From Platerodrilus igneus (lineage: Eukaryota; Arthropoda; Insecta; Coleoptera; Lycidae): a DNA stretch of 64,000 bases. The notes beneath the pieces were generated by a model that saw only the letters and a program-made list of their open reading frames with translations, had not been told where the DNA came from and did no database searches. Both the position numbers and the translations under genes were made by a program. Shown piece by piece: positions 1 to 64,000 of the stretch. The stretch is taken from the NCBI GenBank assembly GCA_036346225.1, contig JARFIW010001215.1:6586501-6650500 (forward strand), given 5' to 3'. Position 1 is the stretch's first letter; each line of letters starts with the position of its first letter.

Positions 1-1090
1 TTTAAAACTGATCCCCAACGTGTAGAAACGGGTAATTTTAACGAAATTACTTTATCGCTGTGTTCGTGTTCTCTTTGTATTCTGTTGAATTTGGCCAATA
101 GAATGTGTGAACCGGTTATTTCTTCAACTATTTCTTTGCATAAGTTTTCAAGTGCTTTTAAGGAATGTAATTTCATAATATCGCCTATGAAAAGGTGGAA
201 AATATGGCAAATGCAACCATATGTAAGAACATGGTTATACTGTTCGTGCTCTTCTATTAAAGATCATGCTTTACACATTGCACTTGCATTATCTGTGATA
301 AGTTCAAAAAATTTATTGAAACCAATTTCTTCTACTACTTTTATAATTTCTTAACATAAAAATTCCCCAGTACGCCAGGTCTCATCAGTACATGAAGTTT
401 TATAAAGATATTGTTGTGGTGGTTTTGGGACAACATAGTTAATTATTGCTTGGTTTCTAGAAAAACGATCAAATAAATTCGTAAAAATAAATATCAAGCT
501 AATTTTACCTAATATTAGACCAACGGTCTAGCTGTAATGCAAACGTAGCTGCATTTGCTAACTGGGAGTTCATACGATCTCTAATTCGATCATGTTCGCA
601 TTTAAAAGGCTGTTTGATACTTTATACCGCGACGGAAATGAATATGCCGGTCGTAACATTTATAAAAATTCCCACCAATAAGAATTTTCAACAATTGAAA
701 ATGGTGTCCCAGATGCATAAATAGCACGACCTAACAGTTGATCAAGAACTTCCTGAATTTTTATCTTTAATACTATGATTACTTTGTATTGTAACAAAAA
801 CATACCTTTTGCTTGGGGTCGATATTGTCAAAAAACGGTTTTATTGAATGTAAATTAACACTGACATTCGCCTTTAAATAAACCATACTTTCTAACGGAA
901 GAGCATTCTGTTCTATTAGGTTTACATCATCATCTTTGCACTTTTCGTTTGTTTTTTAAAATAATTTTGGATTGAAGCAGGACACTTTCGACATTTCACA
1001 ATATGTTTCTTTAAACGTGTTGCACTTTTAGAATATTCAGCGTTGCAATAAACACATGAATAAAACATCTCACTTTTAATGATACCGCCT
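1..1090 (-). pseudogene. hAT-superfamily transposase remnant, cut by the left window edge
   Basis: Reading leftward, the minus strand first encodes a BED-type zinc finger at about 960-1080 (C-x2-C spacing, then a basic R-L-K-K-H stretch and C-x2-C-P). A segment at about 650-780 reads like the hAT region just after the BED domain (LLGRAIYASGTPFSIVE, then LRPAY and PSRY). A DUF659-like stretch follows at about 1-560, with TDNASAM, a CYGC-type motif read here as YGCICH, and near the edge the STRWGS motif of hAT catalytic domains. The pieces lie in different frames with stops, so this is a dead copy. In the family, BED binds DNA and the RNase H-like core cuts it. The C-terminal dimerisation domain would lie beyond base 1. 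The order and spacing of the motifs make the superfamily call safe; the subfamily is not resolved. Confidence 0.8.
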
Positions 1091-1109
1091 ATTTTTTCTT
1101 TCTTTCGCT

Positions 1110-1560
1110 TCCTTTGAATAGAATAGAATAGAATAGAATTTATTCACCATTATGGTACATAACATTGTACATAATATGGAAAGTCAATGGATAATATGGT
1201 AATACAGTTTTATATATCTAAAGCTAAATATATGATCACATTGTGACTAGTTAAAATTTATTGTTAAAACTTAAAAATAATATATTTTAGTTATATAATA
1301 GAGTATTCAGTATATACAAATAATATTATTAATATCACTTAAAATTCGTAGAAAGAAGTATCTATTGTAGTTTAAAGAGCAATTACTGAAAAGTTCCCAA
1401 ATCGTGATTTAAATAATCTACAACTTTATGGAAGGCATTAACAATTAAAAACCTTTTAACTTTAGACTTGAACGCTTTATATTCAGTTATTTTTTTCAGC
1501 TTTATCGGTAATGCTCTAACGTATTTTTTTTCCTAGTTACACTTCGTTCTTTAATATAAA
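1110..1560 (-). mobile_element. 5'-truncated LINE, 3' end with (TATTC)n tail
   Basis: On the minus strand, about 1395-1525 encodes the extreme C-terminus of a non-LTR retrotransposon ORF2, with the familiar pattern LPIKLKKITEYKAFKSKVKR and then VVDYLNHDLG before a stop. It is followed by an untranslated stretch with ATGTACCATAATGGTGAATAAA and a pentamer tail of TATTC repeats (+ strand GAATA repeats, 1116-1138). A pentamer tail at the 3' end is normal for many insect LINEs. Only the last few hundred bases were copied, which is typical 5' truncation. Confidence 0.7.
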
Positions 1561-3574
1561 ATAAAACAGCAATAATATAAAATATATAATTTATAAATTT
1601 CCGTTCAGTAAAATTAATACATAAAATTAATAATAGCATATAGACTCCTTTACCTTTGTGGTCTAAGATTCGTTACTAAACTCCGTCGGGTTGTCAATTT
1701 GATCACTTTGCTATCAACGTTTGAAGAGACAAGCTGCGATAAGCGGCGTAGTAAAGTCGAGATGGTCGTGTCTAAACACGTGGCCTGTAACACAGTGTGA
1801 AAAAAGAAATATAATTGATTGAATCTTCGCGTCTGGAGGTTGAACCTAGCAGCTGTAGCGTGATGATATTCTTGTATAAGTTCCACCTAGAGCAGTTGAG
1901 TTGATCCCTGCAGGCCTAAGGAGATGGAAGCTCCCCATCATCATTAATACAGTTGGTATAAAATTATTTAAATAAATTTTATTAACATGTTCCCTATAGT
2001 GCAATATCAGATATGACAATATTTTATACAATATGATATATGGTAATATCATGTTATGCAGTTTCATATAATTCAACATCATAAACAAGTAATATCGAAT
2101 AAGCAAATCTTGGACCTAGAAAATTTGTTGGAGTACTAAATTTAATATGATGTAAAATTGAGCAGAAGTTAGTTTCGTTTAATAATGGTTGTATTCATAA
2201 GAGTTTTTGCAATTCCAGTAATAATTTCGTAAGTATTCACGTGGTTTCTATTTGTGCGTCGCAGAAAACCGATGGTTATGGAATTTCCGACAGCTGAGGT
2301 TATAGTCCAATTTCTTTCGTTCACAGCAGTATTTCTACACATGAGTGTTTCTTAGAATTTAATCACTTTGAATATTAATTAAGTTGCAATAAGAAAATAT
2401 TACATTGAACTTTTGTAACGTAAAAATCATTTAAGGAAAGAAAGAATTAAATAACAAATTTATTGTTTGTCAGAATGTTTGCACATGCAGATAAAGTTTA
2501 CTAAGCTAAAAGGTTGTGAGTGACACATTATGTCAGATATAAAAAAACTTAGATTCAGTTGTCCTATTTAGACCTCACGTCATCTTACGTTAATTTAAAA
2601 ATATGTTTAAATATTTTGAGGTCATGAACTTTGATTTTTAGTCAACATGTGGAATTCGACTAATAACTGTTAAGTAAAAGTAACTTTAGGTTGATACATG
2701 CTAGTTTATCAGCACTTAGGTAATTAAATTTCATTGTTAAGGTCGAAGTAGTACTACTATGGCTTGGAGAATATGTAATATGAATAATTAAGAAAACTCA
2801 AATCCTTACATTTAAATTATTAAGAAAGATCCATTCAGAGAGCTTTATATTATTGAATACAAATCTTTATTAGTATATTTCTGTTCCATGAAAATTATTA
2901 ATTGAAAATATTATAGTAATACGAATTGAAAATATTATAGTAAAACGAATCCAGAAATTTATTCAAATAGAATCTATTTTTTGCATGACTTTTATTATTT
3001 AGAATTCAAGTAAAATTACAAGTCATCCCTGATCATAAATTGTGTGTAATGAAAACAAATACCCTGGGTGTATACTTTTGAAACCTAAATTCTATTATTT
3101 TATTTTTGGCAAATATTTTTGAGGACACAAATGGTGTCCATGTTGTACATTTGTTTGTTCACAGGTCAAGCCGAGACATCTGTATGACATATGGTGTTTG
3201 AGGTTTTGGTAAGTGTGTTTAAAAGAGTGAGATTCAGGTTTAATGGCTATGTTAGTGGTGTTGATATAAGGTTTCCGCATTCCCCTAATACAAGCACAGT
3301 TAAATTTTGTTGGTTGTTGTATTGAAAAATACGGTGGCGCTCATTATTTATATTTTTGGTCTTTTGACAACCCATGACCCAAGCTCATGATCTACCCAGA
3401 GCTAACACTCGACTAGCCGTTTATGTCTTAAGAGTTTTTCTTTTTCTCAAGCCATTTTCCATCCAACTTTACCTTGGGCTTACATTGATAATAAGAAATT
3501 CTCGACCTTGTGATATCAGGTTAGGGTTTAGAAAATATAAAGGTGTAATTTATTAGCTGATATTCACGAGGATA
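1561..3574. other. No recognisable gene
   Basis: About 2 kb of AT-rich sequence between two LINE pieces. Short open frames at 1650-1886 (-), 1846-2106 (-), 3095-3280 (-) and 3374-3556 (+) have no recognisable domain and are no longer than expected by chance. It may be old sequence of the hAT element that lies to the left, but nothing shows it directly. Confidence 0.5.
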
Positions 3575-3614
3575 AATAAATATAATAAAAACAAGTTAGT
3601 TAAAAATATATTTA

Positions 3615-5443
3615 TTACAACGCATTATATAAAATAATACAATTATAAAATGGAGAAGTTTTGAATAGACTAGTGTTGTGTGAAGGAATAAGTAGACATC
3701 CTCTGTGTCTTGTATTGTGTGTATGTTGGCTACCAACAGTTGAAAAGAATGAGAGATTTTTCTTTACAAATAATAGATTATCTAAGATATATACCGAAGG
3801 AAAAGTTAGAATCTGATTATTTATAAATGTGCTCTTGCATGATTCTCTACTTTTCAGGTTAAAGATAAGTCTTAAAATACGCTTTTGAGAAACAAAGATT
3901 CTATGTGTTTTTGCTGCCTTACCCCAGATAAGAACACCATAAGCAATGAATGAGTAAGCTAATCCATAGTAGATATTCATTAAACCTGATCGGTCAAGAC
4001 AATCACGCAACTGTAAAATTACATAAAATGCTTTATTTAATTGCTTGCAAACAAATTCAATATGGTCCGTCCATGATAAAGTGCTATCTAGATGAAAGCC
4101 TAAAACTTAACTTTGTTTTGAAAAGGTATGGTTTGATGTGTGTTTAATTGATGGTGATTTGACCTTATATTGTAAAAGTTAATAATTGTAGTTTTTGAAT
4201 TGTTTAGGACTAATCTGTTTCTATGGCACCAAGAGGTCATTTCGTCTATGACTGCTTTAATTTTAATTTCCAAGTCATTAATATTAGAAGCAGAGACTGT
4301 TATAGTGGTATCATCTGCATACAAAACAGTTTGTCCATTTGCAATATGATTAGGCAAGTCATTGATAAATAGTACGATCAGCAATGGCCCTAATATAGAT
4401 CCTTGCCCAACTCCAAGATCCACATTGTAGGAAGACGACAATAGATGCTGATATTTAACTTGGAGTTTCCAATCACTCAAGTAGGAATATATCCAATTTT
4501 GTAGTTTACCACGGATACCGATAGCGGCCAGTTTACCATCTAAAATATTTTTATCGATTATGTCAAAAGCTTTTGTTAGGTCAAATAATAAAGTGACGAC
4601 AAAATTGCCTTTATCTAATTCTTGGTGAATGTATGTAACCAACTGAAAAGCAGCAGTAGCTGTTGATTTACTTTTAACAAACCCATGTTGTGAACTATGA
4701 ATAATACCATATTTATCAAGAAATGTAACAATGCGTCTACTGATTATTTTTTCCATGATTTTTTAAATAACACTAATGATGGATATCGGACGGTAATTAC
4801 TTACATCTTTAGCATTACCCTTCTTAAAAATAGGTGTATCTTTACTGATTTTTAAGCAATTTGGAAATACCCCATGTTGAAATGAGCTATTTATTAAAAC
4901 TTTAAGCGGGTTAATTATTTCCATTACTATGTGTTTTACAATGAAGCTAGTTAAGTCATCAGTACCTTCAGTTTTAGTATTTTTTAACTCTTGAATGACA
5001 ATAATTAACTCTATCTCATCTGTTTCATAAAAAAAGAGTGAGGTACTAACATTTCCTACAAAAGTTGTCGGAGGAAGAGAAAGGTTTGATCCAAGGTCGT
5101 TAAGAACAGTTAGATTTGCTATATCAGCAAAATATCTTGCAAATGTATTGGCTACCATTTCTCCATTATTATGATCAACACCTTTAACATTAAGGGTTAA
5201 ATTTATGTCATTGTTTTTAAGTTTGCCTAGTTTAGTATTAACAATCATCCAAGTTGCCTTGGTTATATTGTTTGCAGTTTTAATTATTGAAGTAAAATAT
5301 TTTATTTTAGTCTCCTTAACTTTTTGTTTATATGTTATAAGTCTAGATTTATAAAGCAACCTTGATTCATTAGTGTTGATTCTTCTGTTTAACCAAAACA
5401 GGTATAAAACTCTTTGTTTCTCTACTGTTAATTCTGGAGTCAC
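3615..5443 (-). pseudogene. LINE reverse transcriptase and C-terminal region
   Basis: Three consecutive minus-strand open segments (5443-4763, 4756-4100, 4010-3615) make up an RT. Visible motifs are SNYRPISI (RT motif 1), QHGFVKSKST, LLFDLTKAFD (catalytic Asp), GQGSILGPLL and YADDTT (the catalytic Asp pair, at about 4309-4323). A C-terminal domain with QKRILRLIF and HTHNTRHR follows. In QGSILGP the preceding residue pair is VG rather than the usual VP, one of several decay marks. The first and second segments share a frame and are split by one stop; the third is shifted. Confidence 0.85.
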
Positions 5444-5481
5444 CCACTGCTTATTCCTACATTTTATATTTTGCTTTTTTT

Positions 5482-6472
5482 TTAAAAAAACACTTTACAT
5501 GGCAAATGGATATTTAATTGATGCAAAAGGATTTGTATAAAATTTTCGAAAGCTTCATTAATATCACGTCTTTCAAAATCTGACCAGATTACATTACTCA
5601 GAGTATGTTTAAATTTAAATAGATTTTTGTCAGACGTTAGCTTAACGTTATATTGTTGAATGTATTCTTTGGTGTTGGATTGTTCATATTTTATAGATGT
5701 TATGTGTGCAAAATGATCCGACAGTAGGGGATTGACTAACTGTATACTGTACAGTTCTTCTGGTAATGAGGTTGCCATATAATCTATACATGTCGAACTC
5801 ATCATGTCATTTTTATTGACACATACCCTTGTGGGTAAATTAATAGTATTGGAAAATAATGAGAAAGACTCGAATATATCCAAAAGTGATTTTTTGATGC
5901 TATTATTATTAAAGTAGTTAATATTTAGATCCCCACATAGAATAATATTTGTGGTTTTCCTTGAAATACGCTGTAGGGTCAAGACCAATCTATTAAAGAA
6001 TAATGTTGTATCACCACTTGGAGGACGATAGGAAGAGAGCAATATAACTTTAAGTTTGTTAATGTAAAGAGAGTGGCAATCCATTTCTATGTGGCCCTCC
6101 ACTGATAAGTCTTCAACAATTCTGGTGTTTATCACAACTATAGATTTTCTTGTCATTATTAAAGACCCACCGTGTTTACCAGATTTGCGAGCAAAGTAAC
6201 TAGTGATTTTAAAACATTCAAGATTGAAATTAGAAATTGTCTGTTCTTGTAACCAGTGTTCTGTTAAGCAAAGTATATCAATATCATGTTCATTAATGAA
6301 CAATTCAATTTCACTAATCTTACTGAATGCACTTCTAATATTGATATGAGCTATTTTAAGTGTATTTAAATAGCAGTTCTGCTTTACTATGTAGTTACTA
6401 TTTGAAGGTGGTTGTGAGGAAAATTTCCTGAAAGTAAGTTCAGATGTTACTTTTTGACTTTCCCATTATGAT
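5482..6472 (-). pseudogene. LINE endonuclease (exonuclease-endonuclease-phosphatase fold)
   Basis: The open frame extends upstream of the first Met at 6303 to a stop at about 6472. It holds the opening motif KIAHINIRSAFSK, then DILCLTEHWL (catalytic Glu), GGSLIM, the SSYRPPSGD motif, CGDLNINY (catalytic Asp-x-Asn) and a late LLSDHFAH (the catalytic SDH). All main catalytic positions of the APE family are visible. In the family, this domain nicks target DNA to prime reverse transcription. It runs out of frame at 5482, before the RT part. Confidence 0.85.
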
Positions 6473-7024
6473 TGATAATGTAACAATATGTAAACTCCTA
6501 TATATTATATTTTATTAGAACTTAGTTTCCGAAATGCAGTATAAAGCTCTCACTCTCGTTAATTATTATGGAATCTGCATGTGGGTGTGTCTAATTGGGT
6601 AGACACTAGAAAATAATATACTAGTGCAACGTTTCAGTTTCAAGTTTTTTATTTTGCGGGATTATTATTATTTCTGCTTGTTTATCACACGCAAGTTATG
6701 CTAACTTGCATTTGTATTTCAGGCATTTACGTCATGATATTAACCAGATCCGGTGAAAAAACGTCAAGTTTAGTATTGATTATGGCTTATATAGTTACAT
6801 AAACAAAAGGACAGCGCAGAGGGCTATAATATTATAATTTATAACTGAAACAGAGTATGTAAACAAAATATTCTAAACTGTAACCAAGACGTTAAAGTTT
6901 CTCGTGCGGTGTGGTAAAATTAGAACTTGAAAAGCATAATTATGTTTATTACTGTTAATTACATATTTACCTTTAAAATTACGTACCCACAAATTATATT
7001 AATTTTTTATTTTTAAGGTGTTGT
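6473..7024. other. No recognisable gene
   Basis: AT-rich sequence between the LINE 5' side and the hAT-like terminus. I see no open frame of interest and no repeat I can match elsewhere in the window. Confidence 0.4.
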
Positions 7025-7147
7025 GAGTTATGCAATAAAAATGCAAAATAATTTTGCGAATATTTGCAAAAATAGGTGCCGAATATTCGGAAATATTTCC
7101 AATATTTCCGAATATTCTGAGACGAATTTTCCCTACTTTCAACACTA
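7025..7147 (-). mobile_element. Probable hAT 5' terminus with palindromic subterminal repeats
   Basis: Read on the minus strand, the segment begins TAGTGTTGAAAGTAGGG at 7147, matching the YARNG start that is common to hAT terminal inverted repeats. It then runs into a perfect inverted repeat at 7081-7117: two 17-bp arms around a 3-nt spacer, built of GAATATTCGG units. The intact hAT at 56645-59653 has the same architecture (TAGTG tip, then palindromic subterminal repeats). This could be the 5' end of the transposase remnant at 1-1090, pushed away by LINE insertions, or an independent fragment. The partner terminus is outside the window. Confidence 0.45.
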
Positions 7148-8790
7148 ACTGTTTCTCCCCAAAGGTTTTCTATTTTTTTTCCATTTCCCCTAATGTCAGT
7201 TAAGTTTTTGGTTTTTGTGATTTATATTTAATGATTTTTCTTATATATATGTTGCAAAATTTTAAAAAATATTCAATTTTTTTTCTCTTGGTGGTCCGGG
7301 GCAGTATAACATGACATTTTACTATTTAAAGAAAAGGAGTCTGATTCATTTAATTTATTTTGTGAATATCAAAGTTACATAATTGTTTATTCTTTATCAA
7401 CATAAAAGAAAACTAATTTTGATAATAGAATTATTTTGAATACTTTCTGACGAGTTAATCTCATCTAAAGTGAACAAATTTCAGATTATGAGTTATCTTT
7501 GGTAACTGAAATAAGTGACGTATATAGGACTTTGAAAAAATAATTGTAGTGATTATTTTTTGGACAAAAATATATTTCCAAAAATCAGTAATACTGAGAC
7601 TAGTCGCTCATACTAGTGCTTTGTGGTTTTGAGTTTTATTATGCTATTATATGTTGGCCTGCTACGTTATGAAGCGTATGAGTCGGACAAAAATAGAAAA
7701 GATGCTTAAAGTGAGGACCCGCACAAATCACAATTACAAAACAGAACACAAGAAATGTAGAAATACTAGGCTAACTACCAATGCGGATAGGGGGAATTCC
7801 CAGCAACACAAAAAATACATCATCATCGATTTTCTATTTACAATAAAAATTAATTAAAAAAGAATTCGGTATAAATAAACAACAAAAAATAAATAAATAG
7901 TTATATTACAAAGAACAAATTTTAAGAATTGACGTACGAAGTGCGAATTTCGTTTAACATGTAGAATTCATTAGTAAAAGAAAGAAAAAAAAATTACTGT
8001 TTATACTTTCTCATAACACCATGGTGTTAAAGTAAAAATATTAATGGTAGAACAAATTCTAGTAAACATTTAACAAAGTACTATGGAGCACCAGCGACGC
8101 ACTAACAACAAAGTAAAAAAAAGAGGCGCTCTGGATATATGGGAAGACTATCACAACATATCCCCATGTATCAAGATACTATCGTGTGCCCATTACATCC
8201 ACCGAGGGTGCTTGCATCCAGATGCAGCATCACCACGGTCGACAGATTTTGAGCGTTGCGACAATCACTGCAACAGCGGAACACATACCAACGCATTTGG
8301 TTCTACATAAAAAGAATAATCGGGCCTACATAAAATCATTTGGCATCCAGCTAAGAGCTACAAAAAGAGTCTTACTAATATTAATAATGCAGGAGAACTT
8401 ATCGATGCACCCAAGATTTACACTTCTTATCAAAGAAAAAAAAATGTGCATCGCTCTTGAAGTAATAGGACGAATAATGTAGAAAATACATATAAGGACG
8501 AACTGCAGAATCAACTTGAAATTGTTTTTTGCAAGAATTTAATCTAAACCAGGCGTTATCAAACATAGGTGTTAAATAGAAACTTGAAACAAAACTTAAC
8601 AAATAAGTACGATCCATTATTTCAACGAGTCTTTATAATTGGGTATAATAAGAAGTAATTATGCGCTATAGTATTGTGTATTAAGTCAACGGATACCTCA
8701 AACAAGATACGGACGATTGAGATTATAGAAGAGCTTTTCGTTTTAAAATAAATAGAAACAAATGCAAATTATTAGGAAGCGTACTTATTG
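7148..8790. other. No recognisable gene
   Basis: Low-complexity AT-rich sequence. Open frames at 7651-7857, 8083-8310 and 8186-8482 on + and 8326-8617 on - overlap one another and show no domain, motif or compositional sign of selection. Confidence 0.5.
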
Positions 8791-8797
8791 TAGGAAA

Positions 8798-9216
8798 ATC
8801 TAATATACCGGGTGTTGTTGGAGGATTGAAGCAGAATCTACGTAAATGAATAATGAAAGACAAAAAAAGGTACATTTTAATTTTACCGTTGGAAAGTGAA
8901 CGTAACAAATCCCCCACAGCAAAATTAACAGGTCAGGGTAGGAAAACAAAAGTAAAGGAGTGAACAGTACAATACTCAGTACGAAAAAATTAATAAACAA
9001 AAAAAAATTCGCTTGAGTAAATTAAAAAAAAAAAATCATCTGATATCCGGCTCGAAGAACCAAAATACCGGATAAAATCAAAAGTAAAAAGGACCACAGA
9101 AGATAGGTAGGTCTAATATACCGGGTGTTGTTGGAGGATTGAAGCAGAATCTACGTAAATGAATAATAAGACAAAAAAAAGTACGTTTTAATTTTACCGT
9201 TGGAAAGTGAACGTAA
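8798..9216 (-). repeat. LTR-end fragments in direct repeat around a short internal piece
   Basis: A block of about 107 bp at 8798-8904 recurs almost exactly at 9111-9216. Both end in GAACGTAACA on the + strand. The first is followed by a C-rich tract and then GGTCAGGGTAGG, the same order found after the LTR at 18762-20243 (GAACGTAACA, C-rich tract, GGTCGGGGTAGG). On the minus strand this reads as a polypurine tract followed by an LTR starting TGTTACGTTC. The best reading is the remains of an LTR element of a related family, reduced by deletion. Confidence 0.55.
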
Positions 9217-12200
9217 CAGGCCACTAAAGTTGGTCTTTATTATTACTAATCAAACTGTTTTCTTTTCAGGTACGCTTTTGTTGAGTCACTGTTACACGTG
9301 CGTTGGGTTTCTGCATTTCTCCCGGAGTTCTTAGTAGTGAGTTTATTAGAGTCAGTAAACGCTGTGGCACCCTCGTACGAGGTAAAGCAGAATTGGGATA
9401 TTACCACTTTCATGATCTCGCTTGAATTAATAATCAGAGTTAGCCATTTTATCTTGCTAGGAGTTCCTTTGTCTACAGTAATTTACCATTCAAATAACAC
9501 CAAGGGCTTATTTCAACATAAGGAAACCTTTCTGTTTTGCCAACACTACCGTTTCCAACGTGAGGCTGGAAAAAATTTCGTGTCAATGCGTTTGATGTAT
9601 TCCATTTCCTTTTTAGCTTCCCCTATGTTTTTCGTCCAACCTTGATTGGAAATTCTTGTGAATCGTTAATAATAGTATTTCTTTTATTATCTCTGTCAGC
9701 TCTGTTCCTTGATCTTGTGTAAAAGGCAATAGAAGAGTATTAAACTACGTGAACTATTTACTAATAATGTATAAACTGAGATACAAGTAATTTGATGCAA
9801 CTAAAGCACAGATTCTTTTGGTTTTACTACGAGTACATGGTGTACGTCTACTCATTACAACACAATAAACAATTTTCTGTGTTCTAAAAAAAAAGTACAA
9901 CAAACGCAATGAAACAATCAAAAAATCATCATGTTTATATCCTTATTTTACTTAATAACTGGCAAAACATGGTAATAGAATGAGCAAATGTGCAATTTTG
10001 CTATAACACCATGTACACTTTGTCAATGCCACTGCCAAACAAGTCCAAATTAATGTACAATAATAAAACGAAGGGTAATGTCAGTGTTGCAGTTTAAATA
10101 CTATCCATAGCATGCATGTAAATAGCAATGCTTTTTAACACAATTAACATAAAGATAAATATTTTGGTATTTTTAACGAATAACATCCTTGTGTCACTAA
10201 CAAAGAGGAAATTTTTGAAAAAAATTACCTGATGATATATTATCCAACCCTAAACACAGCAATGTGTGTTTCAAAAATGCATTAATAGGAACTTCGCAGA
10301 AGAAGTACTGAATATGGTTAGCTAAAAGATAGTAATGCACTAATTGGGAAAAGTAGTTGAAGCATACATACATTATAACGATTTATAGTCAATAGATAAT
10401 AAAATTTACGGTGTACCACATGCATATTGTTATAATAAACCCCAGATATGTTTCTCGTGTGTTTAAAAATCCTACAAGTATGAATAAATTTGATCCGTTT
10501 TATTCTACAATGAGTTGTGATGGACCAAAACTGTAAACTTAGTTTATGTGAATGTAAGTATTACTACAGATACGCATTGTATCGTTGGGTTAGCAAGCAT
10601 TTATGCATGACTGGAATGTTGAATCGTAGTAGATGTGATATATATTAATATAACAAAAGGCATTAGTAATTTGAAAAAACCCAAAAGTAAAGCATTTGAA
10701 AACTTTTAAAGCAGAATAAAATATTGTTGTTTCAACTCTACATTGTACAACTGAAAGCGAATAGTGGAAAAATACAAGGATCATTATGTAAATTTAACTA
10801 TTATGTGCGGTTCATTTAATATGGTTAACAAGATTCCTCCAGTATATTATTGAAAAAGTTATGTAAGATATATTGCTATTGTTTAAAATTAGTCTATTAT
10901 TAATCGGCATTAACATGGTGAAAAACACAAGGCTAGATTATGTGTCAGTTACAATTCACTTACGTTTTTTAACAAAAACATTGTTGGGTTTTTGACGACC
11001 TTTGATCTCGTAAATTTTTATCAAAATACTTTGTTTTTGTTTTACACGTAAGATAATATGATTCTCTTTGCTCATTTTTATTGGCATTTATCACAGGAGT
11101 ATGAATAAACTACATTATTTATAATTAACAGCAAAATAATTTACTACACCAAAAGCATCAGATACGACACGACATTTAAAAGTAAAAATAGTTATTTATT
11201 ATACAAAGGAAAAAGTACTAGATTTTAGCTCGAGGTGTGTTTGTCTCTCGACACAAAGTGGAGGCAGACAAAACATTGAGAGTTAAAATGTTACATTTTT
11301 ACCCATGTATAATACACAATTTTTTTCTGTGACAGGCAAAACGATGATTTAATATTGAAAAAATATTACAATATATTAAAGTCAAAAAATTGATTGATGT
11401 CAAATTTGAAGTTTCAAACAAGTAGGCTATTGTATTTATAGGGAGTTAGACTTGCGTTGCTAAGGAAACCTTAAAAGTAATCAAATATCGATTTAATTCT
11501 GCGAGTGGCTACTTTTTTGCACATACCCGAAAAAAAGTACGCATTTTTTTTCCAGGGAAAACAGTAAACTCATAAAAAGTGACATTTTGTTTCCTGTCAA
11601 GAAACATTAAATGTCAAATTTTTTTCCTGTCACAAAAAAAACATTTTATTTAGTAGTAAAGTATAATAAAAATTATTAATAGGAGTAATAAGTTTCTTAC
11701 TAATGAATTTTGAAGCAAATTAAAAAGCTGACTGCACGTTCATTTTCCAACTCATGTTTCTTTCTAAAATGAACATTCTTTTTGAAAAATTTTACGAAAT
11801 ACTTAGTATATATGAGATGTCTGAATCCTATGTTATCTTTATTACGGGCATGTTGTGTGCCAATTATTACGTTTCAGTTATGGGAGCAAATTATTACGCA
11901 CTCCCTTGCCTAATTAAGTATTAGGGTTATATCATGATTGTTAATTAATTATTTAAGATACGATAGATGTAATAATTATATTACTTGAATAATAATACAA
12001 AAAACTATATCCTATTCATTGACATATTGTTTCTAATTGACTTATTACTATGGCAACCGGAACAATCTTATCTCTGATCGTTTCATGAATCTGCTACGTA
12101 CATTGCCATAGCTTACAAAAAAAAACCAAAAGTAAGTGATGACCGGGCTCAATCGGTGAGTAGGTGTGGTATTTCCACTACGAAATAAAGGGAGGCCTGA

Positions 12201-12325
12201 TATAAAAAAAAACATACTCGCCCACATTCATAACTCATAACAAAACATCAGAAAAAAACTTATAATTAAACAAAATATATTGCAGGAGCACAGTACTCAA
12301 AAATGCATATTCAATAACTACAATG
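9217..12325. other. No recognisable gene; possible decayed coding at 9250-9650 (-)
   Basis: About 3.1 kb with little structure. Minus-strand frames around 9650-9250 give peptide-like stretches (for example WTKNIGEAKKEMEY) spread over several frames, which suggests a dead coding sequence of unknown type. The + frame at 9298-9645 has no recognisable domain. The stretch 11270-11660 contains repeated pieces of CCTGTCA plus poly-A/T, possibly an old MITE, but I could not define its ends. Confidence 0.35.
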
Positions 12326-12327
12326 TA

Positions 12328-12826
12328 CAGTGTGTCCCAAATTGGATGTATTAAATGGGTAACTTAGTTGTTATTAAAGATACAATAAAACTGTGTGCGC
12401 AGTCATGTGCCAACTTTTTGAGATCAATTCAATGGTGAAATCACAAATGAGCGATCTTCTTTTGTTTTCGAGTTATAGCCAAAAATTGATATTTTTAACA
12501 ATTCTATTAATTCGTATAACTCGTTTGTTTGCAAAACATCCAAAAATACTGTAGAAGTCTTTATACGGTTTTTACGTAGAATACAGTGGCGTACAAATAT
12601 TTAATATTTATAATACTTTTGAGGTTATAATATAAACTTGCATTTTTTAAATGAAAACCACAATCGGTTGTCGCTTTATATAAAAGCTCTTTTGACAGCT
12701 TTTCAAAAATATATAGTTTAGTATAATTATTTTTCAAATGGCCGATTTATTCCATGTTTTGGTATAATAAAATAATTTATTGTATTGGTAATTTATAGTT
12801 GCCCGCGAAACAAAAAGTAAACACAA
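12328..12826 (+). repeat. Left long terminal inverted repeat of the Tc1/mariner element
   Basis: It matches the reverse complement of about 14345-14853, with scattered substitutions and small indels. Similarity fades near AAACAAAAAGTAAACA (about 12810-12826). Shared landmarks are the GAGCGATCTTCTTTTG block (12448 here; complement CAAAAGAAGATCGCTC at 14717) and the CAAATGGCCGATTTATTCC block. Confidence 0.85.
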
Positions 12827-12996
12827 AACAAGAGTTTATTATTGTACCACACCACTCTAAACAACAAAGTTTGAAAGCTAGAAGAATACAATATCATAAC
12901 TACATATATTACAAAATTAATATAACTACTCTTAAATTGAAAATTATTCTTTCCTATCCACATTTAAACAGTCTATAATCCATATATGGATACACA

Positions 12997-13110
12997 AATA
13001 CACACATACTCACACACCTCATACCCTCACAAACACACACACACAAGCACGCGCCCACGCATGCGCACACAACCACACACACCTCACCTACACACACCCT
13101 CACACATAAT
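12997..13110. repeat. (CA)n-rich low-complexity tract
   Basis: Irregular ACAC/CACG run inside the Tc1/mariner element, between the left inverted repeat and the transposase stop. Confidence 0.8.
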
Positions 13111-13168
13111 ATATATAAAACACTAGAACACAGATGGGAATACTACAATAGTTTTATTTACTGATAAT

Positions 13169-14056
13169 TCAGAGATATTGTTCAAACTGGCCTCCATTCT
13201 CTCTTAAACAAAGTTCGCATCGTTTTATTAAAGACTTAATAGAATTTAATAAATAAACCGCCTTAACTTTACGAAATGCTGTTTCAATTGAATTCCGCAA
13301 CTCTTCAATACTATGGTTTTGGGTTTTATAGATTTCCTCTTTCAAAAAATTCCACAAGAAATAGTCCAATATTGACAAGTCAGGAGATCTAGGCGGCCAC
13401 TGAACAGGTCCAAACGTACCCATCCATTTATTGAGATATTCTCTATTTAAATAATCACGAGTAATTATAGCGTTGTGCGGGGGTGCACCATCTTGTTGGA
13501 ACCACACTTTTTGTCTTTTTTCGAGAGGCATGTCCTCCAGTAATTCGTGCAAGTTGGTATACAAAATTTCAATATAGCGACAAGCTGAATGATTGTTTTC
13601 AAAAATATGATATTGAAATTTGCCACCAACAATGTAGCAACAAATATTCAAACCATAACGGCTTTGTTGACGCCGTATGTTTGATATGTATTTTCATTCG
13701 ACCAGCAAGTGCTTCATCAGACCATATAATGTTATTTCCAAAATTGTTAGTAGCAGCACATTTACGAAGATACCATTGACAAAATCGCCTTCTTTTTTGA
13801 AAATCGTCGGGAAACAAACTATGGTTAATTTTATTTTTATAGGGTCGATATTTATTACGCTTCAATATTCTTGAAGCTGTTGATTTAGATACACCCATTT
13901 CCTTTTCAATTTTCCTACATGATGTTCTTGGGTTTGTTTCACACATGCTATGGTTGAAACAGTAGTTTGCTCTTAATTAAAAACTGCATACTGTTTCGTT
14001 CTAGGTTTTTCAAAGCAGCCAAACTGTTGTAAATTACTATCTATCCTTTTAAACAT
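13169..14056 (-). pseudogene. Tc1/mariner DDE transposase, frameshifted
   Basis: The likely start is ATG at 14056. An N-terminal helix-turn-helix part reads SCRKIEKEMGVSKSTASRIL (about 13920-13860). The first catalytic Asp lies in IIWSDEA (about 13725). The frame shifts by one base near 13672, after which the protein continues in another frame with FQQDGAPPHN (second catalytic Asp) and WPPRSPDLSILDYFLW, the typical late motif of this family, ending at 13169. The upstream part (14056-13946) also needs a frame change and is less certain. In the family the protein binds the terminal repeats and moves the element into TA sites. The copy cannot make a full protein as it stands. Confidence 0.85.
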
Positions 14057-14344
14057 GTTAATATTAGGTTGTTGTCTTTCAGGATACCTGTATTATTTAC
14101 AAACGACATAGTAATATTATTTGCTATTAGTTACACAATTACCTGTTAAAATATAAAGTTTTTACTGATAGAGGAATTCTCATGGACTCAATAAATGCAA
14201 CTAGCATATCGTATTTTTCGTAATTTTCAAATTTTGCCATTTAGTAACAGACTGATGCTTCACTTACAAACTAACAATACAATTTATTGCATGTGCAATA
14301 GATATGATTGAAGCTCGTTGTCGTTTGTTATACAAACAATTGTC

Positions 14345-14853
14345 GTTTTTTGTTTACCTTTTGTTTCATGCCAACTATTTATTACCAATATAATAAATTA
14401 TTTTATTATACCAAAACATGGAATAATTCGGCCATTTGAAAAGATAATTATATTAAACTATATATTTTTGAAAAGCTGTCAAAAAGAGCTTTTAAATAAA
14501 GTGACAACCAATTGTGGTTTCCATTTAAAAAAATGCAAGTTTATATTATAACCTCAAAAGTATTATAAATATTAAATATTTGCGTACGTCACTGTATTCT
14601 ACGTAAAAAACCGTATAAAAAACTATTACAGTATTTTTGGATATTTTTGCAACCAAACGAGTTATACGAATTAATAGAATTGTTAAAAATATCAATTTTT
14701 GGCTATAACTCGAAAACAAAAGAAGATCGCTCATTTGTGATTTCACCATTGAATTGATCTCAAAAAGTTGGCACATGACTGCGCACACAGTTTTATTGTA
14801 TCTTTAATAACAACTAAGTTACCCATTTAATACATCCAATTTGGGACACACTG
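14345..14853 (-). repeat. Right long terminal inverted repeat of the Tc1/mariner element
   Basis: Inverted partner of 12328-12826. The outermost bases are a perfect complement (CCAATTTGGGACACACTG) and the inner part is slightly diverged. Confidence 0.85.
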
Positions 14854-15038
14854 TACATCTAAAAGCAAGGCCCAAAAGTAAGCGTTTTTTTTTACAATGG
14901 CGAGCTGTAGTTTTTAAGTCGCTCCCTCATCTTAATTTAAAAAAACAAACAGCAATACAACTCTAAAAACCACAGCTCCAAGTGATCATAGTAAGCCTAG
15001 AAAGAAATACCTACAAATAAATTACTACAGTGGTCCCC

Positions 15039-15735
15039 ATAAATACAATATGAATAATCCATATACACTCACATATGTACAATCATTTTCACTACCAGTC
15101 CATTAATTAACAAAATTTCCGATCATAGCCATACCTGTTTTAAATAGAAAATCACCATCGTGAGAATACAGTTAATTACGCGAAGTTCTCATGGTGATTA
15201 GTATATAGAATAAAACCCATATAGCGAATAACGGATCAACACTCACCCATGTGTCGATGCTGATGGGCCTATTAACCCTCCTTAGGGTTGGAGCGGAGTA
15301 GCGGGGCCTAGAACCACGTAAGTTGTGCCATAAAAAGGGGTGACCCTCGCCTCATCATTTAGGGCCAAGGTAACAGGACGGTGCTATCCACCAGAAGACG
15401 CTGCAAAACAAAAAAATTACAGGCAAAGATTAGAACCGGTACAAAGGAAAAGTACATTTTTCCAATTACAAATACTTACCACACAATGGTGTGTGCAAAC
15501 TTCGGAAGAATGGAAACCCAAAAGAAAAAAATTACCACAGCAACGACAAGTAATCGTTGTTGTCTCTATGACCGAATTTAGTAACAAACAATTCGTTTTT
15601 GATAATAAGCAGTCCATGCAAAAATGCTAGATTTATCGAACAGGTGATCAAAAACTTGAAACAGGGGTTTATGCAATAGTCCGATACGTTCATTTCGACG
15701 AGTACCTAGGTCGTTGCAATCAGGAAGTACGTATA
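15039..15735. repeat. Direct repeat copy A (LTR-like)
   Basis: This stretch of about 700 bp starts AAATACAATATGAATAATCC and ends at TTGCAATCAGGAAGTA. It recurs in the same orientation at 16276-16995 with roughly one difference in ten to twenty bases. Shared blocks include GTGTCGATGCTGATGGGCCT and AGGTAACAGGACGG (AGGTGACAGGACGG in copy B). Copy A ends at a GT-rich tract. The pair brackets a Gypsy pol tail, so they are probably LTRs or LTR fragments, but I do not see clean TG...CA ends. Confidence 0.65.
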
Positions 15736-15747
15736 TGCTATCAGAAA

Positions 15748-15862
15748 AGTGTGTGTGCGTGTGTGAGTGCGTGCGTGCGTGCGTGAATGTGTGCGTGCGT
15801 ACGCGCGCGCGTGGGCGCGCGTGTGGGCTGTGTGCACGCGTGCGTGCGTGCATGTGTGTGTG
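15748..15862. repeat. (GT)n/(GC)n-rich low-complexity tract
   Basis: Alternating purine-pyrimidine run (GTGTGCGTG... GCGCGCG...). A shorter GT run stands in the same relative place at 21289-21330 in the related element, just before the same conserved block (AGTCGCCTCTTGCGACAGGC). Confidence 0.85.
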
Positions 15863-15867
15863 ACCGC

Positions 15868-15955
15868 TTTAGTCGCCTCTTGCGACAGGCAGGCCGTACC
15901 ACGGGGCTATTCTATTCCGGGTCCCACTTGGGGTTGGGGTACAAGGAGGAATGAA
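15868..15955. repeat. Short conserved repeat block shared with 21333-21420
   Basis: The block contains AGTCGCCTCTTGCGACAGGC, then AGGCCGTACC and a GGGTTGGGG-type end. The same order occurs at 21333-21420. In both places it lies between a GT tract and a Gypsy pol C-terminus on the minus strand, so it is part of the 3' region of that Gypsy family or an old insertion shared by both copies. Confidence 0.6.
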
Positions 15956-16061
15956 AAGAAAAAAAACCCAGCAAAACAGGGAAGTAAATAAAAGATTCGT
16001 AAGGTCTTAAAATCAAGTCCTAAAGAGAGCAAAATCAACATAAGAATCTGGGGCGCTTGGA

Positions 16062-16290
16062 CTAGGTGATGGATTTAAGACGGATGTGCAGCCAGCAGGA
16101 AAACAGAGCGAGATCTGGGGCATTAGCATCGTTAGGATGGGCAGGTTTTAGGTCCTTGAGATGCCAAATTGATTTATGACCAGAAGGATCTGTAAGTTCA
16201 TAGGTCCAGGGAGAAATGACTTTAGAAATGTGAAACGGGCCATTGAATCTAGTAGCAAGTTTGGCGTTAAAATGACGTAAATACAATATG
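16062..16290 (-). pseudogene. Gypsy integrase C-terminal tail fragment
   Basis: The minus strand reads RHFNAKLATRFNGPFHISKV, then YELTDPSGHKSIWHLKDLKP and a short tail to a stop at 16062. The N-A-K-L-A... G-P-F and W-H-x-K-D-L-K-P pattern is the conserved end of Gypsy-type integrases, thought to act in target binding. Everything upstream has been lost: the coding text stops exactly where direct repeat copy B begins. A second copy of the same tail is at 21540-21695. Confidence 0.8.
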
Positions 16291-17008
16291 AATAATCCAT
16301 ATACACTCACATATGTACAATCATTTTCACTACCAGGCCATTAATTAACAAAATTTCCAATCATAGCCATACCTGTCTTAAATAGAAAATCACCATCGTG
16401 AGAATACAGTTAATTACGTGAAGTTCTCACAGTAAAGGGTCAGTATATATAATAAAACTCATATAGCAAATAATAGATCAATACTTACCCATGTGTCGAT
16501 GCTGATGGGCCTATTAACCCTCCTTAGCGTCGTAGCGGAGTAGCGGGGGCTAGGACCACGTAAGTTGTGCCATAAAAAGAGGCGGCACTCGCCTCATCAT
16601 TTAGGGCCAAGGTGACAGGACGGTCCTATCCACCGGATGACGCTACAAAACAAATAAATTACAGGCAAAGATTAGAACCGGTACAAAAGAAAAGTACATT
16701 TTTTCCAATTATAAATACTTACCGCACAATGATGTGTGCGAAATTCGGAAGAACGGAAACCCAAAAGAAAAAAAAATACCACAGCAACGGCGAGTAATCG
16801 TTGTTGTCCCTAGGACAGAATTTAGTAACAAACAATTTGTTTTCGATAATAAGCATTCCATGCAAAAATGCTAGAGTTATCGAACAGGCGATTAAAAACT
16901 TGAAACACTGGTTTATCCAATAGTCCGATACCTCATTTCGACGAGTACCTAGGTCGTTGCAATCAGGAAGTATGTATGTATAAACGTAGCAGATCACTAC
17001 AGTCTCCC
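16276..17008. repeat. Direct repeat copy B (LTR-like), next to a polypurine tract
   Basis: Partner of copy A (15039-15735). On the minus strand its right end would start TGTAGTGATCTGC at 17008. It is preceded by a purine-rich CTGAGGGGGGAGAC tract (17009-17025 on + as GTCTCCCCCCTCAG), which is how a 3' LTR follows a polypurine tract. The pol fragment at 17230-18510 is on the same strand and upstream, consistent with copy B being its 3' LTR. The other end lacks a canonical CA. Confidence 0.55.
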
Positions 17009-17025
17009 CCCTCAGATAAGCAAGT
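17009..17025 (-). promoter_or_regulatory. Polypurine tract candidate of a Gypsy element
   Basis: The minus strand reads CTGAGGGGGGAGAC directly before a TGTAG LTR-like start. In LTR retrotransposons such a tract primes plus-strand DNA synthesis. Position and composition fit; function is inferred. Confidence 0.5.
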
Positions 17026-17229
17026 TGCATAGACCATGAATGTCATTAACACTGGAAATCGTTTAACCACGTTAGCCGTTTACATCTGCATTCCGAATGT
17101 TTGATCTGTGAATCAGTTTCAGACAACGTTGCATCCTCTGTAACAGGACAATCAGTCCCTATCTCTGGTGAACACTGCTGCATCTGTATAGTACCTTGCA
17201 GTGTTGGTAGCCCATGTATCTGTCGTTCA

Positions 17230-18510
17230 TTTCATGACGTGCCAATTTTGTTTGGTTGAAACATAACTCGTTTGATATTTGTCACTTTTAATTCATTTAC
17301 GTAATGTTTTAATGTATAAGCAGTATCTAATTTTACTACATAATGTCGAAAACCTAATATTGTTCTAAAGATGCATACGTATTTGTTGTTTCGGGATTCG
17401 CATGATTGTACTCTCCCTCCCTCTTGAAATGTTCTAATTGTTGGGTGAGACAAGCGAGCCTGGTTTTTATTTTCTTTATAATGCAGTAAAGCATCCAAAC
17501 CAATATTGAATTTACGTTTCAAGTTCATCTCTGCCGGATATTTATTGCAGCATGCCTTGAGCTATAAGTTTCTGCAAAATTCTATGCTGTTTACAGTAGA
17601 CTTTGAATTCTGCACTGACAAAAATGTTAGCATTGCCAGATATCTTCAAGTAATTCAATTATACTTGTTTAATTTGGTGCATATGTTATTTGGTTTACAT
17701 TCGACCCATTTTGATTTTGCTATCTAAGCATATAAGTAAGTTATATTTTCCAAATAAAGCATAATCAATGTCAACTTGCTTCCAGTTGCTTTCAGGTGTA
17801 GGCCATGGATGTACAATAACTTTTACTGGATTTGACTGTACTGAAGCATAAGATTCACACAATCTTACTAAAGTTACTATATCTTTGTCTATTTTGAACA
17901 ATAAACATAACACCTTGCTAATTGCTAATTATAGTTATTCCGATATGCGTTGCATGTAGCTCTTGAAGTGTTAACTCACTCAAAATATTCTGTTATTGAA
18001 AAATATAAATCCTTTTTTAAAGTATATGGATAATTGATTAATTTTGTAAGTAAATTTCGTTGAATTTCTCCTAATGTAACATCTTTTGCAGTTACTTGAC
18101 CAATTATTTCTGAGGCCAGCCGTAGCAAACTAATGTCCAAGACAGCTTCCATGTAGATTGTAAAAACTTTGTTATTAATAAAGATATCCATTGAATTGTC
18201 TAATTAATCTGTTGTTGCTCTAGACAAGCAATCAACATTTTCACGAGCTTCCCCTTTTTGAATTGAACTGTATAATCACTCTGTGATAAAAAAAACTGGC
18301 ATATCGTAGAAGACAGGCTGAAGACATCGCTGGTAAATTTTTATTTTCATGAAATTTTCTTGTCTGGTTATCGGGAACAATAGTGAAATGCTGTCCGTAA
18401 ATAAATGTGAAAAATGTTGCACCCCAAACAATTATCGCTAGGGCTTCTCGATCTAGCTGGATGTAATTGATTTTTGTGTGTTTGTTAAAGATCTTGATGC
18501 AAAAGAGCTA
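17230..18510 (-). pseudogene. Gypsy pol fragment: RNase H end, linker, integrase
   Basis: Reading down the minus strand: RNase H region at about 18500-18210, with DREALAIIVWG, FIYGQHFTIVPDNQ and NVDCLSRATTD. Then the linker seen in this family (ASEIIGQVTAKDVTLGEIQ, about 18110-18050). Then the integrase core (HPWPTPESNWKQVDIDY, about 17810-17760) and the C-terminal part (RTFQEGGRVQ at about 17430, ILGFRHYVVKLD at about 17350). The HHCC zinc-binding part is missing between linker and core, and stops and shifts occur throughout. The right end meets an unrelated LINE at about 18510. Order and motifs are clear, so the call is firm although the gene is dead. Confidence 0.8.
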
Positions 18511-18515
18511 ACACT

Positions 18516-18757
18516 GTAGGCCAATAATGTTCTTCATTTTCATTAATGACATATCCAGCTTCTTTCAACACTCAAATGTATTGCTGTATGCAGATGACTT
18601 AAAAATATATTCAAAAATACGTACAGGTCAGGACTGTCTCAATGTCCAAACTGATGTAAGCAAATTTTCCAAGTACTGCCAAGTAAATAAATTGCAGTTA
18701 AACTTAAATAAATGTGCCATCATAGCCTTCTATAGAAATTATGAGATAATCAATTAT
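18516..18757 (+). pseudogene. LINE reverse transcriptase fragment
   Basis: The + strand encodes FFIFINDISSFF, LLYADDLKIY (catalytic Asp pair at about 18590) and KLQLNLNKCAIIAFYR, the last RT motifs of a Jockey/R1-like LINE. The frame is then cut by the LTR at 18762. Confidence 0.8.
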
Positions 18758-18761
18758 CAAT

Positions 18762-20243
18762 TGTTACGGTATTCCGTGCAAACACAAAAGAAAACAGTAA
18801 AAGTAAGTAAAGAAAGCGTTTACGCTGAATACCACAACAAAACAGGGACCGAATGATGGAATTCGTGCTAGCTCGAATACGTCGTAGAGGGGCGTGGGTC
18901 AAATAGAAAGAACACATTAGAAACCTCTGTAAAACTATATTGTTGACATACAATCTCGAAAGGCTATTTACAAAACAACAAAATCCAATAATTTGTGTAA
19001 TCGTTTGTTACGTGATGATAAACAAAGCGTCATAACATAACATATAAAATTGGTAAGCAAATATAACATCTTATAATCTAGATACTTACTTAATGCTTCA
19101 CCTTAAATATATACAAAAGAAAATTAAACATTAACTATACAGTACTTCTTGGAAAAGAAATATACATAACTTATATGTACATGCTGCATTGTGAAGGGCA
19201 CCTCCCCAAGAAATAGTATAACATTAAAATTAAACACCCTAACTTAAATTAATCAAATATTAACTACTTTCAAATTGATGGCATAAGTTCTTTACGATAA
19301 TGTCTGTACCAAAAGCACAAAAGAAACAGTAAAACGGACAAACTTTAATTGACTAATTTTTAACATAGTCGCTCGTGCATTGTGATTGTGTTTTGTAACG
19401 TGGTGTTGGTAATGTATTGGATAATCATAAGTAATAACAGCAAATGGAAAGTCTATTCTTCACCGCAGCATAAAAAAATAACGAAAACAGAAAACTGTAC
19501 CTTGAGCTATTGGCTTTGCGCTGGTATCATCTTGTGAATGGAAAAATATGGCTGCATTTCTTTATGGGCTGGATGCTGGAACCACCAACTTTACTCGTAC
19601 TAGCACAGAGAGCATTTTTAGTAGCGCGACTTTACAACATGTTTCTTCAGTAAGAAAATGTTGTATTCAATCCTCCTTTCAAAGCACGGTCTCTATTTTA
19701 TAAGGACAGAATCATGTATGGGAGTAGGTATTTTGGCTTTCAAAGATATCGTCGAAGAATCAAGTTTGCAGAATTCCCAGACAACAGCTGCCGAAATACA
19801 AACTGTAACAGCTTGCCAACAAGCAGATATCGCAATTATCAAAGGATTTTTAGACATAGGAAAGCAATCTTGTTACTTTGTAACATCTTAACAGCTGCAG
19901 AATAACAGTATACTTATAGATAAATAACCCATTGTAAGCAGATGTAGGTTGGAGGTAAGTGGCCTTATCTTTTAGAAGAAAGCTGTGCATTTATTTGCAA
20001 CTTTAATTATAATGTAATCACTGCAGGTGCTAGGAAATATTGCAACTACTTAGTAACGTATAGTTTCCTAAGCAGCTGTTTGATTTTATAAGGCAAACTT
20101 TTATATAGAGTAATTACTTGAGAAATTTTATAAAATACTGCTACACTAATTTCAAATGGTAGGAAATCGAGCTTGTTGAGAAATTTTTAGGGTGTTTTAA
20201 ATAGAATGCAGAAAAGATTGTTTGCAAGGTTTTGAACGTAACA
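18762..20243 (-). repeat. Left LTR (3' LTR by orientation), 1482 bp
   Basis: Starts TGTTACGG and ends ACGTAACA, so the ends form a short inverted repeat. It is nearly identical in sequence to 22109-23768 apart from the SINE and small indels. Confidence 0.85.
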
Positions 20244-20660
20244 ATTTCCCCCCTAACAAAATTAAAAGGTCGGGGTAGGAAGCAGAAGCAACGGAGCGGG
20301 CAGTATATTAATAAAATAAAACGAAAGAAAATTTGTCTAAAAAACTACAGGAATAAATTAAAAACCAACAAAAGAATTTTTATCCGGCTTGAAGGACTAA
20401 TAGGAAAAATAAAAAAAATCTTACAACGCTACAAGAAAAACTAGTACACACTACAAGAAAAACTCAAGAACTAACACAAAAGTTTTTATCCAGCTTGAAG
20501 GACCAATCCACTAATAGGATAAATAAATTTTAAAAATCTTACAAAACCACAGGAAAAATTTGTACACACTAATAGGATAAAATGAAAAAAGAATCTTACA
20601 AAATTACAAGAAAACTCAAAACTAACACAAAAGTTTTTATCCGGCTTGAAGTACAAGCAC
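20244..20660. repeat. Imperfect tandem repeats in the LTR element's internal region
   Basis: The phrase TTTTTATCCGGCTTGAAG, or a one-base variant, appears at about 20378, 20486 and 20634. It is accompanied each time by ACTAATAGGA and TTACAA...ACAAGAAAA blocks, giving a period of roughly 110-150 bp. Related text (ATATCCGGCTCGAAGAACC) is found at 9042, next to the other fragment of this family. Confidence 0.65.
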
Positions 20661-21332
20661 ACTGGATCAAGTCAAGAAGTGTAAAGGATATAGGAAAAGG
20701 AATGGTATAAGGTAGCAATCATCGAGGACAAAGATGGGATGGCCTAACACTGCAAAAGGTTGTCGCACGACGGATATCTCTAATAAAGAAACAGTAACGA
20801 TTTCCACCTCAAGTAAAGAAATAGGTTTCTGGCGAAAAACCCAAAGTAAGAAAAGTAGCAAGGAGGAAAACCTACAGTACAAACCAATATGAGACAATAA
20901 ATGTCAAACCTCAAAGTATGCAATGGGAACAAGAGAATGCTGGATAGAAAAGTTGCGATACTTCAATCTATGGTAATAAAGAATCGTATTAAACGAACAA
21001 CCGAAGAAAAGAATAGCTAACTAGGTCTAAAAATCGACTAAGTCGTGGTTTCCGAAAAAAAGAAAAAAGATCTAGAAAGCATCTACTACAGAAAGCAGAT
21101 CGAACAAATTTAACTAAATTCGTAAGAGAACTAGCAGTAAGAAAACCAGCAGAAGGAACGGGAAAGTAAAATGGACCAAAAGGAACAGAGAAACTAAACT
21201 AAAAACAAAAAGAAAACTCTAACCTAACAATAAAACTATAAGTAAGTAGTTCCAAAACTAAAGAAAAAAAGAACAACTTAAAATATGTATGTGTGTGAGG
21301 GAGAACGGTGTGTGTGTGTGTGTGTATGTGTT

Positions 21333-21420
21333 GAACCGCTTCAGTCGCCTCTTGCGACAGGCAGGCCGTACCGTGGGAATATTCCAATCCCGGACCCACA
21401 CGGGGTTGGGTAGGTACGAG
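21333..21420. repeat. Second copy of the conserved block also seen at 15868-15955
   Basis: Begins ACCGCTTCAGTCGCCTCTTG and is preceded by a GT tract (21289-21330). Same relative place as in the 16-kb copy. Confidence 0.6.
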
Positions 21421-21539
21421 GAGCAAAAACAAAAGAAGAGAAATAAAACCAATCAGAACAATAAAATCATTAGAAAACAAGAAATAGTAAAGTCGAAAAA
21501 TCAAGTCCTAAGTAAGGGCGGAGTCAGCATTGAAATTGG

Positions 21540-21695
21540 GGACGTAGGGGACTAGTAATGGGGCTTAAAACGTTTGCGTCGTCAGAAGGAAAACGATTCG
21601 AGATCAGGTACGTTAAGATGGTCAGAATGGGCAGGTTTGAGGTCTTTGATGTGCCAGGTGCTCTTGGAACCGTTTACAAGATCTACACCTTCCTT
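21540..21695 (-). pseudogene. Gypsy integrase C-terminal tail, second copy
   Basis: The minus strand reads KSTWHIKDLKPAHSDHLNVP, closely similar to the tail at 16062-16290 (IWHLKDLKPAHPNDANAP). It is the only pol coding left on this strand in the element. Confidence 0.75.
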
Positions 21696-21741
21696 TTCAT
21701 ACTTTCTCTTCTACTTTCTGTAGCTTAGCTGACAATTCTAG

Positions 21742-22053
21742 ATGCAGCATCAAAGGGTTCGTTTCTCTCCTATAGTGCTTCAAAATTCTGTCACTATTCT
21801 GGACCTGCTTGTGATCCCCGAAGTTTCACATGAACTTATTCTTGGTGTCGACTTTTGGAAGTCAGTACAATGTGTCCCAAATTTTCGCGATAGCCAGTGG
21901 ACTTTTGCTTCTCCTTCTTCATTGGTCATCACTACTCCCGATTCTACCCACATTGTGTCCGACTTTTACTCCTACTCAACGTTATCGATTAGATTCTTGT
22001 ATATTTCCTCCGCCTTTGGTAAACAACCTCCAGGCCTTGGTTGCACCCTTTAA
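21742..22053 (+). pseudogene. Retropepsin-like fragment on the opposite strand
   Basis: The + frame contains LDLLVIPEVSHELILGVDFW, matching the second half of Gypsy-type aspartic proteases (the ILGxDFW motif), followed by VPNFRDSQWTF. The catalytic D-[ST]-G would lie upstream and is not seen. It faces away from the integrase tail at 21540, so it came from another element or was inverted. Confidence 0.65.
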
Positions 22054-22108
22054 GTTCAGCACCATATACGTACATCCTCCTAACCTATCAAACATATATC
22101 AAAATATA

Positions 22109-23768
22109 TGTTACGGTATTCCGCACAGGCGGCTCCGTGGCATAGTGGTATGTGTGTGACTACTACGCCCAAGGTCGCGGGTTCGAATCCCGACACGGTG
22201 CGCTTGAAAAATGTTAGGCGAGCATTTTTTACAAAAATACACCCTCGTTCGGATGAGAGGTAAAATGGAGGTCCCATGTGTGAGTGTTGTCACGCACGTT
22301 AAAGATCCCTACCTTGCTTGGAACGCGAACACGAAAGAAAACAGTAAAAGTAAGTAAAGAAAGCATGTACGCTGAATATCGTAACAAAACAGGGACAGAA
22401 TGATGGAATTCGGGCTAGCTCAAATACGTCGTACAGGGGCGTGGGTGAAATAGAAAGAACACATTGGAAACCTCTGTAAAACTATATTGTTAACATACAA
22501 TCTCGAAAGGCTATTTACAAAACAACAAAATCCAATAATTTGCGTAATCGTTTGTTACGTGATGGTAAACAAAGCGTCATAACATAAGAATATAAAATTG
22601 GTAAGCAAATATAACATCTTATAATCTAGATACTTAATGCTTCACCTTAAATATATACAAAAGAAAATAAAACATAAACTATAAAGTACTTCTAGGAAAA
22701 GAAATATACATAAGTTATATATGCATTCTGCATTTGTGAAGTGCACCTCCTCTAGAAATAGTATAACATTAAAATTATACATTCTAACTTAAATTAATCA
22801 AATACTAACTACTTTTAAATTGATGCGTAAGTTCTTTACGATAATGTCTATACCAAAAGGACAAAAGAAACAGTAAAACGGAGAAACCTTAATTGACTAA
22901 TTTTTAAAATAGTCGCTCGTGCATTGTGATTGTGTTTTGTAACGTGGTGTTGGTAATGTATTGGATAATCATAAGTAATAACAGCAAATGGAAAGTATAT
23001 TTTTCACCGCAGCATAAAAAAAATAACGAAAACAGAAAACTGTACCTTGAGCTATTGGCTTTGTGCTGGTATCATTTTGTGGATGGAAAAATGTGACTGC
23101 ATTTCTTCATGGGATGGATGCTGAAACCACCAACTTTACTCGTACTAGCGCAGAGAGCATTTTTAGTTGCGCGACTTTACAACATGTATCTTCGGCAAGA
23201 ACATGTTGTATTCAATCCTCCTTTCAAAGCACGGTCTCTATTTTATAAGGACAGAATCATGTATGGGAGTAGATATTTTGGCTTTCAAAGATATCGCCGA
23301 AGAATCAAGTTTGCAGAATTCCCAGACAACAGCTGCCGAAATACAAACTGTAACAGCTTGCCAACAAGCAGATATCGCAATTATCAGAGGATTTTTAGAC
23401 ATAGGAAAGCAATCTTGTTACTTTGTAACATCTTAACAGCTGCAGAATAACAGTATACTTATAGATAACAAACCCATTGTAAGCAGGTGGTAAGTGGTCT
23501 CATCCTTTTAGAAGAAAGATGTGCATTTACTTGCAACTTTAATTAAAATGCAATCACTGCAGGTGATAGGAAATATTGCAACTACTTAGTAACGTAAAAT
23601 TTCCTGTGCAGCTGTTTTACAAGGCAAACTTTTATATAGAGTAATTACTTGAGAAATTTTATTAAATAACACTAATTTCAAATGGTACGAAATCGAGCTT
23701 GTTGAGAAATTTGTAGGGTGTTTTAAATAGAATGCAGAAAAATTGTTTGCAGGGTTTTGAACGTAACA
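22109..23768 (-). repeat. Right LTR (5' LTR by orientation), carrying a SINE
   Basis: The same LTR as 18762-20243, lengthened by the SINE at 22127-22324, which sits a few bases inside the TGTTACGGTATTCCG end. Confidence 0.85.
22127..22324 (+). mobile_element. tRNA-derived SINE, short copy
   Basis: The head (22130-22204) folds like a tRNA: GCTCCGT/ACGGTGC acceptor halves, box A GTGGCATAGTGGTA, box B GGTTCGAATCC with a CGGG/CCCG T-stem. The body shared with the copies at 34244 and 52238 follows (AAAAATGTTAGGCGAGCATT, CACGCACGTTAAAGATCCCT). It ends at CTTGCTTGGAACG, without the further 110 bp seen in the other two copies. Uninterrupted LTR sequence at 18762 shows the insertion point. Confidence 0.8.
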
Positions 23769-23772
23769 CAAT

Positions 23773-24110
23773 ATTCTCTTAATGATACATTTATTACTTG
23801 TGTTAACCATGTAAAAGACCATGGCGTTTATTTTGAGTCCAAAACGAATTTTAACATATAAGTAGATTTTCTAGTTAACAAGTGTAATAAAGCATTAGTT
23901 TTTTTTCTATCGGCTGTATAAAAACTTTGATAATGAAAAAGCAACCTAATCTGTATATTACTTTTGTATATAGTAAATTGAACTACGCAAGTCCGATTTG
24001 AAACCCATTATGCAACATAAATAAATGTCCGTGAGAAAGGATTCAAAACAGGTTTGTCATGTTCTTGTATTTTAAACTTACAAATACGTATGTTGTATTC
24101 AGCATTAGTG
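23773..24110 (+). pseudogene. LINE ORF2 C-terminal fragment
   Basis: Immediately right of the LTR element, the + strand gives TFITCVNHVKDHGVYF and, further on, NYASPIWNP-like and ERIQNRF motifs spread over shifting frames. These are the usual region after RT in insect LINEs. It continues the fragment ending at 18757. Confidence 0.7.
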
Positions 24111-24573
24111 ACATTAGATCTCGATACAATATTCAATAACTGGAAAAACGGAGATTAATTACTGACATTATGTGTATATAGAATTTAAGACATACGTACG
24201 ATTTCTCACATCTATTGACTTTAGTGTGCTTTCATATTCCTCAATGTAAAACTCTAAACATGCAGCTGTTATCTTCTAAACATTTTAACACATCTGGATA
24301 AAAATTCTCCAATCAATAGACTGTGACACTTTTAATAAATATTGCATATATATAAATGTTAATATGTTATCCTTTTTTTTCACTTAAGAAAACGGTGAAA
24401 GAAATTTTTTTTAATTAGCCACTCCAAGATCAAAACCTAAATTTTATAATTAGTTATTATCGAGTAATAGTTTATTTTTTTAGTTTAACATATACTTAAG
24501 TCTATATAGAGGATGCTGTTGTTGTGCTTGTTTTGTATGCAGCCCAAATATGTATAAATAAATAAATACACGT

Positions 24574-26130
24574 AACGTGAACATGTTACAACTGTTGGAT
24601 TTAAGAATTTGTTATTTAATAATTTGGAAAACTAGTTGCAGTAAGCGAGCCGTCTGAAATATTTTGTTGGAAAAAGGGTATGATATGATTGTATTTTATA
24701 TAGTCTCCCCTGCAATCTTTGTGATGCTGTGGCCGGTTAAATTCTTGAGATAATGCTTTAAGGGTTTTGAAAACTCTTGTACCATACATTGACAAACATA
24801 ATTAACAAACTTTGGTATATGCAGGTGGTCCTCTTAACACTTTTTATGCGTCATAATCTCAGTCTTGTGAAATAGACTAGCACAAGATGTAATGCATGCA
24901 TAAAAATTCTTTGGTAAGTTTGGGAAGTGCTCTCAAAAACTTTTCAAGCATAAAGATTACTGTATTCCCAAATGCCATTAACTGCATACTCTCAGAAAAC
25001 AGTTTCAATCATTTAAATTTTGTGTTCTGCCGCGAAAGCCATCGATGTTGATTATAATAGCGAGAAAACTTTACTGGCTATTAAAAATTATGTAATCGAA
25101 GTAAATTTGGGATGTTAGTAAGATATTGTAAAATTCATTCAGATAGGTAATATTTGGTATCACAGTATTATTAGGCATAATTGTCTGAATTTTTCCTATA
25201 ATAATGCTTACTAGTTATTCTTAGGTGGCATAATGCCTACCTTTTATTTGATTAAATAATGCAATTATATGCAAATGCATTAATAAATATCACACTTTTT
25301 CTTAATGTAACGATAACTACTATTACTTTCTATTAAGTGGTAGAGGAAATGTTTCTTTCCTGCGTGAAAGTATCGTGATGTAACATATATGTAAGATATA
25401 TATGAAGACTGAACCAAAACGTTTCCTATCTTTTTGGAACAATTACTGACAAAAAAGAATAGACATAAACCGTTTATATTGTGAAAGTTCACAATTAGAT
25501 CTAATTTAGCAGAAAAATATGAGAAATACAGCGACGGTAACAAAATATTACTATATGTGAACCTGACCTTCTTTTTTTGTTGGAGTGCAAATAGGTGAAA
25601 GTGATATTGGATGCTGGTAGGTAACGATTTCTATCTGGTTATTTCTGGTTTGTGCTAATAGTAGAAACTTCCTACATATATGTATATAACTGCCATTGAC
25701 CTGTACAATTTGATTTCTTTTGCATTTTTAATAGATAATTGTGCATAATTATTCTGGTTGTTTCATAAGCTTTGTAATAAATATATCGGACTGCAAAATG
25801 TGTAATATTGTTTTCAGTTTGGAGAAGGGTTGCTAAGGATTAGGCTTTTACAAGTGAAACAGGATGAAATCGATATACACTATGTCAATAAATTTATTTG
25901 CAGGAGATTTCCGTTATATGAGAGGTAGAAATTTGGTTAAATGACATGAATCGTTTCTTAGGTAACATTGTATTAAATCACGTAAATAAAGTTTCGATAT
26001 TCTTTTTTTTTATTGTAGTAGACAATCAAATTTAGTTTCCACTTTCTTAACGTAATTTTTTGATAATAATTTAATGGCATATTTAATTTTTGAAAATATA
26101 ATCATGACTCCTCCGAATGATTAACTTCTG
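24574..26130. other. No recognisable gene
   Basis: AT-rich spacer after the LINE tail. No open frame with a recognisable motif; the minus frame at 25280-25543 is not distinctive. Confidence 0.45.
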
Positions 26131-26450
26131 TTACAGGTGCAAGAATCGTTTGACTGTTAAATTTTGAAATATCCGGACATGGTGGGAAACTTGTAACAAA
26201 TTAAGGGTGCACTGGCTAATTACAGTGGTGCAGGAGTGGGTCCCTATATAAACAAGTTTATAAATTGCAAAAAAGTAACGTGAAAGTTAAAATTATCAAG
26301 CTACGGTACTATAAACGCTTATCCTGTAAAAGACTTTTTGATACTGTCTTAATTAATGGGGGCAACTGGTCTGAAAAGAGATATATTTTCAACAATGGGC
26401 CTTACAAGAAAAACAAAGTGTATCGCATTCGCGTTACATTAGATATAAAC
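26131..26450. repeat. Diverged repeat, copy 1 (partner at 28250-28550)
   Basis: Shared order with the partner: TTAAAT..., GG..CATGGTGGG, AAGGGTGCACTGGC, CAGGAGTGGGTCCCTAT, ATAAACGCTTATCCTGTAAA, TACTGTC. Identity is moderate and the ends are unclear. An open frame (26265-26543, +) overlaps it but has no known domain. Confidence 0.55.
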
Positions 26451-26550
26451 CAGATAGAAAGGGAACAAATTAGTTTTAAACGGGCAGAATTTATACGAAT
26501 GTACGCTATATATTATGACTTCATGAATAGTAGTCTTCATTAAGCATGAC

Positions 26551-28004
26551 ATTTTATTTTATTTTAGTTTTATAAAGGGAATTTAGGCAACAATACATAG
26601 TTGAACGAAACTCAGGTCTATGACTCATTTGAAAACCGGCAAAAGCAAAACATTTTAATATTAGGAATCCAAATACAAAGACGCAAGTATGCATATTTAC
26701 CATAATTGGCTTGGGTAAATATACCAATGGCCACAGAAAATTTTTATAACGTACTTATGTTATTTTAATAAATCTTTTAGGATAATTATTGATTAAATAA
26801 CCAGTGAGATTCCCAATATTCGGATTTCATACAATAATTACCTAATTTATGAGAATGATTTTTATATTTTTCAGTAGAAATGATTAAAATTAAAGTTACA
26901 GGAAAACAAGTGTAGTTACAGTTACATAGTAACCCCAGGTAAGATAAAAGTAATATTGTTACAATATAATTAAATCACCTAAATACAGCCAATGACCTAA
27001 GCGGAATTTACAAAGATAATGTTACAAATCATCTCATCATACATAATAATAATATATTGTTAAAATGTTTCAATTCAATTACAAACTGCTGAAGACATAA
27101 CAATAATCACACATTTTTTACATGATAATGTAAGCTCCATATGACGGACCATAATACAATAATATACTGCTCGAAGCATAGCAAGTAGGGGAAGGACGAG
27201 GGCTAGACAGCGGATAGAAACAAAAAATTAAGTAATTGTGAATAGGTAATGAAAACACATCTTAGGGGAACGTTGGTAGGATAGTCTAACAAACACCTTG
27301 AGCTATGAGATTAGATAACAGGAGTTAAACGTGATGCTAGCTGCAGATCACATCGACTACGAGCCAACAACAAAAGTAGAATTTTGAACATATTGGTTCT
27401 AAAGCAACATAAGTTGGAAATAAAATACCCATCGTAAAGCTCTATGGAAATCTTTATTCAGACTGGCATTCAGCTGTAAGTTTTATTTGCTAGTTATGTA
27501 TTTGTTTTTGTTGGTGGCGTTTATGATTGAAGCATGTAAAGATAAACATTGATGAAATTACAAAACGTCCACCATCATTATTTACTTTATTAGATATACA
27601 AGACCTGGACATTGAAATTTAATTTGAAAAGACTGAGGATTTGATTAAATTATTATAGTCGGGTAGTTTATGTTATGACAAATTGAAAGTGAATTGAGGT
27701 AATTTTAAAATTGTGTGTGTACCAGTTTATAGAAATCGTGTTATTATGAGTATATTAAAATAGACTTAGATGACGTAGTGAGACAAAGATGTTTTTCTTT
27801 GTTAAGAATATAGATTGTTTTATTCCATCAATAGACTGACCAAAATAGAATTCACTGGAAAAAAACTCGTCTTCCAGAGGAAGCAATGTTAGAGTATTCA
27901 TCTATCTCAATTTACGTATAAGGTAGTACACAGGAAAAGTAAATACAATGTTATGCTGGGTGCACTTTCAAGAGCGCAGTTAACAGTCAATGCTGCTGAA
28001 ATGA
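26551..28004. other. No recognisable gene
   Basis: AT-rich sequence. The last 100 bases or so may be the decayed upstream part of the Gypsy integrase that becomes readable at 28005. Confidence 0.4.
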
Positions 28005-28235
28005 ATGAGAGCCGATGTGACCTATGGTACAATAAAACTGTACAGAAAATTCAATTGCAGCCAGAAAATTATCCACTTGGAGGGTGGAAAAAGAGAAATG
28101 TACAAATATGTCGCAAAGAAACATAAGATATGTGCAAACTTAATAGAGTGGAAGCAAGTGTTACTAAAAGCGTACAAGGAAGAAATTATTAGGCAGAACC
28201 ATGAAGTTCTTATGTCTGCTCGTCTGGAGCTGTGA
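28005..28235 (+). pseudogene. Possible Gypsy integrase N-terminal (zinc-binding) fragment
   Basis: The + frame ends with WKQVLLKAYKEEIIRQNHEV and a short MSARLEL. That resembles the His-half of the integrase HHCC domain (L-x-x-x-H-D...GH-x-G...R), but the first His is replaced (YKEE) and the Gly-His is Asn-His. The Cys-half resumes only at 29945 in the same orientation, so a block of about 1.7 kb appears to split the domain. Confidence 0.5.
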
Positions 28236-28249
28236 TATGGGTGAAGTAT

Positions 28250-28550
28250 GTGTTAAATGAATTTGATTTGCTCTGGAGGGATGGGGACCTCATAACGATA
28301 TAAGAGTGCGTCGGCTAAAAGCAGTGCCGCAGGAGTGGGTTCCTATGGCTAAATAAGAAAAGAAAGTAAATAAAAATGAAGAAATACAAAAATAATAAAT
28401 AACAAGAAACTACATAAACGCTTACCCTAAAAGGTTTTCCTACTGTCAAAATCGGGGTCCGCCAAACAGTCTCACAGCAATTCTTTTAATATCATTTTTA
28501 TGTGGAATGTTATTCCACATAAACTCCCGTGCTTTGGTTCCTAAAATTGG
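28250..28550. repeat. Diverged repeat, copy 2 (partner at 26131-26450)
   Basis: Contains AAGAGTGCGTCGGC, CAGGAGTGGGTTCCTAT, ATAAACGCTTACCCTAAAAG and CTACTGTC in the same order as copy 1. It lies at the start of the 1.7-kb block that separates the two integrase pieces, so it may be the left end of the inserted element. Confidence 0.55.
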
Positions 28551-29944
28551 TCATAATTAAAGAAATTTTGTAAAATAAAATGCTACTTCCAAATACGACT
28601 AACACTGGGGTAGCTGGATATTCTTTACAGCTCACTGACATATACAATATGTTTTCTAAAACAATTCCTACCCGCAAATCTGGCCAGATGTTGCTAAAAT
28701 AAATACTAAAGAAAAATCTTAAAAAGTTAAATTTAATTGATCAACAAAACTATTTGGCACTCCAAATTTTCCTGCTTTCCTATTTAATTATAAGATATCA
28801 ATGAATCCAAATTATTGACAATGTGGTTCATAGAAGCAAAAAACAATTAAATGCCAACGTTGTGTCTTATCATTGTTCTTTTCACACTATTTCTTAATAT
28901 TTTACACTAATAACCTTATCCTTAAATTTAGTAACCATTCGTCCCGTCCCGTTGATAAACATTAATCAATAAAAAAATTAATCTCTATGATGTTCAAATA
29001 CTGTCACATACAAACTGTACCTATAATATTACTTACAGGTTGATTTCTCTAATTTAAGGTTCAGAATGTTCAGACCATACTAGCTTTCATTTCGTTACTA
29101 ATCTATTTCCTGATTTTTCCATTCTTTGAACAACAGCTTACAACACAACCCCAAAATTCCAATTTAATGGTGGGATGAACAACTCCAATTTTCCTCTCCA
29201 TAAACGGTCATGACGACACTAGTTCCACTCGCAGATCTATTGAAAATACCTTGCCGAGCACACGCGTAAGTTCACATAATTTATCGTATGCTCCGTTACT
29301 CCCCAGCTATGCTGTATTCTGTTAACTTTTTACAATGCCCTCACCTCACTACATTTTTAAATTCTAAACTAACACCTTTTAACTTTTTTTACTTTCCGAA
29401 CTTAACTTGTCCACATCCCCCTCTCCCTGTATACCGTTTCACATTCTTGTATCCCTACGTAATTGATGTTTTTAAGTCAGTGTTTTGTATATAACTGACT
29501 TTATTTCTACTTCAATTGTGTCCTACAAAAATCATGTGTTGTACTTCCACTGTAAATCATATTTTATTATGGTCAGCATCTGCTTAATACAATGTTTCGA
29601 GTTTGTCTATGCTGACTTCACCATTCTCACGGCTTACAGTTTATTACAATGTATTTATCTTTGTAAGTGCTTGTCGTCTGCTTTGTGGTTTTATTAACAT
29701 CATTGCCCTTTCATTCTTACCATACGATATATTTAAAAGAATAACTTTGTACTTTCCTATCTGAAATGTTTTATAGCAACAAAATTAAAATATCCTGATT
29801 AATTAAGAATATTTACGAAAGCTTTTATACAAAGCACATCCATATATTTTGTCCCTTCAAAATTAAATTTTATTTCTTTCACACATAATTTATTGTTAGC
29901 GTAACGAAACGCATTACAGGTATTAAAATTTTTTCAAAATTGCA
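28551..29944. other. Remainder of the 1.7-kb block within the Gypsy integrase
   Basis: No recognisable domain. The block ends near TTTCAAAATTGCAG just before the integrase resumes. I could not find matching ends or a target duplication. Confidence 0.35.
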
Positions 29945-30264
29945 GAAGAGTATTACTGGCCGAAGATGAAATCGGACTTAAGTCGTTATATTAAAAGATG
30001 TGCTATTTGTTTAGCTACAAAGAGTAGTCCATTGTCGCATTCTGGATTGATGAGGAAGGAAACAGAGGTAAAACATCTCTTACAGATAATACCCATCAAC
30101 ATTATTGAACCATTATCTAGATTAAAGAAGGGTAACATGTATTTGCTATTTGCTTATGACTGGTTTACTAAGTACGTACTGTTCATTCGAAGCGAAAGGC
30201 TATAGCCAGTTCTATAAACAGCTTTCGAGAAATTCTTTTGTTTTATATGGAGTGCTTCAGATTA
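29945..30264 (+). pseudogene. Gypsy integrase: zinc-finger end and core start
   Basis: The + frame reads EYYWPKMKSDLSRYIKRCAI, with C-A-I-C giving the Cys pair, then the linker and the core start with KKGNMYLLFAYDWFTKYVLF, where the Asp of YDW is the first catalytic residue. After 30205 a stop intervenes. Text in another frame continues to 30264, where a solo LTR is inserted. In the family this enzyme joins element DNA to the host chromosome. Confidence 0.85.
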
Positions 30265-30890
30265 TGTTACATTCCAAATTTGGAGATGTACACTTTTAAA
30301 TTTGTGAGTAAATTCCCGCCATTATTTTAAAATAGACTTGTTTATTTCCGTCATTTCGGACAGTTGCGTCGGCGCAAAAAAATGCGCAGACGCGGAGTGA
30401 TGGGTAAGTGCGCGGTTTGGACACGACAAGTATTAGCCAAGGATACGTCGAACGGTGACGTTTGCCTGTATCTTTTTTGTCTTTTCTCTTTTAAAATGTA
30501 GGTTTTTCCCTTATCTTGCCTTATCGTTGCCTTCACCTTTATTCCTTTGCCCTACCTACGAACGAAGAAGAGGAAAGACGTTAAATCTGGTTTCAACGAG
30601 GGTATGACGTAATCCACACCAAACAACTTTAATAGACGAGATACCCTGAGGTTAGCATGACCCCTGCACAAGGATGACCTATAAAATCGTGAAGAGTTCC
30701 ACATTTTTAAGTGAGTACTTTTTATCTTTTTAAGGTGCAACTTGTATCATTGTATACGTATTTGACATGTGATACAATTTGACACGTAATTATGTCGTAA
30801 TATCTTTGTTGTGCAATAATGTGAACGTGAATAGTACCAGTGGTGCCAACTGTGGTAGTGGCTCTGTACACGCGACGCGGGGTTATAACA
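30265..30890 (+). mobile_element. Solo LTR (copy 1) with embedded U6-like sequence, target duplication ATTA
   Basis: 626 bp beginning TGTTACATTCC and ending GGTTATAACA. It is flanked by ATTA at 30261-30264 and 30891-30894 and breaks a Gypsy integrase whose reading continues directly on the other side. TG...CA ends and a 4-bp duplication are the mark of a Gypsy-type LTR. There is no internal region, so it is a solo LTR left by recombination between two LTRs. It shares GTTGCGTCGGCGCAA, AGCATGACCCCTGC and ATGTGATACAATTTG blocks with the reverse copy at 33014-33651. Confidence 0.85.
30640..30708 (+). ncRNA. U6 snRNA-like segment inside solo LTR copy 1 (not a functional gene)
   Basis: About 69 bases follow the central and 3' part of U6 spliceosomal RNA: GATACC...GTTAGCATGACCCCTGC, then CAAGGATGACC, AAAATCGTGAAG and GTTCCACATTTTT. 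U6 from animals has GATACAGAGAAGATTAGCAT, CCCCTGCGCAAGGATGACAC, AAAATCGTGAAGC and GTTCCACATTTTT. The ACAGAGA box itself has changed to ACCCTGAG, and the 5' stem-loop is missing, so it cannot be a working U6. The terminal T run is intact. The comparison with U6 is from general knowledge, not a search. Confidence 0.8.
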
Positions 30891-31557
30891 ATTATTACAG
30901 TTGACAACGGAACACAATTTACTACTAAAGCTTTCAAGCGGCTAATACAGAAATATAAAATTCCAAAAGTTTGGTACAATGTCAACTAACACCTGCAAAC
31001 CTACCAGTAGAAGGAGCAAACAAAGTCATCGCTACAGCCGTACGTTCATATGTGAAAAATAACCACAAGCTACGGGATGAAGAAGTATATAAAGTACCAT
31101 GCCATCTGTAATGCAGTTCGTGAAGTAACTAATTATACTCCGGCATTTTTGAATTTTGGCCGTTCCATACCAATTAATGGAGAATACTATGGAAACTGTT
31201 CGATTTTTCCGAGGAAGAGCTTACGGTTTAGTCTAGACAGCAACTGATTAAAAACTTAAACCAGCTACCAGAACTGTATAACAATATGAGGGAGATACTG
31301 CACCAGGCATATGTGCACAATAAACAAACTTATGATTTACAACGTCGTCCCGTGCGATACCAAAAAGGACAATTTGTATGGCAAAGAAATATGGCACAAT
31401 CTAAGGCTTCAGCACCAGTCTCTCAGTAGTTAGCACCCAAATATGTTTGTTGCCGAATCATAGAAAAAACAGGAACTGTCACTTACGTCTAAGGAATAGC
31501 AAGGGTAAAGATATTGGTGTTTGGCATGTAAAAGATCTGAAGCCAGATAGCTAATTT
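30891..31557 (+). pseudogene. Gypsy integrase: core end and C-terminal region
   Basis: The text restarts at the target duplication and reads VDNGTQFTTKAFKRL (second catalytic Asp), then PAFLNFGRSIP in another frame, then NKQTYDLQRRPVRYQKGQF, LAPKYV and finally GVWHVKDLKP before a stop at about 31550. This is the ordered C-terminal half of a Gypsy integrase. Several stops and shifts make it a pseudogene. Confidence 0.85.
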
Positions 31558-31560
31558 ATG

Positions 31561-33009
31561 TTTTGTAAAGAATGTTGTCATTCTCTTCGAGGTTAGTTGT
31601 AGAGGGGCTCACATTGATTGAAAATACTCTGGTGTACCTGTTGGTGTGGTTATTTGTTATGAGTTTCTCATGTGGGGAGTGGTCAGTGACTAACGATCGT
31701 TTACTCCTTAGACTACCTCATCTTCTAGTTGTAACAGTAAGATTCTCTGTTACTAGTTTGGAAAGTTAGGCAACTTTATGTGCATGCTTTATTATGTGTG
31801 ACCGAAAAGCTATTGTCAGCAGCTGTCATCCTATCGTGTGAGATCGAGAAGAGATGTGCAGTTCAGCTTGTTTGTGCAGAGCGCAGTTTCACACATCGTA
31901 CTGCTTTACTTTCTTAGTGTTGTGGTATACGATGTATTGCAGTCACCATGCCCGGTTCTTTTTGCTATTTTAACAAAGTTATGACCAGTTTGTTCAACTG
32001 CTAATTGAAATAATTCAAGTCATGTATGGGGTAAGGTTTTTCTTGTGCTACCAATTGTATTTCACTCATAAGGATGTAAATTTGTAGCAACTAGGAAGGG
32101 ATATATTCAACGCTTTCCATTTTATTCAAAGCGTCATATTGTTGCAGGGTTGGGATTCTAAGCACTAAATGGTTAGAGCCTCCTGATAAATTTGGGCATT
32201 GTATCTGTTGAACTGGAGTGATGCATTTAGTACGAAATACTATGTGTTGTAAATAGACGTTTATGAGAATTCTTTTTTTAGTTTGGTATTTAAAAAATTT
32301 CACTTTAGAAATATTCGAGTACCGGATCGTTCGACATCTGGGATCAACAGGTGTCAAGGCTACTTATGTCAACATCGTATTTATCAATCACCATTACTTT
32401 AATATAACTGATTCGACTTGAGTGCATTTAAATTGCTTTAATGAATAAATTATGCATTCGTTTAAGATATTTAACAAGCAATTTTTTAATCGACTGTAAT
32501 GCTGTTAACCGTACTTTTAGCTCAAGGTGTTGGTAAGTGATTCTTAACTTTTGGTTGTCAATTATTTTTTATTTTATTTTTAAAGAAGTGCCATATTGTA
32601 AATCTTATGCGGAACCTTTAAAACTGTAATTATTGATTTAATTGTATTTAGCATAAATGAACTTGGTGGTGGTTACTCAGCTGTTTTATTTAACAACCGT
32701 CACTTAACGAAATGCGGTATTAACTTTTATGGTGTTATTAAAGTATGTAACTTTTTATAGCTCCTATAGTGACAAACAAAGAACTCACTGAGGGATCTAG
32801 AGGTAAGGTCTCATTGTGGTGTCATTATTTAATCATTTCAAATAGTTGCTCTTGCATTTATAAAAATAAAACAAGGATTACTGTTCAGTGTTTCGAACAA
32901 GTATTAAACAGGTGCGGCCGTTACAAAGTCATTATTCAGGTTATATTTGAATTTTTTATCTGCAGCTGACATAATTTAAAACAAGCTCCTAACAACTTTG
33001 GATGTACAC
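31561..33009. other. No recognisable gene; may include the 3' region/LTR of the preceding Gypsy
   Basis: Follows the integrase stop directly, where a Gypsy 3' untranslated region and LTR are expected. I could not find a second copy of any part in the window to prove an LTR. Open frames here (31572-31769, 32091-32357, 32769-32969) have no recognised domain. Confidence 0.4.
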
Positions 33010-33013
33010 ATGT

Positions 33014-33651
33014 TGATATAGTCCCGGCCGTTATAGTCCCGCGCAACTGTTATGAGCTACTACGACAGTTGGCAACACATACTAACCACGTACACAATAT
33101 TGCACAACAAGATATTACGTCATAATTGCGTCTCAAATTGTATCACATACCAAAAATGTTTACAGTGATACAAGATGCGCCTTAAAGAAAAAGATAAAAT
33201 GTACTCACTTAAAATGTGTAACTCCTCACGATTTTGCAGTCATCCTTGCGCAGGGGTCATACTCTTCTTTGTCTGGGTGTTGTTGGGCGTGGGTGGGGCT
33301 ATGCCCTCGTTGAAAACAGATTAATTTGTCTTCCCTCTTTGTCGTCTGTAGCGGTACGGTAGGAACAAGGTCAAGGCAACGGTATCGGGTAGAGATAAAG
33401 GGAAACCTATATTATCTGAAAGAGAAAAGACAAAGGCACGACACAGGTAAACGTCACTGCTCGACGTCTCGTTGGCTAATCCTCGTCGTGTCGGAAACCG
33501 CACACTTACTTCCTCACTCCACGTCTGCGCATTCTCTTGCGCCGACGCAACTGTCCGAATTGACGAAAATTTAACAACTCTATTTTTAAAATATTGGCGC
33601 GAATTTACTCACAAATTTAAAACTGTAAAATGTCAATTTTGGCATGTAACA
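33014..33651 (-). mobile_element. Solo LTR (copy 2), same family as 30265-30890, target duplication ATGT
   Basis: 638 bp on the minus strand, starting TGTTACATGCC at 33651 and ending ...CTATATCA at 33014, flanked by ATGT at 33010-33013 and 33652-33655. Collinear with copy 1 over its whole length, with an extra GC-rich stretch (CCCCACCCACGCCCAACAAC) before the U6-like part. The last 30 bases contain a local duplication (GGGACTATA repeated). Confidence 0.8.
33211..33268 (-). ncRNA. U6 snRNA-like segment inside solo LTR copy 2 (not functional)
   Basis: The minus strand reads AAGAGTATGACCCCTGCGCA, AGGATGACTGCAAAATCGTG, AGGAGTTACACATTTT. This follows the 3' half of U6, and at CTGCGCAAGGATGAC and TGCAAAATCGTGA it is closer to U6 than copy 1 is. 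Sequence before it does not match U6. As in copy 1, AAGTGAGTAC follows at once. Confidence 0.75.
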
Positions 33652-33655
33652 ATGT

Positions 33656-34231
33656 CAGTAAATTTTCTTTATACCACTGACTGTCAGCAAATGTATTGGT
33701 CATAATATTACCGTGACCATACCTTAATAGTGTATTATCGTCAGGTCAGCCGTTCTAGTTTGGCGTCAATATCTTTACAATTTTTTAAATGCTTCTGCCT
33801 GCTAATTGTAAAATAGCTTAGTTAATACGTCACAATAATTTGGTCTGATTATCGTTACTGGAATGATATCTTTAGCATTAGGGAAGGAAATAATTGTAAA
33901 GTTAACTTTTGTATCCTAATGGAAGTCATCTGGTATTGATAGAAAATGTGACTATTATTACGTGTACAATAGCAGTTGTAGAGTAGAATTATTTTCGGAT
34001 GGCATGGCAGGCGACGTCACATGTGAATTAGGTTTGAATATACTTAAACATTAAGATTCAGCATGCTATAATACGACCTACAAACATCATGATGACATTA
34101 TATTTTTAAATGTCGTCACGAATACCACATTTATTGCGTAAAATAAAATATTGTTTAGAAAGTCCTCGTTTATGCTGACAGTATCTAGAAATGCATAAAT
34201 TCGCGAAATTAATCCAGATCATCATATACTA
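33656..34231. other. No recognisable gene
   Basis: AT-rich spacer between solo LTR copy 2 and a SINE. Nothing recognised. Confidence 0.45.
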
Positions 34232-34243
34232 TCAGAGCTTTCA

Positions 34244-34549
34244 CCACTACATTTGATTTTCTAATGCTTTGTTCGAAGGCACTACATTGGCCAGGAAGTG
34301 AATTTTTTACCTGGAATATTTTGAATTTTGCGAAACCTTTGCTGTTCCAATCAAGGTACGGTTCTTTAACATTGACAACACACACACGGAACTTCCATTG
34401 TCTCACACGGGACTTCCATTTTATCCTAACGAGGGCGTATTTTTGTGAAAAATGCTTCCTAACGTTTTTCAAATGGACCGCATTGGGATTTGAATCTGGG
34501 ATCTTAGGCATGGTAGTCAGACGCATATCAACTATGCCACGGAGCTGCC
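34244..34549 (-). mobile_element. tRNA-derived SINE, full-length copy, 12-bp target duplication
   Basis: 306 bp between duplicated TCAGAGCTTTCA (34232-34243 and 34550-34561). The tRNA-like head is on the minus strand at 34549-34475, with CTCCGTGGCATAGTTGATAT as box A and CAGATTCAAATCCC as box B. The body matches the copies at 22127 and 52238, and the tail region ends AAATCAAATGTAGTG without a poly-A. Confidence 0.85.
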
Positions 34550-34561
34550 TCAGAGCTTTCA

Positions 34562-35011
34562 TCGATAAATAATTGTAGGTTCATCGTTTCTTGTTCAGTA
34601 AAAATTTGCTGTAACACAGTGAACATACTCAGTTGATCATAATAGTGGACGCAATTGTCATTGTCATTCTCGTTCTTATGAACGCCTTATTCCGTTTCCA
34701 GTTTTTTATCAAGTCTTAGTCACAAAAACTAACTAATAGTAAATTTCTTCCGCAATGTAAGCATTTGAAAAGAATGCATGTTTAGTGGTTGATTAATTTT
34801 GATATTTTTTTAGAGTATATTATAGTTGTGAAAAGGCATCAACAACTATTAACAAAAATTTTGATTGTTAATAAGGTGCCTCTCCTCACGTAGGCTTTTT
34901 TAAGGTCGCCCACCTTCCGATAATAATACTACTGTATTTTTTATAATTAAATTAGCGCTAATTTTTCAAATAGAGGAAATTATATCATAACACTTGTTGC
35001 ACTTGGGCAAT
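34562..35011. other. No recognisable gene
   Basis: AT-rich sequence between a SINE and a solo LTR upstream of the TBL2 exons; no exon signal recognised. Confidence 0.4.
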
Positions 35012-35517
35012 TGTTATACTCGCGATATAATTCTTGCTAATTGTAACTTATACCGCACACGTTTTAAAAGTGATGCAACCGCTTTTTAAGTCAATTTGCA
35101 AGCACAATTTAAATCAAAACAGATTACTTACATGGCGGCATCTGGAAATTCGTTCCAGGGTCCCACGATGATTTTGCAGGTTGGGTTTAGTTTCCCATGT
35201 TGAATCAAATTACAATCCGTTCTTCCTCTTACTGCACTCGTAGGGGAACGATAGGAATTAGGTAACAGGTAAACTAGAAGATAAAGGTACAAGGAACCTC
35301 CATCCTAAAAAGAAAAGACACGTCACAGATAGATGTTGCTTCGTCAAGGGCTCGTAACTTAATTGCGTCTTATAACACCACGCGCGCACTCCGCATTCTT
35401 TTGCGCAGACGCGGCTGTCAGGGACGACAGAAATTGACATATTCATTTAAAAATATACGCGAGAATTTATTTACAAATGAAATATAACGTGATGCATGCC
35501 AGTTGGCATGTAAAACA
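35012..35517 (-). mobile_element. LTR copy 3 of the U6-bearing family, without a clear U6 segment
   Basis: The minus strand starts TGTTTTACATGCC at 35517 and ends GCGAGTATAACA at 35012. It shares the ends and the GCGTCTGCGCAAAAGAATGC, ACGTGTCTTTTCTTTT and CGTTCCCCTAC-type blocks with copies 1 and 2. Where they carry U6-like text, this copy reads TGCAAAATCATCGTGGGACC and then different sequence up to CATGTAAGTAATC. I found no target duplication (CAAT on one side, CTGT on the other). It ends about 275 bp before the first recognised TBL2 exon. Confidence 0.65.
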
Positions 35518-35792
35518 CTGTTGAGAAGGGTTTGCAAAAATTTGATAATTATAAATAAATTCTTAGACGTATACATGCTTACAAGCTATAATTTAAAAAT
35601 TAAGGTATTTGCTATTTTGTTTAAGATTTTCTTAGGTATAATTAGAAAAAGTTTAAGAATTCTTGGTATATTTACATAATGTCAAAATTTTTAAGGCTCA
35701 GTTGTAATAGATTTGGCTTGTACTGTGTTCTGTAAGTCATAATGACGTAATTTTCTATATTACAACATCCTTAATAATATTTTTGTCTACAG

Positions 35793-38321
35793 GTTCACGA
35801 CGAAGATATAATTGGGCTGGGAATAGCATGTAATGGAAAATTTATTATGACTTGTTCAAATAAGACTGATTTAATTATATGGGATTTACGAGGACAAGAA
35901 TTATCCAAAATCGATACTTACCTTATGAATACTTCCAGTGCTAAAATATCACCTTGCGGTCGATTCATTGTCGCCTCAGGTACTTTATTCACTATTTAAC
36001 AAACTTTAAAACTATTTTTTACAACAGGATTTGCACCTGATGTAAAAGTATGGGAAGTAGTGTTTAGTAAGTCTGGAGAATTTCAAGAAGTGAAGCGGGT
36101 ATTTGAATTATCAGGCCATACTTCAGGAGTTTATGACGTGGCGTTTGATGTTGATGCCTCTCATATTGCTACCGTTTCTAAAGATGGTACCTGGAAGCTA
36201 TTTGATACTAAAGGTAAGTTGTTCAATTGTTTTGACTATGCAGAAAAATTTTTGTAATTTGTAGTGGACTACAAACGTGGTGAAGATCCTCATTTAAAAA
36301 TAACAAGCAAGTATGAAACGGCTGGAAGTAGTGCCCATATTGCACTTTCCCCAAATGCAGAAGTGGTTGTGATTGGAACATACAACAGGCTGTCGTTTTA
36401 TTCTACTCTCACTGGTCAACTTGATACTGTGATTGAAAATATATTTAATGGTATTTAACATATGACCGTTGATCCTTATGCTTTATCGATAGCCATTTCT
36501 GATCCAAAGTTAATACTAGACCAAAAATTTGTTGTCATACTAGTTCATTTTGTATTTTTACTGCTTAGTTACCAACTACACAGTAGTATACTTTATGGCC
36601 ATAAAGACAGAAAAGAAACTGCTTCTGGTTATTTTATTAATAACTTTTAATATTTAACTATTAATAACTTTTATTAATAAAATTACAAAATATGAAAGAA
36701 AAGGATCGAGCCATTGTATAATTAACATTACATATTTGAATTCACATTAAAGTGACACTTTTGGAATGATCCCGTGATAGTTATACTCTTACTTTATTAT
36801 TTTCTTACTGATGGGGTTAATTGAATAATTAAAGTAACCCGTGGGTTCTTTAATATTCTCAGATGAAACCAGTGAACTTTAAGGAAGGATTTCCTTAAAA
36901 TGATGGAACGCAAATATCTTCCGACTATGCTAGGGCTATACTTCTGGTTAGAGCTTATGAGGATTGGTCGTGGTTCTTTTTACAAAACATTATTTACTTA
37001 CTATGGCTTAATTTATACCAAAATAAGGGTTGGGGTGGGCGCCACCAAGTCATTAAATTTTAAACACAGAGTTTCCCTAAGGGGGACTTGGGAATCCTTA
37101 GAGAGGAAAATTGTATTAACTGCTTACGCAGGAGCTGTAAAGAAAATTGAATTAAATTAACAAAGTGAAGACAAAAGAGGTATACTCTTGCTACCTCATA
37201 ATAAAAAAATGCCGAAAAGATTAATTATGCACACAATTTTATAGACACAAATATTAGGTATCAAATTCTGAAAGAGCTATCAGAGCTTCTTCGTTAAATA
37301 GGAGCTACAAATATCATTATCTCGAAGGTATTTGTGCCTTTTGTTCCTTGATTTAGTTGCACTATTTTTGGACTCACTTGTTCAAAATAAAACAATTAAT
37401 TAAATGAATTAAATGGTGATTCTTTAATTAAAAGTTGTCCAGCAAAGCTCGACATCGGCTCCTGAGGGTTCACGACACATCCTCTGCCAAATATCATGTT
37501 TGTCTTTTCTTAATAATTCCGAACTTAATCGTTATTCCCATTTCTCCTTCTCTTTTAAAAAGCTGTCTATGATTGGTTCAATGTCACCTATATGAACGAA
37601 TGATCATTGTTTCTGTGCTTTATAGTTCATACCAAAAGCTGGTCATTCGTTGTTTGCAACGCATTAAATTGTATGATGTATTATGATTCTGTAGTATTTT
37701 GTGAATTTATACATATATTATTGTGAACGGCTTTTATCGATACTTTTTCTAATTTAATACAAAGAGTGTAAAGTCCCAGTCTTTATTACTGGTTGTATTT
37801 AATACATATTCGGTGCTGTCCTGTTTATTTCTGTCGTACTTTAATGTAATGAAATAGTCACATTATTAATCTGAACTACGAAAGCTTCTATACATGTTTT
37901 AGGGTATTTTTGTCCCATGAGCTCATTTAACTAACTAATGTTTGCTTACGTAATGCGGTAGGGTTACACAGTCTTGTATATTACATTCATACTTATTTAA
38001 TAAAGTTTTAAGAAACTTCGTTAGTTAGGCAATTGTACGTCAAGGTTAAAACATAGCGATCAACTCGATATGCTTTGTATTAACATTTTTATTTCAGGTA
38101 GCGTAACTTCCTTACTCTTTGATTCTACAGGAAAATATGTACTAGCTTCTGGTGATAAATACATTAGAGTTTTTCATAATGTTACTGGATATCGTTGTGA
38201 TATTTCCACTGCCAAAGATAAGCTGAAATCTAATCAAACTTCAGCAACAAAGGAGCGCTTAGAGAAGGTGATACTAGAAAACGAAGCATTTTTGAAGAGC
38301 ATTGGTGTATCAGAACAATAA
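35793..38321 (+). CDS. TBL2: Transducin beta-like protein 2 (WD40 repeat), 3' four exons
   Basis: Exons 35793-35979, 36028-36213, 36265-36450 and 38098-38321 (stop TAA 38319-38321) join in one frame through GT...AG introns of 48, 51 and 1647 bp. The encoded part has WD40 blades with IMTCSNKTDLIIWDL, FAPDVKVWEV, SKDGTWKLFDTK, ALSPNAEVVVIGTY and ASGDKYIRVFHN, ending in a charged helical tail. The strings APDVKVWEV, KDGTWKL and RVFHN in this order are diagnostic of TBL2. In vertebrates TBL2 is a membrane-anchored ER protein linked to stress signalling through PERK; whether that holds here is inference. The part upstream of VHDEDIIGLG (N-terminal anchor and first blades, roughly 200 residues) is not found. 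The ATG at 36060 is internal and not the start. No breaks are visible, so this is probably a live gene. Confidence 0.9.
36451..38097. other. Third recognised intron of TBL2
   Basis: Donor GTATTT at 36451, acceptor TTTATTTCAG ending at 38097. It is 1.6 kb long, against about 50 bp for its two neighbours. Open frames inside (36462-36650, 36900-37160) show no recognised domain; the size suggests transposon-derived filling, but I could not match it. Confidence 0.8.
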
Positions 38322-38520
38322 AACCGATTGATTTATATTGATGGGCATTTACTTGGGGCCATTTATTCTTTAATCATAAGAACTTGAATCCAAGAAAATT
38401 ATCTCTTATCATTGAGCTTGTTTTTAATAAGTGTTTATATTTTTAATACAAGTATATGTAACTGTAACATTATTTTCATGATGTTCTTGAAATTTTCAAG
38501 TACATTTATTTCTGTATAAA

Positions 38521-38526
38521 AATAAA
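38521..38526 (+). promoter_or_regulatory. Polyadenylation signal AATAAA for TBL2
   Basis: First canonical AATAAA 200 bp after the TBL2 stop codon, giving a short AT-rich 3' untranslated region. Confidence 0.6.
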
Positions 38527-38559
38527 ATCATTACAATGCATCCAAAGTTTTATGTATGT

Positions 38560-39720
38560 CTAGTGACTACTTTCTTGGCTCCGCCTTTTATTTTAATATT
38601 TAAATTTAGGGGATTTTTAAACCCACCATGGGGAAGGTTTTTCCTAATACTTAATTAAAGTTTCTACATGTATATAGGGTATTAACTCCATGGATTATGG
38701 TATGTAAACTACATACATTTGCGTTCCCAGACTAAAAGAATGTGGAAACATAGATAAAATGGTCCGCCATGGGAAGAGTGGAATGGTGAGGTTGAGGTCA
38801 CTACTGTATCGTGCGAAGATCGCATTTTAAAAGCAAAGACTTTAGCAAGGCATCGAAGAAATCAAACTTATTTGTGGTTAAGTTCGTCAAAGTGTCCCTT
38901 TCTATCTCTGTACCTTCCTCTACCTAAAATCTATCTCGGAGTTTCGCCATTAAAATTTGGACCACACAAAAAAGAACCCGCCACTGATGACCCGGACCTA
39001 AGAAGCAGGTTGACCTTGTCTTTCAGTAAAACCAAGTAAATTCCTGGCTTGTTTGTTAATTTCTGGGCTTCACCCACAGGGACAACCCATGCGACCAAAT
39101 TTGTGGGCGTAATACTTTACGTCCATTGTTATGAATGGGTTTAAATTATACCGTAATTGGCATAATTGTAATAACCTTTAGTTTCATCACCGATTATTTT
39201 AATTTCTGCAGGGGCCAATGAAGAACTACTTACAATTTAACCAGTTCTTTCAAATCAATCTTCTTGAGGGATCTATGACTACCACCAAATTTTACTGCAA
39301 CTCCTGTAGAATTGACCTTAGAAAAAGTAAAGAAAGGAAAGGAGTAGTCTTCTGCTTACTTGTTGCAGCTCTTTAACACTTCAATGTACTGATAAAAGTG
39401 TTCCTTCACTGCTAGGAAAACTATCTTGTTCCCCACTCACGTTAAAGTCAATTTTCATTAGCCTACGATGGGCACACGCTCACAGAAAACCAATCACACA
39501 ATTCACACCAGAAAGTTCTGTAAATGTATATAATAAGGCACTTTATTTAAACATAAGGTTATGATGAAATTGCGGCATATACAAAAATATTAATTTAATG
39601 TGCATCAAAATAACACAACACTGGTTGGCAGCGTAAAATGATGTATGAACTACTGTAAAAGATAAAATGTGACATAACAAAATAGTATGCCAGTTTTCAT
39701 TTCATAAATATACTCGCCTT
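38560..39720. other. No recognisable gene
   Basis: Intergenic stretch after TBL2. The minus strand at about 39320-38950 gives peptide-like runs in shifting frames (for example VVPVGEAQKLTNKPG), possibly a decayed element, not identified. Confidence 0.4.
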
Positions 39721-39734
39721 AATATTGTGGTGTG

Positions 39735-39737
<3 letters not shown>

Positions 39738-39793
<56 letters not shown>
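39738..39793. repeat. (TA)n microsatellite, left of the Gypsy element
   Basis: Uninterrupted TA run that ends where the left LTR begins. A matching run stands at the other side (46336-46385), so the element probably landed inside one TA tract. Confidence 0.9.
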
Positions 39794-39797
<4 letters not shown>

Positions 39798-40493
39798 CTA
39801 CCCCTTTTCTCTTTTTATACTTTTTACTTTTTATCAACTTAAAAAATGTGCACACCTAATGCACGCCCGATCTTGCACTGTTTGGTTGGTTCTTTTATTA
39901 CTTATTTATTTGCAATGCCTCGACTCTATAAAACTCTTAATCTCAGGGTATTCAAACTACTTATAGTGGATTCCGTTATAAGTAGATGTGCTACGTCCAA
40001 CCAAAATGCCCTCTTTTGTTTTACTACTAAAATTGCTACTCTACTTTTGTATATGCCAAAATTTATAAAATGATCAAAGTTGCTATGTGCCAAATGAAAT
40101 TACAACCAAAATTTGTATGACTAATTTTGACGTATTACAGAAATATGATGTTAAAACTCACCTGGTCTATACTCCGTTGATGCCTCGGTGAATCCTGGCA
40201 CAAAATCCTAATCCCCGTATGCGTCCTTACAATGATGTTCTCAACTTTTCGTGCTGTTTCCAGGTGTCTTCGAATTTTAACTGTTCCCCAATATCTGAAA
40301 TGATTAACCCAAATTTAGAATTTAGAAAAAATTAGTGCTATAACTTCCCCTTGTACTAATCTCCACTTCAAGTCCTTGTTTCTTCTATAATTCCGTCCGC
40401 TTCTCCGTATCTAAATCCCAATCCACTCGTTCCTGTATATTTTTGTTCGCTGCTCCTGTTGCCTTTAAACCGCTCTCCAATATCCCTTCAGAT

Positions 40494-40612
40494 CTCTGTA
40501 TAACCACTCTCGATAACCTTCTAACTTTAAACCACAATCCAATATCCACTTCAAATCTGTATAACCACTCCCGATGACCTTCTAACTTTAAAACACTATC
40601 CAAATCAAATAA
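40494..40612. repeat. Two tandem units of about 63 bp in the LTR
   Basis: TGTATAACCACTCTCGATAA and TGTATAACCACTCCCGATGA each lead into CCTTCTAACTTTAAA. The same pair lies in the right LTR at about 45372-45479. Confidence 0.7.
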
Positions 40613-40746
40613 TTTTCCGTCGCACAATCACTACTATTCCCTTTATACTCTCGATGTTTGTTTCTTTACCACTTTTCAATTAAACTCATTTAAAACAATT
40701 ACTTTTATTTTCTTTTTTTAAATATTTAAATACAAATTAGCACCGT

Positions 40747-40872
40747 TCTGAAAACACGTCTATTACAAAATTTGTTCAAAAATAATCTCTGAAAACACGT
40801 CTTTTACAAAATCGTTTCGAAAATAATCTCTGAAAACACGTCTTTTACAAAATCGTTTCGAAAATAATCTGC
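40747..40872. repeat. Three tandem units of about 43 bp in the LTR
   Basis: TCTGAAAACACGTCTTTTAC followed by AAAATCGTTTCGAAAATAA, three times, the first unit more diverged. Also in the right LTR at about 45624-45745. Tandem units in the U3 part of LTRs often act as enhancers; that role is inferred. Confidence 0.8.
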
Positions 40873-41725
40873 CTTGTTTACTCTCTAAGGCGACCATGTT
40901 GATTCTTTATTCGCCTACTACATCCTAAAGTTCATCACAAATAGTCAAGTCCGTGTCGCACATACCCAAGTTCATGTCTTTAATACAAAATCATAATCAC
41001 ACTAAATTCTAATATATGTCCTAAATCTTTACATTCAACCAATCACATTTTACGATGTTATTATAACTAATAATTTTGGGTTTACAAATATTGTCCAAAA
41101 GTTGATTCTATAGAAAATGAAACCAAAATTACACTTGACCCTGGATGCATGTTGATAGTGAACATTTACAGACGCATCCGGCTTTTGGACGGCAAATTTA
41201 CTTTCAAAGGCTTTTTAAAATTCAACTCGGTATAAACCCTTGAGCATTTCACATCTTACTACGCCACTTAGTCATTTTAAAATTGCCTTTTGGCACTGAA
41301 TTTCAACTACTATATTTGAATGGTATTTTAGTGTACATAAAATACGGCAAACATACATTTTTAAGTATATGTGATCGATTATGTGGATTATTTTTGTTTG
41401 GCATATACTATCTTGTACTAAACAACCCTTATAACTCTTAGTAGCTCCCTTAGACATTATATTGGCCCCACTGATTTTGAATGAAATTGGAAATTGCGTC
41501 GGCTTTACTCTTTCCTGGTGTGCATAATTTCTAGTTTTATTTAAAATCAAAACCCCTCTTACCTTTCTACACCAACCCCTTTTAGGCTTCCTATATATTT
41601 TAATTAATCAACCCCTATTTTTAATTCTCAACATGTCTGTCTAACTATGCTACATACTAACCTACCTTATAAACTAAAACAAAACTAAACTTTCCGTCGC
41701 ATGAACTATATAACAAACTATTCTA

Positions 41726-42683
41726 CTAAACCCTCTTCCTTGCATCCAAACAAATCCTTATATCCCTTTTATTTGGTTTAGGAACAATAACTACCGGGTT
41801 CACATATTGAGTTTTCGCTGGTTCTATTATTCCATCTCGTAACATCTTGTTAATCTCGGCTCTAACCCTATTTCTAATAGCAAACGGAATTGGATACACC
41901 TTTGTATTAAACCCGTTGTCTTCCGTGACCTCTAACTTATGCATGTATCGCCTCACCAATCTTGGCTCTTCATTAAATAACCCCACATATTTATTAAATA
42001 ATTCTTCTAGCTTCGCCCTTATCTCAATACTCACTCTTCCAATCTGTTCATCCTTAATTAATCTCACAAACATATTACATAATCGTACTTTAACCTGTCT
42101 ATCATCACTTGTCCTATCCATTCCTAATCCCGACTTATCTATATTATCTCCATTCCTATATTCCTCACTAACCGTAGACACCATCCATAACTTATCTTTA
42201 TCAAAAATTCGAATCGACCTATCTTTACCATCTATATTCACTCCAAAATCCTCTATAAAGTCCATTCCTAATATGAAATCTATATTCAACCCCTTTGTAA
42301 TTAAAAATTCTGCCTCCCCTACATTTTATCCCTACAAATATCGGTACACGGATGATCCTATAAATCGTAGTTAACTTTTTATTCATAGCCGACCATAGAT
42401 TAACCCCATCAATCGCTTCTATTCTTCTTTTTAAAAAATCAGCATGTTTTATCACCACCCTCTCATCTACCAGCGACAACTGTGAACCACAATCAATTAA
42501 AGCAACATATAAACACTCATTTAAACTAATATTAACGAACAAAAGATTCTTTTTTTTCAAATTATAATTATTTACTAACAAGTCTTTTAAACTATAAACA
42601 ACGTCGACCTTTAATCCTTTACATTTGTTCTCCCAAAAATTTGCGTTTTTTTTTTCTAAGGGTGCCTCGTGTATCTGCACCAC
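41726..42683 (-). pseudogene. Gypsy protease and start of reverse transcriptase
   Basis: Two overlapping minus frames, 42683-42225 and 42289-41726. The first has the protease active-site region VALIDCGSQLSLVDERVV; the catalytic triplet reads D-C-G where the family has D-T-G or D-S-G. The second starts with the end of protease (DFILGMDFIEDFG), runs through a linker, and reaches the RT start: YPIPFAIRNRVRAEINKML, DGIIEP, NPVVIVPKPN and RICLDARK. A stop follows and the RT catalytic YxDD region is absent. Both the deletion and the DCG change imply the product is not active. Confidence 0.85.
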
Positions 42684-42721
42684 TTCAATTTGATCCGTGT
42701 CCTGAGTCCTTGCGTTTGTCG

Positions 42722-43599
42722 TTATATGGTGGACATTCGCGTCCCTGTCCGTCCGGCTATATCCGTGCTGTGTACCGCCCCCTGTATTTCGACCGTCATC
42801 CGCGTTGTCGTCGCGCTGGTACCTGTTTTGTCTTGGTATGTCGTTCTCCGGTGTTCCCTATTGTAGTATGGTCTCCTGTTTCCGTCGTGTCCCCAGTGAT
42901 TTCGGTTTCCGTGGTTAAAATAGTCCTGTCGGTAGCTGGGTCGGTGTTCGTGATGGAAATTGTCCTGTCTATGGTTGGGTCGCTGTTCGTGGTACATATG
43001 TCGCCTGTTGTCATCCCTATAACCCCGGTTTTGATCCCAATGACTAGTCCGTGTTTTTGTCTCCAGTGCCGTTGCCAAATCGAAATTCCTCATAACGCCT
43101 AAAATTCCGCAGTGTTTTAACATTGTGGACCACAACCATTTTAGTCACTTCCGGCTCCATGTGGCCCGCATAGTAATAGTATGATGTCGTCCTCGTTCAA
43201 CTTTGGTGTCAAGTGCTGTGCCTGGTTGAACTTGTCTATCGCGTATTCTTCGCGAGTCCCGTGTGTCCGACTGTAGTGTCCTGTAATCAAATTGGTACGT
43301 ATGTCGGTCTGGTGCGTGTTGCTCCAGAACTGTTCCATAAATAGTCGTCGAAATTCCGCGTAGGTGTCCTACTGTCGGCGTATGATATTGTGCCACTTTT
43401 CCGCGTTCCCTGTCAATGTCGCCCCTACTATCTGTAACTTAGTTCGTTCATTCTCCGATTCGACGATCTCGTCCAGTCTGTCTAGAAATCCCATCGGCTG
43501 TTCTGTCTTCCGTCCTTCAAATTTTGGTAGCGCGTCCCTGTTAAATTTGATGTGCTGTCCGTAGTCCAGTCCAATGCGCCGTCGTTCTAGGTCGTCCAA
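42722..43599 (-). pseudogene. Gypsy gag, capsid and basic C-terminal region
   Basis: The piece 43599-43369 reads LPKFEGRKTEQPMGFLDRLD and then LQIVGATLTGNAEKWHNII, the typical retrotransposon gag (capsid-like) pattern where W marks the conserved aromatic of the A-x-x-W-x motif. The next frames (43338-43141, 43135-42722) carry HYSRTHGTREEYAID and a long Arg/His/Asn/Tyr-rich tract (HHEHRPSYRQDYFNHGNRNH), a basic RNA-binding tail with no CCHC knuckle visible. Frame changes near 43369 and 43141 break it. Confidence 0.75.
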
Positions 43600-43639
43600 T
43601 TTTTCATGTATTTGTCTTACGTCGTGTCCTACCGGTTTT

Positions 43640-44517
43640 CTAATACTGTGACTTTGTCGTCCAGTTTTCGTCCAGTTGCGTCTTAGTGTTCATATTTTCG
43701 GTCTGTATCGTCTCTAAGGTTTGTCCTAAATTTCTGTAGTTTGTCAAATGTCTTTTGTCGCATGTTTGAATTTCGGAATGTAACGTCGTAAAACCACTGA
43801 CCATTGTCTCCTCAACTGTCTCTACGCGTGTCTTGATTTCGGTCCGTAGATCCGTTTTTGTCGCGTTCAAGTCTCCCTGAATCTGTACCCGCGTGTTTTC
43901 TAATTTGTCATCTATTCTGTCAATCTTCTCGTGTACCTCAGTCCTTATGTCGTCCTTTACGTTTTGTATTTGTGTGAGTAGATAGTCCTGTGTATAATTC
44001 AGTTTAGCCGTCAGTTCCGCGTGTGCCGTCCTAAACTCGTTTCTCAGTTCGATGTGTGAATCTTCAATTTGGTTTGTTAAAGTCGTTTGTAAAGTCGTTA
44101 TTTTATTAGTTAGTTGCGTATTCGCCTCTTTTGTTCAATCTGTGACATTTCAAATTTGTTCGATAGTTCCGCCTTCAGTTCCGTGTTTGCAGTTTCAAAT
44201 TTGTTTGTTAAATTTGTTAGTTCCGTCTGTGAAGTTTTAAAATCGTTCTGCAAATTTGTTTGCAAGCTCATTATGAGTCGTATTAGGTCCTGGGTTCCGG
44301 CGATTTCTGCTACCCTTACCTCCGGTGCCGTCGGCTGGTCCGTGTCCTGGTCTGACGCCTCCGGGTCTGTCTGCCTCGCCTCCGTCTCCTGGATGTCTCC
44401 CCCTGCGTCTATCTCTATGTCCTGTGTCCTAATTTCATCGTTTAGTGTCGTGATTTCTGCTTCAATTCCGTATATCAGTCCCGATCTCGTAATCCGTTTC
44501 ATTGCTGGGTCCGTCAT
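43640..44517 (-). pseudogene. Gypsy gag N-terminal coiled-coil region
   Basis: Starts at ATG 44517 (MTDPAMKRITRSGLIYGIE). The acidic stretch IEIDAGGDIQETEARQTDPE and a long heptad-like series of polar repeats (LTNLTNKFETANTELKAELS) follow, predicting a coiled coil. It stops at 44110 and resumes in another frame to 43640 with more of the same type. The place just after the 5' LTR and the start context fit the beginning of gag. Confidence 0.65.
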
Positions 44518-44642
44518 CTCTGCAGCCTGTCTTTGTACTTGTATGCCTGAAAATATCTAACTACTGGCCCCACCTAATCTCAAGCTCCCGTATCCTACTA
44601 CTATTTCTGTCTAATTTCCACTCAATCTAGCCTTTTTTCAGC

Positions 44643-44660
44643 CCCGCGTTGGGTTTGCCA
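44643..44660 (-). promoter_or_regulatory. Primer-binding-site candidate of the Gypsy element
   Basis: Just inside the right (5') LTR, the minus strand reads TGGCAAACCCAACGCGGG. A start of TGG and the CCCAACG...GGGGC pattern are usual for Gypsy primer-binding sites, which pair with the 3' end of a tRNA. The tRNA itself was not identified. Confidence 0.55.
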
Positions 44661-44664
44661 CATA

Positions 44665-46329
44665 TATTCTACCCCCCCTTTTTCTCTTTTTTATACTTTT
44701 TACTTTTTATCAACTTAAAAAATGTGCACACCTAATGCACGCCCGTACTTGCACTGTTTGGTTGGTTCTTTTATTACTTATTTATTTGCAATGCCTCGAC
44801 TCTATAAAACTCTTAATCTCAGGGTATTCAAACTACTTATAGTGGATTCCGTTATAAGTAGATGTGCTACGTCCAACCAAAATGCCCTCTTTTGTTTTAC
44901 TACTAAAATTGCTACTCTACTTTTGTATATGCCAAAATTTATAAAATGATCAAAGTTGCTATGTGCCAAATGAAATTACAACCAAAATTTGTATGACTAA
45001 TTTTGACGTATTACAAAAATATGATGTTAAAAACTCACCTGGTCTATACTCCGTTGATGCCTCGGTGAATCCTGGCACAAAATCCTAATCCCCGTATGCG
45101 TCCTTACAATGATGTTCTCAACTTTTCGTGCTGTTTCCAGGTGTCTTCGAATTTTAACTGTTCCCCAATATCTGAAATGATTAACCCAAATTTAGAATTT
45201 AGAAAAAATTAGTGCTATAACTTCCCTTGTACTAATCTCCACTTCAAGTCCTTGTTTCTTCTATAATTCCGTCCGCTTCTCCGTATCTAAATCCCAATCC
45301 ACTCGTTCCTGTATATTTTGTTCGCTGCTCCTGTTGCCTTTAAACCGCTCTCCAATATCCCTTCAGATCTCTGTATAACCACTCTCGATAACCTTCTAAC
45401 TTTAAACCACAATCCAATATCCACTTCAAATCTGTATAACCACTCCCGATGACCTTCTAACTTTAAAACACTATCCAAATCAAATAATTTTCCGTCGCAC
45501 AATCACTACTATTCCCTTTATACTCTCGATGTTTGTTTCTTTACCACTTTTCAATTAAACTCATTTAAAACAATTACTTTTATTTTCTTTTTTTAAATAT
45601 TTAAATACAAATTAGCACCGTTCTGAAAACACGTCTATTACAAAATTTGTTCAAAATAATCTCTGAAAACACGTCTTTTACAAAATCGTTTCGAAAATAA
45701 TCTCTGAAAACACGTCTTTTACAAAATCGTTTCGAAAATAATCTGCCTTGTTTACTCTCTAAGGCGACCATGTTGATTCTTTATTCGCCTACTACATCCT
45801 AAAGTTCATCACAAATAGTCAAGTCCGTGTCGCACATACCCAAGTTCATGTCTTTAATACAAAATCATAATCACACTAAATTCTAATATATGTCCTAAAT
45901 CTTTACATTCAACCAATCACATTTTACGATGTTATTATAACTAATAATTTTGGGTTTACAAATATTGTCCAAAAGTTGATTCTATAGAAAATGAAACCAA
46001 AATTACACTTGACCCTGGATGCATGTTGATAGTGAACATTTACAGACGCATCCGGCTTTTGGACGGCAAATGTACTTTCAAAGGCTTTTTAAAATTCAAC
46101 TCGGTATAAACCCTTGAGAATTTCACATCTTACTACGCCACTTAGTCATTTTAAAATTGCCTTTTGGCACTGAATTTCAACTACTATATTTGAATGGTAT
46201 TTTAGTGTACATAAAATACGGCAAACATACATTTTTAAGTATATGTGATCGATTATGTGGATTATTTTTGTTTGGCATATACTATCTTGTACTAAACAAC
46301 CCTTATAACTCTTAGTAGCTCCCTTAGAC

Positions 46330-46335
<6 letters not shown>
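44665..46335 (-). repeat. Right LTR (5' LTR by orientation)
   Basis: Nearly identical to 39794-41461, including both sets of tandem units. The few differences I saw are single-base changes or homopolymer indels (for example CGATCTTGC versus CGTACTTGC near the left end). Confidence 0.85.

Positions 46336-46385
<50 letters not shown>
46336..46385. repeat. (TA)n microsatellite, right of the Gypsy element
   Basis: Pure TA run directly after the right LTR; partner of 39738-39793. Confidence 0.9.
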
Positions 46386-46387
<2 letters not shown>

Positions 46388-47840
46388 TGTCAAGAAGGGG
46401 GTGGGCTTATAAAATGTTTTCAATAGGGCTTTGAAACGATTTGCTATAATGGGGATATATTTGTGGGTTTGTTAGGGTATTTTGTTTCAGGTATTTTGGT
46501 TTAAAAATGAACAACTATTCCACGTTTATAAATTTATAAAGCTTTTGAAACTGCATTGCATTCAACAACGTATACCGGCCATAGACCAGGCTAAGCTAGT
46601 TGATAAGTTTGCATTGTATACGTATTTTAATTGTTATGGTTGCACGTATATGAAATTTAATTTGGAGTTAGCGTTTTCAGAACCTTTTGAATGTAAAAAC
46701 AAATATCAAAATTGTGTGGTATACTGCACACTTTTAAAATTTTAAGGAGTTAAGTGATACTCCTGAAAAATTTGTAAATGAAGTTCAGTTTGAATATGTT
46801 TTAACAATTAAAGAATGGTTATGTAATGGCAGGACGTTTACCGAATGAGACATAAATGTCTGTTACGTATAATTTAAAAGTTGAACCATCGAAGTTGTTA
46901 GCTATTTTCAATATTGTAAAAAGTTCAATATACATAAATCACTGGATTATCAAACCATCTAGAAAATGAATGTATCTAGAGAAAAGAACTGTATTATTAA
47001 TCAATTATTAATAATTATAAATTGCATAGTGTGCGTAGAGATAGTTGTTATGGCAACGGAAACAAAGGAAGACGGGTTTTATTTATAAGGGACTTCAAAT
47101 TTGTATTACTGATAAATAGACGCGTTTTTGTACTGTTCAGAGTTTTGGTTTTATTTAAAAAGTTACGAGTAAATTTTGAAAGTCAAGTTATACCTGGAGG
47201 TAGCAACTAGTGAAAAGAAGGAGATTCAGTGGTACTGGAATGCAGTAAAGTAAAGCTTAAGGTAGCAGTTTTGTGGCGAAGAAAAAGTAATTAGAAGAGG
47301 GAGTGCTGGTCTGTACCGTTATCGTTTTGAAGAGGAAAGAATAGTAGAATTTGAGTTACCTGAGTATTTGTATAACATAAAATTTGTAGAAATATTAGTC
47401 GTTTTATAGTCTGGAGATTACCAGTTGCTCGAGTTACTTATTATTTTCAGGAGGTGCCTGCAGTTGGTCACTTGGCTTCAGGATGGCTGGAAGGCGGCGC
47501 CTGTATCTGGATTCCAGGTATTAGTATTTAATATCTACGCAGTGCTTTAATCAAATTTAAAAAGTGGAACTAGTGTTTTGGGATACTTTTGGCTTTTAAA
47601 ATTATTTTGAAAACTTCTTGGATATTTGTTTGGGTGTCTAGTTGAGAGGGGTTTGCCTAGGACGGACCCACCCTAGGTAGATTCCGCTACGTGGTTGACG
47701 GCCCTGTGAAATATATAAGTGCAGCAGCCGTGTTAAATATTTAATGATAAATTGTGTAGCATAACTCAACAAGACTATAAAGTAAGACAAGGAGTGACAG
47801 ATAGATATACTAGACCTATCACTCATAAGGTAGGATCACA
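46386..47840. other. No recognisable gene; unassigned 88-codon frame at 46482-46745 (+)
   Basis: The frame at 46482-46745 encodes a peptide rich in aromatic and cysteine residues (YTYFNCYGCTYMKFN) without a domain I know. Frames at about 47275-47410 give GLYRYRFEEERIVEFELPEY. These could be traces of one decayed coding sequence. Nothing more can be supported. Confidence 0.3.
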
Positions 47841-47845
47841 GTATA

Positions 47846-47910
<65 letters not shown>
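47841..47910. repeat. (TA)n microsatellite
   Basis: TA run with a short impure start (GTATAATATATATAATAT). Confidence 0.9.
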
Positions 47911-47912
<2 letters not shown>

Positions 47913-48020
47913 CTACACACTCTTCTCCTTTAGCCTGATATTTAATTTCGCCAACCTTCAAATATGTGTAGCTATCAAAATCTCGTGGAACATGAAATAA
48001 AAAGAATATTTCCTTTTAAA

Positions 48021-48100
48021 GGCGCCGACTAGCTCAAACGGTTATTTTCCACGTAGCATGTATGACCATCACCTCAGGTCGAGGTTCTAGGTTCTACTCT
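48021..48100 (+). other. Weak tRNA-like segment (possible SINE head)
   Basis: Begins GGCGCCGACTAGCTCAAACG, with a box-A-like TAGCTCAAACGGTTA, and later GGTCGAGGTTCTAGG, a poor box B. The spacing fits a tRNA-derived head, but I could not fold it into a full cloverleaf and there is no second copy in the window. Confidence 0.3.
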
Positions 48101-49070
48101 ATTATCTGTATCTACCAAAATAATGTGATGTACCAATTTATCAGTCAAATTTTATATCACACACAAAAATTATAAACCTTTTTTTATTTTTTTTACTATG
48201 ATTAAATATTTACCGAATCTTAATAAAGTCTAGGTGTATTTCCAGGTAATTTCTACAAATGGAGACGACGATGTGCTCTCCAAGAAGTTCCTGCAATTTC
48301 AAAGCGTTTTAATAACCAATATTTTAAATTTGAAAAATTACTATGATCTGCAAATTAATGACAGAACTACTTGGTGACCTTTTCAGATGTTACAAACTGT
48401 AGCCAAAAGGTATACTAGAATTTTGAAAAACAAACTTGTTTCTACATCTAACATATATTATGCACAAACTATAATTTAGTTTTCAACTCAAATGTCAAAA
48501 TAATAATAATTAAAATGTCAAAAACTCATACGTCCCTTCTTCACTATTGTAACTTCCAAAAAACTATCTTTCACCATTTACTTTGTTGCAGCTCTCACCT
48601 AGCACCATTCCATGAAAGTCTTCTCATTACCAGGAACCATGCCATCATATCCTTTTGCCACACTTCTATATTCTCTTAGGTAAAATCAGTATTACCTTAT
48701 GTCAACTTCAAAATAAAATCAAAACTCCTTAAAATTCAAAATCATCAAATCTACTTTTATTCATATTCATTTCAAATATTATCAACATTAAATCAAATTA
48801 GATCTTGTACAAAAATCTTGTCAAACATAAACATTAATTCTAAAATTAGAATTAGTACCTTTCATCAAAAAATTATTTTTATCAATCAATCCAATCAACA
48901 TAACATCACCTTGGTTACCATAATAATCACAGCCTACCTTAATATTAAACATTTTAAATATTACATCAGACCACACAAAATAATAAATAACATTTTTAAA
49001 TCCCCAAATTTTGATACAGTCTTAATAAACCAAAATTCAAAGGAAATTCTCCTCCCCACCCCTTATCACC
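48101..49070. other. No recognisable gene
   Basis: AT-rich sequence rich in AAATC/ATCAA words; the + frame at 48818-49156 runs into a TA microsatellite and has no motif. Confidence 0.45.
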
Positions 49071-49073
49071 ATT

Positions 49074-49075
<2 letters not shown>

Positions 49076-49117
<42 letters not shown>
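49076..49117. repeat. (TA)n microsatellite
   Basis: Short TA run; another begins 222 bp further on, beyond the tRNA-like segment. Confidence 0.9.
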
Positions 49118-49121
<4 letters not shown>

Positions 49122-49268
49122 TTTTAGGTAATTTTTTTTTACACAAGGTAAGTTGATAAATACTAATGCATTACAATTCATAAGATGAAATAATAATTTT
49201 GACTTTTATGCAAAGCCCAAATGATCATTTCAAATCGAGCTAGTAATTGAAAGAAGGAAAATATAAGG

Positions 49269-49337
49269 TCTTGGAAAGGATTTGAACCTGCATATCAGTT
49301 TTGCCTGAACTGTGCGTTTACCAATTACGCCACCAAG

Positions 49338-49338
<1 letters not shown>
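49269..49338 (-). tRNA. tRNA-like sequence, probably a SINE head or tRNA pseudogene
   Basis: The 70-nt minus-strand segment folds as a tRNA. The acceptor pairs TCTTGG with CCAAGA, the D stem pairs GCGT with ACGC around AATTGGTAA, the anticodon stem pairs CAGTT with AACTG around a 7-base loop CAGGCAA, and box B is a perfect GGTTCAAATCC. The T stem is weak. The loop has A instead of the invariant U33. The central triplet would be GGC. It touches a TA microsatellite on its 5' side. A functional gene is unlikely; a SINE or retropseudogene is more so. Confidence 0.45.

Positions 49339-49389
<51 letters not shown>
49339..49389. repeat. (TA)n microsatellite
   Basis: TA run directly beside the tRNA-like segment. 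Confidence 0.9.
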
Positions 49390-49390
<1 letters not shown>

Positions 49391-50719
49391 CTATGCACTC
49401 CTCTAGAAACTGGAATTACCGAGCCCCGACGTTGGGCTGTCATATAAATATTGCTATGATACTCTCACAATTACTCGTGCGCCATCGTTTGAGCGGCCAT
49501 ATAAATAATGCTATGAACTAAACAGGAATTATCATGTTTCGACCTTGTGCCGACCAATAACAAAACTTTGATGTGATAACGCCTTCTCGATATCAATGGC
49601 GTATTCTACTTGACTCCTTCTCTCTTTTTAAATTATCAAATTACACTCCCATAAATTTTATCATTTGACCTCGACTAGCTTTTATTTTGAATTATAAAAT
49701 GAAGTTAATTCAATTCCATATAATGAAAACAAATATTATGTACAGGTTTTGTAAATTATTTAAAATACACTTTTCAATAAATTAATGTTGTAAATCTTAT
49801 TTATCTCAAAAATCATGTTTTTTAATCAATCTAAAGTCACCAAAAAACCTACTGTTTTTATAAAAAGAAACCCGGAACGTTCAAAACCCCTTTATCATAT
49901 AACGCACTTTCTACGTATGCAAGTTCATTGTTGACTCCGTCACATTAATTCATATTAAGCAAATTCAAATATTCAATATTTAAATTCAAATAGAAAAAAA
50001 TTGTCTTAAAACTAAAAAAATCTAACCTGGTCTGTTTTCTTCGTTATTTCCTCCTTGCAACCAAAATTATCGACACATCAACTAGTATTTTCCATGCATT
50101 ATACCATCCATTTGGATCAAAATTATTCTCCACCAATTCAGAATTATTAAATACCCATTCGAAATATTGTCTATTCACATGCTTGAATTGTTGCATTTAA
50201 ATTATTGCCATCACCCTCTGGATTATTATTATTAAACTTAGAATCATTATCTCCCTCGAATTATTGTCGTTGCATTTAGACATGACTTTTTCTCACCAGC
50301 CTCAGAATATCATTTATTCTCCCCGGACTCAGACTATTATTCTCCACGGACTCAGAATATCATGATTTTTCTCCCCAGACTTAGAGTACCATCTATTCTC
50401 CCCGGACTCAGAGCCCTATTATTATTATGTTTTAGTTTAAATAAATTCCCCAAAATCTACTTACGTTTAATCGGCAATCGTAATTTTCATCTTCGTCGCA
50501 CTTAAACAATTTTCACTTTTAAATTATTCTTACGTGTTGCACTTAGGTTTAAAGTGACGCACCTGGGCCTTTGTTGAGTTGAAAACTGAGTTCGTTATCC
50601 TGGTCGCTGTTAATATATGCTTGATATCTCACTTCATCTGTGGGCATGGCTTACAAGCCCGTCGCTAATTTTAACCAATCAAGTCTTTGCATTTAAACGA
50701 TATCATTATTGGCAGTTTT
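49390..50719. other. No gene recognised; probable decayed Gypsy 5' part
   Basis: Contains GAGCCCCGACGTTGGGCTGT at about 49420, resembling the primer-binding region next to the LTR at 44641 (GCCCCGCGTTGGGTTTGCCA), and then AT-rich sequence up to the readable Gypsy pol. No gag or protease frame could be recovered. Confidence 0.4.
50285..50412. repeat. Short tandem repeat, units of about 25-30 bp
   Basis: Several imperfect units of TTCTCCCCGGACTCAGAATA with variants (TTCTCCACGGACTCAGAATA, TTCTCCCCAGACTTAGAGTA), five or so in a row. Confidence 0.7.
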
Positions 50720-51595
50720 GATTTTAGTAATAATGTACAAAAAGTAGTGAAGATTCTCGACATATTAAGCGAGTGTGGTTTAAGCATCAAGAAAGAAAAA
50801 TGTAGTTTTTAAATCATCCATTGTTTACTTGGTTTACCAAATAGATGGCGAGGGGCTGCATAAAACCAAAGATAAAGTGGATGCAATAATTCACGCTCCG
50901 AATCCAACTAACCATGCCCAGTTAAAATCCACGCTTGGGCTTATTACAATAGACTTTTACCAAACAGTTCCATGTTATTGCAACCCATTTATAATTTATT
51001 AAAAAAAGATGCAAAGTTTTCCTGGAATAATGATTGCGAACAAACATATCAACAGGTGAAAAATATTTTAAGTGCAGCAAGCACACTGGCACATAATAAT
51101 AGTCCACTATCCATTAATTTTGATGTGGATGTTGGTGAATATAGCATAGGGGCGGTCATATCTCATATTATGCCCAATGGGGAAAAGAAACCCATCGCAT
51201 ATGCATCAAAAACATTAAACGATAGTCAAAAAGTTTACTCTCAAATTGACCGCGAGGGTTTGGCTACTGTTTTCGGAATACAAAAATTTAGTCAATATTT
51301 ATATGGCTGTAAGTTTTGTTTAATTACGGATCATAAACCGCTTGTGGCCATTTTCGGTTCAAAAAAGAATTTGCCGATTATGGCAGCTAATCAACTTCAA
51401 CGATGGGCTTTATTATTATCTTCATATAATTATGATATAAAATATGTCGCCTCAAATAAAAACAATGCCGACTATTTTTCACGGTTACCATTAAATGTTT
51501 TTCAAAAAAATTTTGAAAATTCATGTATTAAGTATGTCGAGGAAAATACTTACATACTCATCGACTGTGAGAAAAAAAGAAGGAAACCTCGTTAG
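50720..51595 (+). pseudogene. Gypsy pol: RT thumb/connection and RNase H
   Basis: From about 50740 the text reads VVKILDILSECGLSIKKEKC (end of RT, broken by stops). From 50972 an unbroken stretch runs to 51595 with LQPIYNLLKKDAKFSWNNDC, INFDVDVGEYSIGAVISH (first RNase H Asp), PIAYASKTLND, YSQIDREGLATVFGIQKF (catalytic Glu), YLYGCKFCLITDHKPL (Asp) and ADYFSRLPL. All RNase H acidic residues are visible. The frame ends at 51595 and integrase follows in another frame. Confidence 0.9.
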
Positions 51596-51599
51596 ACCC

Positions 51600-52223
51600 A
51601 GTCTTAAAGCAGGTTGGTGCTTCTATTAAAAAGGGTTGGCCTGAAAAGGTCAATTCACAATTTAAACCTTATTTTCTACATAAAGATAATCTGGTTATGA
51701 AGGGAGGATGCATATTATTTGGTTATAGAGTAGTTATTCTGAATTCGTTGAAAGAAAATATTTTAAATGAATTGCATGCTTCTCACATGGGAATTGTAAA
51801 AATCAAAAGTTTAGCTCGCTCATTTGTTTGGTGGCCACAAATGAGTGTTGACATTGAAGCTAAAGTTAAGTCCTGTGAGGCATGTTTAAAATATCGTCAA
51901 AGTTCCGCTAATGCCCCCCTAATAAATTGGCAATATCCAGATCACCCTTGGAAACGAGTACACATGGATATCCTTGGTCCGCTATATGGGAGATATATAT
52001 TGATAGTAGTTGATTCCTATAGTAAATGGCCCGAAGTCTTGATTATAAACAGTTTATATAGTAAAACAATTATAAAGGTTTTACGCGAAATTTTTGCTCG
52101 GTGTGGTTTACCCAAAACAGTAGTAATAGATAATGCATCAAATTTTGTTTCCCAAGAAATGATTACTTTTTTTCACATAATGATATTGGTTTTAAAACAG
52201 TAACCCCCCCCCCAATCACCCAT
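51600..52223 (+). pseudogene. Gypsy integrase: zinc-binding domain and core, first half
   Basis: The zinc-binding domain is intact in pattern (LHASHMG..., FVWWPQM, CEACLK at about 51770-51895). The core follows: WKRVHMDILGPLYGRYILIV (first Asp), DSYSKWPEV, then GLPKTVVIDNASNFVS (second Asp). The frame ends at 52203 just after a run of C bases. The text in another frame reaches a PSSNG motif at about 52230, where the SINE is inserted. The catalytic Glu comes after the SINE. Confidence 0.9.
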
Positions 52224-52237
52224 CGTCTAATGGGACA

Positions 52238-52540
52238 CTACATTTGATTTTCCAATGCTCCACCCGAAGGTACTACATTGGCCAGGAGGCGAGTTTTTTG
52301 TTGCCTGGAAATTTAGAATTTTGCCGAACCCTTGCCGTTCCAGGCAAGGTAGGGATCTTTAACGTGCATGACAACACTCACACACGGGACCTCCATTTAA
52401 TCTCTCATCCGAACGAGGACGTAATTTTTTGTGAAAAATGCTCACCTGTCATTTTTCAAGCAGTCGACTGTGTCGGGATTTGAACCCAGGACCTTGGGAT
52501 CCGTAGTCTTACGCTTACTACATTGATCCACGGCGACGCC
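52238..52540 (-). mobile_element. tRNA-derived SINE, full-length copy, 14-bp target duplication
   Basis: 303 bp between CGTCTAATGGGACA at 52224-52237 and 52541-52554. The head is on the minus strand at 52540-52465 (GCCGTGGATCAATGTAGTAA, and CTGGGTTCAAATCCCG as box B). The body has ACGTTAAAGATCCCTACCTT and the same tail (AAATCAAATGTAGTG) as the copy at 34244. The long duplication shows LINE-type target-primed insertion into an older Gypsy integrase. Confidence 0.9.
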
Positions 52541-52554
52541 CGTCTAATGGGACA

Positions 52555-52800
52555 GCAGAAAATTCAGTAAAAACTGTTAAATACGCGATTTTAAAAGCCT
52601 GCTATCACCTCAAAAACATATTAAATAGATTTTTATTGGATTACAGAAACACAGCGCACTGTACAACCAATTGTGCACCTGCCAGGTTAATGTTTGGATG
52701 ATTACTGCGAAATCGGTTAAATTTACTTTCTGCCCAAAAATATAGTTATGTAGATATACAAGAAAATAAAACCTTAAGACAAATGGTTGAATGCATGTAG
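52555..52800 (+). pseudogene. Gypsy integrase core, second half
   Basis: Directly after the target duplication the text has the catalytic Glu in AENSVKTVKYA, then FLLDYRNTAHCTTNCAPARL and MFG, the usual end of the integrase core. It is the continuation of 51600-52223. Sequence at 52801-53060 is not recognisable integrase and may be another insertion. Confidence 0.85.
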
Positions 52801-53008
52801 TGCGGCATTTTCAGTGCTACTTTCTCGCGGAATTATGAATTGTATGCGCAATACACCAAGATGATTTGGGTATGTTCGAAAAACGAGAAGAGGCGAATGA
52901 AAAACGATGGTTGTGAAAGAGGCAGTCGGACAGAGGGAAGCGACCGTACAGTATTGAATTTGTATGAAAAATAATAAATGGGAGATATATGTAATTCTTT
53001 GCTAGTTT

Positions 53009-53377
53009 TTGAACGTTGAAAAATTTCACAGTAATAAAATAAAACAGATCTATAGTTTGTTTCTTTTAGTAAAAAGACGAACCTCTACACGCAAGCAAGC
53101 GGATCAAAGGAAATATTATAATAAAGAGAAGGAAAGGGTATTTAAGCTTAATGATCAGGTAGTGGTTAGGGATTACCGATGTGTTAACAAGCCAGCTTGG
53201 ATTAAAACAAAAATTGTTAAAATATTAGGCCCTCGTACCAACTTAGTTTTTGTGCCAAAATTAAATAAACAGTGGCGTAAACATGTAAATCAAATCATTG
53301 AGTATTTATTTATTTATCAACTTATAGTATCTACAGAGAAACTCCAAATGATACAAATTGTTAATTGTTATTATTGA
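53009..53377 (+). pseudogene. Gypsy integrase C-terminal domain
   Basis: Contains DQRKYYNKEKERVFKLNDQV, VVRDYR and KIVKILGPRTNLVF then WRKHVNQII. This is the Gypsy integrase C-terminal pattern (F-x-x-G-D-x-V-x-V-R... L-G-x-R...W-x-R-H-x-N-Q), with Asn for the usual Gly before Asp. The readable integrase part begins at about 53075. Confidence 0.8.
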
Positions 53378-53434
53378 CACGTTGGTGATAGAGTAGGGGA
53401 TTCAGGTAATAATAGCAACACAGAGACTATAAAC

Positions 53435-53650
53435 ATGAATGCGGAACGACAAGAAATAGTGAATCCTAGTGCGGTTGACAGTATGGCTGGAACGCATCAA
53501 GTATCGGCTGTTTCTGACCCCAATTTAGGTGTAGACGATTTAGATCTTAGTTATACACCTCTATCAGATTCTGAAAATAATAAAAGTCCGTCGGTTTTGT
53601 TTAAACGCAAGCGTAATAAACCTAAACGATATGCGGACGAGTTTTGTTAA
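53435..53650 (+). pseudogene. Gypsy pol C-terminal tail
   Basis: 72-codon frame, polar and acidic, ending in RKRNKPKRYADEFC. A basic R-K-P-x-R-Y/F near the stop is how many Gypsy pol proteins end. It is likely the last part of the pol above, after a short gap. Confidence 0.55.
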
Positions 53651-53849
53651 CCACTGACGATGATATCTATTTATTTTCAGAATAGTGAAAGGTGTTGTAA
53701 TGTACTTAATTAAGATGTAATTCAAGGATAATGATTTGTTTAATTTTATTATCAAGGTACTCTTTATTAATGATGTTATTGACATATGATGATTATTTTG
53801 TACATATTTAACACATATAATAAACAGTATATAACGAGCTTGCGTTTAC

Positions 53850-54115
53850 TCTGGACCGCCCCAGACGAATTATACAGAATTAGAGCAGGAACGTAGGGAA
53901 GTAAATATTAGGAAAAGGGTGCGACAGGGATGTGTCTTCTCCTCGTTAATTATTAACTTGTACATCGAAGAGACAATGAATACTGTCAAATGCAGGAAGA
54001 CATTTGGAATTACTATGCAGGGACAAAAGATTGATATGCTTAGATTTGCGATGATATAGCGGTATTAGCATCTAGCAAAGAAGAGTTAGAAATGGTTCTA
54101 AAGAGCAAATATTGT
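53850..54115 (+). pseudogene. LINE reverse transcriptase fragment (different family)
   Basis: Reads RKRVRQGCVFSSLIINLYIE and then MLRFA and DDIAVLASSKEELEMVLKS in neighbouring frames, i.e. the RT motif around QG and the F-A-D-D box with a base missing at about 54048. It differs in style from the other LINEs here (VRQGC, not VPQGS), so it belongs to another clade. Confidence 0.7.
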
Positions 54116-54188
54116 AACAAATCTATTCTGTTATGGGAAGTAGACCCAACAATTCATTGCAAATTAAGATCAAAAAATAGCTATCGGT

Positions 54189-54480
54189 TTGTCCAAATGT
54201 TATTATCAAATCACTCGAACATCATACAGTGCTACAGGTGTATGGGTTTTCATCATCACGAGCAATTGTAAAGAGGAGGTATGCTGTGCCAATTGTTCAC
54301 AAAACATAACTATAAGAGTTGTGAAAGTAATGATTGCAATATGCATTAACTGTAGTAAAGCCAATAAAAACTAAAAGCTTAATCATAAAATCAACCATAA
54401 GGCAACCATTCCAAGTGTCCTTGTTACGTAAAACAATTAGAAAAACTCAGTGCAAAAACAGATTCTGGCCCAAAATAGCA
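54189..54480 (+). pseudogene. LINE ORF1 zinc-knuckle fragment
   Basis: Across two frames the strand encodes QCYRCMGFHHH, EEVCCANCSQNHNYKSC and CINCSKANKN: a set of CCHC-type knuckles as found near the end of LINE ORF1 (gag-like) proteins, which bind element RNA. It precedes the endonuclease of the same strand by about 60 bp, so it likely belongs to the LINE at 54541-59937. Confidence 0.65.
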
Positions 54481-54540
54481 ATCACAGCAACTTTATAATT
54501 ATCTAGAAATTTGTCACATCCATGTTCGATCGCTCATTCC

Positions 54541-56644
54541 AAAATTCGACTGCAACAAACCAATGGGTATACTACTAGCAGGCGATTTAAGTCTACCAAA
54601 ACTAATATGGAATATTACTCCATCATGCTCAAGTGATCAAATACGAGTGAACAATTTACTATCAAATGGATTAGTTCAAATTGTCCCAGACCCTACAAGA
54701 AGCAACAATCTATTAGATATAATCTTAATCAATCCGCTAGTCGATATGTACTCTTGTGAGGTGTTGGACTATTTTGGCGATCACCGACCAGTACATGTGG
54801 TTATAGAAGGGATTGCTCCAAAAAAATCCACAAAAAAACTATTTTTTGCTATAAAAAGGCTGACAAATGTAGCATACAGGAACATATGTACACACAATAT
54901 AATGGATGGGCCTCACAGACAGGTACTACTAATCAGTACTGGGACACTTTTAAAGCGCTACTGCATAGTTGCTTACAGTTCATACCTACACGATCTCTAC
55001 CTACTAATCCCGATCCAATTTACTATACGCATGAAGTTCGTGTACTGAAAAAGCAGTGTAGACGTCACTACAAGTTTCGTAACAAGTCAACAGCCCATAA
55101 AGCAGAATTTAAAACACTAAAAAAGAAATTGCTTGAAGCAAAAATGAAAGCCTTGCATGACTTTATGACCCATTTAACAGCCGTTAATGCATATTCCAAC
55201 AAGTGAAATTTGTTTAATAAGTACATAAAATCATGCAGAGCCACAAACACATCTATTCCTGAAATGAAAGATAAAGGGTCCGACATTTTAACTATCTTAA
55301 GCAATACCTTTAAAGAAGTCTACAATACAGATCCTCAACATGCCAGTAGAGCTGTGATAAGGAATAAAGCATCTATAAATGTATTTCATTTTAGCGCCAA
55401 AGATATTCGCCTGGCTCTTGGTAAAATGAATCAACACACTAAGGGACCAGAGTGCATCTCTAGTCAACTAATTTTGCTATGCGGTAATACAATTGTACCA
55501 TACCTGAACCTTCTTTTTAACATGTGCATTAATAATAATGATATACCACATGATTGGCTAAGAGCTAATATCATACCTATACATAAAAATGGATCAAAAA
55601 CTAACCCTGCAAACTACAGGCCAATTAGCATTACGTGTGTTATTTGTCGTTTATTTGAGATTATCTTGAATAAATATATCATGAAAGTCCTAAATCATTC
55701 TAATTATCTACATGCACTACAACTTGGCTTTCGACCAGGTTACTCATGTGAATATGCACTTGCCTGTTTCATTCAAGATATTGCTGAAAACATCGACAAT
55801 GGAGTTAAAGTTGATGCCATTTTTTTAGATATATCGAAGGCTTTCGACAAAGTTCCCCATAAGCTGTTGGTTGAAGCTCTTATGAGAATGAATTTAGACA
55901 GTCGCATTGTGAAGTGGATAGCCACATACTTATCAAATAGAACACGACAGGTATTGGTTAATCAACAACTCTCAGAACCTGTAGCAGTTCTCTCAGGAGT
56001 TCCCCAAGGGAGTGTGCTAGGCCCAACTCTGTTCCTCATCTTCATCAATCAATGCACAGTTGGAAAAAAGTCAACCTTTATACTATTTGCTGACGACATT
56101 GTTATATATAGACCAATTAAAAGCCAAGTAGACATGGAAGTTCTACAAACTGACCTACATGAATTTGTCCATTGGACTCATGTTAATAATATGACTATCA
56201 ACACAGCTAAAACTGTTTGGATTTCCTTTGGCTCAAATGTAGTCGATCATCGGTACCGCCTTGGAAATAATATCATAAATCCCTCAGACAGCTGTAAATA
56301 TCTTGGCATTATCATAAGCAAGGACCTAAGATGGACTGAACACATTCTTGCAGTGGTCTCCAAAGCGTTTACATCTAGTCATGTTTTGCCTACGTAAAGC
56401 TCCTCCTTCGGCAAGAGGCCATGCATATTTGACGTTAATCCGTCCAATTTTAGAATACTGTGCTATAATATGGAACCCCCAAATACAGTATTTAACAAAC
56501 AAGTTAAACTCTGTTCAGCGTCGTGCTGCAAGATATGTGTTTTGTGCAATTTCGACAGCGAATCAGTGTGACTGAATTAGTCAACGAGATAAAATGGGAC
56601 TCTCTTACAAGTAGGCATAATAAACGTACTCTTATGGTTATGTA
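54541..56644 (+). pseudogene. LINE ORF2: endonuclease end, reverse transcriptase, C-terminal start
   Basis: From 54541 the second half of an APE endonuclease: LLAGDLSLPKLIWN (normally GDFN), NNLLDIILI and YFGDHRPVHV (SDH position reads GDH). RT follows in 55210-56397 with HKNGSKTNPANYRPISI, FLDISKAFDKVPHKLL (Asp), LSGVPQGSVLGPTLF and LFADDIVIYR (Asp pair at 56086). The C-terminal part (PILEYCAIIWNP) continues in other frames to 56644, where the hAT element interrupts. The first half of the endonuclease is absent. Breaks occur near 55050-55205 and at 56397. Confidence 0.85.
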
Positions 56645-56658
56645 TAGTGCATACAATA

Positions 56659-56693
56659 CCGGGATTCCGGGATCCCGAATACCGGAATCCCGG
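56659..56693. repeat. Subterminal inverted repeat of the hAT element
   Basis: Perfect 12-bp arms CCGGGATTCCGG and CCGGAATCCCGG around an 11-nt spacer. Related palindromes (AATACCGGTATT) lie near the right end at 59571-59595. Such arrays are binding places for hAT BED domains; here inferred. Confidence 0.75.
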
Positions 56694-57329
56694 ACGATTT
56701 TTGTCCGTTATTAAAAACCGGTATATATGTAAAAATACTGGTATTTTGGTATTACATTAGTTGATAAAAATTGAATTTATGTACAATATAAATCTAATTT
56801 AAAATAATATTAATTAATTACAAGAATTTTTTTTGAAGATAAACAAACAATTTCATTGTATTAAAATCTATATCAGGCACATTTATTACACATTCCGAGC
56901 CGAGTATGGCACCATCGAGAAGCGGCGGTGTCGGCAATATAAAGCGATTGTTTATGTTCTACGTCTACTATCCAATGAATAGGTCTCGTTTATACAAATA
57001 CATAAAGTGTGTAACACAAAAATTATTAAATAGTTTAGATTAGATTGTTTAATATTGCAAATCAGCTGTAGTGTTTACAAGTAAAAACTATATTTTATAT
57101 TTTCAATTTTATTTTTCATTCAGTTGTGTCTTGTGGTGTGTGGATTATGTGCACTTGTTTTCTGGTTTTATTTCTAATAATTGAAAATTATATAACGGTA
57201 TTTAAATACTGGTTAATCCATATGAATTATATGATACGGTAAGTTTATATTTGTATTAATGTAAGTTAGAGTGTAATTAATTTACAAATACTAAAATTAA
57301 TAGGCATGAACTGCTATGCCCCCTGAAAG

Positions 57330-59286
57330 ATGAATACATTTACGGAGCACCGAAAAAGACAGGACAAAACTTCAGTGTGGAATCATTTTTTGATTGAAAA
57401 AAACGGACAGGTTGCTAAATGTAAAAAGTGCGCGAAAGAAATAAAGTGTACAGAAGGATCCACAAGTGGCCTTCATACTCACTTAAAAACGATACATGGA
57501 CTAAATCTTAAAAAGTAATGTGAATACCCCCATGATGTCGAATCAAGTGTTTCCAAACAGCCTAAATTGTTAATAACAAATTATTTTAAAAATAATAAAA
57601 ACGAAAAACTTTCAGAAGTGCTTGCCCGAATGACAGCTCGCGATGGTCTGTCTTTTAATATTTTTATAAAATCGCATGACATAAGAGAAGGTTTAAAGGC
57701 AAGAGGATTCAAAGACATACCAAAATCTGCAGTCACTATTAGAAATATGGTACTTGAATATAGTAAAATTATTAAACAGTCTACAGTGCATGAAATTTCT
57801 AGACTGATATCTGAAGGTAAGCGTTTCAGTATCACATTTAACGAGTGGACATCTATTCGTAATCGGCGCTACATAAACATTAATGTACATTCTGTTGGAG
57901 GAACAATGTGGAATATCGGATTAGTGCGCGCTTACGGATCTGTTCCAGCAGAAAAATGCTTATCCCTTGTAGAAGAAAAATTGAAAGATTTTAATTTAGA
58001 TATATTTAAAAACATAGTTGGAGTAACTACTGACGGTGCGTCGGTTATGGTATAAATTAGGAAAAATTATAGAGGCTGGACATCAACAATGTATGGCACA
58101 TTGCATAAATTTAGCAATTACTGATGTTTTGTATAAGTCAACTTTGAACCCGAGTGTGGATATTGATGTTGTGGAGCAAAATTATAATGATGACGATGTT
58201 AATGATGTTGACGATGACGATGATAACAATGACGACAATATCGACGAAGAAGATGGTAATGGAATTATTATAGAGTTAGATGCTAGTATTACTACAAGTA
58301 TTATAAATATTAGACATATTGGTATATCATCTCTAGTTTCAAAAATTCGGAAAGTAGTGAAAACATATAAAAATTCACCTTCTAAAAATGATAAATATTT
58401 ACAAAAGTACGTGAGAGAACAATTAGGTAAAGAAACAGCGCTAAAATTAGATTGTCAAACAAGATGGAACAGTATGTTATTTATGTTAGAAAAATTTGAT
58501 GAAATTAAATTTTGTATTCAAAAAGCGCTTATTGACATTAGTTCCGATATTCATTTTTCTGACGAAGAATTTAATTTATTATCTTCAATTATTGCTGCTC
58601 TTACTCCTGTAAAATTAACAGTAGATGCATTATGCCGAATAGATGCAAATCTTTTGACGGCTGAAGCTTCTTTAACATTTATGTTAGATACTCTTTCCCA
58701 GCAAAAATCTGCAATTGCATTAGAATTATTGGAAGCATTAAAATCTCAAATTTTACTGCGACGCACTGAATTATCACGAATACTTCAGTATCTGCAAAAG
58801 GGCTCACAAGATGTTGGAGAAGTATTTAAACGCGTATCCAAATTTACAATCATTAAAAAAATTGCAAGCTTAACTAAATGGCTCACACATGAAAATCTAG
58901 AAGATACAGAAGATATGGAAGTTGTGCAAGAAACATCCCTTCCAATATCTTCCCAAATTAGTAATGAAACAGTATTAGAATCTGACAAGGTAAATGTAAG
59001 CGCATTAAAGAAAAAACTACAGGCAGCAATAGACGAAACACTAAATACTTCACCCGTGCCTGCTTTTAAAAAAATTCCAGGTCTGGAACAAAAAATAAAT
59101 GATGAAATTACTTTTTTTGAAAAAACAGGAACAAAAGGAACGTATATACAAAATGTGTATGGTTTCTTAATGACAATAGTGCCGACAAGTGTAGAATCAG
59201 AAAGAGCTTTTTCGGCGACTGGTTATATTTGTACGAAAATTCGGTCCTCGCTTGATGATGAAACGATTGATTGTTTATGTTTTTAA
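57330..59286 (+). pseudogene. hAT transposase, one stop and one frameshift
   Basis: Start ATG 57330. Residues 1-62 are a BED zinc finger (VWNHF, CKKCAKEI, LHTHLKTIH), after which TAA at 57516-57518 interrupts; the same frame then continues. DKSA... the core has RFSITFNEWTSIRNRRYINI and GVTTDGASVMV (catalytic Asp), then a one-base shift near 58050 leads into the second frame, with HQQCMAHCINLAI, an Asp/Asn-rich stretch (about 58160-58260), CQTRWNSML and the C-terminal dimerisation motif VPTSVESERAFSATG, with KIRSSL near the end. Order and spacing match full-length hAT transposases of about 650 residues. Confidence 0.9.
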
Positions 59287-59653
59287 AGAGCATACTTTAA
59301 TAAACAAAACGCAAGTTATTAATATTATTTCATAAATACTTTCAATTTAATTATATTTTTTGCTTCTTTAATTATATAATGCCATACGAGCCTATTATAT
59401 GTAAAAGGTAACATAGAATTTAATATGACTTTTTTTTTACTTTATGTAATAAAATAAATAATATCTACTCATTTCAGAACAATGTTTATTGGATTTCATA
59501 TATTATTTGTTAACAAGTCAATATAACAACTGAGGTAAGTAAAAATATAACTAGTAAATTTTTTATTAATAATACCGGTATTAATACCGGTATCCCGATA
59601 TTTCAAATTTCAAATACCGATATTCAGATGTTAGTTCGGTATTGTAAGCCTTA

Positions 59654-59937
59654 GTTATGTATGAAACAATAGCAGGCAAGCCTGCTCTGTCTGAACTTGT
59701 CAAAAGACTAAAACTGGCAAACTACCTTTCCAGACATGATCATCCTTTTAAAATTCACCACCCATTATATCGGCACAGCGTTACCTATAATTCGTTCATT
59801 GGTTTGGGAATCAGGCTATGGAATGATCTGCAAAATACTGCCCAATTTATTTCTGATATATCACAATAATATAAATATCTTTTTATTCTACCACCGCTTC
59901 TTATAAGCAAAGTAGTTAAATAAATAAATAAATTTTG
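59654..59937 (+). pseudogene. LINE ORF2 C-terminus and 3' tail after the hAT element
   Basis: Resumes the LINE cut at 56644: GKPALSELVKRLKLANYL, then HSVTYNSFIGLGIRLWNDLQ and a stop at about 59869. The F-x-R-L-W-N-D-L-type ending is what insect LINEs show just before the stop. A TAAATAAATAAATAAA tail at 59920-59935 marks the 3' end. Confidence 0.8.
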
Positions 59938-59939
59938 GG

Positions 59940-60970
59940 AGTTCGTGTTGGACAGGAATTTCATCATTATCTCAATCTCTGAAACATGGCTACCATTGGA
60001 TTTTCCTTCAACTCATATAGTAATACCTGGTTACTCGTTATTTAGGAAAGATAGACCACTTAGAGGAGATGGCGTTTGTTGCTATGTAAAAAGTTCAATC
60101 AACTGTAAAGTATTGGATCTTGAAAGTCTCCACACTGGCACATTGGAACAATTATGGATAAAACTTACAATAAAAAAAAATTAGTCAAGAGCGAGTCGAG
60201 CTCGCACTATTAGGATTCCGTACCAATACTACAGTGAGCAAGAATAAACCAAATTAAGCTGTTTTTATCTTTTATGTATATTTAAATCTTATCCAAATTT
60301 GATTGTGATAACTGAAAAATGAATATATTGTTCCACATTGTACCGATACATTAGTAAATATGTTGTCTATGACTGTGTTTAAAAACTTTTTCTCCATCAA
60401 CTATTACACTGTCAAAAAAACCTGCAGTTTTCCGATAATCTATGACCCAATAGCTACTATCCCTATTAAAATAAAAATTTTAGCTTTGGAAATGTAGGAG
60501 AACAGGGGTAGGGGACGGTCATTTTTGGCACATTTTGAGCTATACTATGAAGACTACTGGACAGAAAATTATAAAAAAAATGTTTTTAGAAGCCTTTTAG
60601 AATCCTCTAACAAATGATACCTAACACGATATATTTATTAAAACTTTTATCTCTTTTGCCCAAATTAACCCCCGCCATTTTAATCTAAAAATATTTTTTT
60701 TCTATTTTCTGACTGTCAATATATGTGCGCGCCATAAAGATCTAGCATTCTGTTAAATTTCAAATTCCTATGTTACTTAGTTTTCGAGAAAAACCTCTGT
60801 GACAGACGGACGGACGGACACGAGAGTGATCTTATAAAGGTTCTGTTATACCTTATAAGGTACGGAAACCTAAAAACAACATATGCAGTAGGAACGATTT
60901 ACAAACCTCCCACAAGCTCAATATCCTGTCGTCAGGAATTAGAACATACTTTAGCAATATTTTATCCAGA
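59940..60970 (+). pseudogene. LINE endonuclease N-terminal half, split by a repeat
   Basis: Reads IISISETWLPLDFPSTHI (catalytic Glu), GYSLFRKDRPLRGDGVCCYV and LEQLWIKL up to 60180, then after the inserted repeat AVGTIYKPPTSS and LEHTLAIF to about 60970. This is the first half of an APE-type endonuclease in a single direction. It is the half that is missing from the LINE copy ending at 59937, though the two are in the wrong order to be one unit. Confidence 0.75.
60181..60876. mobile_element. Non-autonomous insect repeat with short inverted ends
   Basis: TAGGATTCCGTACC at 60211-60224 and GGTACGGAAACCTA at 60859-60872 are inverted copies (13 of 14). Outside the left one is AGCGAGTCGAGCTCGCAC. 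The right part has GACAGACGGACGGACGGACA. A repeat with GACGGACGGAC followed by GGTACGGAACCCTAAAAA is widespread in insect genomes from general knowledge. No coding. It splits a LINE endonuclease, proving insertion; exact ends and target duplication are not resolved. Confidence 0.65.
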
Positions 60971-60972
60971 AG

Positions 60973-61727
60973 TTGAACATTCCAACCATAACAAATAATT
61001 CAACGGAATCGGTATTAACTCCAATTAGAAAGATCGACACACCAAACGCAACAATTAACAATATCATTGGGAACAATATTAATAATCAATCACCAGTGGA
61101 TCTAGTCCTAGATAATGCAATTGTTCCTCTATCTAAAAACAATGTCAGATCTGTCTCAAGTAGAGCTAATCTATCTCATGATGATGTAATCAGTAGTGAT
61201 ACTAGTTCTCAAAAAATTCTAATTATCGGGGACAGTCATGTGCGTGGTCTAAATGTCTTATTTTCCAAATTAAATCCAAGTTACATAATTACATCATGTC
61301 TTAAACCTAATGCTTCAGACGCCAAATAGTTGATGGATTGGAAAGCACTATAAGCAACCTATCGCATAGAGATATCATATTTTTATTGGTGGAACAAATG
61401 ATTTGGATAGACATACCCCGCTCAAATTATAAACTCTTTCAAATATGTTATGGACTTGTGTAAAATACAAATTTGATACTCATGGATATTCCTTACAGGT
61501 TTGACAATACTAAATACAACAAGAAAATTGAGAGTGTCAACAGGTATATAAATATATTAAACAAAAATAATTTTAATTTTACTGTCTTTAATGTTAACCA
61601 ATACTTAAATTATTCTGACTATACAAAATTTGGTATTCACTTAAATAGGAATGGTAAAATTAAACTAGTTACATTGTTTGTTAAAATGTTCTTTCATTGT
61701 TTTCTAATCATTGTAAAATATCTGTAA
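60973..61727 (+). pseudogene. LINE ORF1 with SGNH-esterase-like domain
   Basis: Frame 60973-61329 has a polar Asn-rich N-terminal part and then SSQKILIIGDSHVRGLNVLF with CLKPNA following. GDS-H-V-R is the nucleophile motif of the esterase domain known in ORF1 of CR1-type LINEs. After a break at about 61329-61470, the second frame ends with SDYTKFGIHLNRNGK, the D...H motif holding the catalytic Asp-x-x-His (here the Asp lies just before YTKFGIH). The role of the esterase in retrotransposition is not settled. A frameshift near 61330-61400 makes this copy inactive. Confidence 0.7.
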
Positions 61728-61868
61728 AGGTTACACCCAGAATGCATAATCATTTTTAAGGTATGTTGACAATGAAGTTTTACTTCTGCTACAGGTTTAA
61801 ATGCTAATCTAGTATATGTTAGTATTAATAAGCAATTAAAAAACTGGCAGCCAAACCATATATATGAC

Positions 61869-64000
61869 TTGGCTGGGTCTAACCTATCTATCTATTATCA
61901 AAATATACAATGTATTAGAAACAAAATAGGGGAATTGGAATCTTTTTTAGCTGATAAGAAATTTCATGTTCTCAGCTTTGTGGAACACTGGCTTTGTGAT
62001 ATTGAAATATCGACATTCTACCTTGAGGGATATTTCATAGCTTCCAATTTCTCAAGAACTACAAAAATACATGGTGGCTCTTTATCCTATTACAAAATAT
62101 TCTCAAAGATCATTATTGTGTACTGAATAAATTAACTACTTTATCCCTGGAAATTCACTGTGAAATTTCAGCAGTACTGATTAAATCTTTAAACACTATC
62201 ATAGTTAACATTTACCGGTCCCCACTTGGGGACTTCAAAATATTCCTGGCCACCTTAAACAAAATTCTCAATCGAGTTGATTATTCTAAGTCTATTGTGA
62301 TTTGTGGAGATTTTAATGTTCGGTTTAATTTGAATGATAAAACGCTAAATTATTAACTGACCTATGTCAATCTTTTCGACTAAACTTAACTGTTACTTTC
62401 AAAACACGGCTCAATAACTGTCTCGATAATTTATTTACGAACTGTAGTTCCTATATGCTGAATACCCACAACAGTGTTTTATCTGACCATTTGGGAATTC
62501 ACTTCCAAACCATTATAAGAAACAATACTTGCACACCACCTGCTAAACTGTTTCGTAATATATCTGAAAAAAATAAGTTTATTTTCTATAGGCAGTTAGA
62601 ACAAGTAGAATGGAATGTCATTAGTGAAAATAATGTACCAGATTTCAATAAATTTCTCTCCACAATTAATAACATCTTTAAGAAATGTTTTCCATTACAA
62701 GTTATCAAAATTCTAAAACTTGTCAGAATCCCTGGTTTACCAAAAACTTTATGATATGCAAGAAATTACAAGATTTGTATGATACCTGGATCCAGTGTCC
62801 TACTACTGAGAATAAATTATTAGTGAATAATTTTAGAACACAATATCGTCAGTCCATAAACATGTCAAAATTAAATATAATTCTGAAAAAATAAAAGTCC
62901 AAAAATCCAGCTAAAGCCATATGGCAAATCATTAACCTAAAGAGACCAAACAACAAAATCAATACTGTCCCTAATTTGACTGTTGATGATTTTAACAATT
63001 TCTTTACCTCTGTAGCAGAAAATATTATTGCACTGAATAATTTTAATGGTCATGATCCCATTCTTAATCTAACTAATAAAGGGCATTAGACTTATAATAC
63101 TTTCTCTTTCAAACCAGTGTCATATTTGGATGTTAGGAAAATAATCGATTCTCTTAAAACTAGTAAATGTAGCGATGCTTACGAGTTATCCTCTGAAATA
63201 ATTAAATTCTGTAAAAATATTTTAATCTCACCTATAACTAATTTAATAAACTCTTCCATTGAAAACCACATTTTCCCAGACTGTTTAAAATTGGCAAAGG
63301 TAATACCATTATTTAAAGCTGGTGACCCAAATTCATTGTCGAATTATCGTCCAATTTCATTACTGCCCGTTATCTCTAAAATTTACGAAAAAGTTCTCTG
63401 CAATCAAATCACAGTACACTTCGAATTAAATAATATTTTCTGCATTGAACAATTTGGCTTTAGATTAAATAAATCTACAACTCTAGCTATTTTAGAACTT
63501 GTAAATGAAGTAACAGCTAGTTTTGAAAGAGGAGATTTTTGTATGGCTACGTTTTTCGATTTAAGCAAGGCCTTTGATTGTGTTATTCATGATATTCTTT
63601 TAAAAAAATTAGAATACTACAAATTTGATCATAATAGCTGTTCACTGATTAAATCCTATCTGAGCAATCGACAACAATTTGTAACTTTTAACAATAATAA
63701 TTCTGAGATTAAAATATAAATTATGGTGTACCACAAGGATCAATATTGGGACCCGTTTTGTTTTTGATATATATTAATGATTTACCATCATCTGTAACAT
63801 TAACTAACTCAATTTTATTTGCTGACGACACCACTTTAGTCAATTGCTCTAATTCACTTAATGACCTTTTCAATAAACTAGTTATCACCCATTTCTCGGC
63901 TACCTCTTGGTTCACTTCTAATAAATTAAGTATTAATGAAAACAAATGCCAACAAATGTTATTTGCTTTAAAAAACCATTCTTATATAAACCCTAAATTT
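61869..64000 (+). pseudogene. LINE ORF2: endonuclease and reverse transcriptase, runs off the edge
   Basis: Starts with LSIYYQNIQCIRNKIGELES and VLSFVEHWLCD (catalytic Glu). The endonuclease continues through shifts with IVNIYRSPLGD-like text at 62190, VICGDFNVRF at about 62300 and VLSDHLGIHF at 62475 (the SDH). RT begins at 63117: CLKLAKVIPLFKAGDP, LSNYRPISLLPV, TFFDLSKAFDCVIHD (Asp), then after a stop at 63717 YGVPQGSILGPVLFLIYIND and FADDTT at about 63820. Cut by the window edge. Closest in style to the LINE at 3575-6472 (both have EHWL and GGSL). Confidence 0.85.

Follow-up and report, generated by a model that had tools for sequence, protein, structure and literature searches.

LTRs in the window

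The window, meaning the whole 64,000-nucleotide stretch of Platerodrilus igneus DNA that was analyzed, contains two long terminal repeats (LTRs) carrying a piece of U6 spliceosomal RNA sequence and a sister LTR without it. The features are as follows.

30261..30264, + strand: left target site duplication, ATTA
30265..30890, + strand: solo LTR of a Ty3/Gypsy-like family, subfamily 1, 626 bp, with TG...CA ends and a 4-bp duplication
30649..30708, + strand: U6 snRNA-derived piece, U6 nt 48-107 with the terminal T run
30711..30716, + strand: splice-donor-like GTGAGT, 2 nt past the U6 piece of the first LTR (putative function)
30891..30894, + strand: right target site duplication, ATTA
33014..33651, - strand: second LTR, subfamily 2, with its own duplication at 33010-33013 and 33652-33655
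33203..33208, - strand: splice-donor-like GTGAGT past the U6 piece of the second LTR (putative function)
33211..33267, - strand: U6-derived piece of the second LTR (left limit set by eye)
~35012..35517, - strand: sister LTR without U6 (no end duplication seen, right end uncertain)
35126..35131, - strand: GTAAGT of the sister LTR, corresponding in position to the donor-like site

The preliminary description had read the first of these as a 626-bp solo LTR, and this reading holds: TG stands at 30265 and CA at 30890, with ATTA on both sides. This LTR sits in what is presumably a decayed integrase-like frame. Its right flank reads IITVDNGTQF.., which we take to be an integrase-like motif, and its left flank ends GVLQ in the matching frame and has stops further up, as read with the flanks not joined. 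The second LTR lies in the opposite orientation and is 77.9% alike to the first. Its 4-bp duplication is ACAT on its own strand and ATGT on the + strand.

With the Rfam U6 model (gathering score 44), the whole window gave a match at 30605-30708 (+) with 52.7 bits and an E value of 2.1e-10. A looser search of 30000-36500 gave 33210-33308 (-) with 41.9 bits, just below the gathering score, and an E value of 4e-8, and the covariance search proposed in the preliminary description is thus significant in both LTRs. As had been claimed, the U6 segment lies inside the LTR, since the reverse copy, with its own duplication, bears it at the same place. The segment had been delimited as 30640-30708. The part from 30649 to 30708, about nt 48-107 of U6, is surely U6-derived, whereas 30640-30648 (GATACCCTG) is somewhat closer to the U6-less sister LTR, with mixed results among tests.

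Several other repeats were seen in the window. Two 1.67-kb direct copies at 39794-41461 and 44665-46335 are 99.2% alike, with frames between them (41726-44556, -) that look protease/RT-like by eye; together they are probably a young LTR retroelement. For hAT transposase-like frames at 57519-59286, identities to database relatives reach 95%, and one entry from Rhodnius prolixus shows 91% identity over 30% of the query, which hints at a recent spread among arthropods. There is also a 1.47-kb direct repeat (18778-20243 and 22325-23768, 92.7% alike) and a tRNA-like Rfam match at 49267-49339 (-) with 42.6 bits, either a gene or a SINE head.

Genome copies of the U6-bearing LTRs

We searched the 2.71-Gb genome with both LTRs, each query containing U6 and each search scoring its best 40 to 48 candidates. 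For the first LTR, the best 40 of 6,581 candidates, the query locus included, were scored, and the U6 piece was found in all 40 as well as in the second LTR, with local identities of 80-100% over 44-74 columns. Perfect 4-bp duplications flank 15 of the 40 loci (chance, 0.006 per locus). For the second LTR, 42 of 6,958 candidates were listed and 16 loci were fetched, the second LTR included; each of these 16 has the U6 piece, with 53-58 of 61-67 columns alike. The genome collection suggested in the preliminary description therefore has U6 at the same place in the best 40 of 6,581 matches and in 16/16 fetched subfamily-2 loci. Among these best-scoring matches, none shows flanks and U6 part as independent insertions.

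The two U6-bearing subfamilies differ by a K2P distance of 0.17-0.29. In a FastTree tree rooted on the first two sister copies found, the 41 U6-bearing copies group with a support of 0.85, all but the second LTR with 0.63, and all but the second LTR and one further copy (L008) with 0.998, as printed after rerooting. The family is large and high-copy, and U6 was gained before the split of the two subfamilies seen here. The claim that capture preceded the spread of the family is supported, as U6 is common to both subfamilies at the same LTR position. The Rfam gathering score is passed by 32 of the 40 first-LTR loci, so counts of U6 genes would be inflated in such genomes.

Structure of the element

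Two copies with both LTRs (C81 and C652) were read in pieces. Their interiors, of 6.1 kb and 2.7 kb, have gag-, protease-, and RT-like frames; the LTR pairs differ by K2P distances of 0.060 and 0.075; and AACA lies on both sides of the two-LTR element C81, whose gag-like frames have zinc-knuckle-like cysteines by eye. Pfam matches were obtained in three of the seven interior pieces searched. Between the LTRs L017 and L020, the piece L033 matched RVT_1 (2.5e-18 and 9.3e-12) and Asp_protease_2 (4e-5). The protease precedes the RT and both are in the orientation of U6, which makes U6 sense relative to the element. In the parts read, the coding sequence is split over several frames. By resemblance, the element looks like a Ty3/Gypsy-like LTR retrotransposon.

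Seven of the 40 first-LTR loci are followed by GTG.C(G/A)C(C/A)TAAAC, a presumed primer binding site with a variable fourth base, and were read as 5' LTRs, and five share a common left flank and were read as 3' LTRs. At all five junctions examined, the 100 nt preceding the 3' LTR contain no purine run of at least 6 and have T-rich runs instead, and a canonical purine tract is absent from these old copies. T-rich sequence in place of a purine tract was seen before the 3' LTR at L032, L010, L019, L023, L025, and L036, and L032 has a second GTGGCGCCTAAA about 120 nt upstream of the 3' LTR.

A sister family without U6

The sister LTR of the window is related to the U6-bearing LTRs along its whole extent, with a local score of 775, against at most 513 in 30 shuffles, and nhmmer E values between sister and U6-bearing LTRs range from 3.9e-22 to 9.1e-14. 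In the two LTR halves, the two families differ by a K2P distance of 0.64-0.69. A search with the sister family listed 42 of 3,976 candidates, and eight loci were fetched, that of the window included. U6 is absent from all eight of these, taken from the 42 listed. One sister copy, in L004, is a solo LTR flanked by ATAT at each end, and a U6-bearing LTR interrupts it. The eight fetched loci have ...ACCCTGAGACGAATTTCCAGATGCCGCCAT ahead of GTAAGTAAT with small changes, the window copy having ACCCTGGAACG, and GTRAGT is altered in two of the eight (L053 and L054). The lack of U6 in 8/8 fetched sister loci indicates a gain after the two families split, which, judged from the copies compared, would make the gain old, but later than this split.

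The right end of the sister LTR is uncertain because several copies repeat GTATAACAATTG there: this sequence or a near form of it recurs beyond the matched end in L048, L051, L052, L054, L055, and L057. Opposite the sister LTR, at 34993-35114 (+), lies a weak U4-like match (22 bits against a gathering score of 46; E value, 0.087), which is probably due to chance.

Host U6 sequences

A genome search with the U6 model gave 253,027 loose candidates, the best 48 of which were scored. Half of these 48 have 70.5-113.1 bits over 98-112 nt, and the 12 of them that were read look like U6 genes or near copies; the ACAGAGA box is present in 11. These dozen near full-length U6 copies (L059-L070) are dispersed and have differing upstream sequences. 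The other 24 have 61.9-65.6 bits, and in 22 of these the match covers 61-63 nt. Nineteen of this lower-scoring half were examined (18 fetched and L008), and 18 proved to lie within the U6-bearing LTR family; the remaining one (L083) is a separate, truncated U6 copy outside this LTR. An exact match to host U6 nt 48-107 was found in 14 LTR copies, namely 13 of the 17 fetched and L008, which is one of the earlier 41. These copies were chosen by their U6 score, so their identity shows origin and not constraint. L083, which is not an LTR, and the partial or split copies L075, L081, L082, L084, and L088 were left out of the divergence count.

Junctions of the U6 piece

At the right junction, the T run of U6 is followed by AA and then by GTGAGTAC. 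At the corresponding position, the sister LTRs show GTRAGTAAT, which is their best donor-like site, with 8/9 consensus positions in both copies scanned; as many as three copies of GTRAGT itself are present in these LTRs. When the alignment of this site was compared with shuffles, a sister copy designated LTR3b gave 2/500 as good with the second LTR and 34/500 with the first LTR or L008, and the sister LTR of the window gave 197-372 of 500 with U6-bearing LTRs. By this alignment test, homology of the donor-like site is well supported solely for LTR3b with the second LTR.

The left junction reads CCCAGACGAAGAAGAG.. in many subfamily-2 copies and ACCCTGAGATTAGC.. in many subfamily-1 copies, and the sister has ACCCTGAGACGAATTTCC. 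Judged by eye, the simplest reading is that LTR sequence runs to about GACGAA, where U6 takes over at nt 46-48, and that subfamily 1 later underwent a small loss. The left arms of four CCCTG copies align with the sister locus L051 such that only 21-27 of 1000 shuffles are as good, as opposed to 758-768 of 1000, the chance level, with host U6 nt 1-50. Such CCCTG left arms match six of the eight sister loci, with 1-24 of 300 shuffles doing equally well, and fail for two, and no convincing match to the eight sister loci was obtained with CCCGG, CCCTA, or subfamily-2 left arms. In earlier left-arm comparisons, LTR3b with L035 gave 3/500 shuffles and the other 11 comparisons gave 110-500 of 500.

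A piece reaching back to U6 nt 35-41 was considered and is judged the less likely reading. Several subfamily-2 copies have ACAAAGA or ACGAAGA at the left junction. As these are one or two changes from ACAGAGA, they may be a changed ACAGAGA, and the box was possibly captured too and then altered.

Origin of the U6 piece

We consider it likely that the LTR family bears a piece of host U6 through a template switch of a reverse transcriptase and that this piece is now a passenger without U6 function. Among the roles that the preliminary description had offered for the segment, that of passenger sequence from template switching fits best. While copying the element RNA, a reverse transcriptase would have jumped onto a U6 snRNA molecule at its 3' end, extended over about 60 nt of this template, and then returned to the element RNA. 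Retention of the U6 3' end and loss of the 5' part are what such a pair of jumps would leave. By eye, U6 would thereby have taken the place of about 17-20 nt of LTR immediately ahead of the donor-like GTRAGT, in a part of the LTR that we infer to lie within the transcribed leader of the element. Replication would then have placed the piece in both LTRs, and it would have traveled on as a tolerated passenger.

The ingredients of such an event are described for other systems. Particles of MLV and RSV contain about one U6 each, and packaged host RNAs recombine during reverse transcription (PMC4997597). In LINE template switching, U6 is the favored partner, and for U6/L1 chimeras no internal starts were observed (PMC4476161, section 6). 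Against a template switch stands the distance of the sister family, at the K2P values given above, with no relative caught in mid-capture. A search of viral contigs for the exact U6-LTR junction gave 0 matches.

It is rather unlikely that a LINE first placed a U6 pseudogene into one genomic LTR copy that later became the founder of the family. Mammalian genomes are well known to contain U6 copies made by LINEs (PMC4476161, section 6), and at least one truncated U6 copy (L083) lies outside the LTRs in this genome. Against a LINE-made founder, the U6 end has no poly(A) in the copies read, though age could have erased it. Further, the longest word common to the left and right flanks is 3-5 nt in seven copies; here the left flank as compared stopped some 10 nt before reaching the preferred junction, so this test speaks weakly against LINE insertion, and a duplication, too, could have been erased by age.

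Sequence constraint and possible function

The U6 piece as a whole varies as much as the remaining LTR, with a pi of 0.121 against 0.098 elsewhere in the LTR. Divergence among 40 copies is 0.145 for U6, 0.121 to its left, and 0.077 to its right. The least variable stretch is LTR positions 451-475, just past the U6 piece (pi, 0.020), and within the piece no position of the last 13 nt (U6 nt 95-107) departs from U6 in more than 10% of 41 copies. Stem pairs are often broken, and 33 of 41 copies have C in place of A78 of U6. Two-sided standard changes are seen in one copy at each of two of the ten stem pairs. The share of cells that pair is 80% for the ISL and 71% for the 3' stem, compared with 20-62% and 10-49%, respectively, when slid. 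A kept RNA structure was rejected on the basis of the broken pairs, the near absence of compensatory changes, and the change of A78 to C.

The LTR copies read contain no exact ACAGAGA, and the U6 5' part with its 5' stem-loop is also absent from them. The piece, being the 3' part of U6, has neither an upstream promoter nor an internal pol III promoter. Since the promoters of U6 genes are located upstream, a promoter role for the LTR piece is unlikely. The LTR-like variation, the broken pairs, and the lack of the 5' stem-loop, of an exact ACAGAGA box, and of a promoter argue for passenger status.

The alternative, that the U6 piece was kept as an RNA-protein handle (La/Lsm on the U run), as a terminator, or as a leader structure, appears unlikely. 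Its persistence in two subfamilies agrees with such a function, as do the little-varying last 13 nt and positions 451-475; the ISL and 3' stem also pair above the slid control, though this is expected from U6 origin alone. The overall variation of the piece and the breaking of stem pairs in many copies, with two-sided changes as rare as stated, count against a kept function, and the exact-U6 copies, picked by U6 score, are no evidence of constraint. For the last 13 nt together with the neighboring donor-like site, the pattern of variation leaves a modest chance of some role.

A possible link to splicing

With the left junction as preferred here, the U6 piece would start within 1-2 nt of the 3' edge of ACAGAGA; it adjoins GTRAGT, and ACAGAGA pairs with donor sites of the GTRAGT kind. 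On this basis, capture could have occurred through splicing, and the LTR would be a fossil of U6 at work on a retroelement RNA, which we regard as distinctly improbable. U6 would have been held on the leader donor of unspliced RNA and copied from its 3' end up to the helix or, alternatively, joined through the spliceosome back-reaction. A U6 intron of fission yeast is thought to stem from reverse splicing (PMC10484740). As GTRAGT occurs up to three times in the LTRs and the tests of the left junction are mixed, the fit to splicing is possibly a coincidence.

That the likeness to U6 is a matter of chance, or that U6 was inserted independently beside the LTR, is scarcely conceivable: the E values of 2.1e-10 and 4e-8 rule out a chance match, and the reading of the genome copies, with U6 at the same place in the best 40 of 6,581 and in 16/16 fetched loci, together with the two-LTR element, rules out a position beside the LTR.

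Relation to known elements

LTRs that carry small-RNA sequence are known from several families. Cassandra is a non-autonomous plant TRIM with 5S rRNA sequence in its LTRs and an internal 5S promoter (PMC10853983 and PMC10886601). The U6-bearing family resembles it in having a piece of a host small-RNA gene fixed in the LTR of a multi-copy family. It differs in that Cassandra is non-autonomous with a 5S promoter, whereas the U6-bearing element has a broken gag-, protease-, and RT-like interior and the 3' part of U6 brings no promoter. Helenus and Ajax (TRIMp3) are TRIMs whose LTRs have tRNA-like or 5S-derived parts, and animal Helenus makes 4-bp duplications (PMC10886601). They thus share with the present family both LTR sequence derived from small RNAs and, for animal Helenus, the length of the duplication, but as TRIMs they are short and probably have a pol III promoter, while the U6-bearing element has a coding-like interior and no such promoter. 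In a word search of the full text of PMC10886601, "snrna" and "small nuclear" occurred 0 times; its author speculates about 7SL.

In mammals, U6/LINE chimeras arise via template switching, with U6 and U6atac favored among snRNAs, and Giles 2004 is cited for snRNA copies associated with LTR elements (both from PMC4476161). Here U6 is likewise joined to a retroelement, but the mammalian copies are described as single insertions; in the present case, a whole family of elements inherits the piece as part of its LTR. Retrozymes carry a hammerhead ribozyme inside their LTRs that is active and used in circularization. They resemble the present family in having an RNA motif in the LTRs, and the U6 piece differs in giving no sign of activity.

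No LTR family bearing an snRNA was found in the literature searched, which comprised titles and the beginnings of abstracts of the top-listed papers. The earlier statement that no such capture was known to be fixed in an LTR is therefore uncontradicted for snRNAs in this material, but it needs the qualification that LTRs bearing 5S and tRNA sequences are known. If our interpretation is true, it would extend small-RNA-bearing LTRs from those with pol III promoters (5S and tRNA) to a promoterless spliceosomal RNA and to an element that has a coding interior. It would also provide sequence evidence that an LTR can take up, as a heritable component, a host snRNA of the kind that retroviruses package.
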